Source of the DNA: Ramlibacter sp. PS4R-6
Lineage (GTDB): Bacteria > Pseudomonadota > Gammaproteobacteria > Burkholderiales > Burkholderiaceae_C
NCBI RefSeq assembly: GCF_037572775.1
Contig: NZ_JBBHKA010000001.1
Location: 248,001 to 312,000, forward strand
DNA length: 64,000 nucleotides
Direction: 5' to 3'
Below, one piece after another: positions 1 to 64,000 of this stretch. The notes beneath the pieces were generated by a model, which saw only the letters and a program-made list of their open reading frames with translations, did no database searches and was not told where the DNA came from. Both the position numbers and the translations under genes were made by a program. How positions within the stretch are numbered: the first letter of the stretch is position 1; every line of letters starts with the position of its first letter.

Positions 1-90
1 CGCGATGCGCGGCCCGTGGTTGACAGCCCCGGGCCGTTTTGCTTTCTGGCCCCGCAGTTTCCTCGAGAGAAAACCAACAGGAGAAAAGAC

Positions 91-384
91 ATGACGAGAA
101 CGATGCCCTGGGGTCCGAGCGGATCGGCCCCGCCCCTGGCGGCCACGCTGCTGAACATCCTCGCCGCCGTGCTGCGCAAGGCGAGCGTGCTGCTCGAAGG
201 CCGCGCCGCCCGCGTGGCGCAGGCGGCGCAGGCCGAGGCGCTCGCCGCCGCGGAAGAACTGCTGGCCGCGAGCACGGACACCGTGGAATTCCACGCGTAC
301 CACCGCGACGCCGGCGCGCCCGAAGGTGCGCTGTACGTCAACGGCGAGCTGGTGGGTTTCGTGTCCGGCGTCAGCCGGCTGTGA
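91..384 (+). CDS. small hypothetical protein
   Basis: I do not recognise this 97-residue protein. The start at 91 is chosen over an upstream in-frame start at 16 because a GGAG lies about eight bases before it and the upstream extension has no such site. The first half is an alanine-rich helical stretch (about residues 13-60: a hydrophobic run, then Ala/Arg/Glu-rich sequence). The C-terminal third (HAYHRDAGAPEG, then LYVNGELVGFV) looks like a short beta-rich unit. No clear signal peptide or membrane span. It stands alone, followed by a strong terminator at 401-435. Confidence 0.6.
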   Translation: MTRTMPWGPSGSAPPLAATLLNILAAVLRKASVLLEGRAARVAQAAQAEALAAAEELLAASTDTVEFHAYHRDAGAPEGALYVNGELVGFVSGVSRL

Positions 385-400
385 AGGCCCCCGAAGCGGG

Positions 401-435
401 AAGGCCGGGAGCGATCCCGGCCTTCTTTTTTTTTT
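401..435 (+). terminator. intrinsic terminator
   Basis: A perfect 10-bp stem (AAGGCCGGGA, GCGA loop, complementary arm) at 401-424 is followed by C and eleven T residues. It ends transcription of the small gene at 91-384. On the opposite strand there is no T run, so it probably serves the plus strand only. Confidence 0.9.
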
Positions 436-443
436 GGGGCCGC

Positions 444-917
444 CTACTTCTTGCCCGCGGCTTCGCGTTCCTTCTTGACCTTCTCGATGTCGTCCTGCAG
501 GTACGCCGTCTCGGCGCACTTCTCGCGGAACGCGGTGAAGTCCGTCTCGATCTTCGCGCGGTCGGCGTTGAAGGTTTCCTGGGCCACGCGGTGCGCTTCC
601 ACTTCCTGCTTGAACGCGCGCTCCTTGCGCTCGAAGCGCGCGCGGCGGCCCGAGCCGGTGGCGTTCATGTCTTCGGCCACGCGCTGGGCCTCCTCGTTGA
701 TTTCCTTGGCCTGGGCGTTGAACGCCTCGCCCGCCTTGACGAGCTTCTCGCTGCGTTCCTTCAGGCCTTTCTGGCGCGCTTCGATGTCGTCCTGCGTGTT
801 CAGGCACGCGCGCAGTTCGTCGATGGTTCCCGTGCGCTTGCCGGAGGCTTGCTGCGCGCCGGCGCCAAGGGAGAGCGTCGCGGCCAGCGCGACGAGGGTG
901 AGGGACAGCTTGTTCAT
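444..917 (-). CDS. periplasmic coiled-coil protein, function unknown
   Basis: A 157-residue protein with a clean Sec signal peptide (MNKLSLTLVALAATLSLGAGA, cleavage near residue 21) followed by a highly charged helical region (about 30-150) with heptad-like Glu/Lys/Ala spacing that predicts a long coiled coil. Two cysteines (in RACLNT and REKCAE) flank the helical part and could form a disulfide in the periplasm. It is transcribed alone, away from the phenylacetate genes upstream of it. I know of no specific function. OmpH/Skp-like chaperones have a similar composition, but the spacing of motifs does not let me claim that. Confidence 0.75.
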   Translation of the reverse strand: MNKLSLTLVALAATLSLGAGAQQASGKRTGTIDELRACLNTQDDIEARQKGLKERSEKLVKAGEAFNAQAKEINEEAQRVAEDMNATGSGRRARFERKERAFKQEVEAHRVAQETFNADRAKIETDFTAFREKCAETAYLQDDIEKVKKEREAAGKK

Positions 918-975
918 GTTGGTCGGGGCTCGTGGCCCGGTGGTTGGGGGATGCCCCGGTCGGGGCCGGGCGAAA

Positions 976-2277
976 CTATAACTTGCGCTTGTCGATGACG
1001 CGCTTGGCCTTGCCGAGGCTGCGCTCGACGCCGCCCGACGCGCGCAACTCGATCCGGGCCGAGCTGCCGATGTAGGCCTTCACCTCGTGGGCGAGCTGGG
1101 CCGCGGCGCCCTTCGCGGCGTCGCTTTCCGGGTCACCATCCGCGCGGACTTCCACCGCGACGGTCAGCTCGTCCAGGGCGCCGTCGCGCGTGAGGATGCA
1201 CACGTAATGCGGCGCGAGCTCCGGTCGCTTGAGGATGAGCTCCTCGATCTGCGTGGGGAACACGTTGACGCCGCGCACGATCATCATGTCGTCGCTGCGG
1301 CCGGTGATCTTCTCCATGCGCCGCATGGTGCGGGCCGTGCCGGGCAGCAGCCGCGTGAGGTCGCGCGTGCGGTAGCGAATGATGGGCAGCGCCTCCTTGG
1401 TGAGGCTCGTGAAGACCAGTTCGCCGAGTTCGCCGTCCTTCACCGGCCGGCCCGTCTCGGGGTCGACGATCTCGGGGTAGAAGTGGTCCTCCCAGACCGT
1501 CGGGCCGTCCTTGGTTTCGATGCACTCGTTGGCCACGCCCGGCCCCATCACTTCCGACAGGCCGTAGATGTCGACCGCGTCCATGTTCATGCGCTGCTCG
1601 ATCGCCATGCGCATGTCGTTGGTCCACGGCTCGGCGCCGAAGATGCCCACGCGCAGCGAGGTCTGCCGCGGGTCCAGGCCCTGGCGCTCGAACTCCTCGG
1701 CGATGGCCAGCATGTAGCTGGGCGTGACCATGATGATGTCGGGCCGGAAGTCGGTGATCAATTGCACCTGGCGTTCGGTCTGTCCGCCACCGAAGGGCAC
1801 GACAGTCAGGCCCAGCCGCTCGGCGCCGTAGTGCGCGCCGAGGCCGCCGGTGAACAGGCCGTAGCCGTAGCTCACGTGCACCAGGTCGCCCGGCATCGCG
1901 CCCGACGCGCGGATGCTGCGCGCCATCACGGTCGCCCAGGTGTCGATGTCGTTCTTCGTGTAGCCGACCACCGTCGGCTTGCCCGTGGTGCCGCTGGACG
2001 CGTGGATGCGCACGCATTTCTCGCGCGGCACGGCGAACATGCCGAAGGGGTAGTTGTCGCGCAGGTCCTTCTTGGTCGTGAAGGGGAATTTCGCCAGGTC
2101 CTCGAGGCTGCGGCAGTCTTCGGGGTGCACGCGCGCCTCGTCGAACTTCTTCCGGTACACAGGCGAGTTCGCATAGGCATGCGCGAGCGTCTGCTTCAGC
2201 CGCTTGAGCTGCAGGCCGCGCAGTTCGTCGACCGAGGCTTTCTCGATCGGCTCGAGGTCGAATCTGTCGTTGATCAC
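976..2277 (-). CDS. paaK: phenylacetate-CoA ligase PaaK
   Basis: Activates phenylacetate to phenylacetyl-CoA with ATP, the first step of the aerobic phenylacetate pathway in the cytoplasm. The 433-residue length fits the family (about 430-440). Visible motifs are the AMP-binding loop SSGTTGKPTVVGYT near residue 90, the YGLSEVMGPG segment near 240, RTRDLT near 305, and the C-terminal RGVNVFPTQIEE segment typical of PaaK. The start is a GTG at 2277, with a GGAGGGG site six bases upstream. It overlaps the stop of paaI by four bases (GTGA), so the two are translationally coupled. It is the last gene of the leftward paaG-paaI-paaK set. Confidence 0.93.
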   Translation of the reverse strand: MINDRFDLEPIEKASVDELRGLQLKRLKQTLAHAYANSPVYRKKFDEARVHPEDCRSLEDLAKFPFTTKKDLRDNYPFGMFAVPREKCVRIHASSGTTGKPTVVGYTKNDIDTWATVMARSIRASGAMPGDLVHVSYGYGLFTGGLGAHYGAERLGLTVVPFGGGQTERQVQLITDFRPDIIMVTPSYMLAIAEEFERQGLDPRQTSLRVGIFGAEPWTNDMRMAIEQRMNMDAVDIYGLSEVMGPGVANECIETKDGPTVWEDHFYPEIVDPETGRPVKDGELGELVFTSLTKEALPIIRYRTRDLTRLLPGTARTMRRMEKITGRSDDMMIVRGVNVFPTQIEELILKRPELAPHYVCILTRDGALDELTVAVEVRADGDPESDAAKGAAAQLAHEVKAYIGSSARIELRASGGVERSLGKAKRVIDKRKL

Positions 2278-2717
2278 GCCGTCCCCTCCGGGAGCACCGT
2301 CCCCTGGATGTGCGCGCTCTTGCCGCGGAACATCGCCACGACTTCGCCGCGCTGGTTCGTCACCTTCATGTCGTAGATGCCGTGGCGCCCCTGCAGCGCC
2401 TGCTCGACGCCTTCGCAGGTGAGCACGTCGCCCGCCTTGCCGGGCTTGAGGAACTCGATGCTGCAGCCGGCGGCCACCGTCACCTTGTTGTGGCTGTTGC
2501 ACGCGAAGGCGAAGGTCGAATCGGCCAGCGTGAAGATCAGGCCGCCGTGGCAGATGGCATGGCCGTTGAGCATCTCCTCGCGCACCGTCATGCGCATCAC
2601 CGCGCGCCCAGGCTCGCAGCTCACGAGCTCCATCTGCATGAACTCGCGGCTGGCGCGGTCGGAGGCGAACATCGCCTCGCCGACCTTCGCGGCGAGCTGG
2701 CGTGCATCCATGGTCAT
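2274..2717 (-). CDS. paaI: hydroxyphenylacetyl-CoA thioesterase PaaI
   Basis: A 147-residue single-domain hotdog thioesterase that releases CoA from stalled ring-hydroxylated phenylacetyl-CoA intermediates. The hotdog signature NGHAICHGGLIFTLAD around residues 50-66 contains the conserved His-Gly-Gly and the catalytic acidic residue. The start ATG at 2717 overlaps the paaG stop by four bases (ATGA), and its own stop overlaps the paaK start in the same way. Position between paaG and paaK makes the assignment firm. Confidence 0.92.
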   Translation of the reverse strand: MTMDARQLAAKVGEAMFASDRASREFMQMELVSCEPGRAVMRMTVREEMLNGHAICHGGLIFTLADSTFAFACNSHNKVTVAAGCSIEFLKPGKAGDVLTCEGVEQALQGRHGIYDMKVTNQRGEVVAMFRGKSAHIQGTVLPEGTA

Positions 2718-3517
2718 TCGCCCTTGAAGTTGGGCGCGCGCTTCTCGCGGAAGGCGCCCACGCCTTCGAAGTAGTCGTGCGTGCGGCCCAGCGCCGATTG
2801 CGTGTCGCGCTCGAGATCCAGCTGGTGGTCCAGGTCGTGGCTGGCGGCGGCGCGCAGCAGGCGCCGCGTCTCCACCAGGGCCTTCGTCGGCATCGTGGCC
2901 AGGCGCTGCGCGAGCTTCATCGCCGCCTCGACGCAGTTCTGGCCTTCCGGCACGACGTCCCAGATCATTCCCCATTCCTTGGCGTCGTTCGCGGGCATCT
3001 TGTCGGACAGCATCGCGGCGCCCATGGCGCGCGCCAGGCCCAGCTTCTTGATCAAAAACCACGTGCCGCCCGCATCGGGCACCAGGCCGATCTTGCTGAA
3101 CGCGAGCGTGAACGACGCGTTCGATGCGGCCAGCGCGAGGTCGCAGCCCATGGCGATGGACACGCCCGCCCCCGCGGCGCTGCCGTTGATCGCGGCGACC
3201 GTCGGCACGCGCAGCGCCTGCAGCTTGCGCACCGTGGGATTGAAGGCCTGGTCGATGATGGGGCCGGGGTCGGCGCGCTTCACCAGGTCGGGGCCCGGCG
3301 TGAAGTCGAATTCCGCGAGGTCGGCGCCGGCGCAGAAACCGCGGCCCGCGCCCGTGAGCACCATGGCGCGGATCGATTTGTCGTGCTCGATCTTCGCGAA
3401 CGCGTCCCACAGCTGCTCGTGCATCTCGCGCGTGAAGCTGTTGAGCGCCTGCGGCCGGTTGAGCGTCACCAGCGCCACCGCGCCGCGTGCCTCGTACAGC
3501 ACCGTCTTCTCGGTCAT
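2714..3517 (-). CDS. paaG: 2-(1,2-epoxy-1,2-dihydrophenyl)acetyl-CoA isomerase PaaG
   Basis: A 267-residue crotonase-fold enzyme that converts the ring epoxide of phenylacetyl-CoA to the oxepin-CoA. The oxyanion-hole segments GRGFCAGADL (about 60-69) and NGSAAGAGVSIAMGCD (about 108-123) are intact. PaaG lacks the first hydratase glutamate, and here that position is Val/Ser-like rather than Glu, while the later acidic residue in VPDAGGT is present, as in known PaaG. The start at 3517 follows an AGGAG site. The gene opens the leftward paaG-paaI-paaK operon and faces the divergent hydratase across the palindrome at 3548-3573. The monooxygenase genes paaABCDE and paaZ, paaH and paaJ are not in this window. 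Confidence 0.88.
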   Translation of the reverse strand: MTEKTVLYEARGAVALVTLNRPQALNSFTREMHEQLWDAFAKIEHDKSIRAMVLTGAGRGFCAGADLAEFDFTPGPDLVKRADPGPIIDQAFNPTVRKLQALRVPTVAAINGSAAGAGVSIAMGCDLALAASNASFTLAFSKIGLVPDAGGTWFLIKKLGLARAMGAAMLSDKMPANDAKEWGMIWDVVPEGQNCVEAAMKLAQRLATMPTKALVETRRLLRAAASHDLDHQLDLERDTQSALGRTHDYFEGVGAFREKRAPNFKGE

Positions 3518-3547
3518 CGTCGTCTCCTGTGGAAGGGGCACTTTACC

Positions 3548-3573
3548 ATTACCCGACCGATTGGTCGGGTAAT
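3548..3573. promoter_or_regulatory. perfect palindrome between divergent paa genes; probable TetR-type (PaaR) operator
   Basis: Two perfect 11-bp arms, ATTACCCGACC and its reverse complement, are separated by GATT. The element sits midway between the paaG start (3517) and the hydratase start (3613), and a -10-like GATAAT lies at 3588-3593 on the plus strand. In many betaproteobacteria the paa genes are controlled by a TetR-family repressor (PaaR) with a palindrome of this general type. The assignment to PaaR is inference, as no regulator gene is in the window. Confidence 0.75.
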
Positions 3574-3612
3574 TGATTTCCCTTGGGGATAATCGCGCCG
3601 AAGGAGAACCCC

Positions 3613-4392
3613 ATGGCCTACGAAACCATCCTCACCCGCACCGAGGCGGGCAAGGTCGGTGTGATCACCTTGAACCGCCCCAAGGCGCTCAATGCGCTGA
3701 GCGACCAGCTGATGGACGAACTCGGCGCGGCGCTGAAAGCCTTCGACGCCGACGACGCGATCGGCTGCATCGTCGTCACCGGCAGCGAGAAGGCCTTCGC
3801 GGCCGGCGCCGACATCGGCGCGATGAAGACCTACGGTTTCGCCGACGTCTACAAGGGCGAGTACATCTCGCGCAACTGGGAAACCATCCGCAGCGTGCGC
3901 AAGCCGGTGATCGCCGCGGTGGCGGGCTTCGCGCTGGGCGGAGGCTGCGAGGTGGCGATGATGTGCGACATCGTCATCGCCGCCGACAACGCGAAGTTCG
4001 GCCAGCCCGAGATCAAGCTGGGGATCATCCCCGGCTCCGGCGGGACGCAGCGCCTGCCGCGCGCACTCGGCAAGTCCAAGGCGATGGACATGGTGCTGAC
4101 CGCACGCATGATGGATGCCCAGGAAGCCGAGCGCTCGGGCCTCGTCAGCCGCGTCGTGCCGCTGGACAAGCTGATGGACGAAGCGCTGGCCGCGGCGATC
4201 GTCATCGCCGACATGCCGCCGCTGGCGGCGATCGCCGCGAAGGAGGCGGTCAACCGCGCTTTCGAAAGCTCGTTGACCGACGGCGTCTGGTACGAGCGGC
4301 GCCTGTTCCATGCGCTCTTCGCCACCGAGGACCAGAAGGAAGGCATGGACGCCTTCGCTTCCAAGCGCAAGGCGGAATTCAAGGGTCGCTGA
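3613..4392 (+). CDS. enoyl-CoA hydratase (PaaF-like)
   Basis: A 259-residue crotonase hydrating trans-2-enoyl-CoA. Both catalytic glutamates of the classical hydratase are visible: one in [13 protein letters not shown] and the second in [13 protein letters not shown], and the [11 protein letters not shown] signature follows. The start at 3613 follows AAGGAG. The divergent arrangement with paaG across a shared operator suggests it serves the phenylacetate pathway as PaaF (2,3-dehydroadipyl-CoA hydratase), but it could equally be a general beta-oxidation hydratase because the sequence class is the same. Confidence 0.88.
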
Positions 4393-4415
4393 TTCAGGCG
4401 CCGCCGGCTGCCGGG

Positions 4416-5075
4416 TCAGTCCCGCTGCGGATGGCGGCGGCGCCACTCGGCCACCGCCTGCACCGTCGTGCACTTCAGGCCATGGGCCTGCGCGAAGTCG
4501 CGCACTTGCGCGCCGCGCGCCATCGTGCCGTCGGGGTTCATCAGCTCGCACAGCGCGCCCGCGCGCTGCAGGCCCGCCAGCATCGGCAGGTCCACCGACG
4601 CTTCGGTGTGCCCGTCGCGCTCCAGCGTGCCGCCCTTCTTCGCGACAAGCGGGAACACGTGGCCGGGACTGACGACCTCGCTGTGTTCCAGCGTCGAGCG
4701 CAGCGCGCACTGGATGGTCTGCACGCGGTCGGCGGCCGATACGCCGGTCGTGACACCGAAGGCCGCCTCGATCGATTGCGTGAAGGCGGTGGCGAAGCGC
4801 GAGCGGTTGACCTCGACCATGGGCTTGAGCTTGAGCTCGCTCGCCTTCTGCGGCGTGATGCACAGGCACACGATGCCGCTGCCCTCGCGGATCATCATCG
4901 CCATCGTGGCCGGCGTGATGCGCTCGGCCGCGACGACGATGTCGGCCTCGTTCTCGCGCTCGGCATCGTCGAGCACCAGCACCGGTTCGCCCGCCGCGAC
5001 GGCGGCGATGACCTCGGGCATCGGGGAAAGGGGGATGGCCGACACGGGGTCGGCGCTGACGGTTTCTGTCGACAT
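4416..5075 (-). CDS. ribB: 3,4-dihydroxy-2-butanone 4-phosphate synthase RibB
   Basis: Converts ribulose 5-phosphate to 3,4-dihydroxy-2-butanone 4-phosphate plus formate, supplying the four-carbon unit of riboflavin. The 219-residue protein has the metal-binding DDAERENEADIV segment (about 37-48), the GSGIVC loop near 67, and the GHVFPL and HTEASVDL segments (about 145 and 165) that carry the active-site His and Glu. There is no fused GTP cyclohydrolase II domain, so it is the stand-alone RibB form. The start at 5075 has an AGGAG. An FMN riboswitch lies upstream, so expression should fall when FMN is plentiful. Confidence 0.95.
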   Translation of the reverse strand: MSTETVSADPVSAIPLSPMPEVIAAVAAGEPVLVLDDAERENEADIVVAAERITPATMAMMIREGSGIVCLCITPQKASELKLKPMVEVNRSRFATAFTQSIEAAFGVTTGVSAADRVQTIQCALRSTLEHSEVVSPGHVFPLVAKKGGTLERDGHTEASVDLPMLAGLQRAGALCELMNPDGTMARGAQVRDFAQAHGLKCTTVQAVAEWRRRHPQRD

Positions 5076-5152
5076 GAAACGCTCCTGTTGGTTGAACAAA
5101 GCGCCTCAAGGCAGCAAGGACTGAACGCGCGGCGAACTGGACGCCGCAACGT

Positions 5153-5291
5153 GCCTTCTTTCATCCGGACTGTGACCGTCGGCCCCGGAATCGCACCGGA
5201 TCTGCTGACCTCTTCCTCGCGGAAGAGCGCTCGCGGGCTTGCGGCTTGCGCCGCCTACCGCCGGTGGGGAATTGCACCCCGCCCTGAAGAC
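5153..5291 (-). ncRNA. FMN riboswitch (RFN element) upstream of ribB
   Basis: Read on the minus strand, the region begins TCAGGGCGGGGTGCAATTCC, continues with ACCGGCGGTA, CCCGCGAGC, GTCAGCAGATCCGGTG and ATTCCGGGGCCGACGGT, and closes with CAGTCCGGATG. These are the invariant blocks of the RFN aptamer in order. About 80 bases separate it from the ribB start and contain a small GC stem (GCGGCG with its complement), which could act in ribosome-site or attenuation control. The mechanism downstream of the aptamer is not clear from sequence alone. Confidence 0.95.
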
Positions 5292-5343
5292 GCTTGAACT
5301 ATAGGGGCGCCGCGAAACCCGTGCTGGCGCGTGGGTGACTCGG

Positions 5344-5700
5344 CTAGAGCGTGCGCGCGCCGCGGGCGCGCAGGAAGCGCTTGAGGTCGTCGAAGCCCAC
5401 GCGGCCGCTGCGCGCATGGTCGATGGCGTCGAAGTTGTCGGCGACGACGCCGAGGCCCGCCGCACGCGCCTGCTCGCGCGTGATGGTGCCGCGGCCCTCG
5501 GTGTCGGCAGCCTCGAAGCTCTCTCGCAGCTTGCGCTCGACCTGCCCGCGCAGCGCCTCGCCGCGCGTCTCGTGCCCCGAGTGCGGCTGCGCGCGCACGG
5601 CCGGCGGCACCCACGGGTCGCGCGGCGCGACGACCGGCCCGTCGCCGGCACGCGCCAGCGCGGCGACGCAGGCCAAGCCGGCGATGACGACGCGCTTCAC
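5344..5700 (-). CDS. exported EF-hand domain protein
   Basis: A 118-residue protein starting with GTG at 5700 that overlaps the stop of the upstream carboxypeptidase gene by four bases (GTGA). An N-terminal hydrophobic stretch (about residues 3-17, ending ALARAG) is a probable signal peptide. Two EF-hand-like loops follow: DTEGRGTITREQ near 68-79, which lacks the usual acidic residue at position 12, and DHARSGRVGFDD near 95-106, which has it. Weak calcium binding in the periplasm is therefore possible but not assured. Coupling suggests it may stabilise or regulate the peptidase, which is an inference. Confidence 0.75.
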   Translation of the reverse strand: MKRVVIAGLACVAALARAGDGPVVAPRDPWVPPAVRAQPHSGHETRGEALRGQVERKLRESFEAADTEGRGTITREQARAAGLGVVADNFDAIDHARSGRVGFDDLKRFLRARGARTL

Positions 5701-7265
5701 GGCGAGCCTCCCGTGTAGAACAGCCGCAGGTCCTGCTTCTGCCGCACGCGCGCCGCGTCGTCCAGGTAAATCATGTGGCCGCTGTCGTAGTAGCGCAGCG
5801 TGAGGTTGGGCACGCTGCCCAGGCGCGCGAGGTCGCGCTCGGTCTGCAGGAACGGCGTGGCGAGGTCCTGGTAGCCGTTGAGCGCCAGCACCTTCAGGGT
5901 AGGCCGAAGCGCGAGCACCGTCGCGAGGTCGGGGATCACGTCGGGCACGGGCTGCCCGTCGTGCCGGAAGTCCCAGCTGTTGATGGCCGCGCTGCCGGTC
6001 GCGTAGGCCGACGGGCTCGAGTAACGCAGCGTCTGGTTCAGGTAAGGGCCGATGGCCTGCGCGAACTGCGAGCCGATCAGCGTGCTCGACGGGTCGCCGT
6101 CGCTGGCAAGCGTGCTGCCCACCGGCGCCGACACGCGCGCGTCGTAGCGGCCGATCAGCGTGCCGGGGATCACGCCGGTCCGGTAGGTGTCGGGATCGAC
6201 GTTGAGGTTGGCGGCCCACGTCTGCGCACGCAGCCCCGTCAGGCCCTCCAGTTGCGTCGCGAGCGCGGGCGCCGGCGGTGTGTGCTGCGAGAACCACACG
6301 ACCACCGCGGGATCGTAGGTGGCGGAAACGAACCCGCGCATCAGCTGCGCGTTGGCCGTGCTGTCGGCGGGCGCGCCGGCGGCGACCTGGTGGTACGAGC
6401 CGGCCTGCGCGTACGACGGCACGAAGCCCGCGCAGCTGATGGACAGCGACGCGCCCGAGCAGTTCGTCGCGTAATTCAGCACCGACGACAGCAGGATGAT
6501 GCCGTCCAGCCGCACGCCTGCCGTCTCGAGCATGCGCGCCATCACGGGTGCGCGCGTGGTGCCGTACGACTCGCCGAACAGGTACTTGGGGCTGGCGTCG
6601 CGCCCGTTGGCCGCGAGCCAGCGCACGACGAAGTCGCGGAACACCGCAGCGTCCTTGTCGACGCCCCAGAAGGTCTGGTTTCTGTTGGGGGCGATCGCCT
6701 GCGAGTAGCCGGTGCCCACCGCGTCGACGAACACGAGGTCCGTCGTGTCCAGCAGCGTCTCCATGTTGTCCACGAGCGGGAACGGCTTGGGCGCGGTGGT
6801 CGATGGCAATCCCGTGGCGAGGCGCTTGGGGCCGAAGGAGCCCAGGTGCAGCCACACGGTGGCCGACCCCGGCCCGCCGTTGTAGAAGAAGGTCACCGGG
6901 CGCAGCGCCGGGTTCCACCCGTCCGCCGTGTAGCTGACGTGGAAGAACGCGGCCTGCGGCACGCCGGCGGGATCGCGCGCGACCAGGTGGCCGGCTTGCG
7001 CCGTGTAGGCGATCGTGCCGGTGGGCAGCGTGATCGTGCGATGCGTGACCGCGTGCGCTTCGCCGGTGCCCGCCGGCAAGGCAGCGTTGGCAGTGACCGA
7101 ATAGGTGGTGGGGTCGTTGAGCGGTGTGTCGCCCACCGCAGGCGGCGGCACGGGCTCCGGCGAAGGCGGCGGTGCGCCCCCGCCGCCCCCACCGCCGCAC
7201 GAAGCCAGCGCAGCGGCGAGGGCCGCGGCGGCAACGGCAGCGAAAAGCCTGTCGAGCACAACCAC
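5697..7265 (-). CDS. S10-family serine carboxypeptidase-like lipoprotein
   Basis: A 522-residue alpha/beta-hydrolase of the serine carboxypeptidase (peptidase S10) family. The signal peptide ends in a lipobox (ALAS before Cys23), followed by a glycine run and a Pro-rich linker to about residue 45, so the protein is predicted to be a lipoprotein. Family marks are the oxyanion segment NGGPGSAT (129-136), the nucleophile in GESYG (Ser233), the Asp in GYQDLATP and the His in DSGHMIYLD near the C terminus, so the catalytic triad is complete. The start is taken as the GTG at 7265; another GTG at 7259 would shorten it by two residues. It is followed by the coupled EF-hand gene. Confidence 0.85.
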   Translation of the reverse strand: MVVLDRLFAAVAAAALAAALASCGGGGGGGAPPPSPEPVPPPAVGDTPLNDPTTYSVTANAALPAGTGEAHAVTHRTITLPTGTIAYTAQAGHLVARDPAGVPQAAFFHVSYTADGWNPALRPVTFFYNGGPGSATVWLHLGSFGPKRLATGLPSTTAPKPFPLVDNMETLLDTTDLVFVDAVGTGYSQAIAPNRNQTFWGVDKDAAVFRDFVVRWLAANGRDASPKYLFGESYGTTRAPVMARMLETAGVRLDGIILLSSVLNYATNCSGASLSISCAGFVPSYAQAGSYHQVAAGAPADSTANAQLMRGFVSATYDPAVVVWFSQHTPPAPALATQLEGLTGLRAQTWAANLNVDPDTYRTGVIPGTLIGRYDARVSAPVGSTLASDGDPSSTLIGSQFAQAIGPYLNQTLRYSSPSAYATGSAAINSWDFRHDGQPVPDVIPDLATVLALRPTLKVLALNGYQDLATPFLQTERDLARLGSVPNLTLRYYDSGHMIYLDDAARVRQKQDLRLFYTGGSP

Positions 7266-7311
7266 CCGGCGATTTAAACCACGGGGCCGTGCCCGCGCAA
7301 GCAGGCTTGCC

Positions 7312-9042
7312 CTAGCTTGCCTGCACGCGATGGCATTCGCCGGCGGGAACGAGCTGCCAGCGCCGCGCGTGGAAATCGTCCAATTCGTGGCCGTGCGCGA
7401 TCGTCACCAACCCGCCGCCCTTGCCGCGCACGAGTGCCGCCAGGCGTTCGTACAACGTGCGCTCGGCCGGCGCGTCGAGTGCGCTGGTGGCTTCGTCGGC
7501 GAAGACCCAGGCCGGCTGCTTGAGGAACACGCGCGCCAGGGCCAGCCGCTGGCGCTCGCCGCCGGAAAGCTTCTGGGTCCACGCATCCTCGTCGTCCAGC
7601 CGCGAGGCGAGGTGCGGCAGCAGCGCCTGCTCCAGCGCGGCCTTCAATTGCTCGTCGGAATACGCCGAGGCCGCATCGGGATAGGCCAGCGCCGCACGCA
7701 GGCTGCCGTCGGGGAAGTACGGGTTCTGCGGCACCGCCATCGCGTCGCGGGGCACTTCGACGCGCCCGCGCGCGAACGGCCAGATGCCGGCGAACGCACG
7801 CAGCAGCGTGGACTTGCCGCTGCCCGACGGGCCCTGCAGCAGCACGTTCTCGCCGGCGCGCAGGTGCACGTCGACGTCCTCGAGCAGCGTGCGGCCGTCA
7901 GGCAAGGCGAGCGTGAGGCCGTGCGCGGCCAGCTGGTCGCCTTCGGCACGCTGCGCCTGCGGCGCCGCCGCCGTGGCCTTCAGGCTGTCCTCGAACGAGG
8001 TCAGGCGGTTGGTGGTGGCGCGCCACGACGCGAAAGTCGTGTAGTTGTCGATGAACCAGGCCAGCGAGTCCTGCACCTGGCCGAACGCGCTGGAGATCTG
8101 CATCAGCTCGCCCAGCTGGATCACGCCGGCGAAGTAGCGCGGCGACGCCACGATGAAGGGAAAGATGATGGCGGCCTGCGCGAAGAAGGTGTTGAACCAG
8201 ATCAGGTTCTTCTGGCGCCGGATCAGCGCGAGATAGTTGGCGAGCACGTGCGAGAACCGCAGGTCCAGGTGCAGTTTCTCCACGCCCTCGCCGCGGTCCA
8301 ATGCGATGGCCTCGCTGTACTCGCGCACGCGCACCATGTGGTGGCGGAAGTCCGCCTCCAGCCTTTGCTGCTGGAAGTTCAGGCCGATCAGCGGCCGGCC
8401 GATGAAGTGCGTGATGACGCTGCCCAGCAGGCAGTAGCCCACCGCGGCCCAGACCATGTACCCGGCGATGTAGTAGGTCTCGCCGCCGATGCGGAAATCG
8501 AAGTCGCCCGACAGGCCCCACAGGATGCCGACGAAACTCACGAGCGTGACCACCGCGTTGAGCAGCCCCATCGACAGGGACACGCTGTAGCCGGTGAAGA
8601 GGTTGAGGTCTTCCTGGATGCGCTGGTCGGGGTTGTCGGGCGTGGCGCCCTCCTTCGCATAGCGCGCGAGTTCGAGGCGATAGAACGCCTGCATCGCGAG
8701 CCAGCGCCCGAGGTAGTGGTTGGTGAGCCAGGCGCGCCAGCGCAGCTCCAGCAGCTGTGTCAGGTAGAACTTGTAGACGGCGATCACGATCGCGCTGAAG
8801 GCCAGGAGGGTGAACCACCCCAATTGCTGCCAGAACACCACCTGGTCCTTGTTCTGCAGCGCGTCGTAGAAGGTGCGGTTCCACTCGTTGATCTGCACGG
8901 CCATGAAGACGGCCGCGAGGTTGAGCACGACGATCGCGGCGAGCATCGCGCGCGCCTTCCAGCGGTCCTCGGAGCGGAAGTACGGCACGGCCAGCGCCCA
9001 GGTGCGGCGCGCGGCGGTCGTGAAGGTAGCGAGCTTGGACAT
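7312..9042 (-). CDS. ABC transporter, fused permease and ATPase (YddA/SbmA-related)
   Basis: A 576-residue half-transporter. The N-terminal part (about 1-330) has several membrane helices and the EWNRTFYDALQ segment typical of the SbmA/BacA-like and ABCD-like permease fold. The C-terminal ATPase has Walker A GPSGSGKST, signature LSGGERQR and Walker B WVFADEATSALD, all intact. The start at 9042 follows GGGAG. Homodimers of this class are linked to export or uptake of peptides, cobalamin or fatty acyl compounds. Substrate cannot be read from the sequence, and the neighbours give no hint. Confidence 0.85.
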   Translation of the reverse strand: MSKLATFTTAARRTWALAVPYFRSEDRWKARAMLAAIVVLNLAAVFMAVQINEWNRTFYDALQNKDQVVFWQQLGWFTLLAFSAIVIAVYKFYLTQLLELRWRAWLTNHYLGRWLAMQAFYRLELARYAKEGATPDNPDQRIQEDLNLFTGYSVSLSMGLLNAVVTLVSFVGILWGLSGDFDFRIGGETYYIAGYMVWAAVGYCLLGSVITHFIGRPLIGLNFQQQRLEADFRHHMVRVREYSEAIALDRGEGVEKLHLDLRFSHVLANYLALIRRQKNLIWFNTFFAQAAIIFPFIVASPRYFAGVIQLGELMQISSAFGQVQDSLAWFIDNYTTFASWRATTNRLTSFEDSLKATAAAPQAQRAEGDQLAAHGLTLALPDGRTLLEDVDVHLRAGENVLLQGPSGSGKSTLLRAFAGIWPFARGRVEVPRDAMAVPQNPYFPDGSLRAALAYPDAASAYSDEQLKAALEQALLPHLASRLDDEDAWTQKLSGGERQRLALARVFLKQPAWVFADEATSALDAPAERTLYERLAALVRGKGGGLVTIAHGHELDDFHARRWQLVPAGECHRVQAS

Positions 9043-9078
9043 GGCGGCTCCCGTCGAAGCGGCCAATGCTAGCCGCGC

Positions 9079-9984
9079 TCAGTGCTTGGTGTTGGTGATG
9101 CCGGCGGCGACGTGGCCCGACGGCACGTGGCGCGCCGCATGGTCGACATGGCCGGTCTGGTCGTCGAAGAAGAAGTCGGGCTCGAACTCGCGCAGGAACT
9201 CGCCCTTGGCGAGGCCGCCGAGGAACATGGCCTCGTCGACACGGATGTTCCACGACATCAGCGTGCGGATGGCGCGCTCGTGCGCCGGGGCGCTGCGCGC
9301 GGTAACGAGCGCCGTGCGAACGCGCATGGGCGTGGTCGAGCCGGCCTGCTGCAGCAGGTGCAAGGCCGCCAGGAAGGGCTTGAACGGACCTTCGCGCAGC
9401 GGCTGCAGCGCCTTGGACAGCTCGTGCTGCTGGAAGGCATCGAGCCCGCGTGCCTGGAACACCTGTTCGGCCTCGTCGGAAAACAGCACCGCGTCGCCGT
9501 CGAAGGCGATGCGCACCTCGTGCGGGTAGTTGGTGCCGGCGAGCATCGACTCGGTGAGCACGCGAGCGGCCGGGAAGCCCGCGGCCAGCGCCTCGCGCAC
9601 GTCGTCGGCGTTGGCCGAGAGGAAGAGCTTGGCGCCCAGCGGCCGCAGGTACTTGAACGGCGACCGCCCTTGCGTGAACACGCCGCGCACCAGCTTGATC
9701 TCGTTGGCCACGCCCGAGCGGAACACGCGCATGCCCGACACCGGGTCGTTGCGCGAGAGGATCACCACCTCCACGCGCTGCATCTTGTCGTCGTTGAACG
9801 CCAGCAGCTTTTTGATGAGGGAGTACGCGATGCCCGGCCTGGCGGGCACGTCCAGGCGCTCCAGCTGCAGTTTCATGTACGCGGCCGGGTCGCCCGACTC
9901 GAAGAGCGCGTTCTCTTCCTCGAAGTCGAACAGCGCCCGCGAGGAGATCGCCACCACCAGCTTGTCGTCGAGCGTCACGGCCAT
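9079..9984 (-). CDS. cytosolic 5'-nucleotidase
   Basis: A 301-residue protein of the 5'-nucleotidase family related to animal cytosolic NT5C1, expected to dephosphorylate nucleoside monophosphates. Recognisable blocks are AISSRALFDFEEEN at the N terminus with its Asp, VVILSRNDPVSGMRVF, LFLSANADDV, RIAFDGDAVLFSDEAE (the acidic nucleophile region) and EPDFFFDDQTGH near the C terminus. No signal peptide, so it acts in the cytoplasm. It stands 15 bases downstream of gspF on the same strand with no strong ribosome site, so it may be co-transcribed, though no shared function is evident. Confidence 0.85.
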   Translation of the reverse strand: MAVTLDDKLVVAISSRALFDFEEENALFESGDPAAYMKLQLERLDVPARPGIAYSLIKKLLAFNDDKMQRVEVVILSRNDPVSGMRVFRSGVANEIKLVRGVFTQGRSPFKYLRPLGAKLFLSANADDVREALAAGFPAARVLTESMLAGTNYPHEVRIAFDGDAVLFSDEAEQVFQARGLDAFQQHELSKALQPLREGPFKPFLAALHLLQQAGSTTPMRVRTALVTARSAPAHERAIRTLMSWNIRVDEAMFLGGLAKGEFLREFEPDFFFDDQTGHVDHAARHVPSGHVAAGITNTKH

Positions 9985-9999
9985 GGTCGGTTCAACGCC

Positions 10000-11226
10000 T
10001 CAGCGCGCGAATTGGTTGAGCTGGATGATCGGCAGCAGCACCGCCAGCACGATCAGCATGACCACGAAACCCATGCCGACGATGAGCAGCGGCTCCAGGA
10101 TGGTGGCCAGCTGCATGGCACGGCGCTGGACCTCGGCGCCCAGCTGGTTGGCGGCGCGCTGCAGCATCTGCGGCAGCTGGCCGGTTTGTTCGCCCATGCG
10201 CGCGAACATGGGCAGCAGGCCCGGGAAGCGCTTCTTTTGCGCCATGGCGGAGGCGAGCGGCGCGCCCTCGCGCACCAGCACCAGCGCGTCCATCGCGTCG
10301 GCGCGCATGGCGCGGTTGTTCAGTGTCTCGGCGGCGGCCTGCAGGGCGCGCAGGATCGGCACGCCGGCGCCGGCGAGCATGGCCAGCGTGCTGGCGAAGC
10401 GCGCCGCGTTGTAGCCGCGCGAAAGCCGGCCGATCACCGGCAGCTTGAGCCACCCGGCGTCGAAGGACTCGCGCGTGGCGGGGTTGCGCAACGCCAGGCG
10501 CAGCACCACGAAGCCGGCGACGAACACGGCCAGCAGCGCCCAGCCCCAGCTGCGCACGAAGTTGCCGATCGCCAGCATCGCGACGGTGAGGAAGGGCAAG
10601 GCGCGCTTGGTGCCCGCGAAGACGTTCGCCACCTGCGGCACGACGTACGACACCAGGAACAGCACGATGACCATCGCGACCACGGTCACGATCGCCGGGT
10701 ACAAGGCCGCGCCGATCAGCCGCGCATTGAGGGCCTGCCGCTCCTCCAGGTCGTCGGCCAGGCGCTCCAGCACCAAGCCGAGGCTGCCGCTTTGCTCGCC
10801 CGCGCCGACCACGGCGACGTAGATCTCGGGGAACTCGCGCGGGAAGCGCGCGAGCGCCTTGCCGAAGGTGGAGCCCGCGTTGACCTCGGCGCGCAGCGCG
10901 GCCACGAGGTTGCGCTCGCGGTCGTTCTCGGCTTCGTCGGTCAGCGCCGTGAGCGCGCGCTCCAGCGGCAGGCCCGAACCGACGAGGCCGGCGAGCTGGC
11001 GCGTCCAGATCGCCAGGCCCGTGGCGCTGAAGACCGTGCGGTTGAACAGGCGCCCGCCGAACGCGGCCTGCGCATCGTTGGCGGCGCCAGCCACGGGCTG
11101 CACTTGCAGCGGCACGAGCTGCTGCGCGCGCAGCAGCGTGCGCACCGCTTTCGCGGTGTCGGCCTCCATGACGCCCTTGCGGGTCTCGCCCTGGGCATCG
11201 AGCGCTTCGAAGCTGTACGCCGGCAT
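10000..11226 (-). CDS. gspF: type II secretion inner-membrane protein GspF
   Basis: A 408-residue platform protein of the type II secretion machine. It begins with the PAYSFEALDAQGETRKGV block typical of GspF, carries two homologous cytoplasmic T2SSF domains (about 70-195 and 273-395), and has three hydrophobic spans: near 170-195, near 220-245 and at the C terminus. The second-domain motif FPGLLPMFARMGEQTGQLP is well kept. No other gsp gene is adjacent, so this is a detached copy of the component. The related pilus protein PilC is less likely because of the N-terminal sequence. Confidence 0.88.
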   Translation of the reverse strand: MPAYSFEALDAQGETRKGVMEADTAKAVRTLLRAQQLVPLQVQPVAGAANDAQAAFGGRLFNRTVFSATGLAIWTRQLAGLVGSGLPLERALTALTDEAENDRERNLVAALRAEVNAGSTFGKALARFPREFPEIYVAVVGAGEQSGSLGLVLERLADDLEERQALNARLIGAALYPAIVTVVAMVIVLFLVSYVVPQVANVFAGTKRALPFLTVAMLAIGNFVRSWGWALLAVFVAGFVVLRLALRNPATRESFDAGWLKLPVIGRLSRGYNAARFASTLAMLAGAGVPILRALQAAAETLNNRAMRADAMDALVLVREGAPLASAMAQKKRFPGLLPMFARMGEQTGQLPQMLQRAANQLGAEVQRRAMQLATILEPLLIVGMGFVVMLIVLAVLLPIIQLNQFAR

Positions 11227-11252
11227 GGCGGGGATTATGTCCCCCCGCCGCT

Positions 11253-12884
11253 TCAGGCTTGGCGCAATTTGAAGCGCTGCAGCTTGCCGGTCTCGGTGCG
11301 CGGCAGCGTGGCGACGAACTCGATCTCGCGCGGGTACTTGAAGGGCGCGATCGAGGCCTTGACGTGGTCCTGCAGCGTCTTCGCCATTGCGTCACCGGGC
11401 GCGTTGCCCGGCTTGAGCACGACGAAGGCCTTCACGATCATGCCGCGCTCCTCGTCGGGCTTGCCGATCACGCCGCACTCCGCCACGGCCGGATGGCGCA
11501 GCAGCGCATCCTCGACCTCGGGCCCGCCGACGTTGTAGCCGGCCGTGATGATCATGTCGTCGGCGCGCGCCTGGTAGAAGAAGTAGCCGTCGTCGTCCTG
11601 CACGAAGGCGTCGCCCGGGTAGTTCCAGCCGTCCTTCACGTAATTCGCCTGCCGCGCGTCGTCGAGGTACTTGCAGCCCGTGGGGCCGATCACCACGAGC
11701 TTGCCGATGGTGCCCCGCGGCACTTCCCTGCCCTCGTCGTCGACCACCTTCGCGGTGTAGCCGGGCACCACCTTGCCGATGGCGCCGCGCTTCACCTCTT
11801 CGGGCGGCGAGGAGATGAAGATGTGGAACATCTCCGTGGCGCCGATGCCGTCGATCATCTCGATGCCGGAGGCTTCCTTCCACAGCTGGCGCGTGGCGTC
11901 GGGCAGGCCCTCGCCGGCGCTCACGCTCAGGCGCAGCTTCGCCACGCCGCGCTGCTTCGCGAAAGGCGCCATCGCGCGGTAGAAGGTAGGCGCCGTGTAG
12001 CAGATGGTCGCGCCCACTTCATGGAAGGTCTGGACCATCGACTCCGGCGTGTACGGCGCATCGGGGAAGTACACGCTGGCGCCGGCCCACATCGGGAACA
12101 TCAGCAACCCGCCCAAACCGAAGGTGAACGCCAGCGGCGGCGAGCCCACCACGATGTCGTCCGGCGTCGCGCGCAGCACGTAGCGCGGCCACGCCTCGCA
12201 GGCAGCGAGCACGTCGCGGTGCGTGTGCACGGCGGCCTTGGGCTTGCCGGTGGTGCCCGAGGTGAAAGCCATCAGCGCGATGTCGCCGGCGGCCGTGGGG
12301 CAGGCGGCGAAGTTGCCGTCCTTCTGCGCGGCGCGCACCGCGAGGGAGCCCGGCTCGTTCGCCGCGTTGAAGGCGACGACGGTCGCGAGCACGGGCCTGT
12401 CCTGGCGTGCGAGCTCCAGTTCTTCGAGCAGCTTGGCGTCGCACAGCGCCACCGTGGGCTGCGCCTTGTCGATGATGTCGCCCAGCTCGCGCGCGCGCAG
12501 CAGCGGCATGGTGGCCACGGCGACGAGGCCGGCCTTCACCACCGCGAGCCACGCCAGCGCGAGGCCGACCGAGTTGCCGCCGCGTAGCAGCACGCGGTTG
12601 CCGGGCACGAGCTTCAGGTCTTCCACCAGCACGCGGCAGATGCGGTCGACCCGCTCGCGCACGTCGCCGTAGGTCAGCACGATCTTCGAGGAGCGCAGCA
12701 GCGGCCGGCCGGCCCAGCCCTTGTCGGCAGCCTTGTCGAGCAGCTCCTCCACGAGGTTGGCCCGCGCGGGCAGCTTCAGCTCGGGGCGGTCGTACACCAG
12801 CTGGGGCCACTGCGCGGCCGCGGGCAGGCGCTCGTGCACGAAACGGTCGATCTGCGCCGAGCGCGCGTTGTCGCGGGCGTTCAT
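11253..12884 (-). CDS. benzoate/2-aminobenzoate-type CoA ligase
   Basis: A 543-residue acyl-adenylate-forming ligase of the benzoate-CoA ligase group, using ATP and CoA to activate an aromatic acid. Visible are the P-loop-like FTSGTTGKPKAAVHTH (about 204-219), the GIGATEMFHIF core, DGWNYPGDAF, and the C-terminal TGKLQRFKL with the catalytic lysine. Overall it looks most like 2-aminobenzoate (anthranilate)-CoA ligases, but benzoate or hydroxybenzoate cannot be ruled out. Its start overlaps the MarR gene stop by four bases (ATGA). No monooxygenase/reductase partner of the aminobenzoyl-CoA route is in the window. Confidence 0.8.
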   Translation of the reverse strand: MNARDNARSAQIDRFVHERLPAAAQWPQLVYDRPELKLPARANLVEELLDKAADKGWAGRPLLRSSKIVLTYGDVRERVDRICRVLVEDLKLVPGNRVLLRGGNSVGLALAWLAVVKAGLVAVATMPLLRARELGDIIDKAQPTVALCDAKLLEELELARQDRPVLATVVAFNAANEPGSLAVRAAQKDGNFAACPTAAGDIALMAFTSGTTGKPKAAVHTHRDVLAACEAWPRYVLRATPDDIVVGSPPLAFTFGLGGLLMFPMWAGASVYFPDAPYTPESMVQTFHEVGATICYTAPTFYRAMAPFAKQRGVAKLRLSVSAGEGLPDATRQLWKEASGIEMIDGIGATEMFHIFISSPPEEVKRGAIGKVVPGYTAKVVDDEGREVPRGTIGKLVVIGPTGCKYLDDARQANYVKDGWNYPGDAFVQDDDGYFFYQARADDMIITAGYNVGGPEVEDALLRHPAVAECGVIGKPDEERGMIVKAFVVLKPGNAPGDAMAKTLQDHVKASIAPFKYPREIEFVATLPRTETGKLQRFKLRQA

Positions 12885-13354
12885 TCCGCCTCCGCCAGGC
12901 TGCGCGCGTGGTCCTTCACCTTGCCCAGCAGCTTGTGCAAGGTGGCGATCTCCTTGTCCGACAGTGCGGCGAACGCTTCGAGGATCCAGCGTTCGTGCTG
13001 GTGCGCCATGTCATGGAAGAGCTTGCGGCCCTTGGACGTGAGGCGCACGCGGTAGGCGCGGCGGTCGCCCTCGACGTCGACGCGATCCACAAGCCCTTCG
13101 GCCGCGAGCTGGTCGGTGATGCCGGTGACGTTGCCGCCGGTGACCATCATGCGGCGCGACAACTCGTTCATCTTCAGCCCATCCGGGGCGCGCTCCAGCT
13201 GCGCCATCAGGTCGAAGCGCGGCAAGGTCGTGTCGAAGCGCCCGCGCAGCTGGCTGCGCACCTGCTTTTCCACCAGCTGCGTGCAGGTGAGCAACCTCAG
13301 CCACAGGCGCAACGCCTCGGGATGCTCGCTGTGGGCGCGCGCTTCCATGTCCAT
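12881..13354 (-). CDS. MarR-family transcriptional regulator
   Basis: A 157-residue winged-helix regulator. The recognition region reads LKMNELSRRMMVTGGNVTGITDQL (residues about 60-83, split by turn) followed by the wing GDRRAYRVRLT, both typical of MarR proteins. It overlaps and is co-transcribed with the aromatic-acid CoA ligase, so it most likely senses the CoA thioester or free acid and represses the pair. An AT-rich patch with TAAA-TAG-TTTA (13385-13395) lies just upstream and is a candidate operator, although the arms are short. The cyclopropane synthase gene diverges from here. Confidence 0.88.
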   Translation of the reverse strand: MDMEARAHSEHPEALRLWLRLLTCTQLVEKQVRSQLRGRFDTTLPRFDLMAQLERAPDGLKMNELSRRMMVTGGNVTGITDQLAAEGLVDRVDVEGDRRAYRVRLTSKGRKLFHDMAHQHERWILEAFAALSDKEIATLHKLLGKVKDHARSLAEAE

Positions 13355-13384
13355 GGGCCGGGTCCTTTCCAGATTCTGGGAACC

Positions 13385-13395
13385 TAAATAGTTTA
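13385..13395. promoter_or_regulatory. candidate MarR operator or -10 region
   Basis: Short AT-rich inverted repeat TAAA-TAG-TTTA in otherwise GC-rich sequence, 31 bases upstream of the MarR gene and within the divergent intergenic region shared with the cyclopropane synthase gene. It may be an operator or simply promoter sequence. Confidence 0.35.
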
Positions 13396-13482
13396 AGCCT
13401 CAACGAATCGGTGTCAACACGGATCGGCCCCCATTTGCTACGCTTGCATGGGACGGGTTTCGGCGTTGAAGGGACATCGCGG

Positions 13483-14754
13483 ATGCAACCTTTGGTGCGC
13501 AGGATCGAGTCGCGGCTGGCCGGGCTGGCGCAGCCGCTGGCGCTCGTGCTGCCGGGCGGCCAGCGGGTCGGCGCGCCCAACGCCCCGGTGGCGCTGCACT
13601 TCTTCGACTGGTCCAGCATGGCCACGCTCGCCGCCGGGCAGATCGGCAAGCTCGCGGAGGACATCGTCGAAGGCCGCGTGCGCCTGCAAGGCCACATGCG
13701 CGACGCGATGCAGGTCGCCGCGCAGCTGCTGCCGGGCTCGCCGGTGGGCAGCGACACCGCCTGGTGGACGCAGGTGCTGCGCCGCGCGAAATCGCTGGCG
13801 CTGCACACGCCGCAGAAGGACGCGCAGCAGGTCCAGTTCCACTACGACGTCTCCGACGACTTCTACGCGCTGTGGCTGGACCCGCTGCGCGTCTATTCGT
13901 GCGCCTACTTCGAACGGCCGGACCTTTCGCTGGCGCAGGCGCAGGAGGCCAAGCTCGACCTCATCTGCCGCAAGCTCATGCTCAAGCCCGGCGACCGCTT
14001 CCTCGACATCGGTGCGGGCTGGGGCGGCCTGCTGCTGTGGGCGGCGGAGCACTACGGCGTGGACGCCACCGGCATCACGCTGTCGCGCAACCAGCATGCC
14101 TACGTCACGCACCTGGTCGAGCAGAAGCGCCTGCAGGGCCGCGTGCGCATGGAGCTGCGCGACTACCGCGAGCTGGAAGGCTACGGCGAGTACGACAAGA
14201 TCGCCTCGGTCGGCATGTTCGAGCACGTCGGGCAGGCGAACATGCCCGCGTACTTCGCGAAGATCCGCTCGCTGCTCAAGCCCGGCGGCCTGGTGATGAA
14301 CCACGGCATCACCACGGGCAACCTCACGGCGGGCCAATTGGGCGCGGGCATGGGCGACTTCATCGAGAAGTACATCTTCCCCGGCGGCGAGCTGCTGCAC
14401 GTGAGCATGGTGCTGCGCGACCTGGCCGTCGGCGGCCTGGAGATGGTCGACGTGGAGAACCTGCGTCCGCACTACGCGCGCACCCTCTGGTCGTGGTCGG
14501 ACGGGCTCGAGGCGAAACTTGGCGAGGCGCAGCGCGTGCTGGAGACGACCGGCGAAGGCCGCGACGCGGGCAAGGTGCTGCGCGCCTACCGCCTGTACCT
14601 CGCCGGCAGCGCGATGTGCTTCGAGCGCGGCTGGCTCGGGCTGCACCAGGTGCTCGCGACGCGCCCCGACGGCCGGCTCGAAACGGGAACCATCCGCGGC
14701 GCACAATCGAGCTACCCATTCAACCGCGACTACATCTACCGGGACGAAGGCTGA
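13483..14754 (+). CDS. cfa: cyclopropane-fatty-acyl-phospholipid synthase
   Basis: Transfers a methylene group from S-adenosylmethionine to the double bond of unsaturated phospholipid acyl chains. The 423-residue protein has an N-terminal lipid-binding domain (about 1-115) and a SAM methyltransferase domain with the binding loop FLDIGAGWGGL (about 181-191), the QFHYDVSDDFYALWLD entry segment, FEHVG (about 247-251) and a C-terminal YRLYLAGSAMCFERG block holding active-site residues. ATG 13483 is preferred to a longer start because the family normally opens near here and GAAGGG lies upstream. Its stop overlaps the next start by one base (TGATG). Confidence 0.92.
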   Translation: MQPLVRRIESRLAGLAQPLALVLPGGQRVGAPNAPVALHFFDWSSMATLAAGQIGKLAEDIVEGRVRLQGHMRDAMQVAAQLLPGSPVGSDTAWWTQVLRRAKSLALHTPQKDAQQVQFHYDVSDDFYALWLDPLRVYSCAYFERPDLSLAQAQEAKLDLICRKLMLKPGDRFLDIGAGWGGLLLWAAEHYGVDATGITLSRNQHAYVTHLVEQKRLQGRVRMELRDYRELEGYGEYDKIASVGMFEHVGQANMPAYFAKIRSLLKPGGLVMNHGITTGNLTAGQLGAGMGDFIEKYIFPGGELLHVSMVLRDLAVGGLEMVDVENLRPHYARTLWSWSDGLEAKLGEAQRVLETTGEGRDAGKVLRAYRLYLAGSAMCFERGWLGLHQVLATRPDGRLETGTIRGAQSSYPFNRDYIYRDEG

Positions 14755-15077
14755 TGCTCTACAAGTTCAAATCGAAAGCCACCGGCGACCTGATCATGCT
14801 GGAGCCCAACGGGCGGCGCGTGCTCCAGGCCATCGGCAAGGACGCCGGCGCGCAGGGGATCATCCAGCCCGGCGAGATGGCGGGCGCCATCGGCGCCCTT
14901 GAAAGGGCGATCGCCCAGGAAGAGGCCGAGCAGAAGGCGGCGGTCGACGAAGCGAAGGCCAAGGGCGAAGTGCCCCCCAAGTTCGATGCCGTGTCGCTGC
15001 GCCAGCGCGCCGTGCCGTTCATCGACATGCTGCGGCGCGCGGAGAAGGAAAAGGCCGAGGTCGTCTGGGGCGTCTAG
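14754..15077 (+). CDS. DUF1840 family protein
   Basis: A 107-residue cytoplasmic protein matching the DUF1840 family: it opens [16 protein letters not shown], has the [10 protein letters not shown] block, a Glu/Ala/Lys-rich helix in the middle and the C-terminal [12 protein letters not shown] block. The function of the family is unknown; it is widespread in betaproteobacteria. It is translationally linked to the cyclopropane synthase (overlap of one base). Its stop codon shares CTAG with the stop of the convergent Bug gene. Confidence 0.85.
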
Positions 15078-16075
15078 TCGACTTTCGCCCCCGAATCCTT
15101 CACCACCTTCGCCCACTTCTTCGTCTCGGCGGCGATGTGCCGCGCGAACTCCGCCGGTGTGTTGCCGCTGGGGATCGCGCCCTGCGCGAGGAGCTTTTCC
15201 TTCACGGCGGGCGAGTTGAGGGCCTTGGCGACTTCCTGCTGGACGCGGTTGACGATGTCTGCCGGCGTTCCCGCGGGGGCCAGCAGGCCGAACCACGAGG
15301 TCGCATCGAAACCCTTCAGCCCCCCGGCCTCCTCGATCGTCGGCACGTCCGGCAGCGCCGCGGAGCGCTGGCGGCTCGTCACGGCCAGGGCCTTCAGCTT
15401 GCCGGCCTTGATGTGCGGCAGCGACGCGGGCAGGTTGTCGAACATCACGTCCATCGTGCCCGCGATCATGTCGAGCAGCGCGGGGCCCGAGCCGCGGTAG
15501 GGGAAGTGCACGAGGTAGGTGCCCGTCATGCTCTTGAACAGCTCGCCGGCGAGGTGGATCGAGGTGCCGTTGCCGCTCGACGCCATGTTCAGCTTGCCGG
15601 GGTGCGCCTTCGCATAGGCGATGAAGTCCTTGACGTTGTTGATGCCCAGCTGCCGCGCCTTCTCGGTCGGCATCTCCATCACGTTCGGCACGCCGGCCAC
15701 CATGGTGACGGGAACGAAATCCTTGACCGGGTCGTACGGCAGCTTCTGGTACAGCGAGCTGTTGATGGCGTGCGTGCCGACGGTGCCCATCAGCAGCGTG
15801 TAGCCGTCGGGCGCCGCGTGCGCCACGACTTCGGTGCCGACGTTGCCGCCCGCGCCCGCACGGTTCTCGACGAAGAACGATTGCCCGAACGCCTTCGTGA
15901 GCTCCGGCGCGATGGCGCGCGCCAGGATGTCGGTCGTGCCCGCAGCCGCGAACGGCACGACGATGCGCACCGGCTTGTTCGGCCACGCGCTTTGCGCGAA
16001 TGCCGGCCCCCCGACTGCGGCTGCCGCGATGGCACCGAGCGCCGAGCGGCGGGAAATATGGGTGTTCTTGGCCAC
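15074..16075 (-). CDS. Bug/TctC-family periplasmic binding protein
   Basis: A 333-residue solute receptor of the tripartite tricarboxylate transporter type. The N terminus has a twin-arginine-like stretch SRRSALG and hydrophobic core ending AFAQ, followed by the family opening [22 protein letters not shown]. Other family marks are [16 protein letters not shown] and [17 protein letters not shown]. The start is a GTG at 16075 after AAGGAG. No TctA/TctB membrane genes are near, as is usual for the expanded Bug proteins of Burkholderiales. Ligands are commonly carboxylates; this one is unknown. A terminator lies immediately upstream of its ribosome site. Confidence 0.88.
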
Positions 16076-16090
16076 GTTCGTCTCCTTAAA

Positions 16091-16121
16091 AGCAAAAAAG
16101 CCGCCTGTCGCCAGGCGGCTG
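16091..16121 (-). terminator. intrinsic terminator between two Bug genes
   Basis: On the minus strand an AGCCGCCTG arm, short loop and complementary arm (16099-16120) run into TTTTTTGCTTTT. It follows the stop of the upstream Bug gene (16144) and ends only about five bases before the AAGGAG site of the next Bug gene. Read-through past it must set how much of the second gene is made, unless a promoter hides in the hairpin region. Confidence 0.85.
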
Positions 16122-16143
16122 CAAACCCGGGGGTCTGGAGTTG

Positions 16144-17136
16144 TCAGTCTGCGTAGACGCCAGCGGCCTTGATGATAGGGCTCCACTTGGCGATCTCGGC
16201 GGCAACGAACTTCTTGTGCTCGGCCGGTTCCATGCGCTTGTCGGCGACGACGACGGCGCCCAGGCCTTCCTGCTTCTTGACGAAGTCGGGATCCTTCAGC
16301 GCGACCTTGAGCGCGTCGTTGAGCTTCTTCTGGATGTCCGCCGGCGTGCCCTTGGGCGCGTACAGGCCGTGCCAGATGGTCACGTTGAAGCCCTTGAGGC
16401 CTTCTTCGTTCAGCGTGGGCAGGTCCTTCAGCGCCGGCGTGGTCAGGCGCTTGGGCGTCGTGACGGCGAAGGCCTTGACCTTCTTGGCCTCGATCTGGCT
16501 CGTGGTGTTGGTGGTCTGGTCGCACATCAGGTCGATCTGGCCGCCGATCAGGTCGGTCATGGCCGGGCCGGTGCCCTTGTACGGGACGGGCGTCATGTCG
16601 ACCTTCACGGCCGACTGGAACAGCAGGCCGCACAGGTGCGAGGCCGAGCCCACGCCCGCGTTGCCCAGGTTGATCTTGCCCTTGTTGGCGTTGATCCACT
16701 TCGTCAGCGCCGCGTAGTTGCCGGCCTCGAGCGACGGGCGGCCGATCAGCGTCATCGGCACGTCGTTGATCGCGCCGAGGTACTCGAAGTCGGTCTCGAC
16801 CTTGAAGGGGATGTTGCGCACGAGCGTGGGCATCGTGGCCATGCCGATGTGGTGCACCAGCAGCGTGTAGCCGTCGGCGGCGGCCTTGGCCACCTTGTTC
16901 GCGCCGATGGAGCCGCCGGCGCCGGCGGCGTTGTCCACCACGATGCTCACGCCGCCCAGCGGCTTGCGCATGGCTTCGGCGAGGTCGCGCGCGACGCGGT
17001 CGGTCGGGCCGCCGGCCGCGAAGGGCACGATGATGGTGATGGGCTTGTCCTTGGCGGGATAGCCCTGCGCCTGCGCGCCCAGCGTCACCGCGCAGGCGGC
17101 GGCCAGCACGGCGAGGGGCTTGAGGATGTTCTTCAT
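16144..17136 (-). CDS. Bug/TctC-family periplasmic binding protein
   Basis: A 330-residue receptor with a standard Sec signal peptide ending LGAQAQ near residue 24 and the family opening [21 protein letters not shown]. The second binding loop reads [20 protein letters not shown], and [21 protein letters not shown] is the typical hinge block. It sits downstream of the large ligase-ABC operon but is separated from it by a stem-loop at 17209-17234, so it probably has its own promoter. The ligand is unknown; proximity to aromatic-acid CoA ligases suggests an organic acid, which is inference. Confidence 0.88.
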
Positions 17137-17208
17137 GTTCGCTCCTTGAACGGGGGTGTGCCGGGATTGTCCGGCGCGGAGCGTGGGGGGAAATCGCGGG
17201 AATTACGT

Positions 17209-17234
17209 AGCGGGGAACCCGGGGTTTCCCCGCT
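17209..17234 (-). terminator. stem-loop, possible terminator of the ligase-ABC operon
   Basis: AGCGGGGAA and its complement flank a GC-rich loop six bases beyond the stop of the PaaK-like gene. The stem is strong, but the following minus-strand sequence has only a weak T content, so termination efficiency is uncertain. Confidence 0.55.
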
Positions 17235-17240
17235 CAGCCG

Positions 17241-18488
17241 TCACTTGTAGGAGCGCGCGTCCTCGATCACCTTGCCGTCGTTGGGCAGCGTCCCCGGCTC
17301 GACCAGCACCACGTCGCCTCGCAGCTTGGTGACGTCACGGATGGCTTCGCCGATGCGCTCGGGCAGGCCCTGGGGCGCGCCCCGGGCCTCGACCTGGAGC
17401 GTCATCACGTCGTTGGCCATCTCGCCGCTGACCACCAGCCTCGCCTTGACCACCTCGGGGAAACGCCGCGCGATGTCCGCGACCTGCCCCGGGTGCACGA
17501 ACATGCCGCGGATCTTGGTAGTCTGGTCGGCGCGGCCCAGCCAGCCCTTGATGCGCTGGTTGGTGCGGCCGGTCGGGCAGGTGCCCGGCAAGACCGCGGA
17601 GAGGTCGCCGGTGCCGAAGCGGATGAGCGGGTAATCGGGGTTGAGCGTGGTGACGACGACCTCGCCCACCTCACCTTGCGCCACCGGGTCGCCGGTGCCC
17701 GGGCGGACGATCTCGACGATCACGCCTTCGTCCACCACCATGCCTTCGCGCGCCGCGGTCTCGTACGCGATCAGGCCCAGGTCGGCCGTGGCGTAGCTCT
17801 GGAACACGTCGATGCCGTGCCCCGCGAACCAGTCGCGCAGCGACGGCGGCAGCGCCTCGCCGCCGGTCATTGCCTTGCGCAGGCTCGAGATGTCGGAGCC
17901 CGCCTCCTTCGCCTTCTCGACCAGGATGCGCAGGAAGCTCGGCGTGCCGGCATAGCCGGTGGGCCGCAGGTCCGCGATCGCCTGCAGTTGCTGCTCGGTC
18001 TGGCCCGTCCCCGCGGGGAAGACGGTGCAACCCACCGCGAACAGGGCCGACTCCATGATGAACGCGCCCGGCGTCATGTGGTAGCTGAAGGCGTTGTGGA
18101 CGAAGTCCCCTTCGCGGAAACCCGCCGCATAGAACGCACGCGCGGCGCGCCAGTAGTCAGCGGCTACGCCTTCCGGCTCGTAGATCGGCCCGGGCGATGC
18201 GTAGATGCGGCGCATGCGCCGGCCCTTGCCGATCGCCGAGAACCCGCCGAACGTGTGCTGCGGCCGGCCCGCCTTCTGGCGCTCGTGCAGGTCGGGCTTG
18301 CGCGTGACCGGCAGCTTCGCCAGTGCCGCGCGCGAGGTGACGCCCGCGGCGTCCACGCCTTTCAGGATCTCCGCCAGCGCGGACGTGTTCGCCTGCGCGT
18401 GCGCCACCTGCTTCGGCAGCGCGGCGAGCAGCTCGCGTTCGCGCTGCTCGTGCGGGCGCGTCTCGAGTGCGTCGAAAAACTCGGCCAT
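17241..18488 (-). CDS. phenylacetate-CoA ligase family protein
   Basis: A 415-residue adenylate-forming enzyme of the PaaK family, clearly diverged from the PaaK at 976-2277. Family marks are FPAGTGQTEQQL, YAGTPSFLRIL, TGGEALPPSLRDWF, SYATADLGLIAYE, RFGTGDLS and RGMFVHPGQVADI. The typical SSGTTG loop is replaced by YASPGPIYEPEG (about 102-113), so the phosphate-binding loop is atypical. It ends the leftward operon headed by the AMP-dependent ligase and containing LivGHMKF, and starts after GGAAGG. It probably activates, or processes, the acid imported by the ABC system; the exact substrate is unknown. Confidence 0.82.
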   Translation of the reverse strand: MAEFFDALETRPHEQRERELLAALPKQVAHAQANTSALAEILKGVDAAGVTSRAALAKLPVTRKPDLHERQKAGRPQHTFGGFSAIGKGRRMRRIYASPGPIYEPEGVAADYWRAARAFYAAGFREGDFVHNAFSYHMTPGAFIMESALFAVGCTVFPAGTGQTEQQLQAIADLRPTGYAGTPSFLRILVEKAKEAGSDISSLRKAMTGGEALPPSLRDWFAGHGIDVFQSYATADLGLIAYETAAREGMVVDEGVIVEIVRPGTGDPVAQGEVGEVVVTTLNPDYPLIRFGTGDLSAVLPGTCPTGRTNQRIKGWLGRADQTTKIRGMFVHPGQVADIARRFPEVVKARLVVSGEMANDVMTLQVEARGAPQGLPERIGEAIRDVTKLRGDVVLVEPGTLPNDGKVIEDARSYK

Positions 18489-18499
18489 GTTCCTTCCCC

Positions 18500-19309
18500 C
18501 TAGGCCAGCCAGCGCTTGCGCCTCTTGTAGCTCTTGACGTCGCGGAAGGACTTGCGCTCGCTGCCGCCCACGCCCAGGTAGAACTCCTTGACGTCTTCGT
18601 TGTTCGCGAGCTCCGCGGCCGGCCCGTCCATCACCACGCGGCCGCTTTCCATGATGTAGCCGTAGTCGGCGTACTTCAGCGCCATGTTGGTGTTCTGCTC
18701 CGCGAGCAGCACCGTCACGCGCTCCTTCGCGTTGAGGTCCTTCACGATCTCGAACACTTCCTCCACGATCTGCGGCGCGAGGCCCATCGACGGCTCGTCC
18801 AGCAGCACGAGGGAGGGGCTGGCCATCAGCGCGCGGCCGATGGCGCACATCTGCTGCTCGCCGCCCGAGGTGTACGCCGCCTGCGAGGTGCGGCGCACCT
18901 TCAGGCGCGGGAAGTAGGTGTAGACCTTCTCGAGGTTGCGGGCCACTTCGGCCTTGTCGGTGCGCGTGTACGCGCCCGTGAGCAGGTTTTCCTCGATGGT
19001 CAGGTGCGCGAAGCAGTGGCGGCCTTCCATCACCTGCACCACGCCGCGCTGGACCAGGTCGGCGGGCGTCAGGTTCTCGATGCGCTCGCCGCGCAGCTCG
19101 ATCGAGCCCTTGGTCACCTCGCCGCGCTCGCCCTTGAGCAGGTTCGACACCGCCCGCAACGTCGTCGTCTTGCCGGCGCCGTTGCCGCCCAGCAGCGCGA
19201 CGATCTGCCCGTCGGCCACCTGCAGCGAGACGCCTTTCAGGACGAGGATCACATGGTTGTAGATGACCTCGATGCCATTGACGTTGAGAACGATGTTCGA
19301 ACCGCTCAT
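18500..19309 (-). CDS. livF: branched-chain-type ABC transporter ATPase LivF
   Basis: A 269-residue ATPase of the hydrophobic amino acid uptake class. Walker A GGNGAGKTTT (about 40-49), Q-loop VVQVMEGRHCF, signature YTSGGEQQM (the usual LSGGQ is altered to TSGGE, as often in LivF) and Walker B LVLLDEPSMGL are present. A lysine/arginine-rich C-terminal tail (YKRRKRW) extends beyond the usual LivF end near residue 240. It lies four bases after the binding-protein stop. In this operon the transporter probably carries an aromatic or aliphatic carboxylate rather than an amino acid. Confidence 0.88.
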   Translation of the reverse strand: MSGSNIVLNVNGIEVIYNHVILVLKGVSLQVADGQIVALLGGNGAGKTTTLRAVSNLLKGERGEVTKGSIELRGERIENLTPADLVQRGVVQVMEGRHCFAHLTIEENLLTGAYTRTDKAEVARNLEKVYTYFPRLKVRRTSQAAYTSGGEQQMCAIGRALMASPSLVLLDEPSMGLAPQIVEEVFEIVKDLNAKERVTVLLAEQNTNMALKYADYGYIMESGRVVMDGPAAELANNEDVKEFYLGVGGSERKSFRDVKSYKRRKRWLA

Positions 19310-19313
19310 GGGA

Positions 19314-20630
19314 TCAGCTCTGGCAGTCCGCGGGCGTACGCGCAGTGAGTTTCTTTTCCTGTGCGTACTTGGCGGCCGTGGTGCGGATCAGCGGCTTGAT
19401 CACCTGCTCGTCGGCCTGCAGCCAGTCGCTGGTGAACTGCCACTTGCCGCCGTCCCAGGTGTGGATGCGGGCCCAGGCGGCGCCCATGTGGTCCACGCAC
19501 GAGGTGCTGATCGGGCGCATCACGCCGCCGAAGCCCAGCGCATCCAGCTTGGCCTGCGTGAGGTTCAGGTTTTCCATGCCCCAGCGCACCTGTTCGCCGG
19601 TCATGACCTTGCCCTTGCCGTAGCGCTCCTGCGCCGAGCGGATGCCTTCCACGCCCAGCATCGCGCTCATCGCGCCGCGCATGTACAGCACCTGGCCGAC
19701 CTCGTCCTTCGGTCCCGTGCCCTGGCCCTTGCCGTGCACCTTCTCCAGGATCTCCTTCACGACCTTGGACTGCGGCTCGGCGCCGTGCTGCATCGTCACC
19801 GCGTTGTAGCCCTTGGCGCCGTCGCCCACGTCCTTCACGTCCGGCTCCGCGCCCGACCACCACACGCCGTACATCTTGTCGCGCGGGAAGCCGGTGGCCA
19901 CGGCCTCCTTCAGGGCGGTGGAGTTCATCACGCCCCAGCCCCACAGCAGCACGTAGTCGGGACGGTTCTGGCGGATCTGCAGCCAGGTGGCCTTCTGCTC
20001 GACGCCGGGGGGCGCCACCGGCAGCAGCGAGAGCTGGAAGCCGTGCATGCCGGCGCGCTCCTGCAGCAGCGGGATCGGCTCCTTGCCATACGGGCTGTCG
20101 TGGTAGACGAGCGTGACCTTCTTGCCCCTGAGCTTGTCCCAGCCGCCTTCCTTCTTGGCGATGGCCTGCATGATGGCGTCGGCCGCGACCCAGTAGGTGC
20201 CCGCGATCGGGAAGTTCCACTTGAACACGGTGCCGTCGGCGCTTTCGCTGCGGCCGTAGCCGATGCTCAGCAGCGGGATCTTGTCGCCGGGCGCCTTCTC
20301 GGTGATGGCGAAGGTCGCGCCGGTGGACAGCGGCTGCACGAAGGACGCGCCGCCGTTCTTGCCCTTCAGGCGCTCGTAGCACTCCACGCTGCGCGCGGTG
20401 TCGTAGCCGGTCTCGCATTCCTCGAAGGAGAGCTTCACGCCGTTGAGCCCGCCGCGCGCGTTGACCAGCTTCAGGTAGTCGACGAAGCCGTTGGCCCAGG
20501 GCGTGCCGTTGGGCGCGTACGCGCCGGTGCGGTACGACAGCACCGGGATGAACTGCTCCTTGGCCTGCGCCCACACGGAGCCTATGGACGCCGCGAGGGC
20601 CGCGGCAACAACCACCTTGAGCAACTTCAT
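19314..20630 (-). CDS. branched-chain-type ABC transporter substrate-binding protein
   Basis: A 438-residue periplasmic binding protein of the LivJ/LivK class, with signal peptide ending SVWAQA near residue 23. The two-lobe periplasmic fold is indicated by FIPVLSYRTGAYAPNG at the start, VSFEECETGYD-like segment and the repeated beta-alpha pattern. It is longer than E. coli LivJ (about 370), as is common for receptors of aromatic-acid transporters. Its start follows GGAGACAGGT. It lies between livM and livF; high expression is likely because binding proteins are usually in excess, although no internal promoter is visible. Confidence 0.88.
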   Translation of the reverse strand: MKLLKVVVAAALAASIGSVWAQAKEQFIPVLSYRTGAYAPNGTPWANGFVDYLKLVNARGGLNGVKLSFEECETGYDTARSVECYERLKGKNGGASFVQPLSTGATFAITEKAPGDKIPLLSIGYGRSESADGTVFKWNFPIAGTYWVAADAIMQAIAKKEGGWDKLRGKKVTLVYHDSPYGKEPIPLLQERAGMHGFQLSLLPVAPPGVEQKATWLQIRQNRPDYVLLWGWGVMNSTALKEAVATGFPRDKMYGVWWSGAEPDVKDVGDGAKGYNAVTMQHGAEPQSKVVKEILEKVHGKGQGTGPKDEVGQVLYMRGAMSAMLGVEGIRSAQERYGKGKVMTGEQVRWGMENLNLTQAKLDALGFGGVMRPISTSCVDHMGAAWARIHTWDGGKWQFTSDWLQADEQVIKPLIRTTAAKYAQEKKLTARTPADCQS

Positions 20631-20670
20631 ACCTGTCTCCTTTGTATAGGTTGAAACGACACCAGTGAAA

Positions 20671-21747
20671 TCAATGCGGGAAGGGCCACAGGCGCAGCTT
20701 CTGCTTGCCGATGGACCACAGCTTCGCGAGACCGTGCGGCTCGACGATCAGGAACCAGACGATGAGCGCGCCGAAGATCATGAACTCGGCATGCGTGATG
20801 CCGGCGGTGGAGATCGTCACGCCGAAAGCCGCACCCACGGCGGGCAGCGCCTGGCTCAGGAAGATGGGCAGCACCGTGATGAAGGCCGCGCCGTAGAAGC
20901 TGCCCACGATGGAGCCCATGCCGCCGATGATCACCATGAACAGCAGGCGGAAGGACATGTCGACCGAGAAGGCCGCCGGCTCCCACGCGCCGAGGTAGAC
21001 GAAGGCCCACAGCGCGCCCGACACGCCGACGATGAAGGAGCTGACCGCGAAGGCCGTGAGCTTGGCGTACATGGGGCGGATGCCGATCACGGCCGCCGCG
21101 ACGTCCATGTCGCGGATGGCCATCCACTCGCGGCCGATCGCGCTGCGCACCAGGTTCTTCGCCAGCAGCGCCATCACCACCAGGAACGCCAGGCAGAAGA
21201 CGTACTTCGCGTGGGCGCTCTCGATCGGGAAGCCGAAGACCTGCAGGTTGGAGATGGCCACCGAGCCCGAGGGCGTGTTGAGCGTGAACCACTTGATGCG
21301 CAGGAACATCCAGTCGGCGAAGAACTGCGCCGCCAGCGTCGCGACCGCCAGGTACAGGCCTTTCACGCGCAGGCTGGGCAGGCCGAAGATCATCCCGAAC
21401 ACCGTCGCGCACAGGCCGCCCAGCAGGATGGCCGGCACCAGCGGCATGCCGTCGATGCGCATGATGATGTTGTAGGCGCCGTAGGCGCCCACCGCCATGA
21501 AGGCGCCGGAGCCCAGCGAAATCTGCCCGCAATAGCCGACGAGGATGTTCACCCCCAGCGCGGCGAGCGACATGATCACGAAGGGGATCAGGATGGCGCG
21601 GAACATGTAGTCCGACGCGAGCATCGGCACGAGGATGAACGACGCGAGGATGAAGGCGGCGATCACCCACCGGTCCTGCAGGATCGGGAAGATCTGCTGG
21701 TCGGCGCGGTAGCTGGTCTTGAACTGGCCGTTTTCGCGGTAGATCAT
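20671..21747 (-). CDS. livM: branched-chain-type ABC permease LivM
   Basis: A 358-residue inner-membrane permease with about nine hydrophobic spans. The NILVGYCGQISLGSGAFMAVGAYG block (about 83-106, here split for length) is the LivM hallmark, and AIRDMDVAAAVIGI is the coupling-helix EAA-like loop. The start is ATG 21747, ten bases after the livH stop. A longer reading frame exists upstream but lies inside livH. It pairs with LivH to form the channel of the importer in this operon. Confidence 0.88.
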   Translation of the reverse strand: MIYRENGQFKTSYRADQQIFPILQDRWVIAAFILASFILVPMLASDYMFRAILIPFVIMSLAALGVNILVGYCGQISLGSGAFMAVGAYGAYNIIMRIDGMPLVPAILLGGLCATVFGMIFGLPSLRVKGLYLAVATLAAQFFADWMFLRIKWFTLNTPSGSVAISNLQVFGFPIESAHAKYVFCLAFLVVMALLAKNLVRSAIGREWMAIRDMDVAAAVIGIRPMYAKLTAFAVSSFIVGVSGALWAFVYLGAWEPAAFSVDMSFRLLFMVIIGGMGSIVGSFYGAAFITVLPIFLSQALPAVGAAFGVTISTAGITHAEFMIFGALIVWFLIVEPHGLAKLWSIGKQKLRLWPFPH

Positions 21748-21757
21748 GGTCGGTGCC

Positions 21758-22687
21758 TCAGACGCGGTCGATGATCTTCTCCCCGAACAGGCCTTGCGGC
21801 CTGACGAGGAGCACGAGCAGCGCCAGCATGTATGCGAACCAGATCTCGATGCCGCCACCGACCATCGGGCCGATGTAGACCTCCGAGAGCTTCTCGCCCA
21901 CGCCGATGATCAGCCCGCCGATGATGGCGCCGGGCACCGACGTGAGGCCGCCGAGAATCACGACAGGCAACGCACGCAGCGCAACGGTCGCCAGCGAGAA
22001 CTGCACGCCGAGCTTCGATCCCCAGATGATCCCGGCGACGAGCGCGACGACACCCGCCACGCACCACACGATCACCCAGATGCGGTTGAGCGGGATGCCG
22101 ATGGACTGCGCGGCCTGGTGGTCGTCGGCCACCGCGCGCAGCGCGCGGCCCGTGCTGGTCTTCTGGAAGAACAGCGTGAGCAGGCCCACCAGCGCTGCGG
22201 CGATGACGGCCGCGATCATGTCTTCCTTGGACAGCAGCACGCCGCCCTGGAAGGTGGACTCCAGCACGATGGTCGGGTCCTTGGGCATGCCCACGTCGAT
22301 CTTGTAGATGTCGTTGCCGAAGATCGACTGGCCCACGCCGTCGAGGAAGTAGGTGATGCCCAGCGTCGCCATCAGCAGCGTCGCGCCTTCCTGGTTGACG
22401 AGGTGGCGCAGCACCAGCTTCTCGATCAGCCAGGCGACGGCGAACATGACCAGGCCCGCCGCGATGAACGCCAGCACGTTGGCAAGGATCGGGTTCTGGA
22501 AGCCCAGCCACTTCGGCAGCCATTCCGCGAATCGAGCCATCGCCAGCGCCGCGAACAGCACCATCGCGCCCTGCGCGAAGTTGAAGACGCCCGAGGCCTT
22601 GAAGATCAGCACGAAGCCCAGCGCCACGAGCGAATACAGCATGCCCGTCATCAGGCCGCCCATCAGTGTTTCGAGGAAGAAGCCCAT
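21758..22687 (-). CDS. livH: branched-chain-type ABC permease LivH
   Basis: A 309-residue permease with about eight membrane spans. The N-terminal GLMTGMLYSLVALGFVLIFKAS block and the EGATLLMATLGITYFLDG segment are typical LivH features, and AVADDHQAAQSIGIPLNR is the cytoplasmic loop that docks on the ATPases. One base separates it from the livG stop, so the genes are tightly coupled. Together with LivM it forms the transmembrane pathway. Confidence 0.9.
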   Translation of the reverse strand: MGFFLETLMGGLMTGMLYSLVALGFVLIFKASGVFNFAQGAMVLFAALAMARFAEWLPKWLGFQNPILANVLAFIAAGLVMFAVAWLIEKLVLRHLVNQEGATLLMATLGITYFLDGVGQSIFGNDIYKIDVGMPKDPTIVLESTFQGGVLLSKEDMIAAVIAAALVGLLTLFFQKTSTGRALRAVADDHQAAQSIGIPLNRIWVIVWCVAGVVALVAGIIWGSKLGVQFSLATVALRALPVVILGGLTSVPGAIIGGLIIGVGEKLSEVYIGPMVGGGIEIWFAYMLALLVLLVRPQGLFGEKIIDRV

Positions 22688-22688
22688 G

Positions 22689-23537
22689 TCAGTGTGAAGT
22701 TCCGAGGTAGGCCTTGATGACGTCCGGGTTGGCGCGCACGTCGTTGGGGGCGCCGTCGCCGATCTTCTTGCCGTAGTCCAGCACCACCACGCGGTCGCTG
22801 ATGTCCATCACCACGCCCATGTCGTGCTCGATCAGCACCACGGTCGTGCCGAACTCGTCGTTCACGTCCAGCACGAAGCGGCACATGTCCTGCTTTTCCT
22901 CGACGTTCATGCCGGCCATGGGTTCGTCGAGCAGCAACAGCTTGGGCTCCATCGCCAGCGCGCGGCCCAGGTCCACGCGCTTTTGCAGGCCGTAGGGCAG
23001 CTGGCCCACGGGCGTCTTGCGATACGCCTGGATTTCCAGGAAGTCGATGATGTGTTCGACGAATTCGCGGTGGCGGATTTCCTCGCGCTCGGCCGGGCCG
23101 ATGCGGATCGCCTGCAGCAGCAGGTTGCTCTTGATGCGCAGGTTGCGGCCGGTCATGATGTTGTCCAGCACGCTCATCCCCTTGAAGAGCGCCAGGTTCT
23201 GGAACGTGCGCGCGATGCCCATCTCGGCCACTTCGCGCGGGTTCATGTGCTTGAACGTCTTGCCACGGAAGGTGATCGAGCCCTGCTGCGGCTGGTACAC
23301 GCCGTTGATGCAGTTGAGCATGGAGCTCTTGCCCGCGCCGTTGGGGCCGATGATCGCGCGCACCTCGTGCTCGCGCACGTCGAACGAGATGTCGGTGAGC
23401 GCCTTCACGCCGCCGAACGCCAGCGAGATGTTGTCGACGTGCAGGATCACGTCGCCGATCTTTCGGCCGGTCGTGGGAGAGACGGCCAGGGCCTGCTCTT
23501 TCGCGGCGGCGATCTCTGCTTCGGTCACCATGTTCAT
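22689..23537 (-). CDS. livG: branched-chain-type ABC transporter ATPase LivG
   Basis: A 282-residue ATPase. After a 28-residue N-terminal extension come Walker A GPNGAGKSS (about 65-73), Q-loop ARTFQNLALF, the region LPYGLQKRVDLGRAL with the altered signature (YGLQK for LSGGQ, common in LivG), and Walker B LLLLDEPMAGM. The start ATG at 23537 overlaps the ligase stop by four bases (ATGA). It works with LivF as the second ATPase of the importer. Confidence 0.9.
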   Translation of the reverse strand: MNMVTEAEIAAAKEQALAVSPTTGRKIGDVILHVDNISLAFGGVKALTDISFDVREHEVRAIIGPNGAGKSSMLNCINGVYQPQQGSITFRGKTFKHMNPREVAEMGIARTFQNLALFKGMSVLDNIMTGRNLRIKSNLLLQAIRIGPAEREEIRHREFVEHIIDFLEIQAYRKTPVGQLPYGLQKRVDLGRALAMEPKLLLLDEPMAGMNVEEKQDMCRFVLDVNDEFGTTVVLIEHDMGVVMDISDRVVVLDYGKKIGDGAPNDVRANPDVIKAYLGTSH

Positions 23538-25480
23538 GCGGCCGCCTTCACGGGCTGGAACACTTTCGTGTCCTCGATCTTCAACGTGGCCGCCACCTTG
23601 CCGGTGCGGCCATCCTCGAACTTCACCTGCGTCTCGACGTACTGTTCCTTCTTGCCGCCGTACAAGGCATCGACCAGCACCAGGTACTTGTCGGCGATGA
23701 AGCCGCGGCGGACCTTGTTGGTGCGCGTGAGCTCGCCGTCGTCGGCGTCCAACTCCTTGTGCAGGATGAGGAAGCGGCTCACCTGCGAGCCCGCGAGGCG
23801 CTCGTCGGCCGACAGGTCGGCGTTGACCTTCTCGACGCATTCCTTGATCAGTGCGTAGACCTCGGGCTTCTGCGCCAGGTCGGTGTAGCCCGCATACGGC
23901 AGGCCGCGCTTCTCGGCCCAGTTGCCCACGGCTTCGAAGTCGATGTTGATCATCACGCACACCAGTTCGCGGCCGTCGCCGTAGGCCACGACTTCCTTGA
24001 TGTACGGGAAGAACTTCAGCTTGTTCTCGACGTACTTGGGCGCGAACATCGCCCCGTCGTACGCGCCGCCCTTGATGCGGCCCACGTCCTTCACGCGGTC
24101 GATGATCTTCAAGTGCCCCTGCGCATCGAGGAAGCCTGCGTCGTTCGTGTGGTACCAACCGTCGGCCGTGAGCACTTCGGCCGTCGCCTGCGGGTTCTTG
24201 TAGTAGCCCTTGAGCAGCCCCGGCGAGCGCACCAGCACCTCGCCGCTGTCCGTCACCTTCAGCTCGACGCCACTGATCGGCACGCCGACCGTGTCGGACT
24301 TCGCCTGGTCGTCCGGCTGCAGGCAGACGAACACGGCCGTCTCCGTCGACCCATACAGCTGCTTGAGGTTGATGCCGATGGAGCGGTAGAACGTGAACAG
24401 GTCCGGCCCGATCGCCTCGCCCGCCGTGTACGCCACGCGCACGCGCGAGAAGCCGAGGTTGTTGCGCAGCGGCCCGTACACCATCACGTCGCCGATCGCG
24501 TACAGCAAGCGGTCCATGAAAGCGACGGGCTTCCTGTCCCGCAGCGCCGGGCCCACGCGCTTCGCGAGGTCCATGAACTTGTGGAACATCGTGCGCTTCG
24601 TCCAGCCCGCGTCTTCCATGCGGATCATCACCGTGGTGAGCAGGCCTTCGAAGATTCGGGGCGGCGCGAAGTAATACGTGGGGCCGATCTCTTTCAAGTC
24701 GATCGCCACGGTGCCCGCCGATTCGGGGCAGTTCACCACGTAGCCGCACGCGAGCCACTGCGCGTACGAAAAGATGTTCTGGCCGATCCACGCCGGCGGC
24801 AGGTACGCGAGCACTTCCTCTGCGTGCGTGAGCTTGTCGAACAGGGCACCGGCGTGCGCGCGGTCGAGCAGCGTGCGGTGCGAATGCACGACGCCCTTCG
24901 GATTGCCGGTGGTACCCGACGTGAAGAACATCGCCGCCACGTCGTCGGGCACGGCCTTGTCGACTTCGGCCCGGAAGAATTCCGGCTGCCGCGCCGCGTA
25001 GGCTTCGCCCGCGGCCATCAGGGCTTCGAGCGACGTGAGGCCCGGCTCGGCGTAGTTGCGCAGGCCGCGCGGGTCGTCGTAGTAGATGTGCGCCAGCTGC
25101 GGGCATTGCGCGCGAATCTCGAGCAGCTTGTCGACCTGCTCCTGGTCTTCGGCCAGGGCGAAGCGCACGTCGGCGTTGTTGATGGGGAAGACGCACTCGC
25201 CGCCCACCGCGTCCTGGTACAGCGGGATGGGGATGGCGCCGAGCGACTGCGCCGCGAGCATGGTGGCGTACAGGCGCGGGCGGTTGGCGCCGATCACCAC
25301 CATGTGCTCGCCGCGCGCGAGGCCCGCCTCGTGCAGGCCGCAGGCCACGTGCTCCACCAGCTTCGCCATGCGGGACCACGAATAGGCCTGCCAGATGCCG
25401 TACTCCTTCTCGCGCATCGCGGCGTCGTTCGGGCGCTGCGCGGCATGCGCGAGGAGCAGGCGGGGAAAGGTTGTCTCCAT
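23534..25480 (-). CDS. long-chain-type AMP-dependent acyl-CoA ligase
   Basis: A 648-residue adenylate-forming ligase of the long-chain fatty acid-CoA ligase type. The AMP loop FFTSGTTGNPKGVVHSH (about 187-203), the YGSTETAVF core and DGWYHTNDAG plus IKGGAYDGAMFAPKYVENKLK with the C-terminal hinge are present. ATG 25480 follows a weak site and is the first gene of the leftward operon that includes LivGHMKF and a PaaK-like ligase. Such ligase-plus-Liv clusters in Burkholderiales are thought to import and activate aromatic or fatty acids; the actual substrate is not determined here. Confidence 0.85.
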   Translation of the reverse strand: METTFPRLLLAHAAQRPNDAAMREKEYGIWQAYSWSRMAKLVEHVACGLHEAGLARGEHMVVIGANRPRLYATMLAAQSLGAIPIPLYQDAVGGECVFPINNADVRFALAEDQEQVDKLLEIRAQCPQLAHIYYDDPRGLRNYAEPGLTSLEALMAAGEAYAARQPEFFRAEVDKAVPDDVAAMFFTSGTTGNPKGVVHSHRTLLDRAHAGALFDKLTHAEEVLAYLPPAWIGQNIFSYAQWLACGYVVNCPESAGTVAIDLKEIGPTYYFAPPRIFEGLLTTVMIRMEDAGWTKRTMFHKFMDLAKRVGPALRDRKPVAFMDRLLYAIGDVMVYGPLRNNLGFSRVRVAYTAGEAIGPDLFTFYRSIGINLKQLYGSTETAVFVCLQPDDQAKSDTVGVPISGVELKVTDSGEVLVRSPGLLKGYYKNPQATAEVLTADGWYHTNDAGFLDAQGHLKIIDRVKDVGRIKGGAYDGAMFAPKYVENKLKFFPYIKEVVAYGDGRELVCVMINIDFEAVGNWAEKRGLPYAGYTDLAQKPEVYALIKECVEKVNADLSADERLAGSQVSRFLILHKELDADDGELTRTNKVRRGFIADKYLVLVDALYGGKKEQYVETQVKFEDGRTGKVAATLKIEDTKVFQPVKAAA

Positions 25481-25507
25481 GGGCTTCGCTCGGGGTTGGC
25501 GCGAATG

Positions 25508-25564
25508 TAGGACCGACTTTGACGCCAAGTTGTCTTTGCAACGACAATCCTAGGGAAGGTCCTA
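25508..25564. promoter_or_regulatory. divergent regulatory region with nested inverted repeats
   Basis: Between the ligase operon (start 25480) and the Crp/Fnr gene (start 25591), TTGTC and GACAA (25530-25534 and 25543-25547) form an inverted repeat with an 8-base spacer, and TAGGACC/GGTCCTA (25508-25514 and 25558-25564) form an outer pair. The inner repeat resembles the arrangement of Crp/Fnr-type operators. Binding by the divergent regulator is an inference. Confidence 0.5.
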
Positions 25565-25590
25565 GTAGGCCCTACCCGCTCCAACCTTCG

Positions 25591-26301
25591 ATGGCCACCG
25601 ATCTCACGCTGCACCAGCGCCGCCGGGAAGCGACGGCCGAGGAGCTCGCGGGCGTGCCGTGGCTGAAGGTGCTCAAGCCCGACGAATACCGCACCGCCGC
25701 CGCCGCCATCCGCGTCAGCGACGCGCAGCCGGGCGACTACGTGTGCCGAGTCGGCCGCCCCGTCACCTACTGGTTCGGCGTGATCGAGGGGCTGCTGAAG
25801 ATGAGCGCCGACACCGACGACGGCCACACGGTCACCTTCAGCGGCCTGCCGCCCGGTGGCTGGTTCGGCGAGGGCACGGTGCTCAAGCGCGAGGTCTACC
25901 GGTACAACATCCAGGCGCTGCGCAAGAGCATCGTCGCGGGCATCCCGGCGGACACCTTCCACTGGCTGCTCGACCATTCGATCGGCTTCAACCGCTTCAT
26001 CATGAACCAGCTGAACGAGCGGCTGGCGCAGTTCATCTCGGCGCGCGAGATCGACCGCATGAACAACCCCGACCTGCGCGTGGCGCGCAGCCTGGCGGCG
26101 CTGTTCAATCCCGTGCTGTTCCCCGGTGTGGGCGACGTCCTGCGCATCACGCAGCAGGAGCTGGCCTACCTCGTCGGCCTGTCGCGCCAGCGCGTGAACG
26201 AGGCGCTGGCGACGCTGGAGCAGCAAGGCTCGATCCGCGTGGAGTACGGCGGGCTGCGCGTGCTCGACCTGCAGTCGCTGCGGGCCACCGTCGCGGCCTA
26301 G
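25591..26301 (+). CDS. Crp/Fnr-family transcriptional regulator
   Basis: A 236-residue regulator with a cyclic-nucleotide-binding-type beta-roll (about 30-140; VCRVGRPVTYWFGVIEGLLKM and GGWFGEGTVLKRE) and a C-terminal winged helix whose recognition part reads ITQQELAYLVGLSRQRVNEAL (residues about 185-205). There is no N-terminal cysteine cluster, so it is not an oxygen-sensing Fnr; the effector could be a cyclic nucleotide or a CoA thioester. It diverges from the ligase-Liv operon and very likely controls it. Its stop shares CTAG with the convergent glycosyltransferase gene. Confidence 0.88.
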   Translation: MATDLTLHQRRREATAEELAGVPWLKVLKPDEYRTAAAAIRVSDAQPGDYVCRVGRPVTYWFGVIEGLLKMSADTDDGHTVTFSGLPPGGWFGEGTVLKREVYRYNIQALRKSIVAGIPADTFHWLLDHSIGFNRFIMNQLNERLAQFISAREIDRMNNPDLRVARSLAALFNPVLFPGVGDVLRITQQELAYLVGLSRQRVNEALATLEQQGSIRVEYGGLRVLDLQSLRATVAA

Positions 26302-27569
26302 GCCGCGCGGATCGCTTCGTCGATCGCGCGCTCGTGGCGGCCCAGCACCGCCGACCAGTCGAATTCGTGCTGCGCGCGCTCGCGCCCGCGCCGCGACAGC
26401 CGCGCGGCCAGCGCGGGTTCCCGCAGCACGCGCGCGATCGCGTGGGCGAAGGCCCCCGCGTCGCCAGGCGCGACGAGCAGTCCGTTGTCGCCGTCGCGCA
26501 CCACGCTCGGGATGCCGCCGCTGGCGCTGGCCACCAGCGGCAGGCCCGCGGCGTTGGCCTCGCACAGCACGCGCCCCATCGTCTCCACGTCGCGCACGCG
26601 CCCGCCCGCGTGGCGGCTCTCGTAGCTCGCCAGCGCGAACACGTCGCTGGCCCAGTAGTAGCGCGGGATGTCCTCGTGCGGCACGCGGCCGGCGAAACGC
26701 ACCGCGTCGCGCAGGCCCAGCGCCGCGGCGCGCGCTTCGTAGGCGGCGCGCTTGCGGCCGTCGCCCACGACCACCAGGCGCACGCGCGGCGTGGCGGCGC
26801 GCAGCGCTGCGACCGCATCGAGCAGCACCTCGACGCCCTTCTTCTCCACGAGCCGGCAGACCGTGAGGACCACCCGGTCCTCCGCCTCGAAGCCCAGCTC
26901 GTCACGCGCGAGCCGGCGCCTTCCCTCATCCGCGTCGAAGCGCCGCGCGTCGACACCGCCCGCGACAACGTCCACGCGCTCCGGCGCGACCCCGATCGTG
27001 CGCAGCAGGCCGGCCGTGTAGTCGCTGTTGGCGAGGATCGCGTGGTTGCCCGCGGCCGCGGCGCGCATGACGCGCTCGCGCGCCTCGCGCAGCACGCGGT
27101 CGACCCAGTTCGGGTGCTGGCCGTGTTCCAGCCACCAGCGCATCGCACGCTGCAAGGCGGGTGAGGCCGCGAGCCCGCTGCACCACGGGTACGGGTAGCC
27201 CAGCCAGGGCCGCAGCACGTCGTTGCCGACCGAGCGGCACACGACCGGCACCGGCATGCGGGCGCGCAGCAAGCCGTAGAACACGGTGGACGCATACACG
27301 GCATCGGCACGGAAATCGCGCGCGTGCTGCGCGACAGTCGCGAGGTTGTGCCAGTAGCCCAGGCGCGAGAGCACGCGGCGCACCGTGACGCCGCACTCGG
27401 CGTCGAACTGCTCGGCCTGCTGCGCGAGGTCGCGGTCGGTGACGCGGTAGGTCAGCACCTCGACCGCATCGGCGCGGTGCGCGAGGTGCTGCGCCAGGTG
27501 GCGCGCATGCGTCTGCATGCCGCCCACGGCGGGCGGCCACTCGGTCAGCACGAGCGTCAGTCGCGTCAC
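26298..27569 (-). CDS. glycosyltransferase family 4 protein
   Basis: A 423-residue GT-B glycosyltransferase, probably adding a sugar from a nucleotide donor to a cell-surface or lipid acceptor. The N-terminal domain opens TEWPPAVGGMQTHARHLA, a typical family-4 start, and the C-terminal donor domain has LTVCRLVEKKGVEVLLDAV, VVVGDGRKRAAYE, FALASYESR and the EX7E-like stretch around ETMGRVLCEANAAGLP. The start is a GTG at 27569 after GAGGAG. No other sugar-transfer gene is adjacent, so the pathway is unknown. It diverges from the pseudouridine synthase gene. Confidence 0.85.
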   Translation of the reverse strand: MTRLTLVLTEWPPAVGGMQTHARHLAQHLAHRADAVEVLTYRVTDRDLAQQAEQFDAECGVTVRRVLSRLGYWHNLATVAQHARDFRADAVYASTVFYGLLRARMPVPVVCRSVGNDVLRPWLGYPYPWCSGLAASPALQRAMRWWLEHGQHPNWVDRVLREARERVMRAAAAGNHAILANSDYTAGLLRTIGVAPERVDVVAGGVDARRFDADEGRRRLARDELGFEAEDRVVLTVCRLVEKKGVEVLLDAVAALRAATPRVRLVVVGDGRKRAAYEARAAALGLRDAVRFAGRVPHEDIPRYYWASDVFALASYESRHAGGRVRDVETMGRVLCEANAAGLPLVASASGGIPSVVRDGDNGLLVAPGDAGAFAHAIARVLREPALAARLSRRGRERAQHEFDWSAVLGRHERAIDEAIRAA

Positions 27570-27599
27570 AATGCGCGTCTCCTCTTTCCCGGCCGCATC

Positions 27600-28361
27600 T
27601 TGCCCGAAGACACCACCCGATTGAACAAGCGCATGGCCGAACTGGGCCTGTGCTCGCGCCGCGAGGCCGACGACTGGATCGCGCGCGGCTGGGTGCGCGT
27701 GGACGGCAAGCCCGCGGTCATGGGGCTGCAGGTCGCGCCGGATGCCCGCATCGAGGTCGACCCGCGCGCCCGCGGCGAGCAGCAACAACAGGTGACCGTG
27801 CTGCTCCACAAGCCGATCGGCTACGTCAGCGGCCAGGCCGAGGACGGTTACCAGCCGGCCGCGACGCTGGTGCAGGCGCGCACGCACTGGCTGGGCGACC
27901 CCAGCAAATTGCGCTACGCGCCGGCGCACTCGCGCGGGCTCGCGCCCGCCGGGCGCCTGGACATCGATTCGACCGGCCTGCTGGTGCTCACGCAGGACGG
28001 CCGCATCGCGCGCCACCTCATCGGCGAGTTCAGCGAGGTCGAGAAGGAATACCTGGTGCGCGTGACCTTCGACAACGTCGCGGCGAACGTGCAGGCGGCG
28101 TTCCCGCCGGCGCAGCTGGCGCGCCTGCGCCACGGCCTGGCCCTGGATGGCAAGCCGCTGAAGCCCGCGCAGGTGGAGTGGCAGAACCCGGAGCAGCTGC
28201 GCTTCGTGCTGACCGAGGGCAAGAAGCGCCAGATCCGCCGCATGTGCGAGCTGGTCGGCCTGAAAGTTGTCGGGCTCAAGCGCATCCGCATCGGCGGGGT
28301 GCTCCTGGGGCAGCTGCCCCTGGGGCAATGGCGGTACCTGGCCGCCCACGAACGCTTCTAA
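27600..28361 (+). CDS. rluF: 23S rRNA pseudouridine synthase, RluF/RsuA family
   Basis: Isomerises a uridine in ribosomal RNA to pseudouridine. An N-terminal S4 RNA-binding domain (LNKRMAELGLCSRREADDW, about residues 8-26) precedes the catalytic domain with GRLDIDSTGLLVLT, where the Asp is the nucleophile, and the C-terminal EGKKRQIRRMCELVGLKV block. The sequence fits RluF (U2604 of 23S rRNA) better than RsuA, but this is judged by eye. The start is uncertain: I chose TTG 27600 because it gives the normal N terminus, but no strong ribosome site is visible and ATG 27633 would cut into the S4 domain. Confidence 0.8.
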   Translation: MPEDTTRLNKRMAELGLCSRREADDWIARGWVRVDGKPAVMGLQVAPDARIEVDPRARGEQQQQVTVLLHKPIGYVSGQAEDGYQPAATLVQARTHWLGDPSKLRYAPAHSRGLAPAGRLDIDSTGLLVLTQDGRIARHLIGEFSEVEKEYLVRVTFDNVAANVQAAFPPAQLARLRHGLALDGKPLKPAQVEWQNPEQLRFVLTEGKKRQIRRMCELVGLKVVGLKRIRIGGVLLGQLPLGQWRYLAAHERF

Positions 28362-28400
28362 AGTCAAACTAATGTGGGCCTAAGTCTGCATCCCTAGACT
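28357..28400 (+). promoter_or_regulatory. 11-bp direct-repeat operator and promoter of the two-component operon
   Basis: Three NCTAAN units, TCTAAA (28357), ACTAAT (28368) and CCTAAG (28379), start exactly 11 bases apart. A -10-like TAGACT begins at 28395, 16 bases after the start of the last unit, so the last repeat overlies the -35 position. The first unit overlaps the stop codon of the pseudouridine synthase gene. The same layout recurs at 30776-30830. Direct repeats at one helical turn are the usual target of OmpR/PhoB-type regulators. Confidence 0.75.
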
Positions 28401-28430
28401 CCCGCGAAACGCCGCCGAGGAGAAGAAACG

Positions 28431-28649
28431 ATGCACTCGCCCCGCTACCACCGCCTGGCCCTGGCCCTGCTCGCGCTGGCCAGCCTTGCCGCCGCCCTCA
28501 TGGCCGGCCTCGCCGTGCTCGGCATGACCCTCACGCCGCCGGTTGCCGTCGGCGCCCTCGCCCTCTTCGCCGTCCTCCTGGGCGGCGTGGTCCTGCTGCA
28601 CAACCAGCTGCGCGAAGCCCGCTGGGACGCGGGCTACCGATTGCGCTGA
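28431..28649 (+). CDS. small two-span membrane protein
   Basis: A 72-residue protein with two strongly hydrophobic segments (about residues 9-31 and 36-56), a Pro-Pro turn between them and a basic amphipathic tail (HNQLREARWDAGYRLR). A GAGGAG site lies ahead of ATG 28431. It is the first gene downstream of the repeat operator and ends ten bases before the response regulator gene, so it is co-transcribed with the two-component system. I do not recognise a family. A role as accessory sensor or kinase modulator is possible but is only suggested by position. Confidence 0.7.
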   Translation: MHSPRYHRLALALLALASLAAALMAGLAVLGMTLTPPVAVGALALFAVLLGGVVLLHNQLREARWDAGYRLR

Positions 28650-28659
28650 CAATCCAGCC

Positions 28660-29346
28660 ATGCGTGTCCTGCTGGTCGAAGACGACGAGATGATCGGCCA
28701 GAGCCTGAAACCGGCTCTGGTGGCCGCAGGCTGGTCGGTCGACTGGGTCAAGGACGGCTCACTGGCGCAAAGCGCGCTTTCCGACGGCGACTACGCCTGC
28801 GTGCTGCTCGACCTGGGCCTGCCCAAGAAGGACGGCATCGAAGTGCTGCGCCACGCGCGCAGCACGGGCGACCACACCCCCATCCTGGTGCTCACGGCGC
28901 GCGACGGCGTCGACCAGCGCGTGACCGGGCTGGACGTCGGCGCCGACGACTACCTGGTCAAGCCTTATGAACTGCGCGAGCTGCTGGCCCGCATGCGCGC
29001 GGTGATCCGCCGCCGCGACGGCGCCGCGCACTCGCTGATCGGCTCGCCGGAGCTGCAGCTGGACCTGACGACGCGCGAAGTCATCGTGCAAGGCGAGCGC
29101 TCGCAGCTGTCGCAGCGCGAGTTCGCCCTGTTGCACGCGCTGCTGGAGCGGCCCGGCGCCATCCTCTCGCGCGAACAGCTGGAAAACCGCATCTACGGCT
29201 GGGGCGAGGAAGTGAGCAGCAACGCGGTCGACGTCCTGATCCACGGCATGCGCCGCAAGCTCGGGCAGGACACCATCCGCAACGTGCGCGGCCTCGGCTG
29301 GCGCATCACCGCTCCCGCAACCGCCAGCCCGCAGGCCCAGCCATGA
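28660..29346 (+). CDS. OmpR-family response regulator
   Basis: A 228-residue response regulator. The receiver domain has the acidic pair at residues 8-9 (VEDDE), the phospho-acceptor Asp51 (VLLDLGLP), the conserved Thr in LVLTARDG and Lys in LVKPYE. The C-terminal OmpR-type winged helix has LSQREFALLHALLERPG and VDVLIHGMRRKLG with the usual recognition helix. Overall it is closest to the QseB/PmrA group. It overlaps the kinase gene by four bases (ATGA). It probably binds the NCTAAN repeats found before its own operon and before the exported protein gene at 30925. Confidence 0.9.
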   Translation: MRVLLVEDDEMIGQSLKPALVAAGWSVDWVKDGSLAQSALSDGDYACVLLDLGLPKKDGIEVLRHARSTGDHTPILVLTARDGVDQRVTGLDVGADDYLVKPYELRELLARMRAVIRRRDGAAHSLIGSPELQLDLTTREVIVQGERSQLSQREFALLHALLERPGAILSREQLENRIYGWGEEVSSNAVDVLIHGMRRKLGQDTIRNVRGLGWRITAPATASPQAQP

Positions 29347-30761
29347 TGAAGATGCATGGCGGGGCGATCGCGCACCCGCATCCCCCTTCCCATGCGCATG
29401 GCCATGGCCACACGGCCTGGCACGCGCGCGTGTTCCCCCACGGTCGCATGTGTTCGCTGCGCCGCGCGCTGCTGCTGTGGCTGGTGCCGCTGTTCCTGGT
29501 GGTCGGCTTCGCCTCGGCCGCGTTCTCGTACTTCAGCCATGGGCGCATGGTCAACGAGTTCATGGACACGCAGATGGAGCAGCTGGGCCAGTCGCTCTCG
29601 GGCCACGAAGGCGACCTGATGCCGCCGCCGCTGTCGGCCGAGCGCATCGAGAAGTGGGGCATGTACATCGTGCAGGTCTGGGACAAGGACGGCACGCTGG
29701 CCAAGTCCACCTGGCCGCAGCTGCAGGCGCCGCTGCAGGCCGGCTCCGGCTTCAGCAACGTCATGGCCGACGGCAAGGACTGGCGCGTGTACACCACCGT
29801 GGCCAGCGGCACCGGCAAGCGCGTGCAGGTCCTGCAGTGCGGCGTGTTCCGCAAGCACCTCGCGGTGGAACAGGCGGTGGCGTCGCTCGCGCCGGTGCTG
29901 ATCCTGCTGCCGCTGGCGATCTTCGTGCTGTGGGGCGTGGCGCGCGCCGTATCGCTGGCCGTCACCGACATCGGCCGCAAGGCCGAGACGCAGGACTTCA
30001 ACACCATCACCGAGCTGCCGCTGGACCGCGTGCCGCACGAGATCCAGCCGCTGGTCATCTCCTTCAACGGCCTGCTCACGCGCCTGCGCAACGCCTTCGA
30101 CGCCAAGCGCCGCTTCGTGCAGGACGCCGCGCACGAGCTGCGCACGCCGCTCACAGCCCTGTCGCTGCAGCTGGAGAACCTGCGCCGCGAGATCCCGGCC
30201 GAGTCGTGCCAGCAAAGCTTCGCGCAGCTCGAAGGCGGCGTGCAGCGCGCCACGCGCCTGGTGGACCAGATGCTGAAGATGACGCGCCAGGAGGCCGACG
30301 CGGCCGAAGCGCGCCGCGACATGGACCTGAACGCGCAGGTGCGCGAGAGCATCGGCGCGCTGATCGCGCTGGCCGACCAGCGCGGCATCGACCTCGGCGT
30401 GGCCGGCGGCGGCGCGGCGTCCGCGCCGTGGCACTGCTCGCCCGGCGACCTGCGCAGCGTGATCGACAACCTGATCGAGAACGCGCTGCGCTACACGCCC
30501 GAAGGCGGCGTGGTCGACGTTCACGTGTCCTGCATCGACGGCAAGCCCGCCATCGAAGTGATCGACACCGGCCCGGGCATCCCGCCCGAGATGATGGAGC
30601 GCGTGTTCGACCGCTTCTTCCGCGTGCCGGGCAGCGACGTGCGCGGCAGCGGCCTGGGCCTGGCCATCGCGCGCGCGGCCGCCGAGCGCTGCGGCCTGCG
30701 CATCGTGCTGCGCAACCGCACGGACCGCAGCGGCCTCGTCGCGCGCATCGAAGCCGCCTGA
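29343..30761 (+). CDS. sensor histidine kinase with His-rich cytoplasmic N terminus
   Basis: A 472-residue membrane kinase. The first 36 residues contain nine histidines (5, 11, 13, 17, 19, 21, 23, 27, 33) before the first membrane span (about 43-64). A periplasmic sensor loop of about 115 residues follows, then the second span (about 182-200), a HAMP-like linker, the HisKA block with His264 in AAHELRTPLTAL, and an ATPase with NLIENALRYTP, DTGPGIPPE and GSGLGLAIA. ATG 29343 overlaps the regulator stop; the alternative ATG 29448 would remove the His-rich part but has no ribosome site. The tail suggests metal binding, which is inference. Confidence 0.88.
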   Translation: MMKMHGGAIAHPHPPSHAHGHGHTAWHARVFPHGRMCSLRRALLLWLVPLFLVVGFASAAFSYFSHGRMVNEFMDTQMEQLGQSLSGHEGDLMPPPLSAERIEKWGMYIVQVWDKDGTLAKSTWPQLQAPLQAGSGFSNVMADGKDWRVYTTVASGTGKRVQVLQCGVFRKHLAVEQAVASLAPVLILLPLAIFVLWGVARAVSLAVTDIGRKAETQDFNTITELPLDRVPHEIQPLVISFNGLLTRLRNAFDAKRRFVQDAAHELRTPLTALSLQLENLRREIPAESCQQSFAQLEGGVQRATRLVDQMLKMTRQEADAAEARRDMDLNAQVRESIGALIALADQRGIDLGVAGGGAASAPWHCSPGDLRSVIDNLIENALRYTPEGGVVDVHVSCIDGKPAIEVIDTGPGIPPEMMERVFDRFFRVPGSDVRGSGLGLAIARAAAERCGLRIVLRNRTDRSGLVARIEAA

Positions 30762-30775
30762 GCTTCGCGGCAGCT

Positions 30776-30830
30776 GCTAAGACGCAGCTAAGCCAATGCT
30801 AAGCGTCACCTAAAGACGCGCTTTTACAGT
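30776..30830 (+). promoter_or_regulatory. 11-bp direct-repeat operator and promoter of exported small protein
   Basis: GCTAAG at 30776, 30787 and 30798 and CCTAAA at 30809 form four units at exact 11-base spacing. A -10-like TACAGT begins at 30825, again 16 bases after the start of the last unit. This duplicates the geometry found at 28357-28400, so both are probably bound by the response regulator encoded between them. Confidence 0.8.
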
Positions 30831-30924
30831 GACAACACGGTCGATGCTGAAACGAATCAACAGCACCGAACGCTGTCAAGAAACTCCCTGAGTCCCTCAG
30901 TCACTGTTGAAGAAAGGTCCCATC

Positions 30925-31212
30925 ATGAAGAAGTCCCTCGTTGCCCTCGCCGCCTTCGCCGCCGTTTCCGCCTTCGCCGGCGAAATCGACTACGCCACCG
31001 TGAACGACGCGCCGGTGCAAGCCGCCGTCTCGCGCGACGCCGTCAAGGCCGAAACGCTCGCCGCCATCCGCCAGGGCCAGGTCGCCACCGGCGAAATCGG
31101 CACCGCGTTCGTCGCGAAGCAAGTGGTCGTCACGCCCCGCGTGGACAACCGCGCCGAACTGGCGCAAGCCGTGCGCCACGGCGACATCGCCTACGGCGAA
31201 GCCGGCTTCTGA
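30925..31212 (+). CDS. small exported protein, DUF4148-like
   Basis: A 95-residue protein with a clear signal peptide (about residues 1-18, ending VSAFAG) and a charged mature part. Two similar units, SRDAVKAETLAAIRQGQVATGE and NRAELAQAVRHGDIAYGE (given here as shortened blocks), resemble the repeat of the DUF4148 family, which is common in Burkholderiales and of unknown function. ATG 30925 is chosen over 30907 because the signal peptide starts there and AAAGG precedes it. It follows the NCTAAN repeat promoter and is closed by the terminator at 31239-31265, so it is the visible target of the neighbouring two-component system. Confidence 0.75.
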   Translation: MKKSLVALAAFAAVSAFAGEIDYATVNDAPVQAAVSRDAVKAETLAAIRQGQVATGEIGTAFVAKQVVVTPRVDNRAELAQAVRHGDIAYGEAGF

Positions 31213-31238
31213 TCGCCGCGCACCTCCGGAAAGCAACG

Positions 31239-31265
31239 AAGCGCCCCTCGGGGCGCTTTTCTTTT
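31239..31265 (+). terminator. intrinsic terminator
   Basis: AAGCGCCCC, a TC loop and the complementary arm (31239-31258) run into TTTTCTTTT on the plus strand. It ends the transcript of the small exported protein. Confidence 0.9.
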
Positions 31266-31278
31266 GGGCGGCCGCGAA

Positions 31279-31500
31279 TCAGCGGGTGAAGTAGAGCGGC
31301 TCCTGCGGCGCCGGCGCGACGCGCACGCGCACCGTGTCGGGCGCGGCCGCCGCCGGCTCGCGCAGCGCGAGTCGGCCCGCCATCGCACCGGGCGCGGTGC
31401 GCAGCTGCAGCGTGAGCGTATGGCCTTCCGCGGGCGCGGCGGCGGGCGCCGGTCGCGACTCGAGCGAGAAGGCCTTGAGGGGCAGCAGGTCCATGCTCAT
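31279..31500 (-). CDS. small hypothetical protein
   Basis: A 73-residue Ala/Pro/Arg-rich open frame opening MSMDLLPLKAFSLES and ending PLYFTR, between the terminator at 31265 and htpG. The mixture of hydrophobic strands (LTLQLRTAPG, TVRVRVAP) is plausible for a small beta protein, but no family is recognised and the ribosome site is weak. In this GC-rich genome such frames also arise by chance. Confidence 0.4.
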   Translation of the reverse strand: MSMDLLPLKAFSLESRPAPAAAPAEGHTLTLQLRTAPGAMAGRLALREPAAAAPDTVRVRVAPAPQEPLYFTR

Positions 31501-31607
31501 GGCGCCTAATGTAACAACCCGTCACCCGCTGTCCAGCGCCGTCCAGCCGGCCGGCCCATCGAAACCGCGGCACTCCGTCAATTTGTCACGCGCGGCACAA
31601 TTTCGGG

Positions 31608-33455
31608 ATGACGCAAAAACAGACGCTTTCCTTCCAGGCCGAGGTCGCGCAGCTGCTGCACCTCGTGACGCACTCGCTCTATTCCAACAAGGAGATCTTC
31701 CTGCGCGAGCTGGTTTCCAACGCCTCCGACGCCTGCGACAAGCTGCGCTTCGAGGCGTTGAACGACAACGCCTTGTACGGCGACCAGCCCAACCTCGAGA
31801 TCCGCGTGGGCTTCGATGCCGAGGCGAAGACGATCACCATCACCGACACCGGCATCGGGCTGTCGCAGGCCGAAGCCATCGCCAACCTGGGCACCATCGC
31901 CAAGAGCGGCACGCGCGAGTTCATGCAGAAGCTTTCGGGTGACCAGAAGCAGGACGCGCAACTGATCGGCCAGTTCGGCGTGGGCTTCTACTCGGCCTTC
32001 ATCGTCGCGGACAAGGTCACCGTCGAATCGCGCCGCGCCGGCCTTCCCGCCGAGGAGGGCGTGCGGTGGGTGAGCACCGGCACGGGCGATTTCGAGGTCG
32101 AGGCGATCACGCGCGCCGAGCGCGGCACCAGCGTCACCTTGCACCTGCGCGAGGACGCCGCGGAATTCCTCTCGGCCTGGCGCCTGAAGGCCATCGTGGC
32201 CAAGTACTCGGACCACATCTCGCTGCCGATCCTGATGAAGAAGGAAGACGGCGACGAGTGGGAGCGCGTCAACCAGGCCAGCGCGCTGTGGACGCGCCCC
32301 AAGAAGGACATCACCGACGAGCAGTACCGCGAGTTCTACAAGGCGATTAGCCACGACTGGGAAGCGCCGCTCGCCTGGTCGCACAACCGCGTGGAAGGCG
32401 CGACCGACTACACGCAGCTGCTGTTCCTGCCCGCGAAGGCCCCGCTGGACATCTGGAACCGCGACAAGGCCGCGGGCGTGAAGCTGTACGTCAAGCGCGT
32501 GTTCATCATGGACGACGCGCAGGCGCTGCTGCCCACCTACCTGCGCTTCGTGCGCGGCGTGATCGACTCGGCCGACCTGCCGCTCAACGTCAGCCGCGAG
32601 CTGCTGCAGGAAAGCCGCGACGTGAAGGCGATCCGCGAAGGCTCGGCCAAGCGCGTACTGGCGATGCTCGAGGACCTGGCGAAGGACGAGGACCAGTCGA
32701 AGTACGACGCCTTCTACGCCGAGTTCGGCGCGGTGCTGAAGGAAGGCCTGGGCGAGGACTTCGGCAACCAGGAGCGCATCGCGAAGCTGCTGCGGTTCGC
32801 CTCGACGCAGTCGGACGCGGTGAACGTGTCGCTGGCCGACTACAAGGCGCGCATGAAGGAGGGCCAGGCGGCCATCTACTACATCACCGGCGACACGGCA
32901 GCCGCCGCGCGCAACAGCCCGCAGCTGGAGATCTTCCGCAAGAAGGGCATCGAGGTGCTGTTCATGACCGACCGTGTGGACGAATGGGCGCTGTCGCACC
33001 TGAACGAATTCGACGGCACGCCGCTGCAGTCGGTGGCGCGCGGCCAGGTGGACCTGGGCCAGCTGCAGGACGAGGCGGAGAAGAAAGCCGCCGAGGAAGC
33101 CGCCGAAACCTTCAAGCCGCTGCTCGAGAAGCTGAAGGCGGCGCTCAAGGACAAGGCGCAGGACGTGCGCGTGACGACGCGCCTGGTCGATTCGCCGGCC
33201 TGCCTGGTGGTGGGCGAGGACGCCATGAGCCTGCAGCTCGCGCGCATCCTGAAGCAGGCCGGGCAGAAGGCGCCCGAGGTCAAGCCGATCCTGGAAGTGA
33301 ATGCGAGCCATGCCCTGGTGAAAAAGCTCGAGAGCGACACCGCGCACTTCGACGACCTGGCGCACATCCTGTTCGACCAGGCGCTGCTGGCCGAGGGCGG
33401 CCTGCCGGAAGACCCGGCGGCCTACGTCAAGCGCGTGAACGCGCTGCTCGCCTAG
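31608..33455 (+). CDS. htpG: molecular chaperone HtpG (Hsp90)
   Basis: A 615-residue Hsp90 chaperone of normal bacterial length. The ATP-binding domain (about 1-235) has [26 protein letters not shown] and [11 protein letters not shown]. The middle domain carries WxxxNRxxA-like segments and [11 protein letters not shown] with the catalytic-loop Arg, and the C-terminal dimer domain ends [12 protein letters not shown]. No heat-shock promoter can be recognised and the ribosome site before ATG 31608 is weak. The stop shares CTAG with the convergent ModA-like gene. Confidence 0.96.
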
Positions 33456-34129
33456 GCTTCGAAGCCGCAGGCCGCGCGCGCGGCCGCCGCCTCGGCGCCG
33501 GCCAGCAGCTGCACGAATTCGCGCGCCTCGCCGGGCGACTGCGCCTTCGTGCAGACGGCCGCCGTGTAGACGGTGGCCAGCTCGAATTCCTTCGGCAGCA
33601 GGCCCACCAGTTCCACGCCCGCGACGTGAAGGATCTCGGTGACCTGCGTGCAGCCGATCACGCCGGGCACCGGCGCGCGCGCCATCTCGCCCATCGCCGT
33701 GGCGCCGTTGGGGAAGGTGCGCAGGTGGTCCTTCATCGGGACGGCCAGGCCCAGCTGCGTGAGGACCTTCATGAAGTGGATGCCCGCCGTGGCCTTCTCC
33801 GGGTCGGGGAAGTAGATGCCCGGCGCGCGCTGCAGCGCCGCCTTCAGCGCCTGCGCGGTGGACACGTCGGGATGGCGCTCGCCTTTCCTGACGGCGATGC
33901 CCGTCTTCACCACGCCGAGCGGCGCGGCGCTGCCGGCGACGACATGGCCTTGCTGCGTGAGCGTGGCTATGAGCGCCTGCGTGAGGATGACGACGTCGCA
34001 GGGCTCGCCGGCCAGCAGCTTGTCGCGCATCGTGCCCACGGCGCCGAACGTGCCCTGCACGTCGCGCGTGCCCTTCATGCGGCCCACCAGGGCCTGCGCG
34101 GCGCCGCCGCTCAGCAACTTCAAGGCCAC
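33452..34129 (-). CDS. ModA-like solute-binding-fold protein without signal peptide
   Basis: A 225-residue protein with the fold of molybdate-type binding proteins (opening [46 protein letters not shown]). It starts with GTG 34129 one base after the stop of the upstream Bug gene, so the two are coupled. There is no signal peptide, and the usual start of the family is present, so it seems to be made as a cytoplasmic protein. No ABC permease or ATPase is near. It may bind a small oxyanion or organic acid inside the cell; the function is not known. Confidence 0.75.
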
Positions 34130-34130
34130 G

Positions 34131-35102
34131 TCAGTCGGCCTTGATGTTGGCGGACTTGATCACGCGCGCCCACTTCGCGATGTCGTCGTCGATGTACTTC
34201 TCGAACTGCGCGGGCGTCATCACCATCGGCGTGGCACCCTGGCGGCCCCACTGCTGCTTCACGTCGGCCTGCGCGGTGATCTTCGAGACGGCCTGGTTCA
34301 GTTTCTCCACGACCTCGCGCGGCGTGCCCTTGGGCGCCATCAGGCCGAGCCAGATCGTCGCTTCGTAATTGGGCACGCCCGCCTCGTGCACCGTCGGCAC
34401 GTCGGGCAGCACGCTGGAGCGCTGCAGGCCGGTGGTGGCCAGCGCCTTCACCTTGCCGGATTTCACGACCTCGGCCATCGTCGTCACCGCATCGAACATC
34501 AGGTCGACCTGCCCGCCCATGACGTCGGTGCGCGCGCCCGAGCTGCCACGGTAAGGGATGTGCACCAGGTACACGCCGGCCATGCTCTTGAACAGCTCGC
34601 CGGCCATGTGGTACGGCGTGCCCGGGCCCGACGATGCGTAGTTGATCCTGCCCGGCGCAGCCTTGGCGACGGCCAGCAGTTCGCGCACGTTGTTCGCCTT
34701 CACCGACGGGTGCGCGACCAGCACGAGGTCCGAGTAGTTGATGGGCGCGATGCCGACGAAGTCGCGCGTGAGGACAAAGGGTTTCGTCGCCAGCAGCGTC
34801 TCGTTCACGGTGTGCGTGTTCGACATCAGCAGCAGCGTGTAGCCGTCGGCCGGCGCCTTCGCCACGAGGTCGGTGCCGATGACCGAGCCGCCGCCCGGCT
34901 TGTCGTCGACGACGAAGGCCTGGCCCAGCGCATCCTGCAGGCGCAGCGCGAGGAAGCGCGCGTAGTTGTCGGCGGGGCCGCCGGCGGCGAAGGGGACGAT
35001 GATCTTGACGGGGCGGTTGGGGTAGGCCTGGGCCCACGCGGTCGTGGCGTGGCACGCGAATGCCGCCATGGCCAACAAGAGAAGTGTCCGAACACGCTTC
35101 AT
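34131..35102 (-). CDS. Bug/TctC-family periplasmic binding protein
   Basis: A 323-residue receptor with a Sec signal peptide ending TAWAQA near residue 25. The family opening [22 protein letters not shown], the loop VDDKPGGGSVIGTDLVAKA and the hinge block HIPYRGSSGARTDVMGG are intact. ATG 35102 follows AGGAG. It is the upstream partner of the coupled ModA-like gene and lies next to another Bug gene and a fumarylacetoacetate-hydrolase-type gene, so it may feed a carboxylate into that enzyme. That link is inference. Confidence 0.88.
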   Translation of the reverse strand: MKRVRTLLLLAMAAFACHATTAWAQAYPNRPVKIIVPFAAGGPADNYARFLALRLQDALGQAFVVDDKPGGGSVIGTDLVAKAPADGYTLLLMSNTHTVNETLLATKPFVLTRDFVGIAPINYSDLVLVAHPSVKANNVRELLAVAKAAPGRINYASSGPGTPYHMAGELFKSMAGVYLVHIPYRGSSGARTDVMGGQVDLMFDAVTTMAEVVKSGKVKALATTGLQRSSVLPDVPTVHEAGVPNYEATIWLGLMAPKGTPREVVEKLNQAVSKITAQADVKQQWGRQGATPMVMTPAQFEKYIDDDIAKWARVIKSANIKAD

Positions 35103-35117
35103 CGCCCGCTCTCCTTC

Positions 35118-35143
35118 ACTGGATCCCGGCCTGCGCCGGGATG
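35118..35143. repeat. dispersed palindromic (REP-like) repeat
   Basis: The sequence CTGGATCCCGGCCTGCGCCGGGATGGAGT, read in two blocks, contains ATCCCGG and CCGGGAT around a short GC loop. Elements of this form, whose translation reads WIPACAGM, are scattered in many proteobacterial genomes. Here it sits between two leftward Bug genes and could also slow or end transcription. Confidence 0.6.
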
Positions 35144-35162
35144 GAGTCACACGCTCCGCTCG

Positions 35163-36131
35163 TCACTCCACCTTGCCGATCTTCTTCACCACGTCCGCCA
35201 TCTTCGCCGCATCCTGCTGCACGTACTTCTCGAAGTCCGGCGAATCCATGTAGAGGATGGGGCTGCCGGCGGTGAGGATGGTTTCCTTCACCTTCGGGTC
35301 GTTGGCCGCGGCGCGCGCCGCCGCGCGCAGGCGCTGCGCGACGGGCTCGGGCGTGGCGGCGGGCACGAACAGGCCCGACCACTGCGCGTACTCGGCGTTG
35401 TAGCCCGCCGACTTGAGCGACGGCACGTCGGGCAGCGTCTCGAGCTTCGTCGTGCCCCAGTGCGCCAGCACACGCACCTTGCCGGCCTTCACGTGCTGCA
35501 GCACCGATGCCGGGCCGGTGGACAGCGCCTGGATCTGGCCGCCGAGCAGCGCGACCACCGCCGGGGCCGCGCCCTGGTACGGCACGTGCGTGAGCTTGAC
35601 GCCGGTGACCTGCGCGAGCATTTCCATGGGCACGTGCATGGTGCCGTAGTTGCCGGAGGAGCCGTAGTTGATCGTGCCGGGATGGGCGCGCGCGTCGTCG
35701 ACGAACTCCTTCGCGGTCTTCCACGGCGCGTCGGCGCGCACGGCCAGCACCGTCGGGTCGGCGGTGAAGCGCGCGATGGGGCGCAGCGAATTGAGCGCGT
35801 ACATCTGCTGGCGGCCGAGCACCACGTCGGCCTCCGGGATCACCGTGAACGACGACAGCGCGAGCAGCACGGTGTACCCGTCGGCCGGCGCCTTCGACAC
35901 GAACGCCATGCCGATGCCGCCGCCCGCGCCCGCGCGGTTTTCGATGACCACCGTCTGCCCGAGCTCGCGCGACATCGCCTCGGCGACCGGCCGCGCAACC
36001 GTGTCGGCCACGCCGCCGGGCGGGAAGGGCACGATCATGGTGATCGGCTTGGTGGGGTAGGTGCCCTGCGCAAAAACGGGGGCGGCGAGCGCCGCCAGCG
36101 CGGCGGCCAAAAGGGTGCGGCGAAGCATCAT
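35163..36131 (-). CDS. Bug/TctC-family periplasmic binding protein
   Basis: A 322-residue receptor with a signal peptide (MMLRRTLLAAALAALAAP, ending VFAQ near residue 21) and the family opening PTKPITMIVPFPPGGVADTVAR. The loop [19 protein letters not shown] and hinge HVPYQGAAPAVVALLGG are present. The start is ATG 36131, preceded by GAGGA; an in-frame ATG five codons upstream overlaps that site. It diverges from the fumarylacetoacetate-hydrolase-type gene across the TAGCATGCTA palindrome, an arrangement suggesting co-regulation. Confidence 0.88.
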   Translation of the reverse strand: MMLRRTLLAAALAALAAPVFAQGTYPTKPITMIVPFPPGGVADTVARPVAEAMSRELGQTVVIENRAGAGGGIGMAFVSKAPADGYTVLLALSSFTVIPEADVVLGRQQMYALNSLRPIARFTADPTVLAVRADAPWKTAKEFVDDARAHPGTINYGSSGNYGTMHVPMEMLAQVTGVKLTHVPYQGAAPAVVALLGGQIQALSTGPASVLQHVKAGKVRVLAHWGTTKLETLPDVPSLKSAGYNAEYAQWSGLFVPAATPEPVAQRLRAAARAAANDPKVKETILTAGSPILYMDSPDFEKYVQQDAAKMADVVKKIGKVE

Positions 36132-36153
36132 GGATGAGGTCCTCATGTGTCGT

Positions 36154-36163
36154 TAGCATGCTA
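36154..36163. promoter_or_regulatory. palindrome between divergent Bug and hydrolase genes
   Basis: TAGCATGCTA is a perfect 10-bp palindrome midway between the Bug start (36131) and the hydrolase start (36197). It is placed as an operator shared by both genes. The binding protein is unknown, as no regulator gene is adjacent. Confidence 0.45.
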
Positions 36164-36196
36164 CATTGAAGGGCTCACGCCCAGAGAGTTTTCCCC

Positions 36197-37072
36197 ATGA
36201 AGATCGCCGCCTACCTCGACGCCGGACGTGTCCGCGCAGGCATCGTCTCGCCCGACCTGCAGAGCATCCTGCCGCTGCAGATGCCCGACGAGGACCATGC
36301 CTTCGGCGCGCTGCGTGTGGTCGAGCAACTCGCGCAGTCGGACAAGGTGCCCGCGACGGGTGCACCCGTCGCGCTGGGCGCGGTCAAGCTCGTCGCGCCG
36401 CTGCCGCGGCCGCGCCGCAACCTCTTCTGCGTCGGCAAGAACTACCACGCGCACGCGAAGGAGTTCGCGGGCAGCGGCTTCGACTCCAGCGCCAAGTCGG
36501 GCGGCGACATCCCGCAGCACCCCATCATCTTTACCAAGGTCCCCGAGTGCGTGGTCGGGCCGAACGACGACATCGTGATCCCGCAGGCCGTGTCGACCGC
36601 GATCGACTACGAGGCCGAGCTGGCCGTGGTGATCGGCCGCGGCGGCAAGGGCATCGCGAAGGCCGACGCGATGAAGCACGTGTGGGGCTACACCATCGTC
36701 AACGACGTCACGTCGCGCGACTGGCAGTCGCGCCACCAGCAGTGGGACATGGGCAAGTCCTTCGACACCTTCTGCCCCATGGGCCCGTGGCTCGTCAGCG
36801 CCGACGAGTTCGACGCGGCGAACACGCGCGTGCGCTGCTGGGTGAGCGGCGAGCTGCGCCAGGACGCGAACACGCGCGACCTGATCTTCGACATCCCGAC
36901 GCTCATCGAGACGCTGTCGGCAGGCATCACGCTGTACCCCGGGGACATCATCGCGACGGGAACGCCGGTGGGCGTGGGCATCGGCTTCAAGCCGCCCAAG
37001 TACCTGAAGGCCGGCGACACCGTGCGCGTCGAGATCGACGGCATCGGCGCGATCGAGAACCCCGTGCGTTGA
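36197..37072 (+). CDS. fumarylacetoacetate hydrolase family protein
   Basis: A 291-residue enzyme of the FAH superfamily, which hydrolyses, decarboxylates or isomerises beta-keto acids with a divalent metal. The metal-site region reads CVGKNYHAHAKEF then STAIDYEAELAVVIGRGG, with the acidic ligands, and NDVTSRDWQ and GDIIATGTPVGVG are the other family blocks. The likely reactions include acylpyruvate hydrolysis or ureidoglycolate-type lyase activity; the substrate is unknown. It diverges from a Bug receptor, and that pairing is common in Burkholderiales, suggesting that the receptor captures a related acid. Confidence 0.85.
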   Translation: MKIAAYLDAGRVRAGIVSPDLQSILPLQMPDEDHAFGALRVVEQLAQSDKVPATGAPVALGAVKLVAPLPRPRRNLFCVGKNYHAHAKEFAGSGFDSSAKSGGDIPQHPIIFTKVPECVVGPNDDIVIPQAVSTAIDYEAELAVVIGRGGKGIAKADAMKHVWGYTIVNDVTSRDWQSRHQQWDMGKSFDTFCPMGPWLVSADEFDAANTRVRCWVSGELRQDANTRDLIFDIPTLIETLSAGITLYPGDIIATGTPVGVGIGFKPPKYLKAGDTVRVEIDGIGAIENPVR

Positions 37073-37170
37073 GCCGCGCAACCGCGGGTGGCCTTTCGCT
37101 TTAACCGCACGGGCGTTGCGGCCAACGGCACGGTGTGGGTGGTTCGCATGCCCTCTGGCAAGATCGGCGG

Positions 37171-37494
37171 ATGAGGAGCAACGAGGACGCAGCGGGCTTT
37201 TCGGCCCTGAGCCGCTTCACCATCGCCAATGGCATGCAGCGCGAGGTGAAGGAGGCGTTCCGCCAACGCCCGCACCTCGTCGACGGCGCTCCGGGCTTTG
37301 TGCGCATGGAGGTGCTGAGCCCCCTGGAGCAGCCCGAGGAAATCTGGCTGCTCACGTTCTGGACCGACCGCGCCAGCTTCGAGAACTGGCACCACTCGCA
37401 CCTGTACCGCGACTCGCACCGCGGCATCCCGCGCGGGCTCAAGCTCGTGCCGGGCCGCACCGAGTTGCTGCGCTTCGAACATGTCTGCTCCTGA
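37171..37494 (+). CDS. antibiotic-biosynthesis-monooxygenase-fold protein, IsdG-like
   Basis: A 107-residue dimeric alpha/beta-barrel monooxygenase. The three residues that hold heme in IsdG/HmoB-type heme oxygenases are matched by Asn20 (FTIANGMQ), Trp73 (SFENWHHSH) and His83 (RDSHRG), with the Trp-to-His distance of ten as in IsdG. It therefore may degrade heme or another tetrapyrrole rather than an antibiotic. The start is ATG 37171, with only a weak ribosome site. Its 3' end overlaps the cobalamin-binding gene by 14 bases, so the two are made together. Confidence 0.75.
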   Translation: MRSNEDAAGFSALSRFTIANGMQREVKEAFRQRPHLVDGAPGFVRMEVLSPLEQPEEIWLLTFWTDRASFENWHHSHLYRDSHRGIPRGLKLVPGRTELLRFEHVCS

Positions 37495-38536
37495 GGGCGC
37501 ACTGGCCGCGCGGGCGATCCGCGACCACGCCGCGCCGCTGGCCGAAGCGCTGGTGCAGCGCGAGTTCGCGGCGCGCCCGGATCTCGCCGCACGCTTCGGC
37601 CCGCATGGCCGCGCGAAGTCGCTCGAAGACGCGAGCTACCACTTCGCCTTCCTCGCGCAGGCCCTGGAGCTTGCGCGGCCGGCGCTCTTCGACGGCTACA
37701 TCGGGTGGGTGAAGGCCTTGCTCGCGCACCGGCGCGTGACGCCCGAGGACCTGAAGCACCACCTCGAACGCATGGTGGAAGCGCTGATCGCGTCCTTGCC
37801 CGCCGGTGCCGCCGCACTGGCGGTGGACTGCGTGGGCGAAGCCATCGCTCGCCTGCCGCGCCATCCCGCGTCGGTGGACGCCGCGCTCGGCCGCATCCCG
37901 CAGCGCGCGCGCGACTACCTGGCGCTCATGCTGGCGCTCGATGCCGAGGGCGCGCGGCGCCTCGTGGTCGACGAGCTGCGCCGCGGCGTGGGCATCGGCG
38001 AGCTGTACCTGCAGGTGCTCGCGCCGGCCATGCATGAAGTTGGCCTCCTGTGGCAGGCCGCGCGCATCAGCGTCGCGCAGGAGCACTACTGCACCGGCGT
38101 CACGCTCACGGTGGCCGGCGAGCTCAGCGCCTCCGTGCATGCGGTGCGCGCGGGCCGCACCGCGATCGTCGCCTGCGTGTCGGGCGAACAGCACTCGCTC
38201 GGCTCGCGCATGGTGGCCGACTTCCTGGACCTGACCGGCTGGCGCACGCTGTGGCTGGGCGCCAGCACCCCCACGCGAGACTTGCTGCACATGGCGGAAG
38301 AACTGGACGCGGACCTGCTGGCGATCTCGTGCAGCTACGCGCCATACCTCCACGACGTCGCGAAGTTGATCGCCGCCTTGCGCGCGCAGCCGGCGACGCG
38401 CGATGTGAAGGTGATGGTGGGCGGCCACGCGTTCGCGTGGTGCGAGGGCCTGTGGCGCGACGTCGGCGCGGACGGCTACGCCGAAGACGCGGCGCAGGCC
38501 GCCCAGTGCGCGCACCAGCTGCTCGCCAGGGCTTGA
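37481..38536 (+). CDS. cobalamin-binding sensor protein with Wx9EH signature
   Basis: A 351-residue protein with an N-terminal all-helical region of unknown type (about 1-105), a four-helix B12 cap (about 145-215) and a B12-binding Rossmann domain (about 225-350). The cap carries Trp191, Val198, Glu201 and His202, i.e. Wx9EH, the motif by which CarH-type photoreceptors hold the adenosyl group of cobalamin. The cobalt-ligand loop reads EQHSLG (236-241), keeping the His of DxHxxG but with Glu for Asp. No DNA-binding domain is present, so it may signal through a partner. It overlaps the IsdG-like gene. Confidence 0.82.
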   Translation: MSAPEGALAARAIRDHAAPLAEALVQREFAARPDLAARFGPHGRAKSLEDASYHFAFLAQALELARPALFDGYIGWVKALLAHRRVTPEDLKHHLERMVEALIASLPAGAAALAVDCVGEAIARLPRHPASVDAALGRIPQRARDYLALMLALDAEGARRLVVDELRRGVGIGELYLQVLAPAMHEVGLLWQAARISVAQEHYCTGVTLTVAGELSASVHAVRAGRTAIVACVSGEQHSLGSRMVADFLDLTGWRTLWLGASTPTRDLLHMAEELDADLLAISCSYAPYLHDVAKLIAALRAQPATRDVKVMVGGHAFAWCEGLWRDVGADGYAEDAAQAAQCAHQLLARA

Positions 38537-38669
38537 ACGCCCGCTACCGCGCGGTGAATTTACGAACCGCGGCCAATGTAACAACCGGAGATGAATAGGC
38601 AGATTTCCCTATACTGCTGAGCAGGGGCTCGGAGAGCCGAAGTCAGTCTTTACAAACGCAGGAGGGGCG

Positions 38670-41276
38670 ATGGCCATCACCGTCGAAACACGCACGCAGG
38701 TTTCCCAGCTCTATACGGCCCTCTTCGGCCGCGCGCCCGACGCCGACGGCCTTGGCTTCTGGACGCAGCTGGTCGGCAACGGCGACACGCTGACCCACGT
38801 GGCGGACATGATGTACGCGACGGCCCCGGCTCGCGCGTACTACCCGGCGGGCGCGACCAACCAGCAAGTGGTCGCGGCGTTCTACCTCAATGTGCTCGGG
38901 CGCACCGCCGATGCCGAGGGCCTCGCCTTCTGGACGGCCGCCATGAACGAGGCCGGCGCCACGCCCGGTTCCGTCATCGTGCGAATGATCGCGAACGTCG
39001 CGACCTACGACGGTTCGGACCCAGCGGGCCTGACCAGCCAGCTCCTGTTCAACAACCGCGTGTCGGTCGCGCAGCATTACGCCGAAGCCGGCGGCGGTGT
39101 CGACGGCGCCACTGCGATCCTGCTGCCCGTGACGTCCGACCCCGCGACGGCCACCGCGGTGATCCACGCGATCGACACCGCCGGCGTGAACGCGCCGGTC
39201 TTCAGCGGCGCCACGGTCAACGGCGGCACGCTCGTCATGGCGTATGCCGACGGCAGCGCGCTCGACGCCACGCACGTGCCCGCGGTGGGCGCCTTCGCCG
39301 TCGTCGTCAACGGGACGGCGCGCGCGGTGTCGTCCGTCGCCGTCGACGCCGCCGCGAAGACCGTGACGCTCACGCTGGCCAGCCCGGTGACGAACGGCCA
39401 GACCGTCACGGTCGCGTACACGGACCCGACGAGCGGCAACGACGCCAGCGCCATCCAGGACGCCGGCGGCACCGATGCGGCCTCGCTCGCCGCCACCGCC
39501 GTGACCAACAACACCCCGGTCGACGCCGACTTCACGGCGCCGGTGTTCTCGAGCGCGAGCGTCACCGGCGCGAGCCTCGTGCTGACCTACAGCGACGCGA
39601 ACGCTCTCGACGCCACCCACGTGCCCGCCGTCGGCGCTTTCACGGTGAAGGTCGCCGGCACGACGCGCACCGTCTCGGCCGTTGCCGTCGACGCCGCCGC
39701 GAAGACCGTGACGCTGACGCTCGAAACCGCAGTCACCAGCGGGCAGGCAGTGACCGTCGCCTACGCGGACCCGACGACCAGCAACGATGCCAACGCCATC
39801 CAGGACGCCGCGGGCAACGATGCCGCCAGCCTCACGACCACGGCGGTGCTGAACGGGGGGGTCGACACCACGGGGCCGATCTTCGCCGGCGCGACGGTGA
39901 ACGGCTCGTCGCTGGTGATGACCTACACCGACCCGTTCTCGGTCGACCCCTTCAATCCGCCGGCGCCGGGCGCGTTCGTCGTGAAGGTCGCCGGTGTCAC
40001 GCGCGGCGTGAGCACCGTCACCGTCGATTCCGCCGAGGGCACCGTGACGCTCACGCTGGCGTCGCCGGTGGCGAACAACCAGGCCGTGACCGTGGCCTAC
40101 ACCGATCCGACCACCGCCGACGACGCCAACGCAATCCAGGACGCCTTCGGCAACGACGCCGCGACGCTGGCCACCACTTCGGTCACCAACGCCACGCCGG
40201 ACACGACCGCCCCGGTCTTCGCCAGTGCCACCGTGAACGGCTCGACCCTGGTGATGACCTACACCGAGCTGCACGAACTCGATGCGGTGAACAAGCCGGC
40301 GACCACCGCGTTCGCGGTCAAGGTCGCAGGGGTCGCGCGGACGGTGAACGCCGTCGCCGTGAACGCCACCTCCAAGACCGTCACGCTCACGCTCGCCAGC
40401 GCCGTCACCAACGGCCAGGCGGTGACGGTCGCCTACACCGACCCGACGGGCGGCAACGACGCCAGCGCCATCCAGGACGACAGCGGCAACGACGCGGCGA
40501 CGCTGGGCGCCACCGCCGTCACCAACAACACGCCCGACACGACCGCGCCGGTGTTCGCCAGCGCCACGGTGAACGGCGCGACGCTGGTCATGACGTACAC
40601 CGAGCTGACCACGCTCGACGCGGGCCACGCGCCGGCCGCCGGTGCGTTCGCGGTGAAGGTGGGCGGCGTCGCGCGCACGGTGGACACGGTCTCCGTCAAC
40701 GCCGGCGCGAAGACGGTGACGCTGACGCTCGCGAGCGCCGTGACCAATGGCCAGGCGGTCACCGTCGCCTACACCGACCCGACGGGCGGCAACGACGTCA
40801 ACGCCATCCAGGACGCGGCGGGCAACGACGCGGCCACGCTCGCCGCCACGGCGGTCACCAACAACACGCCGGTGCCGGACACCACGGCGCCGGTGTTCGC
40901 CAGCGCCCAGGTCAACGGCAACAGCTTGGTGCTGACGTACACCGAGCTCAACCTGCTGGATGCGACCAACATCCCGGCTGCCGGCGCGTTCGCCGTGCTG
41001 GTCAATGCCGTGTCCGACACGGTGAACACCGTCGCCGTCGATGCCAACGCCAAGACCGTGACGCTGACGCTGGCCACCGCGGTGACCAATGGCCAGACTG
41101 TGACGGTGGCCTACACCGACCCGACGGCGGGCAACGACGTGAACGCGATCCAGGACGCGAGCGGCAACGACGCCGCCGACCTGACCGCCACCGCGGTCAC
41201 CAACGTCACGGCGTTCGCGCCGGATTTCGGCGGGCTGATCGGTGTCGCGCCGGGTTTCTTCTTCGACGGGTTCTAG
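38670..41276 (+). CDS. DUF4214 protein with six SWM-type repeats, probable secreted adhesin
   Basis: An 868-residue Ala/Thr/Val-rich protein with no cysteine-rich or signal region. A DUF4214 part (about 1-140; QLYTALFGRAPDADGLGFW and its second copy YLNVLGRTADAEGLAFW) precedes six tandem units of about 112 residues (175-847), each starting APVFxxAxVNGxxLVMTYxE and ending NDAxAIQD, DAATL, TAVTN; they match the SWM repeat of cyanobacterial motility glycoprotein SwmB. The C terminus ends PDFGGLIGVAPGFFFDGF, a short hydrophobic tail as in type I secreted proteins. Ribosome site AGGAGGGG. Secretion by type I is inference, as no exporter is near. Confidence 0.82.
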   Translation: MAITVETRTQVSQLYTALFGRAPDADGLGFWTQLVGNGDTLTHVADMMYATAPARAYYPAGATNQQVVAAFYLNVLGRTADAEGLAFWTAAMNEAGATPGSVIVRMIANVATYDGSDPAGLTSQLLFNNRVSVAQHYAEAGGGVDGATAILLPVTSDPATATAVIHAIDTAGVNAPVFSGATVNGGTLVMAYADGSALDATHVPAVGAFAVVVNGTARAVSSVAVDAAAKTVTLTLASPVTNGQTVTVAYTDPTSGNDASAIQDAGGTDAASLAATAVTNNTPVDADFTAPVFSSASVTGASLVLTYSDANALDATHVPAVGAFTVKVAGTTRTVSAVAVDAAAKTVTLTLETAVTSGQAVTVAYADPTTSNDANAIQDAAGNDAASLTTTAVLNGGVDTTGPIFAGATVNGSSLVMTYTDPFSVDPFNPPAPGAFVVKVAGVTRGVSTVTVDSAEGTVTLTLASPVANNQAVTVAYTDPTTADDANAIQDAFGNDAATLATTSVTNATPDTTAPVFASATVNGSTLVMTYTELHELDAVNKPATTAFAVKVAGVARTVNAVAVNATSKTVTLTLASAVTNGQAVTVAYTDPTGGNDASAIQDDSGNDAATLGATAVTNNTPDTTAPVFASATVNGATLVMTYTELTTLDAGHAPAAGAFAVKVGGVARTVDTVSVNAGAKTVTLTLASAVTNGQAVTVAYTDPTGGNDVNAIQDAAGNDAATLAATAVTNNTPVPDTTAPVFASAQVNGNSLVLTYTELNLLDATNIPAAGAFAVLVNAVSDTVNTVAVDANAKTVTLTLATAVTNGQTVTVAYTDPTAGNDVNAIQDASGNDAADLTATAVTNVTAFAPDFGGLIGVAPGFFFDGF
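39192..41210 (+). repeat. six tandem coding repeats of about 336 bases
   Basis: The DNA encoding the six SWM units is similar along its length, most of all units 4 to 6 (from about 40200), where blocks such as GGCCAGGCGGTGACGGTCGCC, ACCGACCCGAC and AACGACGCC recur in the same order. Units 1 to 3 are more diverged. Such arrays change unit number by recombination. Confidence 0.85.
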
Positions 41277-41282
41277 CCGACG

Positions 41283-42281
41283 TCAGGCCACGAGCGGCCG
41301 CTCGCGCAGCTGCTCGACCTGCTCCTCGAGCATCTCGACCTGGCCCTGCCAGTAGTCGCGCGTGCCGAACCACGGGAAGTTGATCGGGAAGATCGGGTCC
41401 TGCCAGCGGCGCGCCAGCCACGCGCTGTAATGGATGAGCCGCAGCGTGCGCAGGGGCTCCACCAGCGCCAGCTCCTCGCGGTCGAACTCGCGCAGCTGCT
41501 CGTAGCCGTCGACGAGCGCGCCCAGCTGCTTCTGCTTCTGCGCGCGTTCGCCCGACAGCAGCATCCACACGTCCTGCACCGCCGGCGCCATGCGCGCATC
41601 GTCGAGGTCAACGAAGTGCGGGCCCTTCCCGGGCACCCACAGGATGTTGCCGGGATGGCAGTCGCCGTGGGCGCGGATCGCGCGCGCAGCGGCCAAGGGC
41701 GAATCCGCGATGATCGCCAGCGCCTCGTTGCAACGTGCGAGCCAGGGGCCTTGCACGTCGAGCGGGATCGCGTGGTGCTCGATGAGCCAGTCGCGCGATT
41801 CGGCGCCGAAGGACTGCAGGTCGAGCGCCGGGCGCGTCGCGAAGGCGCTTCGCGCGCCGACAATGTGGATGCGCGCGAGGAAGCGGCCTATCCATTCCAG
41901 CACCTCGCCATCGTCGAGCTCGGGTGGGCGCCCGCCGCGCCTCGGGCTCACGCTGAAGGCGAAGCCGCCGAAGTGGTGCAGCGTGCGGCCTTCGATGACG
42001 AGCGGCGCGACCATCGGAACCTCGCCCTCGGCGAGCTCGGCCGCGAACGCGTGCTCTTCCAGGATCTGCGCGTCGCTCCAGCGGCCGGGGCGGTAGAACT
42101 TGGCGACCACCACGTCCGCGCCCTCGTGCGGCTCCTCGAGCCACACCTGGTACACGCGGTTCTCGTACGAGCTCAGCGCGAGCAGGCGGCCGTCGCCGTA
42201 CAGGCCGATGCCGGCGAGCGCGTCCTGCACCACGTCGGGCGTGAGTGCTTCGTAGGGATGCCTGTTGTCGGCTGCGGCCAT
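41283..42281 (-). CDS. srkA: SrkA-like stress-response kinase
   Basis: A 332-residue protein kinase of the YihE/SrkA (Rdo1) family, a eukaryote-like fold that phosphorylates Ser/Thr and helps survival under envelope or oxidative stress. Family blocks are YENRVYQVWLEE, VVAKFYRPGRWS with the ATP lysine, HHFGGFAFSVSPRRGGR, the catalytic HGDCHPGNILW (about 226-236) and metal-binding FVDLDDARM. ATG 42281 is the first codon. Twelve bases separate it from the DUF2855 gene upstream, so they may be co-transcribed. Confidence 0.9.
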   Translation of the reverse strand: MAAADNRHPYEALTPDVVQDALAGIGLYGDGRLLALSSYENRVYQVWLEEPHEGADVVVAKFYRPGRWSDAQILEEHAFAAELAEGEVPMVAPLVIEGRTLHHFGGFAFSVSPRRGGRPPELDDGEVLEWIGRFLARIHIVGARSAFATRPALDLQSFGAESRDWLIEHHAIPLDVQGPWLARCNEALAIIADSPLAAARAIRAHGDCHPGNILWVPGKGPHFVDLDDARMAPAVQDVWMLLSGERAQKQKQLGALVDGYEQLREFDREELALVEPLRTLRLIHYSAWLARRWQDPIFPINFPWFGTRDYWQGQVEMLEEQVEQLRERPLVA

Positions 42282-42293
42282 GCCGCATTGTGC

Positions 42294-43382
42294 CTAGGCG
42301 AGCGAGAGGATCTGGCCTTCGCGCGGGTCCGCACGGCCCGCGAACATCTGTTCGTACGCCGACTGGGCGGCGTGCGGCCCGCGGTGGCGGTGCACGCTGA
42401 GCCACGGTGCGCGGCTGTCCTGCACGCGCGCGAGGAAGCTCGTCCACGCCCGGCCGAAGCGCCGCTGGTATTCCTGCGGTCCCCAGTCGGCGAAGCGCTT
42501 CTTGCCGTGCGCCGGCGCGAAGAAGAAGACGGGCTTGGGCCCGGTGAGGTCCTTCGCGCCGCCGAGCGAATCGATGTGCGTGCCGCCGACGGCGCAGCTG
42601 TACTTGAGCTGCGGCAGGTGTGCGTGCAGCTTGCGGCGGAACGGCGCGTCGCCGGCGAAGTCGACGTACACGCCCGCCGTGTCCGCGGCGATGGCAGCGA
42701 AGTCGTCATACGTGACGACGCGCGAGTAACACCCCAGGCTTTCGCAGAAGGCCTTGTTCGATGCCGATGTCAGGCCCACGACCTGCACGCCCTCGCGCTG
42801 CGCGAGCAGGAAGGCCGTGCCGTACGCCGTCTTGCTCGACGCACTGGAGAGCATCACCGTGTCCGCGCCAAAGAAGGCGCTGTCGGCCAGGAAGTCGTCG
42901 ATCAAAAAGGACGTGGTGAAAAGCGGCCGCAGCAGCGACTGGATGTCCTCGCTTCCCGGCGTGAAGGAGCTGTCGCCCGCCGTTCGCACGTACTGGTTGT
43001 AGACGCCCGGCAGTTCGGCGCGGTGCGCCGCGCCATCGTTGAAGCGCGAAGGCGTGAGGCCGACCGGCTGCAGCACCGCCGAGTCGGCCATCGGCCAGTA
43101 GCCGTACAGGCGTTCGCCTGCCGCGACGCCGGGATGGGTGGACTGCACGACCGTGCCGAAGCCCCACACCGGGACCACGCCCCAGCCCTCCTCGCCCGAG
43201 GGAAAGAAGCGCCAGTAGCTCATCGAGTCGCCGTAGGCCGCGTAGGTGATGTTGTTGGCGGTGAGCGCGAAGGAGTCGATGCGCACGCGCACCTCGTTCG
43301 GCCCCAGCCGCGGGTCTTCGCGCGTGATGAGTTTCGATTCGGCGAGCCGGTCCTGCTTCACGAGCAACAAGGTCTGGGGCAT
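42294..43382 (-). CDS. DUF2855 family protein
   Basis: A 362-residue protein of the DUF2855 family, which has the shape of a medium-chain dehydrogenase but lacks its zinc site. Visible blocks are RVRIDSFALTANNITYAAYGD, WGFGTVV, LYGYWPM, SSASSKTAYGTAFLL (nucleotide-binding segment near 178-195) and GLTSASNKAFCESLG, typical of the family. Activity is unknown; an oxidoreductase on a small substrate is likely. It precedes srkA on the same strand by 12 bases. Confidence 0.85.
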   Translation of the reverse strand: MPQTLLLVKQDRLAESKLITREDPRLGPNEVRVRIDSFALTANNITYAAYGDSMSYWRFFPSGEEGWGVVPVWGFGTVVQSTHPGVAAGERLYGYWPMADSAVLQPVGLTPSRFNDGAAHRAELPGVYNQYVRTAGDSSFTPGSEDIQSLLRPLFTTSFLIDDFLADSAFFGADTVMLSSASSKTAYGTAFLLAQREGVQVVGLTSASNKAFCESLGCYSRVVTYDDFAAIAADTAGVYVDFAGDAPFRRKLHAHLPQLKYSCAVGGTHIDSLGGAKDLTGPKPVFFFAPAHGKKRFADWGPQEYQRRFGRAWTSFLARVQDSRAPWLSVHRHRGPHAAQSAYEQMFAGRADPREGQILSLA

Positions 43383-43390
43383 GGCGCGAC

Positions 43391-43430
43391 GCTAAACGAA
43401 ACGGCCCGCCGGCTCAACACCGGCGGGCCG
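43391..43430 (-). terminator. terminator after ohr
   Basis: CGGCCCGCCGG (43402-43412), a 7-base loop and its complement (43420-43430) form a very strong stem; on the minus strand it is followed by TTTCGTTT. It lies 27 bases beyond the ohr stop codon and upstream of the DUF2855 gene. Confidence 0.8.
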
Positions 43431-43457
43431 CCTTGGCGACAGGGATCGCTTGACGCC

Positions 43458-43877
43458 TTAGACCAGGTTGATCTGCACGTCGATGTTGCCGCGCGTGGCG
43501 TTGGAGTACGGGCACACCTGGTGCGCGGCGTCCACGAGCTGTTGCGCTTGCGCGCGGTCCATGCCGGGCAGCGACACGTTCAGGCGGGCGGCGATGCCGT
43601 AGGCGGCGCCTTCCTTGATCGGGCCCAGGTCCACTTCGGCGTCCACCGCGAGGTCCTGCGGCAGCTGCAGCTTCATCTTGCCGGCGACGGCCTTCATCGC
43701 GCCGATGTAGCAGGCGGAATAGCCGGCGGCGAACATCTGCTCGGGGTTGGTGCCCGTGCCCTGGCCGGGGGGCGACAGCTTCACTTCGAGCTTGCCGTCG
43801 TCGGAACGCGACTGGCCGTCGCGGCCGCCGGTGGTGTGGGCGCGGCCGGTGTACAGGACTTTGTCGAGCTTGTTCAT
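43458..43877 (-). CDS. ohr: organic hydroperoxide resistance protein Ohr
   Basis: A 139-residue OsmC-fold peroxidase that reduces organic and fatty-acid hydroperoxides with a dithiol. The two catalytic cysteines are Cys56 (SACYIGAM) and Cys122 ([12 protein letters not shown]), and [13 protein letters not shown] at the N terminus has the conserved Arg. Length is normal. It lies 45 bases downstream of ohrR on the same strand, and a terminator follows it. Confidence 0.95.
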
Positions 43878-43922
43878 GGTGCTTTTCCTTTTGGAGGGAG
43901 GGAGGTTGGGGGAGAAAGAGGG

Positions 43923-44372
43923 TCAGGCCGCGAGTCTCTCGCGCAACCCGCGCAGCTCGCGCGTGAGGCGGACGACTTCCGGCAGGGAACACTGGGAGGC
44001 TTCGAGGATGCAGCCCGGGATCTTCTGGGCGCGTTGCTTCAGGCGGCGGCCCGCTGCGGTGAGCGTGATGTGCACACGGCGCTCGTCCTGCACGTCGCGC
44101 ACGCGCGCCACCAGGCCGGCGGCCTCGAGGCGCTTGAGCAGCGGCGTGAGCGTGCCCGAATCCAGCGACAGGCGCTCGCCGATCTCGGACACCATGAGGC
44201 CGTCCTTTTCCCACAGCACGAGCATGGCGAGGTACTGGGGGTAGGTCAGGCCCACCTCTTCCAGCAGCGGCTTGTAGAGCTTGGTCATCGCCAGCGAGGC
44301 GGAATAGAGCGCGAAGCAGACCTGGTTGTCCAGGTGCAGCATCTCGTCGGCGGTGGGGTGTTTCGCTGGCAT
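43923..44372 (-). CDS. ohrR: MarR-family hydroperoxide sensor OhrR
   Basis: A 149-residue repressor with the sensing cysteine Cys19 in [13 protein letters not shown], whose oxidation by organic peroxides releases DNA. The winged helix reads [29 protein letters not shown] with wing [12 protein letters not shown]. Only one of the usual cysteines is near the N terminus; a second one (PGCILE, about 130) could be the resolving partner as in the two-cysteine type. It regulates itself and ohr. ATG 44372 is the first good start. Confidence 0.93.
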
Positions 44373-44383
44373 GGCTGAATTAT

Positions 44384-44416
44384 GGCACAAAATTAAATTG
44401 CGTGCAACTTGAATTG
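44384..44416. promoter_or_regulatory. probable OhrR operator and promoter
   Basis: An AT-rich patch just upstream of ohrR contains the imperfect palindrome AAATTGC-GT-GCAACTT (44395-44410) flanked by AATT blocks. OhrR proteins bind palindromes of this kind overlapping their own promoters. Assignment is by position. Confidence 0.6.
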
Positions 44417-44468
44417 GCCCGATGGCGCGCAGGGGCATAAACTGGCCCGTCCGAGAAAGGACCACCCC

Positions 44469-44855
44469 ATGTTGTCCGAAGCCTCCGTCACCACCATGCT
44501 GCCGGTCAGGGACCTCGACCGTGCGCGCGCCTTCTACGAGGGGCGCCTCGGCCTGAAGCCGGCCGGGCTCAAGCCCGACGGCAAGTTCGTCTACAAGGTG
44601 GGCGGCACCACGCTGGCGCTGTTCCCCAAGCCGGAAGGCACCAAGGCCGACCACACGGCCATCAGCTTCCAGGTCGCGGACATCGCCGCCAGCATCGAGC
44701 AGCTCAAGCGCGCGGGCGTGACGTTCGAGGACTACGACTTCCCGGGGCTGAAGACGGTGAACCACGTCTGCGTGCTCGGCGCCGAGAAAGCCGCGTGGTT
44801 CAAGGACACCGAGGGCAACTACCTCTGCCTGCACGAGGACCTGCCGGGGGCGTAG
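44469..44855 (+). CDS. glyoxalase/VOC-superfamily protein
   Basis: A 128-residue single VOC domain (beta-alpha-beta-beta-beta twice). The opening TTMLPVRDLDRARAFYEGRLGLKP and ending WFKDTEGNYLCLHEDLP are typical of bleomycin-resistance/glyoxalase-like proteins. The residues likely to bind metal are His in KADHTAISFQV and Glu in LCLHED. Function is unknown. ATG 44469 follows AAAGGA. It diverges from ohrR and converges with ppc. Confidence 0.8.
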   Translation: MLSEASVTTMLPVRDLDRARAFYEGRLGLKPAGLKPDGKFVYKVGGTTLALFPKPEGTKADHTAISFQVADIAASIEQLKRAGVTFEDYDFPGLKTVNHVCVLGAEKAAWFKDTEGNYLCLHEDLPGA

Positions 44856-44862
44856 CGCGCCC

Positions 44863-47682
44863 TCAGCCGGTGTTGCGCAAGCCCGCCGCGATGCCGTTGA
44901 TGGAGATGTGCATCCCTCGCCGCGCCCGCTCGTCCAATTCGCCTTCCCTGTGGCGGCGCACCAATTCCACCTGCAGGTGGTGTAGCGGGTCGATGTAGGG
45001 GAAACGGTGGCGGATGGAGCGCGCCAGCGCGGCGTTGCCCGCCAGGCGTTGCCTCTCGCCGGTGATGGCGTTGAGCGCTTCCACCGTGCGGTGCCACTCC
45101 GCCTCGATGGTGGCGAAGATGCGCTTTCTCAGCTTCGCATCGCCCACGAGCTCGGCGTAGCGCGAGGCCAGGGCGAGGTCGCTCTTGGCCAGCACCATGT
45201 CGATGTTGGACAGCAGCGCCTTGAGGAACGGCCAGTTGCGGTACATGCGCTGCAGCAAGGCCAGTTGGTTGCGCTTGTCCTGGGCGAGGAAGGACTCCAC
45301 GGCCGAACCGAACCCGTACCAGCCCGGCAGCGTCAGGCGGCACTGGCCCCAGCTGAAGCTCCAGGGGATGGCGCGCAGGTCCTCGATCCTGTGGCTGGAC
45401 TTGCGCGAGGCCGGGCGCGAGCCGATGTTCAGCTCGGCGATCTCGCGGATGGGAGTCGAGCCGAAGAAGTAATCCGTGAAGCCGGGGGTTTCGTACACCA
45501 GGGCCCGGTAGGCCTTCATGCTCGCTTGCGAGAGCGCTTCGGCCGCGGCGATGAATTCCTTCGGTGCCGGCTTGCTCGGTTGCAAGAGACTCGCTTCGAG
45601 CGTGGCGGCGACCAGCGTCTCCAGGTTTCGGCGGCCGATCTCCGGATTGGCGTACTTGGAGCCGATCACCTCGCCCTGCTCCGTGAGGCGGATCTGCCCG
45701 CGCACGGTGCCGGGCGGCTGCGCGAGGATGGCCTGGTAGCTGGGGCCGCCGCCTCGGCCCACGGTGCCACCGCGGCCGTGGAACATGCGCAGCTGGATGT
45801 TGTGGCTGTTGGCCAGTTGCTCGAACAGGTTGACCAAGGCGGTGCCCGCGCGGTACAGCTCCCAGTTGCTGGTGAAGATGCCCCCGTCCTTGTTGGAGTC
45901 GCTGTAGCCCAGCATGATGTCCTGCTCGGCGCCCGAGCGCTGCACCAGGCGAGCCACGCCCGGCAGCCGGTAGAACTCGCGCATGATGCGCGCGGCGTTT
46001 CGCAGGTCCTCGATGGTTTCGAACAGGGGCACGACGATCAGCTGCGCCTGCGCGTCGTCATCGAGCGTGCCGCGCATCAGGCCCGCTTCCTTTTGCAGCA
46101 AGAGGACTTCGAGCAGGTCCGAGACGTCCTCGGTGTGGCTGATGATGTAGTGGCGGATCGCCTGCGCGCCCAGGCGCGAGCGCATCGCCAGGGCCATCTC
46201 GAAGATGGCCAGCTCCTTCTTGGCCAGCTCGCTGTAGGCTGCGCCCATCACGCGCAAGGGGCGCGCGTCGCACAGCAGGCGCACCAGCAGCTCGCGCCGG
46301 GCGGTTTCATCGAGCTTGGCGTAGTTCGCCTCGATGCGGGCCACCGACAGCAATTCAGCAACCACCAACTCATGCTGGTCGGAGCTCTGGCGCAGGTCGA
46401 CGGTCGCCAAGTGGAAGCCGAAGACCTCGACGGCGCGAATGAGCGGATGCAAGCGCTGCTGCACCAACGGCCCCCCATGGTTCGCGAGGAGCGAGGCCTC
46501 GATGGTGCGCAGGTCCGCCAGGAATTCGGCCGGGCCCGTGTACGGATCCTGCGGCGGCACGGCGTGGCGCGCCGCATCGCCGCCCGTCAGGTCCTTGAGC
46601 GTCGCGGCCAGGCGCGAGTACATGCCCGTGAGCGCCCGCCGGTAGGGCTCGTCCAGCCGGTGTTCGTTCAGGTCGGGCGAGCGGTCGGCCAGCGCCCGCA
46701 TGTCCGGCGACACGGCCACCAGCAGCGCCGATTGCGACAGCTCCTGCCCGAGGAAGTGCACTTCGGTGAGGAAATGCCGAAGCGCCACCTCCGCTTGGCG
46801 GCGCAAGGCGTACTCCAGCGTCTGCGCCGTCACGTTCGGGTTGCCGTCGCGGTCGCCCCCGATCCACTGGCCCATGCGCAGGAAGGAAGCCACGGGCTGC
46901 GAGCCGAGTTCTCGTTCGAGATGCGCGTAGAGCTTCGGGATTTCGCGCAGGAACGTCGCCTCGTAATACGACAGCGCGTTCTCGATTTCGTCGGCCACCG
47001 TGAGCTTGGTGAAGCGCAGCAAGCGCGTCTGCCACAGCTGCAGCACCCGCGCGCGCATGTGCGCTTCGTTGGCCGCGAGCTCGCGCGGCGCCAGCGCATC
47101 CTTGGGAATGGCCCGCGCCTTGATCTCGTCGCGCATCGTGAGCAGGTGCGCAATGTCGCGCTCCGCATCGAGGATGCTCTTGCGCTGCACCTCGGTCGGG
47201 TGGGCCGTGAGCACCGGCGAAAGGTAGCTCCTGGCGAGCAACTGCGACACGGGTTTCGCGCCGATGCCGGCCCAGCGCAGGCGCGCCAGCGCCACCTCGA
47301 TGCTGCCTTCCTGCTGGTCGCCCGCGCGCTCGTGGATCGAGCGGCGGCGGATGTGGTGGCGGTCCTCCGCCAGGTTGGCCAGGTGCGAGAAGTAGGTGAA
47401 CGCACGGATCACGCTGACCGTCTGCTCGCTCGACAGCGACTTGAGCAGCGCCTTCAGTGCCCGGTCGGCCTCGTGGTCCGCATCGCGGCGAAAGGCGACC
47501 GAGAGCTTGCGCACCCGTTCGATCAGCTCGTACGCCTCCACGCCCTCCTGCTCGCGGATCACGTCGCCCAGGATGCGGCCCAGCAGGCGGATGTCTTCCA
47601 CCAGCGGGCGCTCGTCGGCCGACCGCGTCCGCGGCACGCGCACGGCCTGGCCGGCCGTGCGCTCAGAGTCGTCGAACGCCAT
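44863..47682 (-). CDS. ppc: phosphoenolpyruvate carboxylase
   Basis: Fixes bicarbonate onto phosphoenolpyruvate to give oxaloacetate, refilling the TCA cycle. The 939-residue protein is of normal bacterial length. The two catalytic signatures are present: [13 protein letters not shown] (about 167-179, catalytic His) and the glycine-rich [18 protein letters not shown] (about 630-647), with [10 protein letters not shown] before it. The end [16 protein letters not shown] carries the conserved C-terminal glycine-type tail. Its start overlaps the preceding small gene by 20 bases. In the context of the DHA and GAPN region it would use PEP made by the pathway. Confidence 0.97.
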
Positions 47683-48016
47683 TGCGCATGACCATCCCCG
47701 CGCCCGGCGCGATCACTTTTTCCGTCCCCCACCCGGCTTGCGCCTGGCGCGCCTGTTGGGCCTCATGCGGCTCGATCAGGCCCAGCGCGACCAGGCTGGC
47801 GATGGCGCGCATGAGCGACTCCGCGGGCATGAACTGGCGCATCTGCGCCTCCGCCATGCCGTGCGCGCACGACTGCAGCAGGTGCAGCAGGTCCGTGAGG
47901 TGCCGCGTGCGGCTGTCGTGCTGCTCCCAGGCGGCAACCGCCTTGCCGTTGGGGGTGATGCGGTACAGGGTCGAGTTGTCCCGGTGGGACCCTGCGTTGT
48001 GTTGCTGTGTGGCCAT
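47663..48016 (-). CDS. small hypothetical protein upstream of ppc
   Basis: A 117-residue cytoplasmic protein that I do not recognise. The segment [20 protein letters not shown] followed by helices ([10 protein letters not shown] and [20 protein letters not shown]) resembles a small winged-helix or degenerate regulator module. ATG 48016 follows GGGGAAG. It overlaps the ppc start by 20 bases, so it is translated just ahead of ppc and may be transcribed with it. Confidence 0.65.
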
Positions 48017-48069
48017 GGCGACTTCCCCGGCGATTCATTGCTCCCTGGACGCGGTGGGAATGGCTCGAC

Positions 48070-49215
48070 TCACTTCAGGAATTTCAGCGAGCTCGAGACG
48101 ACCGTCAACTCCACGAACGACGAGGCGCTGCGCGTCTCGGCGCTGAATGCGAGCGGGAAGCCGCCCAGGTTCATCGGCGGCATCTGCTCGATGGCGGTGG
48201 CCAGCGCTGCGGGCGTCGCCTCCTTCGTCTTCGCGCGCTTGAGCGACTCGGTGAGCCAGCGCGCCGCCACGTAGCCTTCCATGCTCGCGAAGTCGGGCGT
48301 GATGTTCCGCGCGGCGGCGAACGCGATGAACTCCCGCGAGATCGCCGTGCCGCCGCTCCACGGGAAGGGCACGACCTGCGCCACCGAGATGCCGACGGCC
48401 TGCGAGCCGAGCTGGTCGACCAGCGACTGGCCGCCGACGGTGGACACCGTGTAGAAGCTGCCGCCGTATCCCGCTTTGCGCGCGGCCTTCACGAACGCGG
48501 CGCTCGCGGCGGTGTTGGCGGCCAGCACGATGGCCTGCGGCTTGGAGGCCACCAGCACCGGCACGGCCGCGCTCACGTCGGCGCTGCCGCGCGACACGCT
48601 GGAGAACTGGGCGCTCGCGAGCTTGTTCGCCTCGGCGGCCTGCGCGAACGAATCCCGGATCTCCCAGCCGGCCGATTCGTACTCGAACAGCAGCGCGACG
48701 CGGTCGATGCCGATCGAGCTGGTGTGGCGGATGATCTGCCGGATCTCGTCCCTGTGCCCGGCGCGCAGCAGGTACACGTTGGCGTTGGTCTTCTGGCGCA
48801 GCACGTCCATGCCGCTCACGGGCGCGATGAACGGCACGCCTTCGGCCAGCGCGGCCTGCATGCCTTCGCGGTTGGCGCCCGGCCCCGCGAAGCCGAAGAA
48901 GCCGATGGCGCCGTGGCTCGCCGTGAGCAGCTTGGTGTTGGTCATCGCGCGTTCGACGACGCCGCCGTCGTCCAGCGTGACCAGCTCCATCTTCATGCCG
49001 TTGACGCCGCCCTCGGCGTTGACGCCCTCGAACCAGCCCAGCGCCGCGTCGCGGAACTGGCGGCCGACGGCGCCGTTCGCGCCGCTGAGCGACGTGGATT
49101 GGCCCAGGCGCAGGACGCCGTCGCCGGCCGCTTTCTTCGCGGCCGCCAAAGCCAGGGTGGGGAACGACAGGCCGGACGCACAGGCCAGTGCGAGGGCCTT
49201 TCTTCGGTTCAACAT
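48070..49215 (-). CDS. LivJ/LivK-type ABC transporter substrate-binding protein
   Basis: A 381-residue type-I periplasmic binding protein with signal peptide (MLNRRKALALACASGLSFP, cleavage near LALA). The opening VLRLGQSTSLSGANGAVGRQFRDAA and the blocks GFFGFAGPGANREG, VYLLRAGHRDEIRQI and VALLFEYESAGWEI are typical. It is the last gene of the leftward ABC-dhaL-dhaK set, 49 bases after dhaK, although the ABC importer there is of a different (carbohydrate) class. No Liv permease is close, so it may pair with a distant one. Confidence 0.82.
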   Translation of the reverse strand: MLNRRKALALACASGLSFPTLALAAAKKAAGDGVLRLGQSTSLSGANGAVGRQFRDAALGWFEGVNAEGGVNGMKMELVTLDDGGVVERAMTNTKLLTASHGAIGFFGFAGPGANREGMQAALAEGVPFIAPVSGMDVLRQKTNANVYLLRAGHRDEIRQIIRHTSSIGIDRVALLFEYESAGWEIRDSFAQAAEANKLASAQFSSVSRGSADVSAAVPVLVASKPQAIVLAANTAASAAFVKAARKAGYGGSFYTVSTVGGQSLVDQLGSQAVGISVAQVVPFPWSGGTAISREFIAFAAARNITPDFASMEGYVAARWLTESLKRAKTKEATPAALATAIEQMPPMNLGGFPLAFSAETRSASSFVELTVVSSSLKFLK

Positions 49216-49264
49216 GCTTGTCTCCTCTCGGATGGTTCGGCGGCCCGTCGATGCGCCTGCGGGC

Positions 49265-50248
49265 CTACCAGCGAAGCGATGCTGTGTGCACAGGCGCATC
49301 CCACAGCGATTTCATTTCCTCGTCCAGCAGCGTCACGGTCAGCGACGCGCCGGCCATTTCCAGTGCGGTCGTGTAGTTGCCCACCAGCGACCGCGCGATC
49401 TTCAAGCCCTGCTTCTCCAGCACCTGCTGCGCGCAGTGGTACAGCAGGTACTGCTCAATCAGCGGCGTGCCGCCGAAGCCGTTCACGTGCAGCAGCACTT
49501 CGGTGCCTGCCGCGGGCTTCAGGTCGCCCAGGATCGCGGCCATCAGCTCGTCGACCAGCTCCTGCGCCGGGCGCACCTTGCCGCGGCGGCGGCCGGGCTC
49601 GCCATGGATGCCCACGCCGAACTCCATCTCGTCCTCGGCGATGTCGAACGTCGGGCGGCCCGCGGCCGGCACCGTGCAGCTCGTGAAGGCGACGCCCATC
49701 GAGGCGGTGCGCGAATTGACGCGGTCGCCCAGCGCCTTGCACTGGTCCAGGCTCGCGCCCATCTCGGCGGCGGCGCCGACGAGCTTTTCGACCATCAGCG
49801 TGCCGGCCACGCCGCGACGGCCCGTGGTGTGCGTGGATCGCTCCACCGCGACGTCGTCGTTGACCAGCACCGTGGCGCAGGGCTGGCCCATCATCTCGGC
49901 GGCCATCTGGAAGTTCATGACGTCGCCGGCGTAGTTCTTCACGATGAAGAGGACGCCCTGGCCCGAGCCCACGCTCTCCGCCGCGGCCAGCATCTGGTCG
50001 GGCGTGGGCGAGGTGAAGACCTGGCCGGGGCAAGCCGCATCGAGCATGCCCTTGCCGATGAAACCGCAATGCAGCGGCTCGTGGCCCGCGCCGCCGCCGG
50101 AAATCAGCGCGACCTTCTTCTTCGCATGGACCTTGCGGCTGACGAAGGTGGGCTCCAGGTGCAGCTGCAGCACGTCCGCGTGCGCGGCGGCCAGGCCCTG
50201 CAGCGCCTCCTGCAGCAGCGAGTCGACGTCGTTGACGAACTTCTTCAT
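49265..50248 (-). CDS. dhaK: dihydroxyacetone kinase subunit DhaK
   Basis: Binds the keto substrate covalently for phosphorylation by the DhaL-bound nucleotide. The 327-residue protein has the substrate-binding residue His215 in GVGIHGEPG and the family blocks VALISGGGAGHEPLH, MLDAACPGQVFTSPTPDQM and FIVKNYAGDVMNF. It follows dhaL with an ATGA overlap. There is no DhaM phosphotransfer partner, so it probably uses ATP directly. Related two-subunit enzymes act on tetrose sugars such as erythrulose, so dihydroxyacetone is likely but not certain. A second DhaK begins at 63427. Confidence 0.9.
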   Translation of the reverse strand: MKKFVNDVDSLLQEALQGLAAAHADVLQLHLEPTFVSRKVHAKKKVALISGGGAGHEPLHCGFIGKGMLDAACPGQVFTSPTPDQMLAAAESVGSGQGVLFIVKNYAGDVMNFQMAAEMMGQPCATVLVNDDVAVERSTHTTGRRGVAGTLMVEKLVGAAAEMGASLDQCKALGDRVNSRTASMGVAFTSCTVPAAGRPTFDIAEDEMEFGVGIHGEPGRRRGKVRPAQELVDELMAAILGDLKPAAGTEVLLHVNGFGGTPLIEQYLLYHCAQQVLEKQGLKIARSLVGNYTTALEMAGASLTVTLLDEEMKSLWDAPVHTASLRW

Positions 50249-50883
50249 CGCACGGCCCCTTCGGTGAGCATGTCGCACACGGCGAAGACGGCGACTTGGC
50301 TCGTCTTCGCGCCCGGATCGATGTGGCCGAGGGCGCGCTCGCCGAGGAAGTGCGCGCGGCCCTTCGTGGCGATCATGTCGCGCGTGGCGAGCATGTTGAA
50401 CTCGGCTTCCTGCTTCAGCTTGGCGCACAGCGTCTCGCGGTCGCTGCCCTCGCCGGCCATGCGCACCAGCAGGCGCGATGTCGGGATCAGCACGTCGAGC
50501 ATCGTCTTCTCGCCCACGTCGGCCTTGCCGCGCGACTTGATCGCATCGACGCCTGCGGCGAGCGCGGCGGCGAACTGCTTGGCGTTGGGTTCCGGGAAGC
50601 CCTCGAGCTCGCGGCCCATGGAGATGAAGAAGCTGCCGATCAGCGGGCCGGAGGCGCCGCCGATGGTCGAGAGCAGCTTCATGCCGATCCGCTTGAAGGC
50701 CTCGGCCGGCGGGTGTTGCAGCAGCTCGTTCTTCATCGCGACGATGGCTTCGCTGCCGCGGCGCACGTTGATGAAGTGGTCGCCGTCGCCGATCGCCCGG
50801 TCGAGCGACTCGATGTGCTCCTCGTTGGCGAGGATCGCGGCTTTCACGGCTTCCACCGCGCTGACAATGTCCTGTGTATTCAT
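50245..50883 (-). CDS. dhaL: dihydroxyacetone kinase subunit DhaL
   Basis: The nucleotide-binding subunit that phosphorylates the DhaK-bound substrate. The 212-residue protein has the metal-binding acidic cluster IGDGDHFINVRRG (about 31-43), where the residue after His is Phe instead of the usual Gly, plus GGASGPLIGSFF and DVGEKTMLDVLIPT. ATG 50883 is the start, 22 bases downstream of the ABC ATPase stop; its ribosome site is weak. The pair dhaL-dhaK is in one operon with the importer. Confidence 0.88.
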   Translation of the reverse strand: MNTQDIVSAVEAVKAAILANEEHIESLDRAIGDGDHFINVRRGSEAIVAMKNELLQHPPAEAFKRIGMKLLSTIGGASGPLIGSFFISMGRELEGFPEPNAKQFAAALAAGVDAIKSRGKADVGEKTMLDVLIPTSRLLVRMAGEGSDRETLCAKLKQEAEFNMLATRDMIATKGRAHFLGERALGHIDPGAKTSQVAVFAVCDMLTEGAVR

Positions 50884-50905
50884 GATGGGGAGTCCCTGTG
50901 GGTGA

Positions 50906-51916
50906 TCAAGCGGCGACGCGCCGGCCCGCGCCGTCGAAAAGCAGCCGGTGCTGCGGCGGAAAGCGCAGCCGGATGCGCGATTGGGGAGCGGGCGCCGTGT
51001 CGCGGTTGAAACGCGCCCGCACTTCCACGCCCGCGTATTCGCAGATGACGTGGTGCTTGAGCAGCGACGACTCGACCACCGTGCATTCGAAGGCCTCGCC
51101 CTGGGGCTCGACCTCGACGTCCTCGGGGCGGATGGCGACGTTCGCGACCGCCGTCGGGTACTGGCCCTTGAACCAGCCCGCCGGCAGCACGTTGACCTGC
51201 GGCGAGCCCAGGCGCTGCGCGACGTGCAGCGAGCCGGGCGCGGCATAGATCTCCTGCGGCGTGCCCACCTGCAGGATGCGGCCTTCTTCCAGGATGGCGA
51301 TGCGGTCGGCCAGCGTGGTGGCTTCCACCTGGTCGTGCGTCACGTAGATCACGGTGGCGCCGTTTTCCTTCTGCACGCGCTTGAGTTCCACGCGCAGCTC
51401 CTCGCGCAGCTTGGCGTCCAGCGACGACAGCGGCTCGTCCATCAGGAACACGCGGGGCTTGCGCACCAGCGCACGGCCGATGGCCACGCGCTGCATCTCG
51501 CCGCCCGACAGCTGCGTCGGCTTGCGCTCGAGCTTGCTCTCGATGTGCAGCGTGGCGGCCACGCGCGCGATGCGGCGGGCGATTTCATCCTCGGCCACGC
51601 GGCGCATCGGCGCGCGCAGCGGGAAGGCCATGTTGTCGTACACGCTCAGGTGCGGGTACAGCGAGTACTGCTGGAAGACGAAGGAGCAGTCGCGCAGCGC
51701 CGGCGGCAGGGCGGTGGCGTCCTCGCCGTCCATCGCGACCGTGCCCAGTTCGGGCTGCTCCAGGCCGGCGATGACGCGCAGCGTGGTGGTCTTGCCGGCG
51801 CCGCTGGGGCCCAGCAGCACGAAGAATTCGCCGTCCTTCACGTCCAGCGCGATGCCGTCGAGGGCGACGGTGGCGCCGAAGGTCTTGCGGATGCCGTTGA
51901 GGGTGATGCTAGCCAT
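50906..51916 (-). CDS. carbohydrate-type ABC transporter ATPase
   Basis: A 336-residue MalK/UgpC-class ATPase with Walker A GPSGAGKTTT (about 36-45), Q-loop FVFQQYSLYPH, signature LSGGEMQRVAIGRAL, Walker B RVFLMDEPLSSLD and a C-terminal regulatory OB domain (about 240-336). It overlaps the second ATPase gene by 8 bases. The doubled ATPases match the GlpS/GlpT arrangement of rhizobial glycerol ABC importers, so the substrate could be glycerol, dihydroxyacetone or a polyol. Confidence 0.88.
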   Translation of the reverse strand: MASITLNGIRKTFGATVALDGIALDVKDGEFFVLLGPSGAGKTTTLRVIAGLEQPELGTVAMDGEDATALPPALRDCSFVFQQYSLYPHLSVYDNMAFPLRAPMRRVAEDEIARRIARVAATLHIESKLERKPTQLSGGEMQRVAIGRALVRKPRVFLMDEPLSSLDAKLREELRVELKRVQKENGATVIYVTHDQVEATTLADRIAILEEGRILQVGTPQEIYAAPGSLHVAQRLGSPQVNVLPAGWFKGQYPTAVANVAIRPEDVEVEPQGEAFECTVVESSLLKHHVICEYAGVEVRARFNRDTAPAPQSRIRLRFPPQHRLLFDGAGRRVAA

Positions 51917-53018
51917 GGCGCATGCTCGGTTGGTGGGCGATGGTGGTGGCGCTTTGCAGCAGGAGCTCGGTGGCGGCGTCGAACAGCACGACGTGCTGCG
52001 TGTCGAAGTCCAGCCCGACCTGCACGCCCTCCTCGGGCCGCGCCGACTTGTCGGCGAGCACCTTGATGGCGCCGGCTTCGGTCTGCACCTCGACGACCCA
52101 GTGCGAGCCGAAGTACTCGACGTGCTGCACCTTGCCGCCCAGGCAGCCTTCGTCGGCGCCGCGCAGGCGCACGTACTCGGGGCGGATGCCGAAGATCACG
52201 CGCGGCGACGGCGCCTCGATGCGCGGCACGGCTATGTTGCGGCCGGCGATGCGCACCTGGGTGTCGCCCTTGGCGACGGCGGCCTGCGCCTGCACCAGGT
52301 TCATCGGCGGGCGGCCGATGAACTTCGCGACGAACAGGCAGGACGGGAAGTTGTAGATGCCGTTCGGGTCGTCGGCCTGCAGTACCTCGCCCTGGTTCAT
52401 CACCACGATGTGGTCGGCCAGCGCCATCGCCTCGTTCTGGTCGTGCGTGACGAACACGGTGGTGGTCTTCAGCTTGTCGTGCAGCTTGCGCAGCTCCACG
52501 CACATCAGTTCGCGGAACTCCGCGTCGAGCGTCCCCAGGGGCTCGTCCATCAGGAAAGCCTTGGGTTGACGCACGATTGCACGGCCCAGCGCCACGCGTT
52601 GCCTGTCCCCACCGGCAAGCCCGGTGACGCTGGAGCCGAGCAAGTGCTCGATACGCAGGATCGAAGCCACCTCGTTGACGCGGCGGTCGATCTCTGCACG
52701 GGCCACGCCTTCGTTGCGCAGCGGGAATTCAAGGTTGCCCCGCACGCCCAGGTGCGGGTACAGCGCGAAGAGCTGGAAGCACATCGCGATGTCGCGCTCG
52801 CGGGGGCGCAGGTAGGTGACGTCGTCGCCGTCCAGCGTGATCTCGCCGGCGGTCGGGTATTCCAGGCCGGCGATCATGCGCAGCGTGGTCGTCTTGCCGC
52901 AGCCCGACGGGCCGAGCAGCACGACGAACTTGCCGTCTTCGAGGACCAGCGAGGAGTCCTTCACCGCCGTGAAGTCGGCGAAGCGCTTCTGCAGGTTGCG
53001 GATGCGGATCTCGGCCAT
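51909..53018 (-). CDS. carbohydrate-type ABC transporter ATPase
   Basis: A 369-residue second MalK-class ATPase. Walker A GPSGCGKTTT (about 35-44), Q-loop CFQLFALYPHL and Walker B KAFLMDEPLGTLDAE are normal, while the signature is LAGGDRQRVALGRAI (Ala for Ser and Asp for Gln), a form I would expect to work less efficiently as a catalytic site in a heterodimer. A C-terminal OB-fold domain follows. It is the sixth importer-region gene to be read leftward from the binding protein and overlaps the next ATPase. Confidence 0.88.
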   Translation of the reverse strand: MAEIRIRNLQKRFADFTAVKDSSLVLEDGKFVVLLGPSGCGKTTTLRMIAGLEYPTAGEITLDGDDVTYLRPRERDIAMCFQLFALYPHLGVRGNLEFPLRNEGVARAEIDRRVNEVASILRIEHLLGSSVTGLAGGDRQRVALGRAIVRQPKAFLMDEPLGTLDAEFRELMCVELRKLHDKLKTTTVFVTHDQNEAMALADHIVVMNQGEVLQADDPNGIYNFPSCLFVAKFIGRPPMNLVQAQAAVAKGDTQVRIAGRNIAVPRIEAPSPRVIFGIRPEYVRLRGADEGCLGGKVQHVEYFGSHWVVEVQTEAGAIKVLADKSARPEEGVQVGLDFDTQHVVLFDAATELLLQSATTIAHQPSMRHG

Positions 53019-53019
53019 G

Positions 53020-53202
53020 TCAGTTCCCCTGCGGCAGCTTGCCGGCGATGGAGAAGCCGACCACGCCGGCGAGCAGCACGGTGAAGCCGTAGCTGAAGAC
53101 GTCCTGCGACCAGGGCTGCATCAGCATGGCCAGGCCCAGGCCGATGAGGGCGGTGGTGCCGTGCTCCCACGGCCCGCGGCGGAAGAGTTTGGCGATGTTC
53201 AT
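53020..53202 (-). CDS. small membrane protein of the ABC importer operon
   Basis: A 60-residue protein with two hydrophobic spans (about residues 17-31 and 36-52) and a short basic N terminus, opening MNIAKLFRRGPWEHG. The start overlaps the permease stop by four bases (ATGA) and its stop is one base from the next ATPase start, so it is part of the transporter operon. A comparable small membrane protein (GlpU/DUF2160) accompanies rhizobial glycerol importers, and I take this as its counterpart. Its role is unknown. Confidence 0.7.
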   Translation of the reverse strand: MNIAKLFRRGPWEHGTTALIGLGLAMLMQPWSQDVFSYGFTVLLAGVVGFSIAGKLPQGN

Positions 53203-54146
53203 TTGCGGATCGCTCCGAAGGTGACGCCACGCAGCAGGTGCTTGCGCAGCAGCACGGTGAACACCAGCACCGGCAGCAGGAACAGCGTCGTGCCAGCCGC
53301 CATGGCGGGCCAGTCGAGGCCGCCCTCGCCGATGATGGTGGGAATGAAGGGCGGGGACGTCTGCGCGGTGCCGCTCGTGAGCAGCAGGGCGAAGGCGTAC
53401 TCGTTCCACGCGAAGATCAGGCAGAAGATGGCCGTGGTCGCGATGCCGGTGGCGGCCTGGGGCAGCACCACCTTCAGGAAGGCTTGCCAACGCGTGTACC
53501 CGTCGACCATGGCGGCCTCCTCGTACTCGCGCGGGATCTCGTCCATGAAGCCTTGCAGCAGCCACACCGCGAGCGACAGGTTCACCACCGTGTAGAGCAG
53601 GATCAGGCCGGTGTACGTGTCGTTCAGCCCGAGCTGCCGGTACATCAGGTACACCGGGATCGCGATCGCGATGGGCGGCATCATCCGCGTCGACAGGATG
53701 AAGAACAGCAAGTCCGACTTGGCGGGCACGCGGAACCGCGAGAACGCATAGGCCGCGAGCGTGCCCAGGACCACCGACAGCAGCGTCGAGCCGAAGCCGA
53801 TCGCCAGCGAGTTGATGTAGCGGTCCTTGAAGCGCGACGGGCCGGCCAGGATCATCTGCTGGTCGCGCACCAGGCTTTCGTACCAGGTCGTGGCCGGCGG
53901 CAATGCCGCGAGCTCGTCGGCGCCGACGCGCGAGCGCGTCGTGAACAGGTTGACGTAGCCGATCAGCGACGGCTGCGTGATCACCTTGGGCGGGTACGCG
54001 ATCGCATCGTTGGGCGTGCGGAAGCTGGTCATGAAGATCCACACCAGCGGGATCAACGACAGCACCGCATACGCGATGACCACGGAACCGGCGAACCATT
54101 TGGATGCGCTCGTCGCCTCGAGCGGGCTGTGGGGGGCGGCTCTCAT
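53199..54146 (-). CDS. carbohydrate-type ABC permease (MalG/GlpQ-like)
   Basis: A 315-residue permease with six or so membrane spans and the cytoplasmic EAA loop EYEEAAMVDGYTRWQAFLKVVLP (about 205-227). The periplasmic stretch between the first two spans is long (about 40-105), as in glycerol-type importers of the GlpQ kind. It starts at ATG 54146 overlapping the first permease by four bases (ATGA) and is followed by the small membrane protein in the same way. It pairs with the next permease to form the channel. Confidence 0.88.
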   Translation of the reverse strand: MRAAPHSPLEATSASKWFAGSVVIAYAVLSLIPLVWIFMTSFRTPNDAIAYPPKVITQPSLIGYVNLFTTRSRVGADELAALPPATTWYESLVRDQQMILAGPSRFKDRYINSLAIGFGSTLLSVVLGTLAAYAFSRFRVPAKSDLLFFILSTRMMPPIAIAIPVYLMYRQLGLNDTYTGLILLYTVVNLSLAVWLLQGFMDEIPREYEEAAMVDGYTRWQAFLKVVLPQAATGIATTAIFCLIFAWNEYAFALLLTSGTAQTSPPFIPTIIGEGGLDWPAMAAGTTLFLLPVLVFTVLLRKHLLRGVTFGAIRK

Positions 54147-55147
54147 CGCTGTTTCACCTTGTCGAGGAACCGGACCGTGACGAGCGACATGCCGTAGATC
54201 GCCACGAAGAGGATGATTGCGAGTGCCGAGGCGTAGCCGGTGCGCCACTTCTCGAAGGCCTCGCGCTTGAGGTGGATGGACGCCAGTTCGGTCACGGAGC
54301 CGGGGCCGCCGTTGGTGAGCTGGTCGACCAGGTCGAACATCTTGAAGTTCTCGATGGAGCGGAACAGCAGCGCGAGGATGATGAACGGCATCACCATCGG
54401 CACCGTGATGCGCCAGAACTTGGTCCATTCGGAGGCGCGGTCGATTTCCGCGGCCTCATACAGATAGGGCGGGATCGAGCGCAGGCCCGCCAGCAGGATG
54501 AGCATCACGTACGGCGTCCACATCCAGGTGTCCACCAGCACGATCGCCCAGGGCGACAGGTTCACGTCGCCGAGCATCGTGAACTTCTCGGGCCCGCCGA
54601 AGAACGACACGATGTAGTTGAAGATGCCGTATTGCGGCTCGAAGAAGTACTTCCAGAAGGTGCCGACCACCGCCGGCGCCAGCATCATGGGCAGCAGGAT
54701 CGCGGTGCTCCAGAAGCTGTGCGTGCGGAAGCGCCGGTTCAGGAGCAGCGCCAGGGCGAAGCCCAGGAGCAGTTCCAGCACGATCGACCAGCACAGGAAG
54801 TGCGCGGTCGTGCGCATGTTCAGCCAGATCGCCTCGTCGCCGAGGACGCGCTGGTAGTTGGAAATCCCCACCCACGAGATTTCCGCGTTCGGCTTGTTCG
54901 CGCGGAAATTCGTGAATGAGAGATAGATCGTCCAGAGCAGCGGGAAGATGTTGAATGCCAGCAGCAGGACGATGGTCGGGCCGACGAAGAGCCACGCGAG
55001 CGCCCGGTCGGAGAGACCCTGGTGCACCGGCTTGTGTCCCTTTGCCGGTGCGAGGGCGGAAGCCGGCGGGGCGGAGCCCGCCGCTTCCTGTGACACCGCC
55101 GCTGCCACGGCTGGTTGGCGCCACTGCATGAAGAACCGAGGTTTCAC
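54143..55147 (-). CDS. carbohydrate-type ABC permease (MalF/GlpP-like)
   Basis: A 334-residue permease with a Pro/Ala-rich cytoplasmic N-terminal extension (about 1-45) and six spans from about residue 50. The EAA loop reads PYLYEAAEIDRASEWTKFWRITVP (about 223-246). The start is GTG 55147, preceded by GAGGAG. It lies 22 bases after the binding-protein gene. Together with the next gene it forms the transmembrane part of the importer. Confidence 0.88.
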   Translation of the reverse strand: MKPRFFMQWRQPAVAAAVSQEAAGSAPPASALAPAKGHKPVHQGLSDRALAWLFVGPTIVLLLAFNIFPLLWTIYLSFTNFRANKPNAEISWVGISNYQRVLGDEAIWLNMRTTAHFLCWSIVLELLLGFALALLLNRRFRTHSFWSTAILLPMMLAPAVVGTFWKYFFEPQYGIFNYIVSFFGGPEKFTMLGDVNLSPWAIVLVDTWMWTPYVMLILLAGLRSIPPYLYEAAEIDRASEWTKFWRITVPMVMPFIILALLFRSIENFKMFDLVDQLTNGGPGSVTELASIHLKREAFEKWRTGYASALAIILFVAIYGMSLVTVRFLDKVKQR

Positions 55148-55169
55148 GTGAGCTCCTCTATCTGCCCTG

Positions 55170-56501
55170 TTACTTCAGCTTCCCGTCTTCCTTGAAGACT
55201 TCGGTCCAGTCCTTGACCATCCCGTCGAGCGCGGCCTGGGGCGTGCCCTTGCCGGCGACGACGTAGTCGTGGACGCGGTTCTGCATGGCGAGCAGCAGCT
55301 GCGCGTAGGTCGGCTCGGCCCAGAAGTCCTTGACCATCTTCATGGAGTCGAGGAACACCTTGGCGTACGACGTGCTCTTGTCGAAGCCGGGCGCGTTCAG
55401 GATGGCCTGGTTGCAGGTGAAGCCACCGGCATCCCACCACTTCTTCTGCACGCTCTGCTGCGCGAACCACTTCAGGTACTCGAGCGCCATCGGCTGCTTG
55501 TCGGAGTACTTGACCACCGAGATGCCCTGGCCGCCCAGCTGCGCGAACTGCTTGTCACCCTTGGGGATGGCGAAGAAGCCCGTCTTCTCGCCGCCGACCT
55601 GCGGGTCCTTGGAGATGCCCGGGAAGAAGGCGATGAAGTTCATCTGCATCGCGACCTGGCCCGACTTGTAGGCGTCGAGGTTCTCGGTCATGTACGCGTT
55701 GCTGTGGCCCGGGGGGGTCACGGTGTCGTACAGCTCCTTGTAGAGCTTCAGGCCCTTGGCGGCGCCGGCGCTGTTGACGAAGCCCTTCATGTCGTACGGC
55801 TTGGCCGGGTTCGAGTACTCGAAGCCGTAGGCGTACAGCGCGTTGGTCACGCCCATCGTGATGCCTTCGGAGCCACGCTCGGTGTAGAGCGCCGCGCCGT
55901 AGACCTTCTTGCCGTCGATGGTGCGGTTCTGGAAGAACTGGCCGACCTGCTTGAACTCGTCCCAGGTCTTCGGCGCTTCCAGGTCGCGGCCGTACTTCTG
56001 CTTGAACTCGGCGCGCAGCTCGGGGCGGGCGAACCAGTCCTTGCGGTACGTGAAGGCCACGGCGTCGCCCATCGCGGGCAGGGCCCAGTAGTTGGGCGTC
56101 TTCTTCGGCCACTCCGAATAGCCCGTCACGGTGGCGGGCATGAAGTCCGACATCTTGATGCCGTTCTTGTCGAAGAAGTCGTTCAGCTTGACGTAGTGGC
56201 CTTCCTGCGCCGCGCCGCCGATCCACTGGCTGTCGCCGATCAGCAGGTCGCACAGCTTGCCCTTCGAGTTGAGCTCGTTGAGCATGCGCTGCGCGAAGTT
56301 CGGCCACGGCACGAACTCGTACTTCATCTGGATGCCGGTCTTGGCCGTGAAGTCCTTGGACAGCTCGACCAGCGCGTTGGCCGGGTCCCAGGCGGCCCAG
56401 CACAGCGTGAGGCTCTTCTCCTGGGCTTGCGCGCCCAAGGCCGTGGCGGCCAGCGCTGCCCCGGCGAGCGTCCGCCACAGGGTTGATTTCAGTTTGCTCA
56501 T
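55170..56501 (-). CDS. ABC transporter periplasmic binding protein (carbohydrate/glycerol-type)
   Basis: A 443-residue family-1-type binding protein with signal peptide (about 1-25, ending GAQAQ). The pattern AWDPANALVELSKDFTAKTG, LCDLLIGDSQWIGGAAQEG and NFIAFFPGISKDP is like binding proteins of glycerol and polyol importers (GlpV type). It is the first gene of the leftward operon. ATG 56501 is chosen because GGAG lies six bases before it; an ATG four codons upstream overlaps that site. The promoter region with the GATTGATTWA motif is at 56640-56700. Confidence 0.85.
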   Translation of the reverse strand: MSKLKSTLWRTLAGAALAATALGAQAQEKSLTLCWAAWDPANALVELSKDFTAKTGIQMKYEFVPWPNFAQRMLNELNSKGKLCDLLIGDSQWIGGAAQEGHYVKLNDFFDKNGIKMSDFMPATVTGYSEWPKKTPNYWALPAMGDAVAFTYRKDWFARPELRAEFKQKYGRDLEAPKTWDEFKQVGQFFQNRTIDGKKVYGAALYTERGSEGITMGVTNALYAYGFEYSNPAKPYDMKGFVNSAGAAKGLKLYKELYDTVTPPGHSNAYMTENLDAYKSGQVAMQMNFIAFFPGISKDPQVGGEKTGFFAIPKGDKQFAQLGGQGISVVKYSDKQPMALEYLKWFAQQSVQKKWWDAGGFTCNQAILNAPGFDKSTSYAKVFLDSMKMVKDFWAEPTYAQLLLAMQNRVHDYVVAGKGTPQAALDGMVKDWTEVFKEDGKLK

Positions 56502-56678
56502 CTGCGTCTCCATTCCGCGCGTGGCATCCCACGCATAGGTTTCAAGTGCAGGCCCGGCGGCCCATCCGCCTTGCCTTCCCCCGAGCGCCAGGCGCCCATC
56601 AGTCCGTGGACCCGTCCCGTGCCCCCTACCTCGCACCGGCCAGCCTTGTTCTGATGGCTTTGATGTTATTTCCATCAT

Positions 56679-56695
56679 TTAATCAATCAATCAAT
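56679..56695 (-). promoter_or_regulatory. GATTGATTAA operator and promoter of the ABC operon
   Basis: On the minus strand, GATTGATTAA (56679-56688) lies in a short period-4 run (AATC units at 56681-56695), between TTTCCAT and ATGGAAA (56669-56675 and 56694-56700). A TTGATT -35-like box within it has a TAACAT -10 box 16 bases on. The motif recurs before the porin and the LacI-family regulator. Confidence 0.6.
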
Positions 56696-56724
56696 GGAAA
56701 CCCTAATACCGCAGATAAATCAGG

Positions 56725-56774
56725 CAAAAAAGACCCCGGCCGTCTTGCTGCAAAGCAGCACGAGCGAACCGGGG
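56725..56774 (-). terminator. terminator of the GAPN-pyk-eno operon
   Basis: CCCCGG (56769-56774 on the minus-strand reading) and its complement (56734-56739) close a branched hairpin with an inner GCTGC stem, and six T residues follow on the minus strand. It lies just beyond the enolase stop (56797). Confidence 0.85.
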
Positions 56775-56796
56775 AAGGAAGGACCCTCTTGGAGAA

Positions 56797-59514
<2,718 letters not shown>

Positions 59515-59518
<4 letters not shown>

Positions 59519-61143
59519 AGGATGAATCCGGTGTTGATGAAGCTCGAGCAGTGGCCGCGCACGATGGCGTTGAGCAGCTGCTTGTTGGCGTCGGTCTGGC
59601 GCGCGGCGACCATGGAGCGGATGGAAAAGGCGCGCAGCGCGTCGCGCACGGACAGCGTGCCCTCGGCCGAGTCCTTGCGCCCCGCGAACGGGAACGCGTC
59701 GGGGCCGCGCTGGCACTGCGAGTTGATGTTGACGCGGCACACCTGGTTGACCAGCGGGTCCACCAGCGCGCCGACCTGCGTCGCGTCGCGCCCGAAGATG
59801 CTCACCTGCTGGCCGTGCTCGGAGGTCGTCACGTAGTCGAGCGCCTCCTGCACGTCGCGGTAGGGCATCACCGGCACGATGGGGCCGAACTGTTCCTCGC
59901 GGTGCAGCTTCATGCCCTCGCGCACCGGGTAGACGATGGCCGGGTAGAACAGGGTGGCGCACGACGCGCCGCCGCCCGGGTTGACGACGCGCGCGCCTTT
60001 CGCCGCGGCGTCGGCGATCGCCTCGTTCATGTAGGCGGTGCGGTGCGGCGCGGGCAGCGGCGTGATCTGCACGCCCGGCTCCCACGGCATGCCCACTTTC
60101 AGCTGCGACACGGCGGTGACCAGCCGGTCGAGGAAGGGCCGCACGATGACCTCGTGCACCAGCAGCATCTTCAGCGCGGTGCAGCGCTGGCCGTTGAACG
60201 ACAGCGCGCCCGCGACGCACTCGCGCACCGCGAGGTCGAGGTCGGCGTCCGGCAGCACGATGGCGGCGTTCTTCGCGTCCAGCCCGAGCACGGCGCGCAG
60301 GCGGTGCGACTTCGGGTGCTGCTTCTTCAGGTGGTCGGCCACGCGGCTCGAGCCGATCAGCGCCAGCACGTCGATGCCGCCGGATGCGAGCATGCGCGGC
60401 ACGACGACTTCGCCGGGCGCGTAGATGGTGTTGACCACGCCGGGCGGAAACGAATCGCGAAACGGCTCCAGCAGCGGCTCGAACACCAGCGTGCCGTACT
60501 GCGGCGGCTTGAGCACCACCGTGTTGCCCATGAGCAGCGCCGGCACCAGCGTGCAGAACGTCTCGTTGAGCGGGTAGTTGTACGGGCCCATGCACAGCAC
60601 CACACCCAGCGGCGTGCGGCGCACCTGGCCGATGGTTCCTTCGACGATCTGGAAGCGCGAGTCGGCGTTGTCGATGTCCTTGAGCGCCTCGATCGTGGCC
60701 TGCACGTACTCGACGGTGCGGTCGAACTCCTTGGCCGCGTCGGCCAGGCTCTTGCCGATCTCCCAGACGATCAGCCGCACGATGCGCTCGCGCCGCTGCA
60801 CCATCGCCTGCAGGAAGCGCTGCATGCAATCGATGCGGCGCGCCACCGGCATGGTGGGCCAGGCGCCGCGGCCGCGGTCGTAGGCGCGCGCCGCGGCGGC
60901 GACCATCACGTCCGCCTCTTCGGCACCCATCTGCGGATGGCTGCCGATGGAAACTTGCCGCACCGAGCCGGTTGCGGAGCGGACGCACACGGGCGACAGC
61001 ACCGGCTTGGTGGGGCCGGTCCACTCGCGCAGCTCGCCCCCGAGGAGGTAGCCGCGCTGGTGGACTTCGGGCAGCCGATGCTGCGCCGGCAGCTCGTCCC
61101 CGGCGGGGAAGAGCTGCTCGAGGCGCGCAGGATCGGCTGTCAT
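59515..61143 (-). CDS. gapN: non-phosphorylating glyceraldehyde-3-phosphate dehydrogenase (GAPN)
   Basis: Oxidises glyceraldehyde 3-phosphate directly to 3-phosphoglycerate with NADP, without making ATP. The 542-residue aldehyde dehydrogenase has the catalytic Cys321 in FNGQRCTALK and CMGPYNYPLNETF near 184-196. The normal ELGGK motif with the general-base glutamate reads LGLDAKN here (286-292), an unusual form that I note but cannot interpret. An extra N-terminal region of about 45 residues is present. The start is ATG 61143. It opens the operon with pyk and eno and is followed by an ATGA overlap. Confidence 0.85.
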
Positions 61144-61153
61144 GCTGCGTCCG

Positions 61154-62110
61154 TCAGAACGCGTGGAACACGCCCAGCGCGTAGCCGGTCTTGTTCGTGC
61201 CGGCGGGCGCCTTGTTGTCGTTGGCGATGACGGCGAAGACGTTCGTCTGCTTCGACAGGAAGTGCTTGTAGCCCACCGAGACGAGCTGCTCGACGCGGGT
61301 GCCACCCTGGTCCTGCAGGTCGATCGACGCGATCAGCGCGCCCGCGCCGACCGGGACGTTCACGCCGGCGAGGATGTTCTTGCGGCTGGTGCCCACGGCG
61401 TCGCGGCCCGTGCCGTAGCCGGCGTGCAGCTTGGCAGCGCCGAAATCGTAGGTGGCGGCCAGCGTGCTCCAGCGCTCGGAGCTGCCGTCGTTGGAGCGCT
61501 CGTGGCCCGCGCCGACGTAGAAGGGACCGTCGCCGTAGCTCACGCCCACGTTCCACGGGCGCTTGCCGCCGCCCACGCGCTCGGCCGACACCTGGGTGCC
61601 GAAGCTGAAGCCGCCGACGGAGTGCTCGTACGTGATGGAGTTGTTCACCCAGAACGCGCCGAGGCAGCCGCCGCGGAAGGCGGGGCCGCAGCCGACGGAG
61701 CCGTAGGTGCCTTCACCGAGGGTGCCCATGCCGAAGGGGTCGGCCGCGTACTGCGACTTCAGGAAAGCCTGCGACCACCAGCGGCCCAGCTTCACCGAGC
61801 CCCAGTCCTTGCTGGACAGGCCCACCCACGAGCCGCCCTTCCAGAACGTGCCGCTGTTGGTCAGGCCGGTGTCGGGGTCGAAGCGGTGCTCCAGGTAGAA
61901 CTGGGCCTTCAGGCCGCCACCGAGGTCTTCGTCGCCTTTGAAGCCGATGCGGCTGCCGCCCATATCGAACATCTGCGTGCCGGGTGCCTGCTGCGTCTGG
62001 CGGCCCACTTGGGCTTCCATGAAACCGAAGATCGTGACCGACGACTGGGCCCAGCTTGCGGTTGCGCCGCCTGCCAGGGCGGCAGCGATCACCATTGCGT
62101 AGCTCTTCAT
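61154..62110 (-). CDS. Gram-negative porin
   Basis: A 318-residue outer-membrane beta-barrel with signal peptide (MKSYAMVIAAALAGGATASWA, cleavage near residue 21) and the opening SSVTIFGFMEAQVG of Burkholderia-type porins. Glycine-rich amphipathic strands alternate throughout, the block YEHSVGGFSFGTQVSAERVGGG is typical, and the last residue is Phe (GVFHAF), as required for barrel assembly. It lies ten bases upstream of GAPN on the same strand and diverges from the LacI-type regulator. It probably brings the sugar or polyol of the pathway across the outer membrane. Confidence 0.9.
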   Translation of the reverse strand: MKSYAMVIAAALAGGATASWAQSSVTIFGFMEAQVGRQTQQAPGTQMFDMGGSRIGFKGDEDLGGGLKAQFYLEHRFDPDTGLTNSGTFWKGGSWVGLSSKDWGSVKLGRWWSQAFLKSQYAADPFGMGTLGEGTYGSVGCGPAFRGGCLGAFWVNNSITYEHSVGGFSFGTQVSAERVGGGKRPWNVGVSYGDGPFYVGAGHERSNDGSSERWSTLAATYDFGAAKLHAGYGTGRDAVGTSRKNILAGVNVPVGAGALIASIDLQDQGGTRVEQLVSVGYKHFLSKQTNVFAVIANDNKAPAGTNKTGYALGVFHAF

Positions 62111-62126
62111 TGAGAAATGCCTCCAG

Positions 62127-62136
62127 GATTGATTAA
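62127..62136 (-). promoter_or_regulatory. GATTGATTAA motif upstream of the porin
   Basis: GATTGATTAA on the plus strand, 17-26 bases upstream of the porin start, between the ribosome site GGAGG and the rest of the divergent region. It matches the motif before the ABC operon and the LacI-family gene. Confidence 0.5.
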
Positions 62137-62224
62137 AAAGATGGGATTACTGCCTTGCCGCCGCTCAGGACGAAGTTCGAAAGTCGAGTCCCCTCAACGC
62201 CTTTTTGACGACGTTGTGATAATA

Positions 62225-62242
62225 AATCAATCTTAATCAATC
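62225..62242 (-). promoter_or_regulatory. tandem GATTGATT operator in the porin-regulator region
   Basis: Two AATCAATC units (62225-62232 and 62235-62242) lie 10 bases apart. Read on the minus strand, the second gives GATTGATTAA. They sit in the middle of the 231-base divergent region between the porin and the LacI-family gene. Confidence 0.55.
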
Positions 62243-62268
62243 AAACAAGTGAAATCTGCGTCAGTGTC

Positions 62269-62303
62269 TTGACAGCGCCAACTGGAAGGAAATGCAGTAC
62301 AGT
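62269..62303 (+). promoter_or_regulatory. candidate promoter of the LacI-family gene
   Basis: A perfect TTGACA (62269-62274) lies 18 bases before a weak TGCAGT -10-like box (62293-62298). Transcription would begin just before the GATTGATTTA operator at 62322, which would allow self-repression. Confidence 0.45.
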
Positions 62304-62321
62304 CCGCGTGCCGCTCCAGGC

Positions 62322-62336
62322 GATTGATTTAATTGA
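62322..62336 (+). promoter_or_regulatory. GATTGATTTA operator just before the LacI-family gene
   Basis: GATTGATTTAATTGA ends five bases before the regulator start. It fits the consensus GATTGATTWA of the other sites and would block transcription of the regulator itself. Confidence 0.5.
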
Positions 62337-62341
62337 GGGGA

Positions 62342-63370
62342 ATGGCAGCGACGATCAATCAGATTGCCGAAGCCGCCGGGGTCAGTACCGCAACGGTCGA
62401 CCGGGTGCTCAACAACCGGCCGGGTGTCAACCCGGCCACCGTCGAGCGCGTCCGCGCGGTGATGGCCTCCCTGGGCGCAGGCGCGCCGGTGCGCGGGCGC
62501 CCGCGCACCACGCCCAACTACCGCTTCGGCTTCGTGCTGCCGGCGGCGCGGCGCGGCTTCTTCGACATGATCGACCGCATGGTCGCCCAGGCCGCCGGCG
62601 ACTTCCGCCACCAGCACATCACCGAGATCACGCACCGCCTGCCGAACGCGGACGGCGCCGACTTCGCGCTGGAACTCGCCAAGATGACGGACCTGGACGG
62701 CATCGCGCTGCTGGCGCCCGACGTGCCGCAGGTCAAGCTCGCGATCAACGAGCTGGTGCGCGCCGGCGTTCACGTCGTCACGCTGTTCTCGGACGTTCCC
62801 GGGTCGCTGCGCGAAACCTTTGTCGGCGCGGACAACCGCGCTGCCGGCCGCACGGCGGGCCTGCTGCTCGGGCGTGAGCTGCCGCGCGGCGAGCCGGGGC
62901 GCTGCGTGCTGCTGTCGCCGCCCACGCGCTTCGCCGCCGAGATCGACCGCCGCATCGGCTTCGCGCAGGTGCTGGAAGAGCGCTTCCCCGGCGCGTCGCT
63001 GCTCGAATTGCCCGACATGCCGGAAGCCGAGGACCAGGCCTACGCCTTCGCGCGCGAGTTCCTCGACCCGAAGCGCACCGGCGGGCGGGTTCACGCCCTC
63101 TACAACATCGGCCCGGGATCGCACGGCGTGGGCCGCGCCATCCAGGAGCTGGGCTACGACAGCTCGCTGGGCTTCGTCGTGCACGACCTGCTGGAGATGC
63201 ACCGCACGCTCCTGGTCGCCAACACGGTGACGTACGTCCTGCAGCAGGACGTGCACTACGCCGTCATGACGGCCGCCAAGGTGCTGCGCCTGCTGTGCGA
63301 GGACGTGCGCGGCGCGCTGGCGGTGAGCAACCCCAGCATCGAAATCATCACCGCCGAAAACCTCGCATAA
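62342..63370 (+). CDS. LacI-family transcriptional regulator
   Basis: A 342-residue regulator with an N-terminal LacI helix-turn-helix (INQIAEAAGVSTATVDRVLNNR, residues about 5-26, and the hinge VERVRAVMASLG) and a periplasmic-binding-type effector domain (about 60-342; GFVLPAARRGFFDM, LDGIALLAPDVPQV, VTLFSDVPGS, FVGADNRAAGRTAG). The effector pocket would bind a sugar or polyol. ATG 62342 is the first good start; the ribosome site AGGGG lies unusually close. It diverges from the porin, faces dhaK and, by the shared motif, probably controls the porin, the ABC-dha operon and itself. Confidence 0.9.
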   Translation: MAATINQIAEAAGVSTATVDRVLNNRPGVNPATVERVRAVMASLGAGAPVRGRPRTTPNYRFGFVLPAARRGFFDMIDRMVAQAAGDFRHQHITEITHRLPNADGADFALELAKMTDLDGIALLAPDVPQVKLAINELVRAGVHVVTLFSDVPGSLRETFVGADNRAAGRTAGLLLGRELPRGEPGRCVLLSPPTRFAAEIDRRIGFAQVLEERFPGASLLELPDMPEAEDQAYAFAREFLDPKRTGGRVHALYNIGPGSHGVGRAIQELGYDSSLGFVVHDLLEMHRTLLVANTVTYVLQQDVHYAVMTAAKVLRLLCEDVRGALAVSNPSIEIITAENLA

Positions 63371-63426
63371 ACGAAAGGTGACAGTCAGGCTGGTCGGTGA
63401 CCATAATGGTGCACCGAGGGGCCGGC

Positions 63427-64000
63427 ATGAAGAAGTTCACCAATCTTCCGAGCGACGTCGTCTACGAAAGCGCACTGGGCTTTGCCGCGGCCCATGCGGA
63501 CATCGTCACGCTCAACGTCGACCCGCTCTTCGTCGCCCGCAAGCATCCCAACCGCAACAAGGTGGCCCTGGTCTCGGGCGGCGGCTCGGGGCATGAGCCG
63601 CTGCACATCGGCTACGTCGGCGCCGGCATGCTCGATGCGGCCTGCCCCGGCGAGGTGTTCACCTCGCCGACCCCCGACCAGATGCTCGCGGCGTGCAAGG
63701 CCGTGGCGGGCGACGCCGGCGTCCTCTACATCGTCAAGAACTACGCCGGCGACGTCATGAACTTCCAGATGGCGATGGACATGATGGACCGGGAGTACGC
63801 CTCGGTGCTGGTCAACGACGACGTCTCGGTCGACACCGCCGGCCACAACGCCCAGCGGCGCGGCGTCGCGGGGACGGTGGTGGTCGAGAAGATCGTCGGG
63901 GCGGCCGCCGAGCGCGGCGCCAACCTCGCGGCGTGCAAGCGGCTCGCGGACCGGGTCAACGCGCACACCGCGTCGATGGGTGTCGCGTTCACCAGCTGCA
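63427..64000 (+). CDS. dhaK: dihydroxyacetone kinase subunit DhaK, second copy (partial)
   Basis: The first 191 codons of a second DhaK, cut by the window end. It has KVALVSGGGSGHEPLHIGYVGAGMLDAACPGEVFTSPTPDQML, in shortened blocks, and KNYAGDVMNFQM and the end ADRVNAHTASMGVAF. It is similar to, but clearly different from, the DhaK at 49265-50248. The substrate histidine lies beyond the window. ATG 63427 follows GAGGGG, 56 bases after the regulator stop, so they may be co-transcribed. A dhaL partner is expected downstream. Confidence 0.9.
   Translation, partial: MKKFTNLPSDVVYESALGFAAAHADIVTLNVDPLFVARKHPNRNKVALVSGGGSGHEPLHIGYVGAGMLDAACPGEVFTSPTPDQMLAACKAVAGDAGVLYIVKNYAGDVMNFQMAMDMMDREYASVLVNDDVSVDTAGHNAQRRGVAGTVVVEKIVGAAAERGANLAACKRLADRVNAHTASMGVAFTSC

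Follow-up and report, generated by a model that had tools for sequence, protein, structure and literature searches.

The window, a stretch of 64,000 nt from Ramlibacter sp. PS4R-6 (assembly GCF_037572775.1, contig NZ_JBBHKA010000001.1, positions 248,001-312,000 of the forward strand), contains a two-component system and, downstream of it, a gene for a small, probably exported protein, all in plus orientation. The host is a soil-type bacterium with a genome of 3.84 Mb. The first gene of the operon (28431-28649) encodes a hydrophobic protein of 72 aa, which by eye is of the membrane type. Its C-terminal ARW is invariant across six aligned sequences, and searches against Pfam and NCBIfam gave no match at E 0.001. 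It is followed by the gene of an OmpR-family response regulator (28660-29346; recognition helix region SSNAVDVLIHGMRRKLG) which is nearest to PmrA and QseB, and by the gene of a sensor histidine kinase nearest to QseC (29343-30761), the two genes overlapping by 4 bases. The kinase has a His-rich N-terminal extension; metal sensing through this extension was considered and rejected, since it is absent from the relatives listed.

The downstream gene (30925-31212) encodes a DUF4148-like protein of 95 aa with a start resembling a signal peptide, as judged by eye, and a terminator-like hairpin with a T run is located at its 3' side (31238-31259). With 26.4 bits the protein lies just below the PF13663 gathering cut-off of 27 (22.5 bits in another search), and no other protein of its genome matches DUF4148 at E 0.01. 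AlphaFold2 gave a low-confidence model for it, with a mean pLDDT of 56.4. To our knowledge, DUF4148 proteins have no known function.

Repeat arrays in the window and in the genus

Both the operon and the DUF4148-like gene are preceded by arrays of NCTAAN units, the presumed half-sites of the regulator. The operon promoter contains TCTAAA at 28357, ACTAAT at 28368 and CCTAAG at 28379 (array 28357-28384), the first unit overlapping the stop codon of the pseudouridine synthase gene upstream. The promoter of the exported protein contains GCTAAG at 30776, 30787 and 30798 and CCTAAA at 30809 (array 30776-30814). An earlier note had reported these seven units with a spacing of 11 bases, and had pointed to the -10-like hexamers TAGACT (28395-28400) and TACAGT (30825-30830), each beginning 16 bases downstream from the first base of the last unit. 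All of this was confirmed in the window sequence.

The array observation is far beyond chance. The pattern CTAA-N7-CTAA-N7-CTAA has three overlapping matches in the window and none in 100 dinucleotide shuffles. Across the entire 3.84 Mb genome no match was found apart from these three, which belong to the two arrays; the reversed-pattern control gave none there, and relaxing CTAA to CT[AC]A yielded no further triple sites. Within the 64 kb, two adjacent units with TANNNT at +16 are present only at these two promoters. A scan for consensus sigma-70 promoters between 28200 and 31300 detected no -35/-10 pair.

The exact triple at 11-bp spacing is present in 33 of 48 genomes of the genus, as compared to 3 of 48 for the reversed pattern (hand count), and triples at 10 bp and 12 bp were found in 0 and 2 of 47 genomes, respectively. 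We examined 51 distinct genus sites. In 44 of them TANNNT is located at exactly +16 from the start of the last unit, and in two at +13; no other offset between 8 and 30 was found. Four of the 51 sites (L021, L032, L155 and L156) have neither the register nor a DUF4148 gene. In other genera of the family the exact triple was detected in 22 of 197 genomes and its reversed control in 37 of 197 (hand count), which corresponds to background, and in other families in 2 of 32 genomes as against 16 of 32 for the control (hand count). This background level of simple CTAA repeats in the other family genomes could speak for a chance or mobile repeat family. However, such an origin is contradicted by the shuffle, spacing and reversed-pattern controls as well as by the fixed position of the -10 box and the gene that recurs downstream, and its probability is negligible.

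Association of the arrays with the regulator

The regulator exceeds the Pfam cut-offs for the receiver domain (80.3 bits vs 30.2) and the Trans_reg_C winged helix (69.7 vs 26.2), which places it in the OmpR/PhoB family. PmrA provides its best matches in NCBIfam and the PDB, but the score of 233 bits against the PmrA equivalog NF007928 is below the cut-off of 330. The same applies to the QseB equivalog (215.5 bits of 345) and, for the kinase, to the QseC equivalog (192 bits of 475).

Arrays adjoin genes of close regulator relatives in Ramlibacter, Caenimonas, Pseudorhodoferax, Polaromonas, Variovorax and Pantoea. In a set of 42 loci with regulators at least 72% identical, both strands were scanned for chains of CT[AC]A units. 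All 31 chains of at least three units have TANNNT either at 16 bases (n = 23, all with four units) or at 27 bases (n = 8, Pantoea). A two-unit promoter with the -10 box at +16 is located upstream of the regulator gene in 27 of the 42 loci, where shuffles give an expectation of 0.01. Among more distant regulators, 2 of 37 have such a promoter. Since genus sites share descent and many of the 42 loci are from the same genomes as these sites, such counts are not independent. The suggestion that the repeats should recur at orthologues thus holds beside close relatives in six genera, but not universally: 12 of the 42 loci are without a chain of at least three units, and 15, including six of the eight from Pantoea, are without the two-unit promoter as defined here.

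Behind the genus arrays, 43 of the 47 proteins read match DUF4148 at E 0.01, some of them below the Pfam cut-off, and in some relatives DUF4148 genes away from the regulator carry arrays as well. The units, their spacing, the -10 register, the conservation and the downstream genes can all be read directly from the DNA; together they suggest that the small exported proteins behind the recurring arrays are targets of the regulator. We also considered whether the arrays could simply belong to DUF4148 genes, irrespective of the regulator. This was dismissed: 26 DUF4148 upstream regions could be evaluated from 30 loci among the matches listed, and while 14 have at least three units and one has two, 11 have one or none. 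Further, in Pantoea the array faces a frame of 122-129 aa in 8 of 8 loci, which in 6 of 6 scanned belongs to the AraC family. Thus, the array here precedes a different gene, which indicates that it follows the regulator and not the target. In two other loci, L101 and L103, MipA genes come after two-unit arrays.

The core of the recognition helix is DVLIHGM in 39 of 43 regulators. Four Variovorax regulators with DVIIHNM have promoters of the form TTAAC-N6-CTAAC, which would fit a strict coupling of half-site and helix. This idea was dropped, since in two Pantoea loci the first unit contains TTAA despite an unchanged DVLIHGM, so that half-site and helix do not strictly covary. These two loci could also be taken to mean that another OmpR-family regulator, encoded elsewhere, reads the arrays, the neighbouring system being merely a target. 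In line with this, several additional regulators of 50-60% identity are encoded in genus genomes, and arrays are present in 3 of the 12 genomes in which no close match was detected. These three genomes, however, are only 69, 80 and 85% complete, and the triple is present in 30 of the 36 genomes with a regulator match below 1e-100 (missing in six), an association with a Fisher p of 4e-4. In addition, the Pantoea arrays stay beside the regulator although the target differs. Reading by a regulator encoded elsewhere is, in our opinion, very improbable, even if another member of the family could in principle recognize the same half-sites.

Proposed regulation of the operon and its targets

The earlier note had proposed that the regulator activates its own operon and the DUF4148-like gene through the repeats. 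The arrays at close relatives and at DUF4148 genes elsewhere, together with the fixed -10 register, support this proposal, and we consider it very probable that a PmrA-type system activates both the operon encoding it and genes for exported proteins, with half-sites taking the place of a -35 box. From these data we infer binding by the regulator, activation rather than repression, phosphorylation, a signal and a role of DUF4148 as follows. The membrane kinase would sense an envelope-related signal and phosphorylate the regulator, which would dimerise and contact NCTAAN half-sites, spaced by one helical turn, with its winged-helix domains in head-to-tail arrangement. Counted from the -10 hexamer, the last half-site starts 16 bp and the preceding one 27 bp upstream. 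They would straddle the -35 position, so that the bound regulator could bring RNA polymerase to a promoter that lacks a usable -35 box. Two units (three here) would usually control the operon of the regulator. Four units, which would have room for two dimers, would control genes for small exported proteins, in Ramlibacter those of DUF4148, both next to the system and, in some relatives, elsewhere as well.

Alternatively, the regulator could be a repressor, with half-sites bound over the -35 region blocking RNA polymerase until the kinase alters the state of the regulator. The arrays do overlap the -35 region, and OmpR-family regulators are known to repress. Yet the scan described above revealed no consensus -35/-10 pair able to work without an activator, and the phase to the -10 box fixed at most genus sites is expected for contact with the polymerase, whereas a repressor site would be expected to tolerate other phases. 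We regard repression as improbable.

More tentatively, and with slightly less than even confidence, we propose an undescribed PmrA-type regulon around DUF4148 exported proteins in Ramlibacter and its kin, in which output would depend on the number of half-sites, mostly two before the operon of the regulator and four before targets, with a rigid register of 16 bp relative to the -10 box. The target would be exchanged, with the grammar and the regulator retained: it could be DUF4148, an unnamed exported protein, MipA or, in Pantoea after probable horizontal transfer, a MarA/SoxS-like factor of the AraC family. The small membrane-type protein ending in ARW may also take part in the signalling.

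A conserved promoter code tying DUF4148 proteins to a PmrA-type regulator would be a handle on DUF4148 function, via the inducing signal. One DUF4148 protein was reported as a virulence factor in Burkholderia (PMC7549894), and the domain as putatively essential there (PMC8770471). In Achromobacter, As(III) and Sb(III) are reported to induce a DUF4148 operon (PMC11719878). Further, the arrays represent a natural series, in which half-sites number two, three or four at a constant register and both half-site and helix vary to some extent. This series could be used to test how promoter strength and specificity are determined by regulators of the OmpR family.

Comparison with known systems

PmrA controls lipid A modification and polymyxin resistance. 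With QseBC the present system shares the regulator-kinase gene order, and the locus recalls ygiW-qseBC, where a gene for a small exported protein lies nearby. The QseB consensus as given in the available part of PMC10729948 differs from the NCTAAN repeat.

In Burkholderia, a DUF4148 gene lies directly 3' of the two-component systems in IrlR2S2-BPSS1996 and IrlRS-BPSS1038, a linkage that the authors call possibly coincidental; the regulators are described as resembling a metal-resistance system, and the available text contains no promoter repeats (PMC7549894). In a later study of irlR2 (PMC13037405), the reference list is the only place where DUF4148 is mentioned. The regulon of BesRS, a system of B. 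thailandensis responding to envelope disturbance, includes a MipA/OmpV gene, recalling the MipA genes above, but its cis element as printed in the accessible part contains no NCTAAN array (PMC9426598). Among publications on Ramlibacter two-component regulons, judged by titles and the beginnings of abstracts, no such system was found.

The earlier note knew of no described system of this composition, but as a kind it is not new: it is PmrA/QseB-like, with a half-site seen in a PmrA box. In PmrA/BasR-PmrB/BasS, tandem hexamer half-sites lie 11 bp apart (5-bp gap), as they do here, and PmrA was found bound head to tail (PMC3973317). The half-site consensus (C/T)TTAA(G/T) given for PmrA in the available text of PMC10729948 is different from the seven NCTAAN units. 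Three of the four PmrA helix residues named in PMC3973317 (accessible part) as possibly base-specific are also exchanged (His193 to Leu, Asn196 to Gly, Glu199 to Arg), although for Asn196 the model of that study has no contact. Unlike PmrA, the regulator described here would have DUF4148 as its target, with four units at the target promoters. In the verified PmrA box of Klebsiella pbgP, bound head to tail, the second half-site is CCTAAG (PMC3973317), so this half-site was already known. New are the promoter with four units, the variant of the helix and the link to DUF4148.

The repeat arrays and their locus

The operon promoter carries three NCTAAN units, presumed half-sites of the regulator, which start at 28357, 28368 and 28379, the first over the end of a pseudouridine synthase gene (to 28361), and are followed by the -10-like box TAGACT at 28395. 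The first gene of this operon (28431-28649) encodes a hydrophobic protein of 72 aa; a response regulator of the OmpR family (28660-29346) and a sensor kinase (29343-30761) follow. Downstream, four units starting at 30776, 30787, 30798 and 30809 and the box TACAGT at 30825 precede the gene of a 95-aa DUF4148-like protein (30925-31212), behind which lies a terminator-like hairpin (31238-31259). All coordinates given in the earlier note proved correct on re-check. The 72-aa protein, which ends in EARWD, had no match in a family search; its relatives are 72-aa or 122-125-aa versions (loci L063, L064, L066, L067 and L068), and it is possibly a modulator of the kinase. At its N terminus the kinase carries a His-rich extension (29343-29430), which was not observed in the listed relatives.

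The triple CTAA-N7-CTAA-N7-CTAA has three overlapping matches in the window versus none in 100 shuffles. They are the sole ones in the 3.84 Mb genome, and loosening CTAA to CT[AC]A gave no additional triples genome-wide. Judged by the regulator, the closest named relatives of the host are Ramlibacter and Caenimonas. According to hand counts, the triple is present in 33 of 48 genomes of the genus set (the window's included) and a reversed-pattern control in only three, while no excess over this control was found in other genera of the family (22/197 versus 37/197) or in other families (2/32 versus 16/32). Re-spaced to 10 bp, the triple matched none of 47 genus genomes, and re-spaced to 12 bp it matched two.

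Genes behind the arrays in the genus

By hand count, the genus contains 53 distinct exact arrays, with two to four in some genomes. The examined loci covered 51 (those of genomes G014 and G046 were left out), and chains were lengthened by CT[AC]A units before the -10 offset was measured. Measured from the first base of the last unit, a TANNNT box occurs at exactly +16 in 44 of the 51 sites and at +13 in two, and at none of the other offsets between 8 and 30. Three sites had no frame under the rule used and a fourth belongs to the operon in the window itself, leaving 47 proteins for scanning, 43 of which matched DUF4148 at E 0.01. Among the other four are a frame in L021 that is probably spurious, a member of the sigma-70 family in L026 that resembles RpoH by eye, and a protein of 67 aa in L027 with no family match. 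At L026 (1500-2612) the gene is preceded by a triple array, with CATACT at +16.

The window's DUF4148-like protein is the single match to this family at E 0.01 in its genome. Among 26 evaluated DUF4148 upstream regions, 14 have at least three units, one has two and 11 have one or none; DUF4148 genes are only partly covered by arrays. In the window (30831-30850) and 44 aligned genus sites conservation continues past the -10-like box into the region where transcription would be expected to start (consensus TACAGTga..tCACGGttga). Three similar arrays, at L021, L032 and L155, lack the -10 register. On the opposite strand of L021 lies a gene that is hemerythrin-like by eye, and the TTAG repeats oriented towards this gene may be sites of a different regulator.

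Association with the regulator and its own promoter

The regulator has a match below 1e-100 in 36 of the 48 genus genomes. Exact arrays were found in 30 of these 36 versus three of the 12 without it (Fisher p = 4e-4), the latter three genomes being 69, 80 and 85% complete. The search of related genomes for repeats near regulator orthologues, proposed in the earlier note, bore out the expectation. Eighty named loci were kept; in 42 of them (L063-L104), many from the same genomes as the genus set, the regulator reaches 72% identity or more. Chains of at least three CT[AC]A units were detected in 30 of the 42 (31 chains; both strands, whole locus). In each of the 31 the TANNNT box keeps its register, at 16 in the 23 chains of four units and at 27 in the eight Pantoea chains of three, the latter fitting a degenerate fourth unit. 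Among the proteins scanned, DUF4148 lies behind the arrays in L063, L067, L071, L074, L076, L087 and L104; four Variovorax proteins (111-112 aa) and a 247-aa frame in L077 had no family match above cut-off. In Pantoea, all six scanned genes behind the array encode AraC-family proteins, one of which is nearest to RobA, MarA, RamA and SoxS and reaches no cut-off. L101 and L103 have two-unit arrays pointing away from the regulator, before MipA genes.

The regulator's own promoter, with two units and a -10-like box at +16, was found in 27 of the 42 loci (shuffle expectation 0.01), among them two of eight Pantoea, and in two of 37 more distant regulators. L106 and L109, alphaproteobacterial records with regulators of about 60% identity, also have two units and TANNNT at +16, and this promoter type may thus be older than the lineage. 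In the regulator tree Pantoea stands among Comamonadaceae (support 83/83, some forks open), which fits horizontal transfer. The helix core DVLIHGM is shared by 39 of 43 regulators, the window's included; the remaining four, from Variovorax, have DVIIHNM and promoters with TTAAC-N6-CTAAC in the same register. Since a TTAA start is also seen in two Pantoea that keep the usual helix, co-variation of half-site and helix is only suggestive.

Proposed mechanism and relation to known systems

The activation of both promoters by the encoded regulator, postulated in the earlier note, would be accomplished by head-to-tail dimers on the half-sites, with binding, phosphorylation and activation presumed by analogy with the family. 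This is the best-supported reading, because the half-sites are one turn apart, a scan for a consensus -35 at the arrays found none and the -10 phase is fixed. Targets have four units and regulatory promoters mostly two, which suggests that unit number grades output. The targets and the kinship to PmrA point to envelope stress as the signal, and a further lead may be the Achromobacter DUF4148 operon, which is reported to be induced by As(III) and Sb(III) (PMC11719878). According to Welkos et al. 2020 (PMC7549894), no interaction between DUF4148 and two-component systems was identified and their linkage may be coincidental. That the arrays are conserved, including at DUF4148 genes not adjacent to the regulator, speaks against coincidence for this lineage.

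This kind of system is already known; a description of this particular member was not found in searches of an open-access library and may exist elsewhere. The best profile scores of the regulator are to PmrA (233 bits, cut-off 330) and QseB (215.5 bits, cut-off 345), and that of the kinase is to QseC (192 bits, cut-off 475), all below cut-off; the top solved-structure matches of the regulator are BasR/PmrA. For Klebsiella PmrA, PMC3973317 reports a verified pbgP box, CTTAAT-N5-CCTAAG, and head-to-tail binding to it; four recognition-helix residues, His193, His195, Asn196 and Glu199, are given there as possible makers of base-specific contacts, the two histidines being the favoured ones. At the equivalent positions, the alignment places Leu, His, Gly and Arg in the window's regulator. 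The two systems are alike in geometry and one half-site, but differ in the helix and the half-site consensus.
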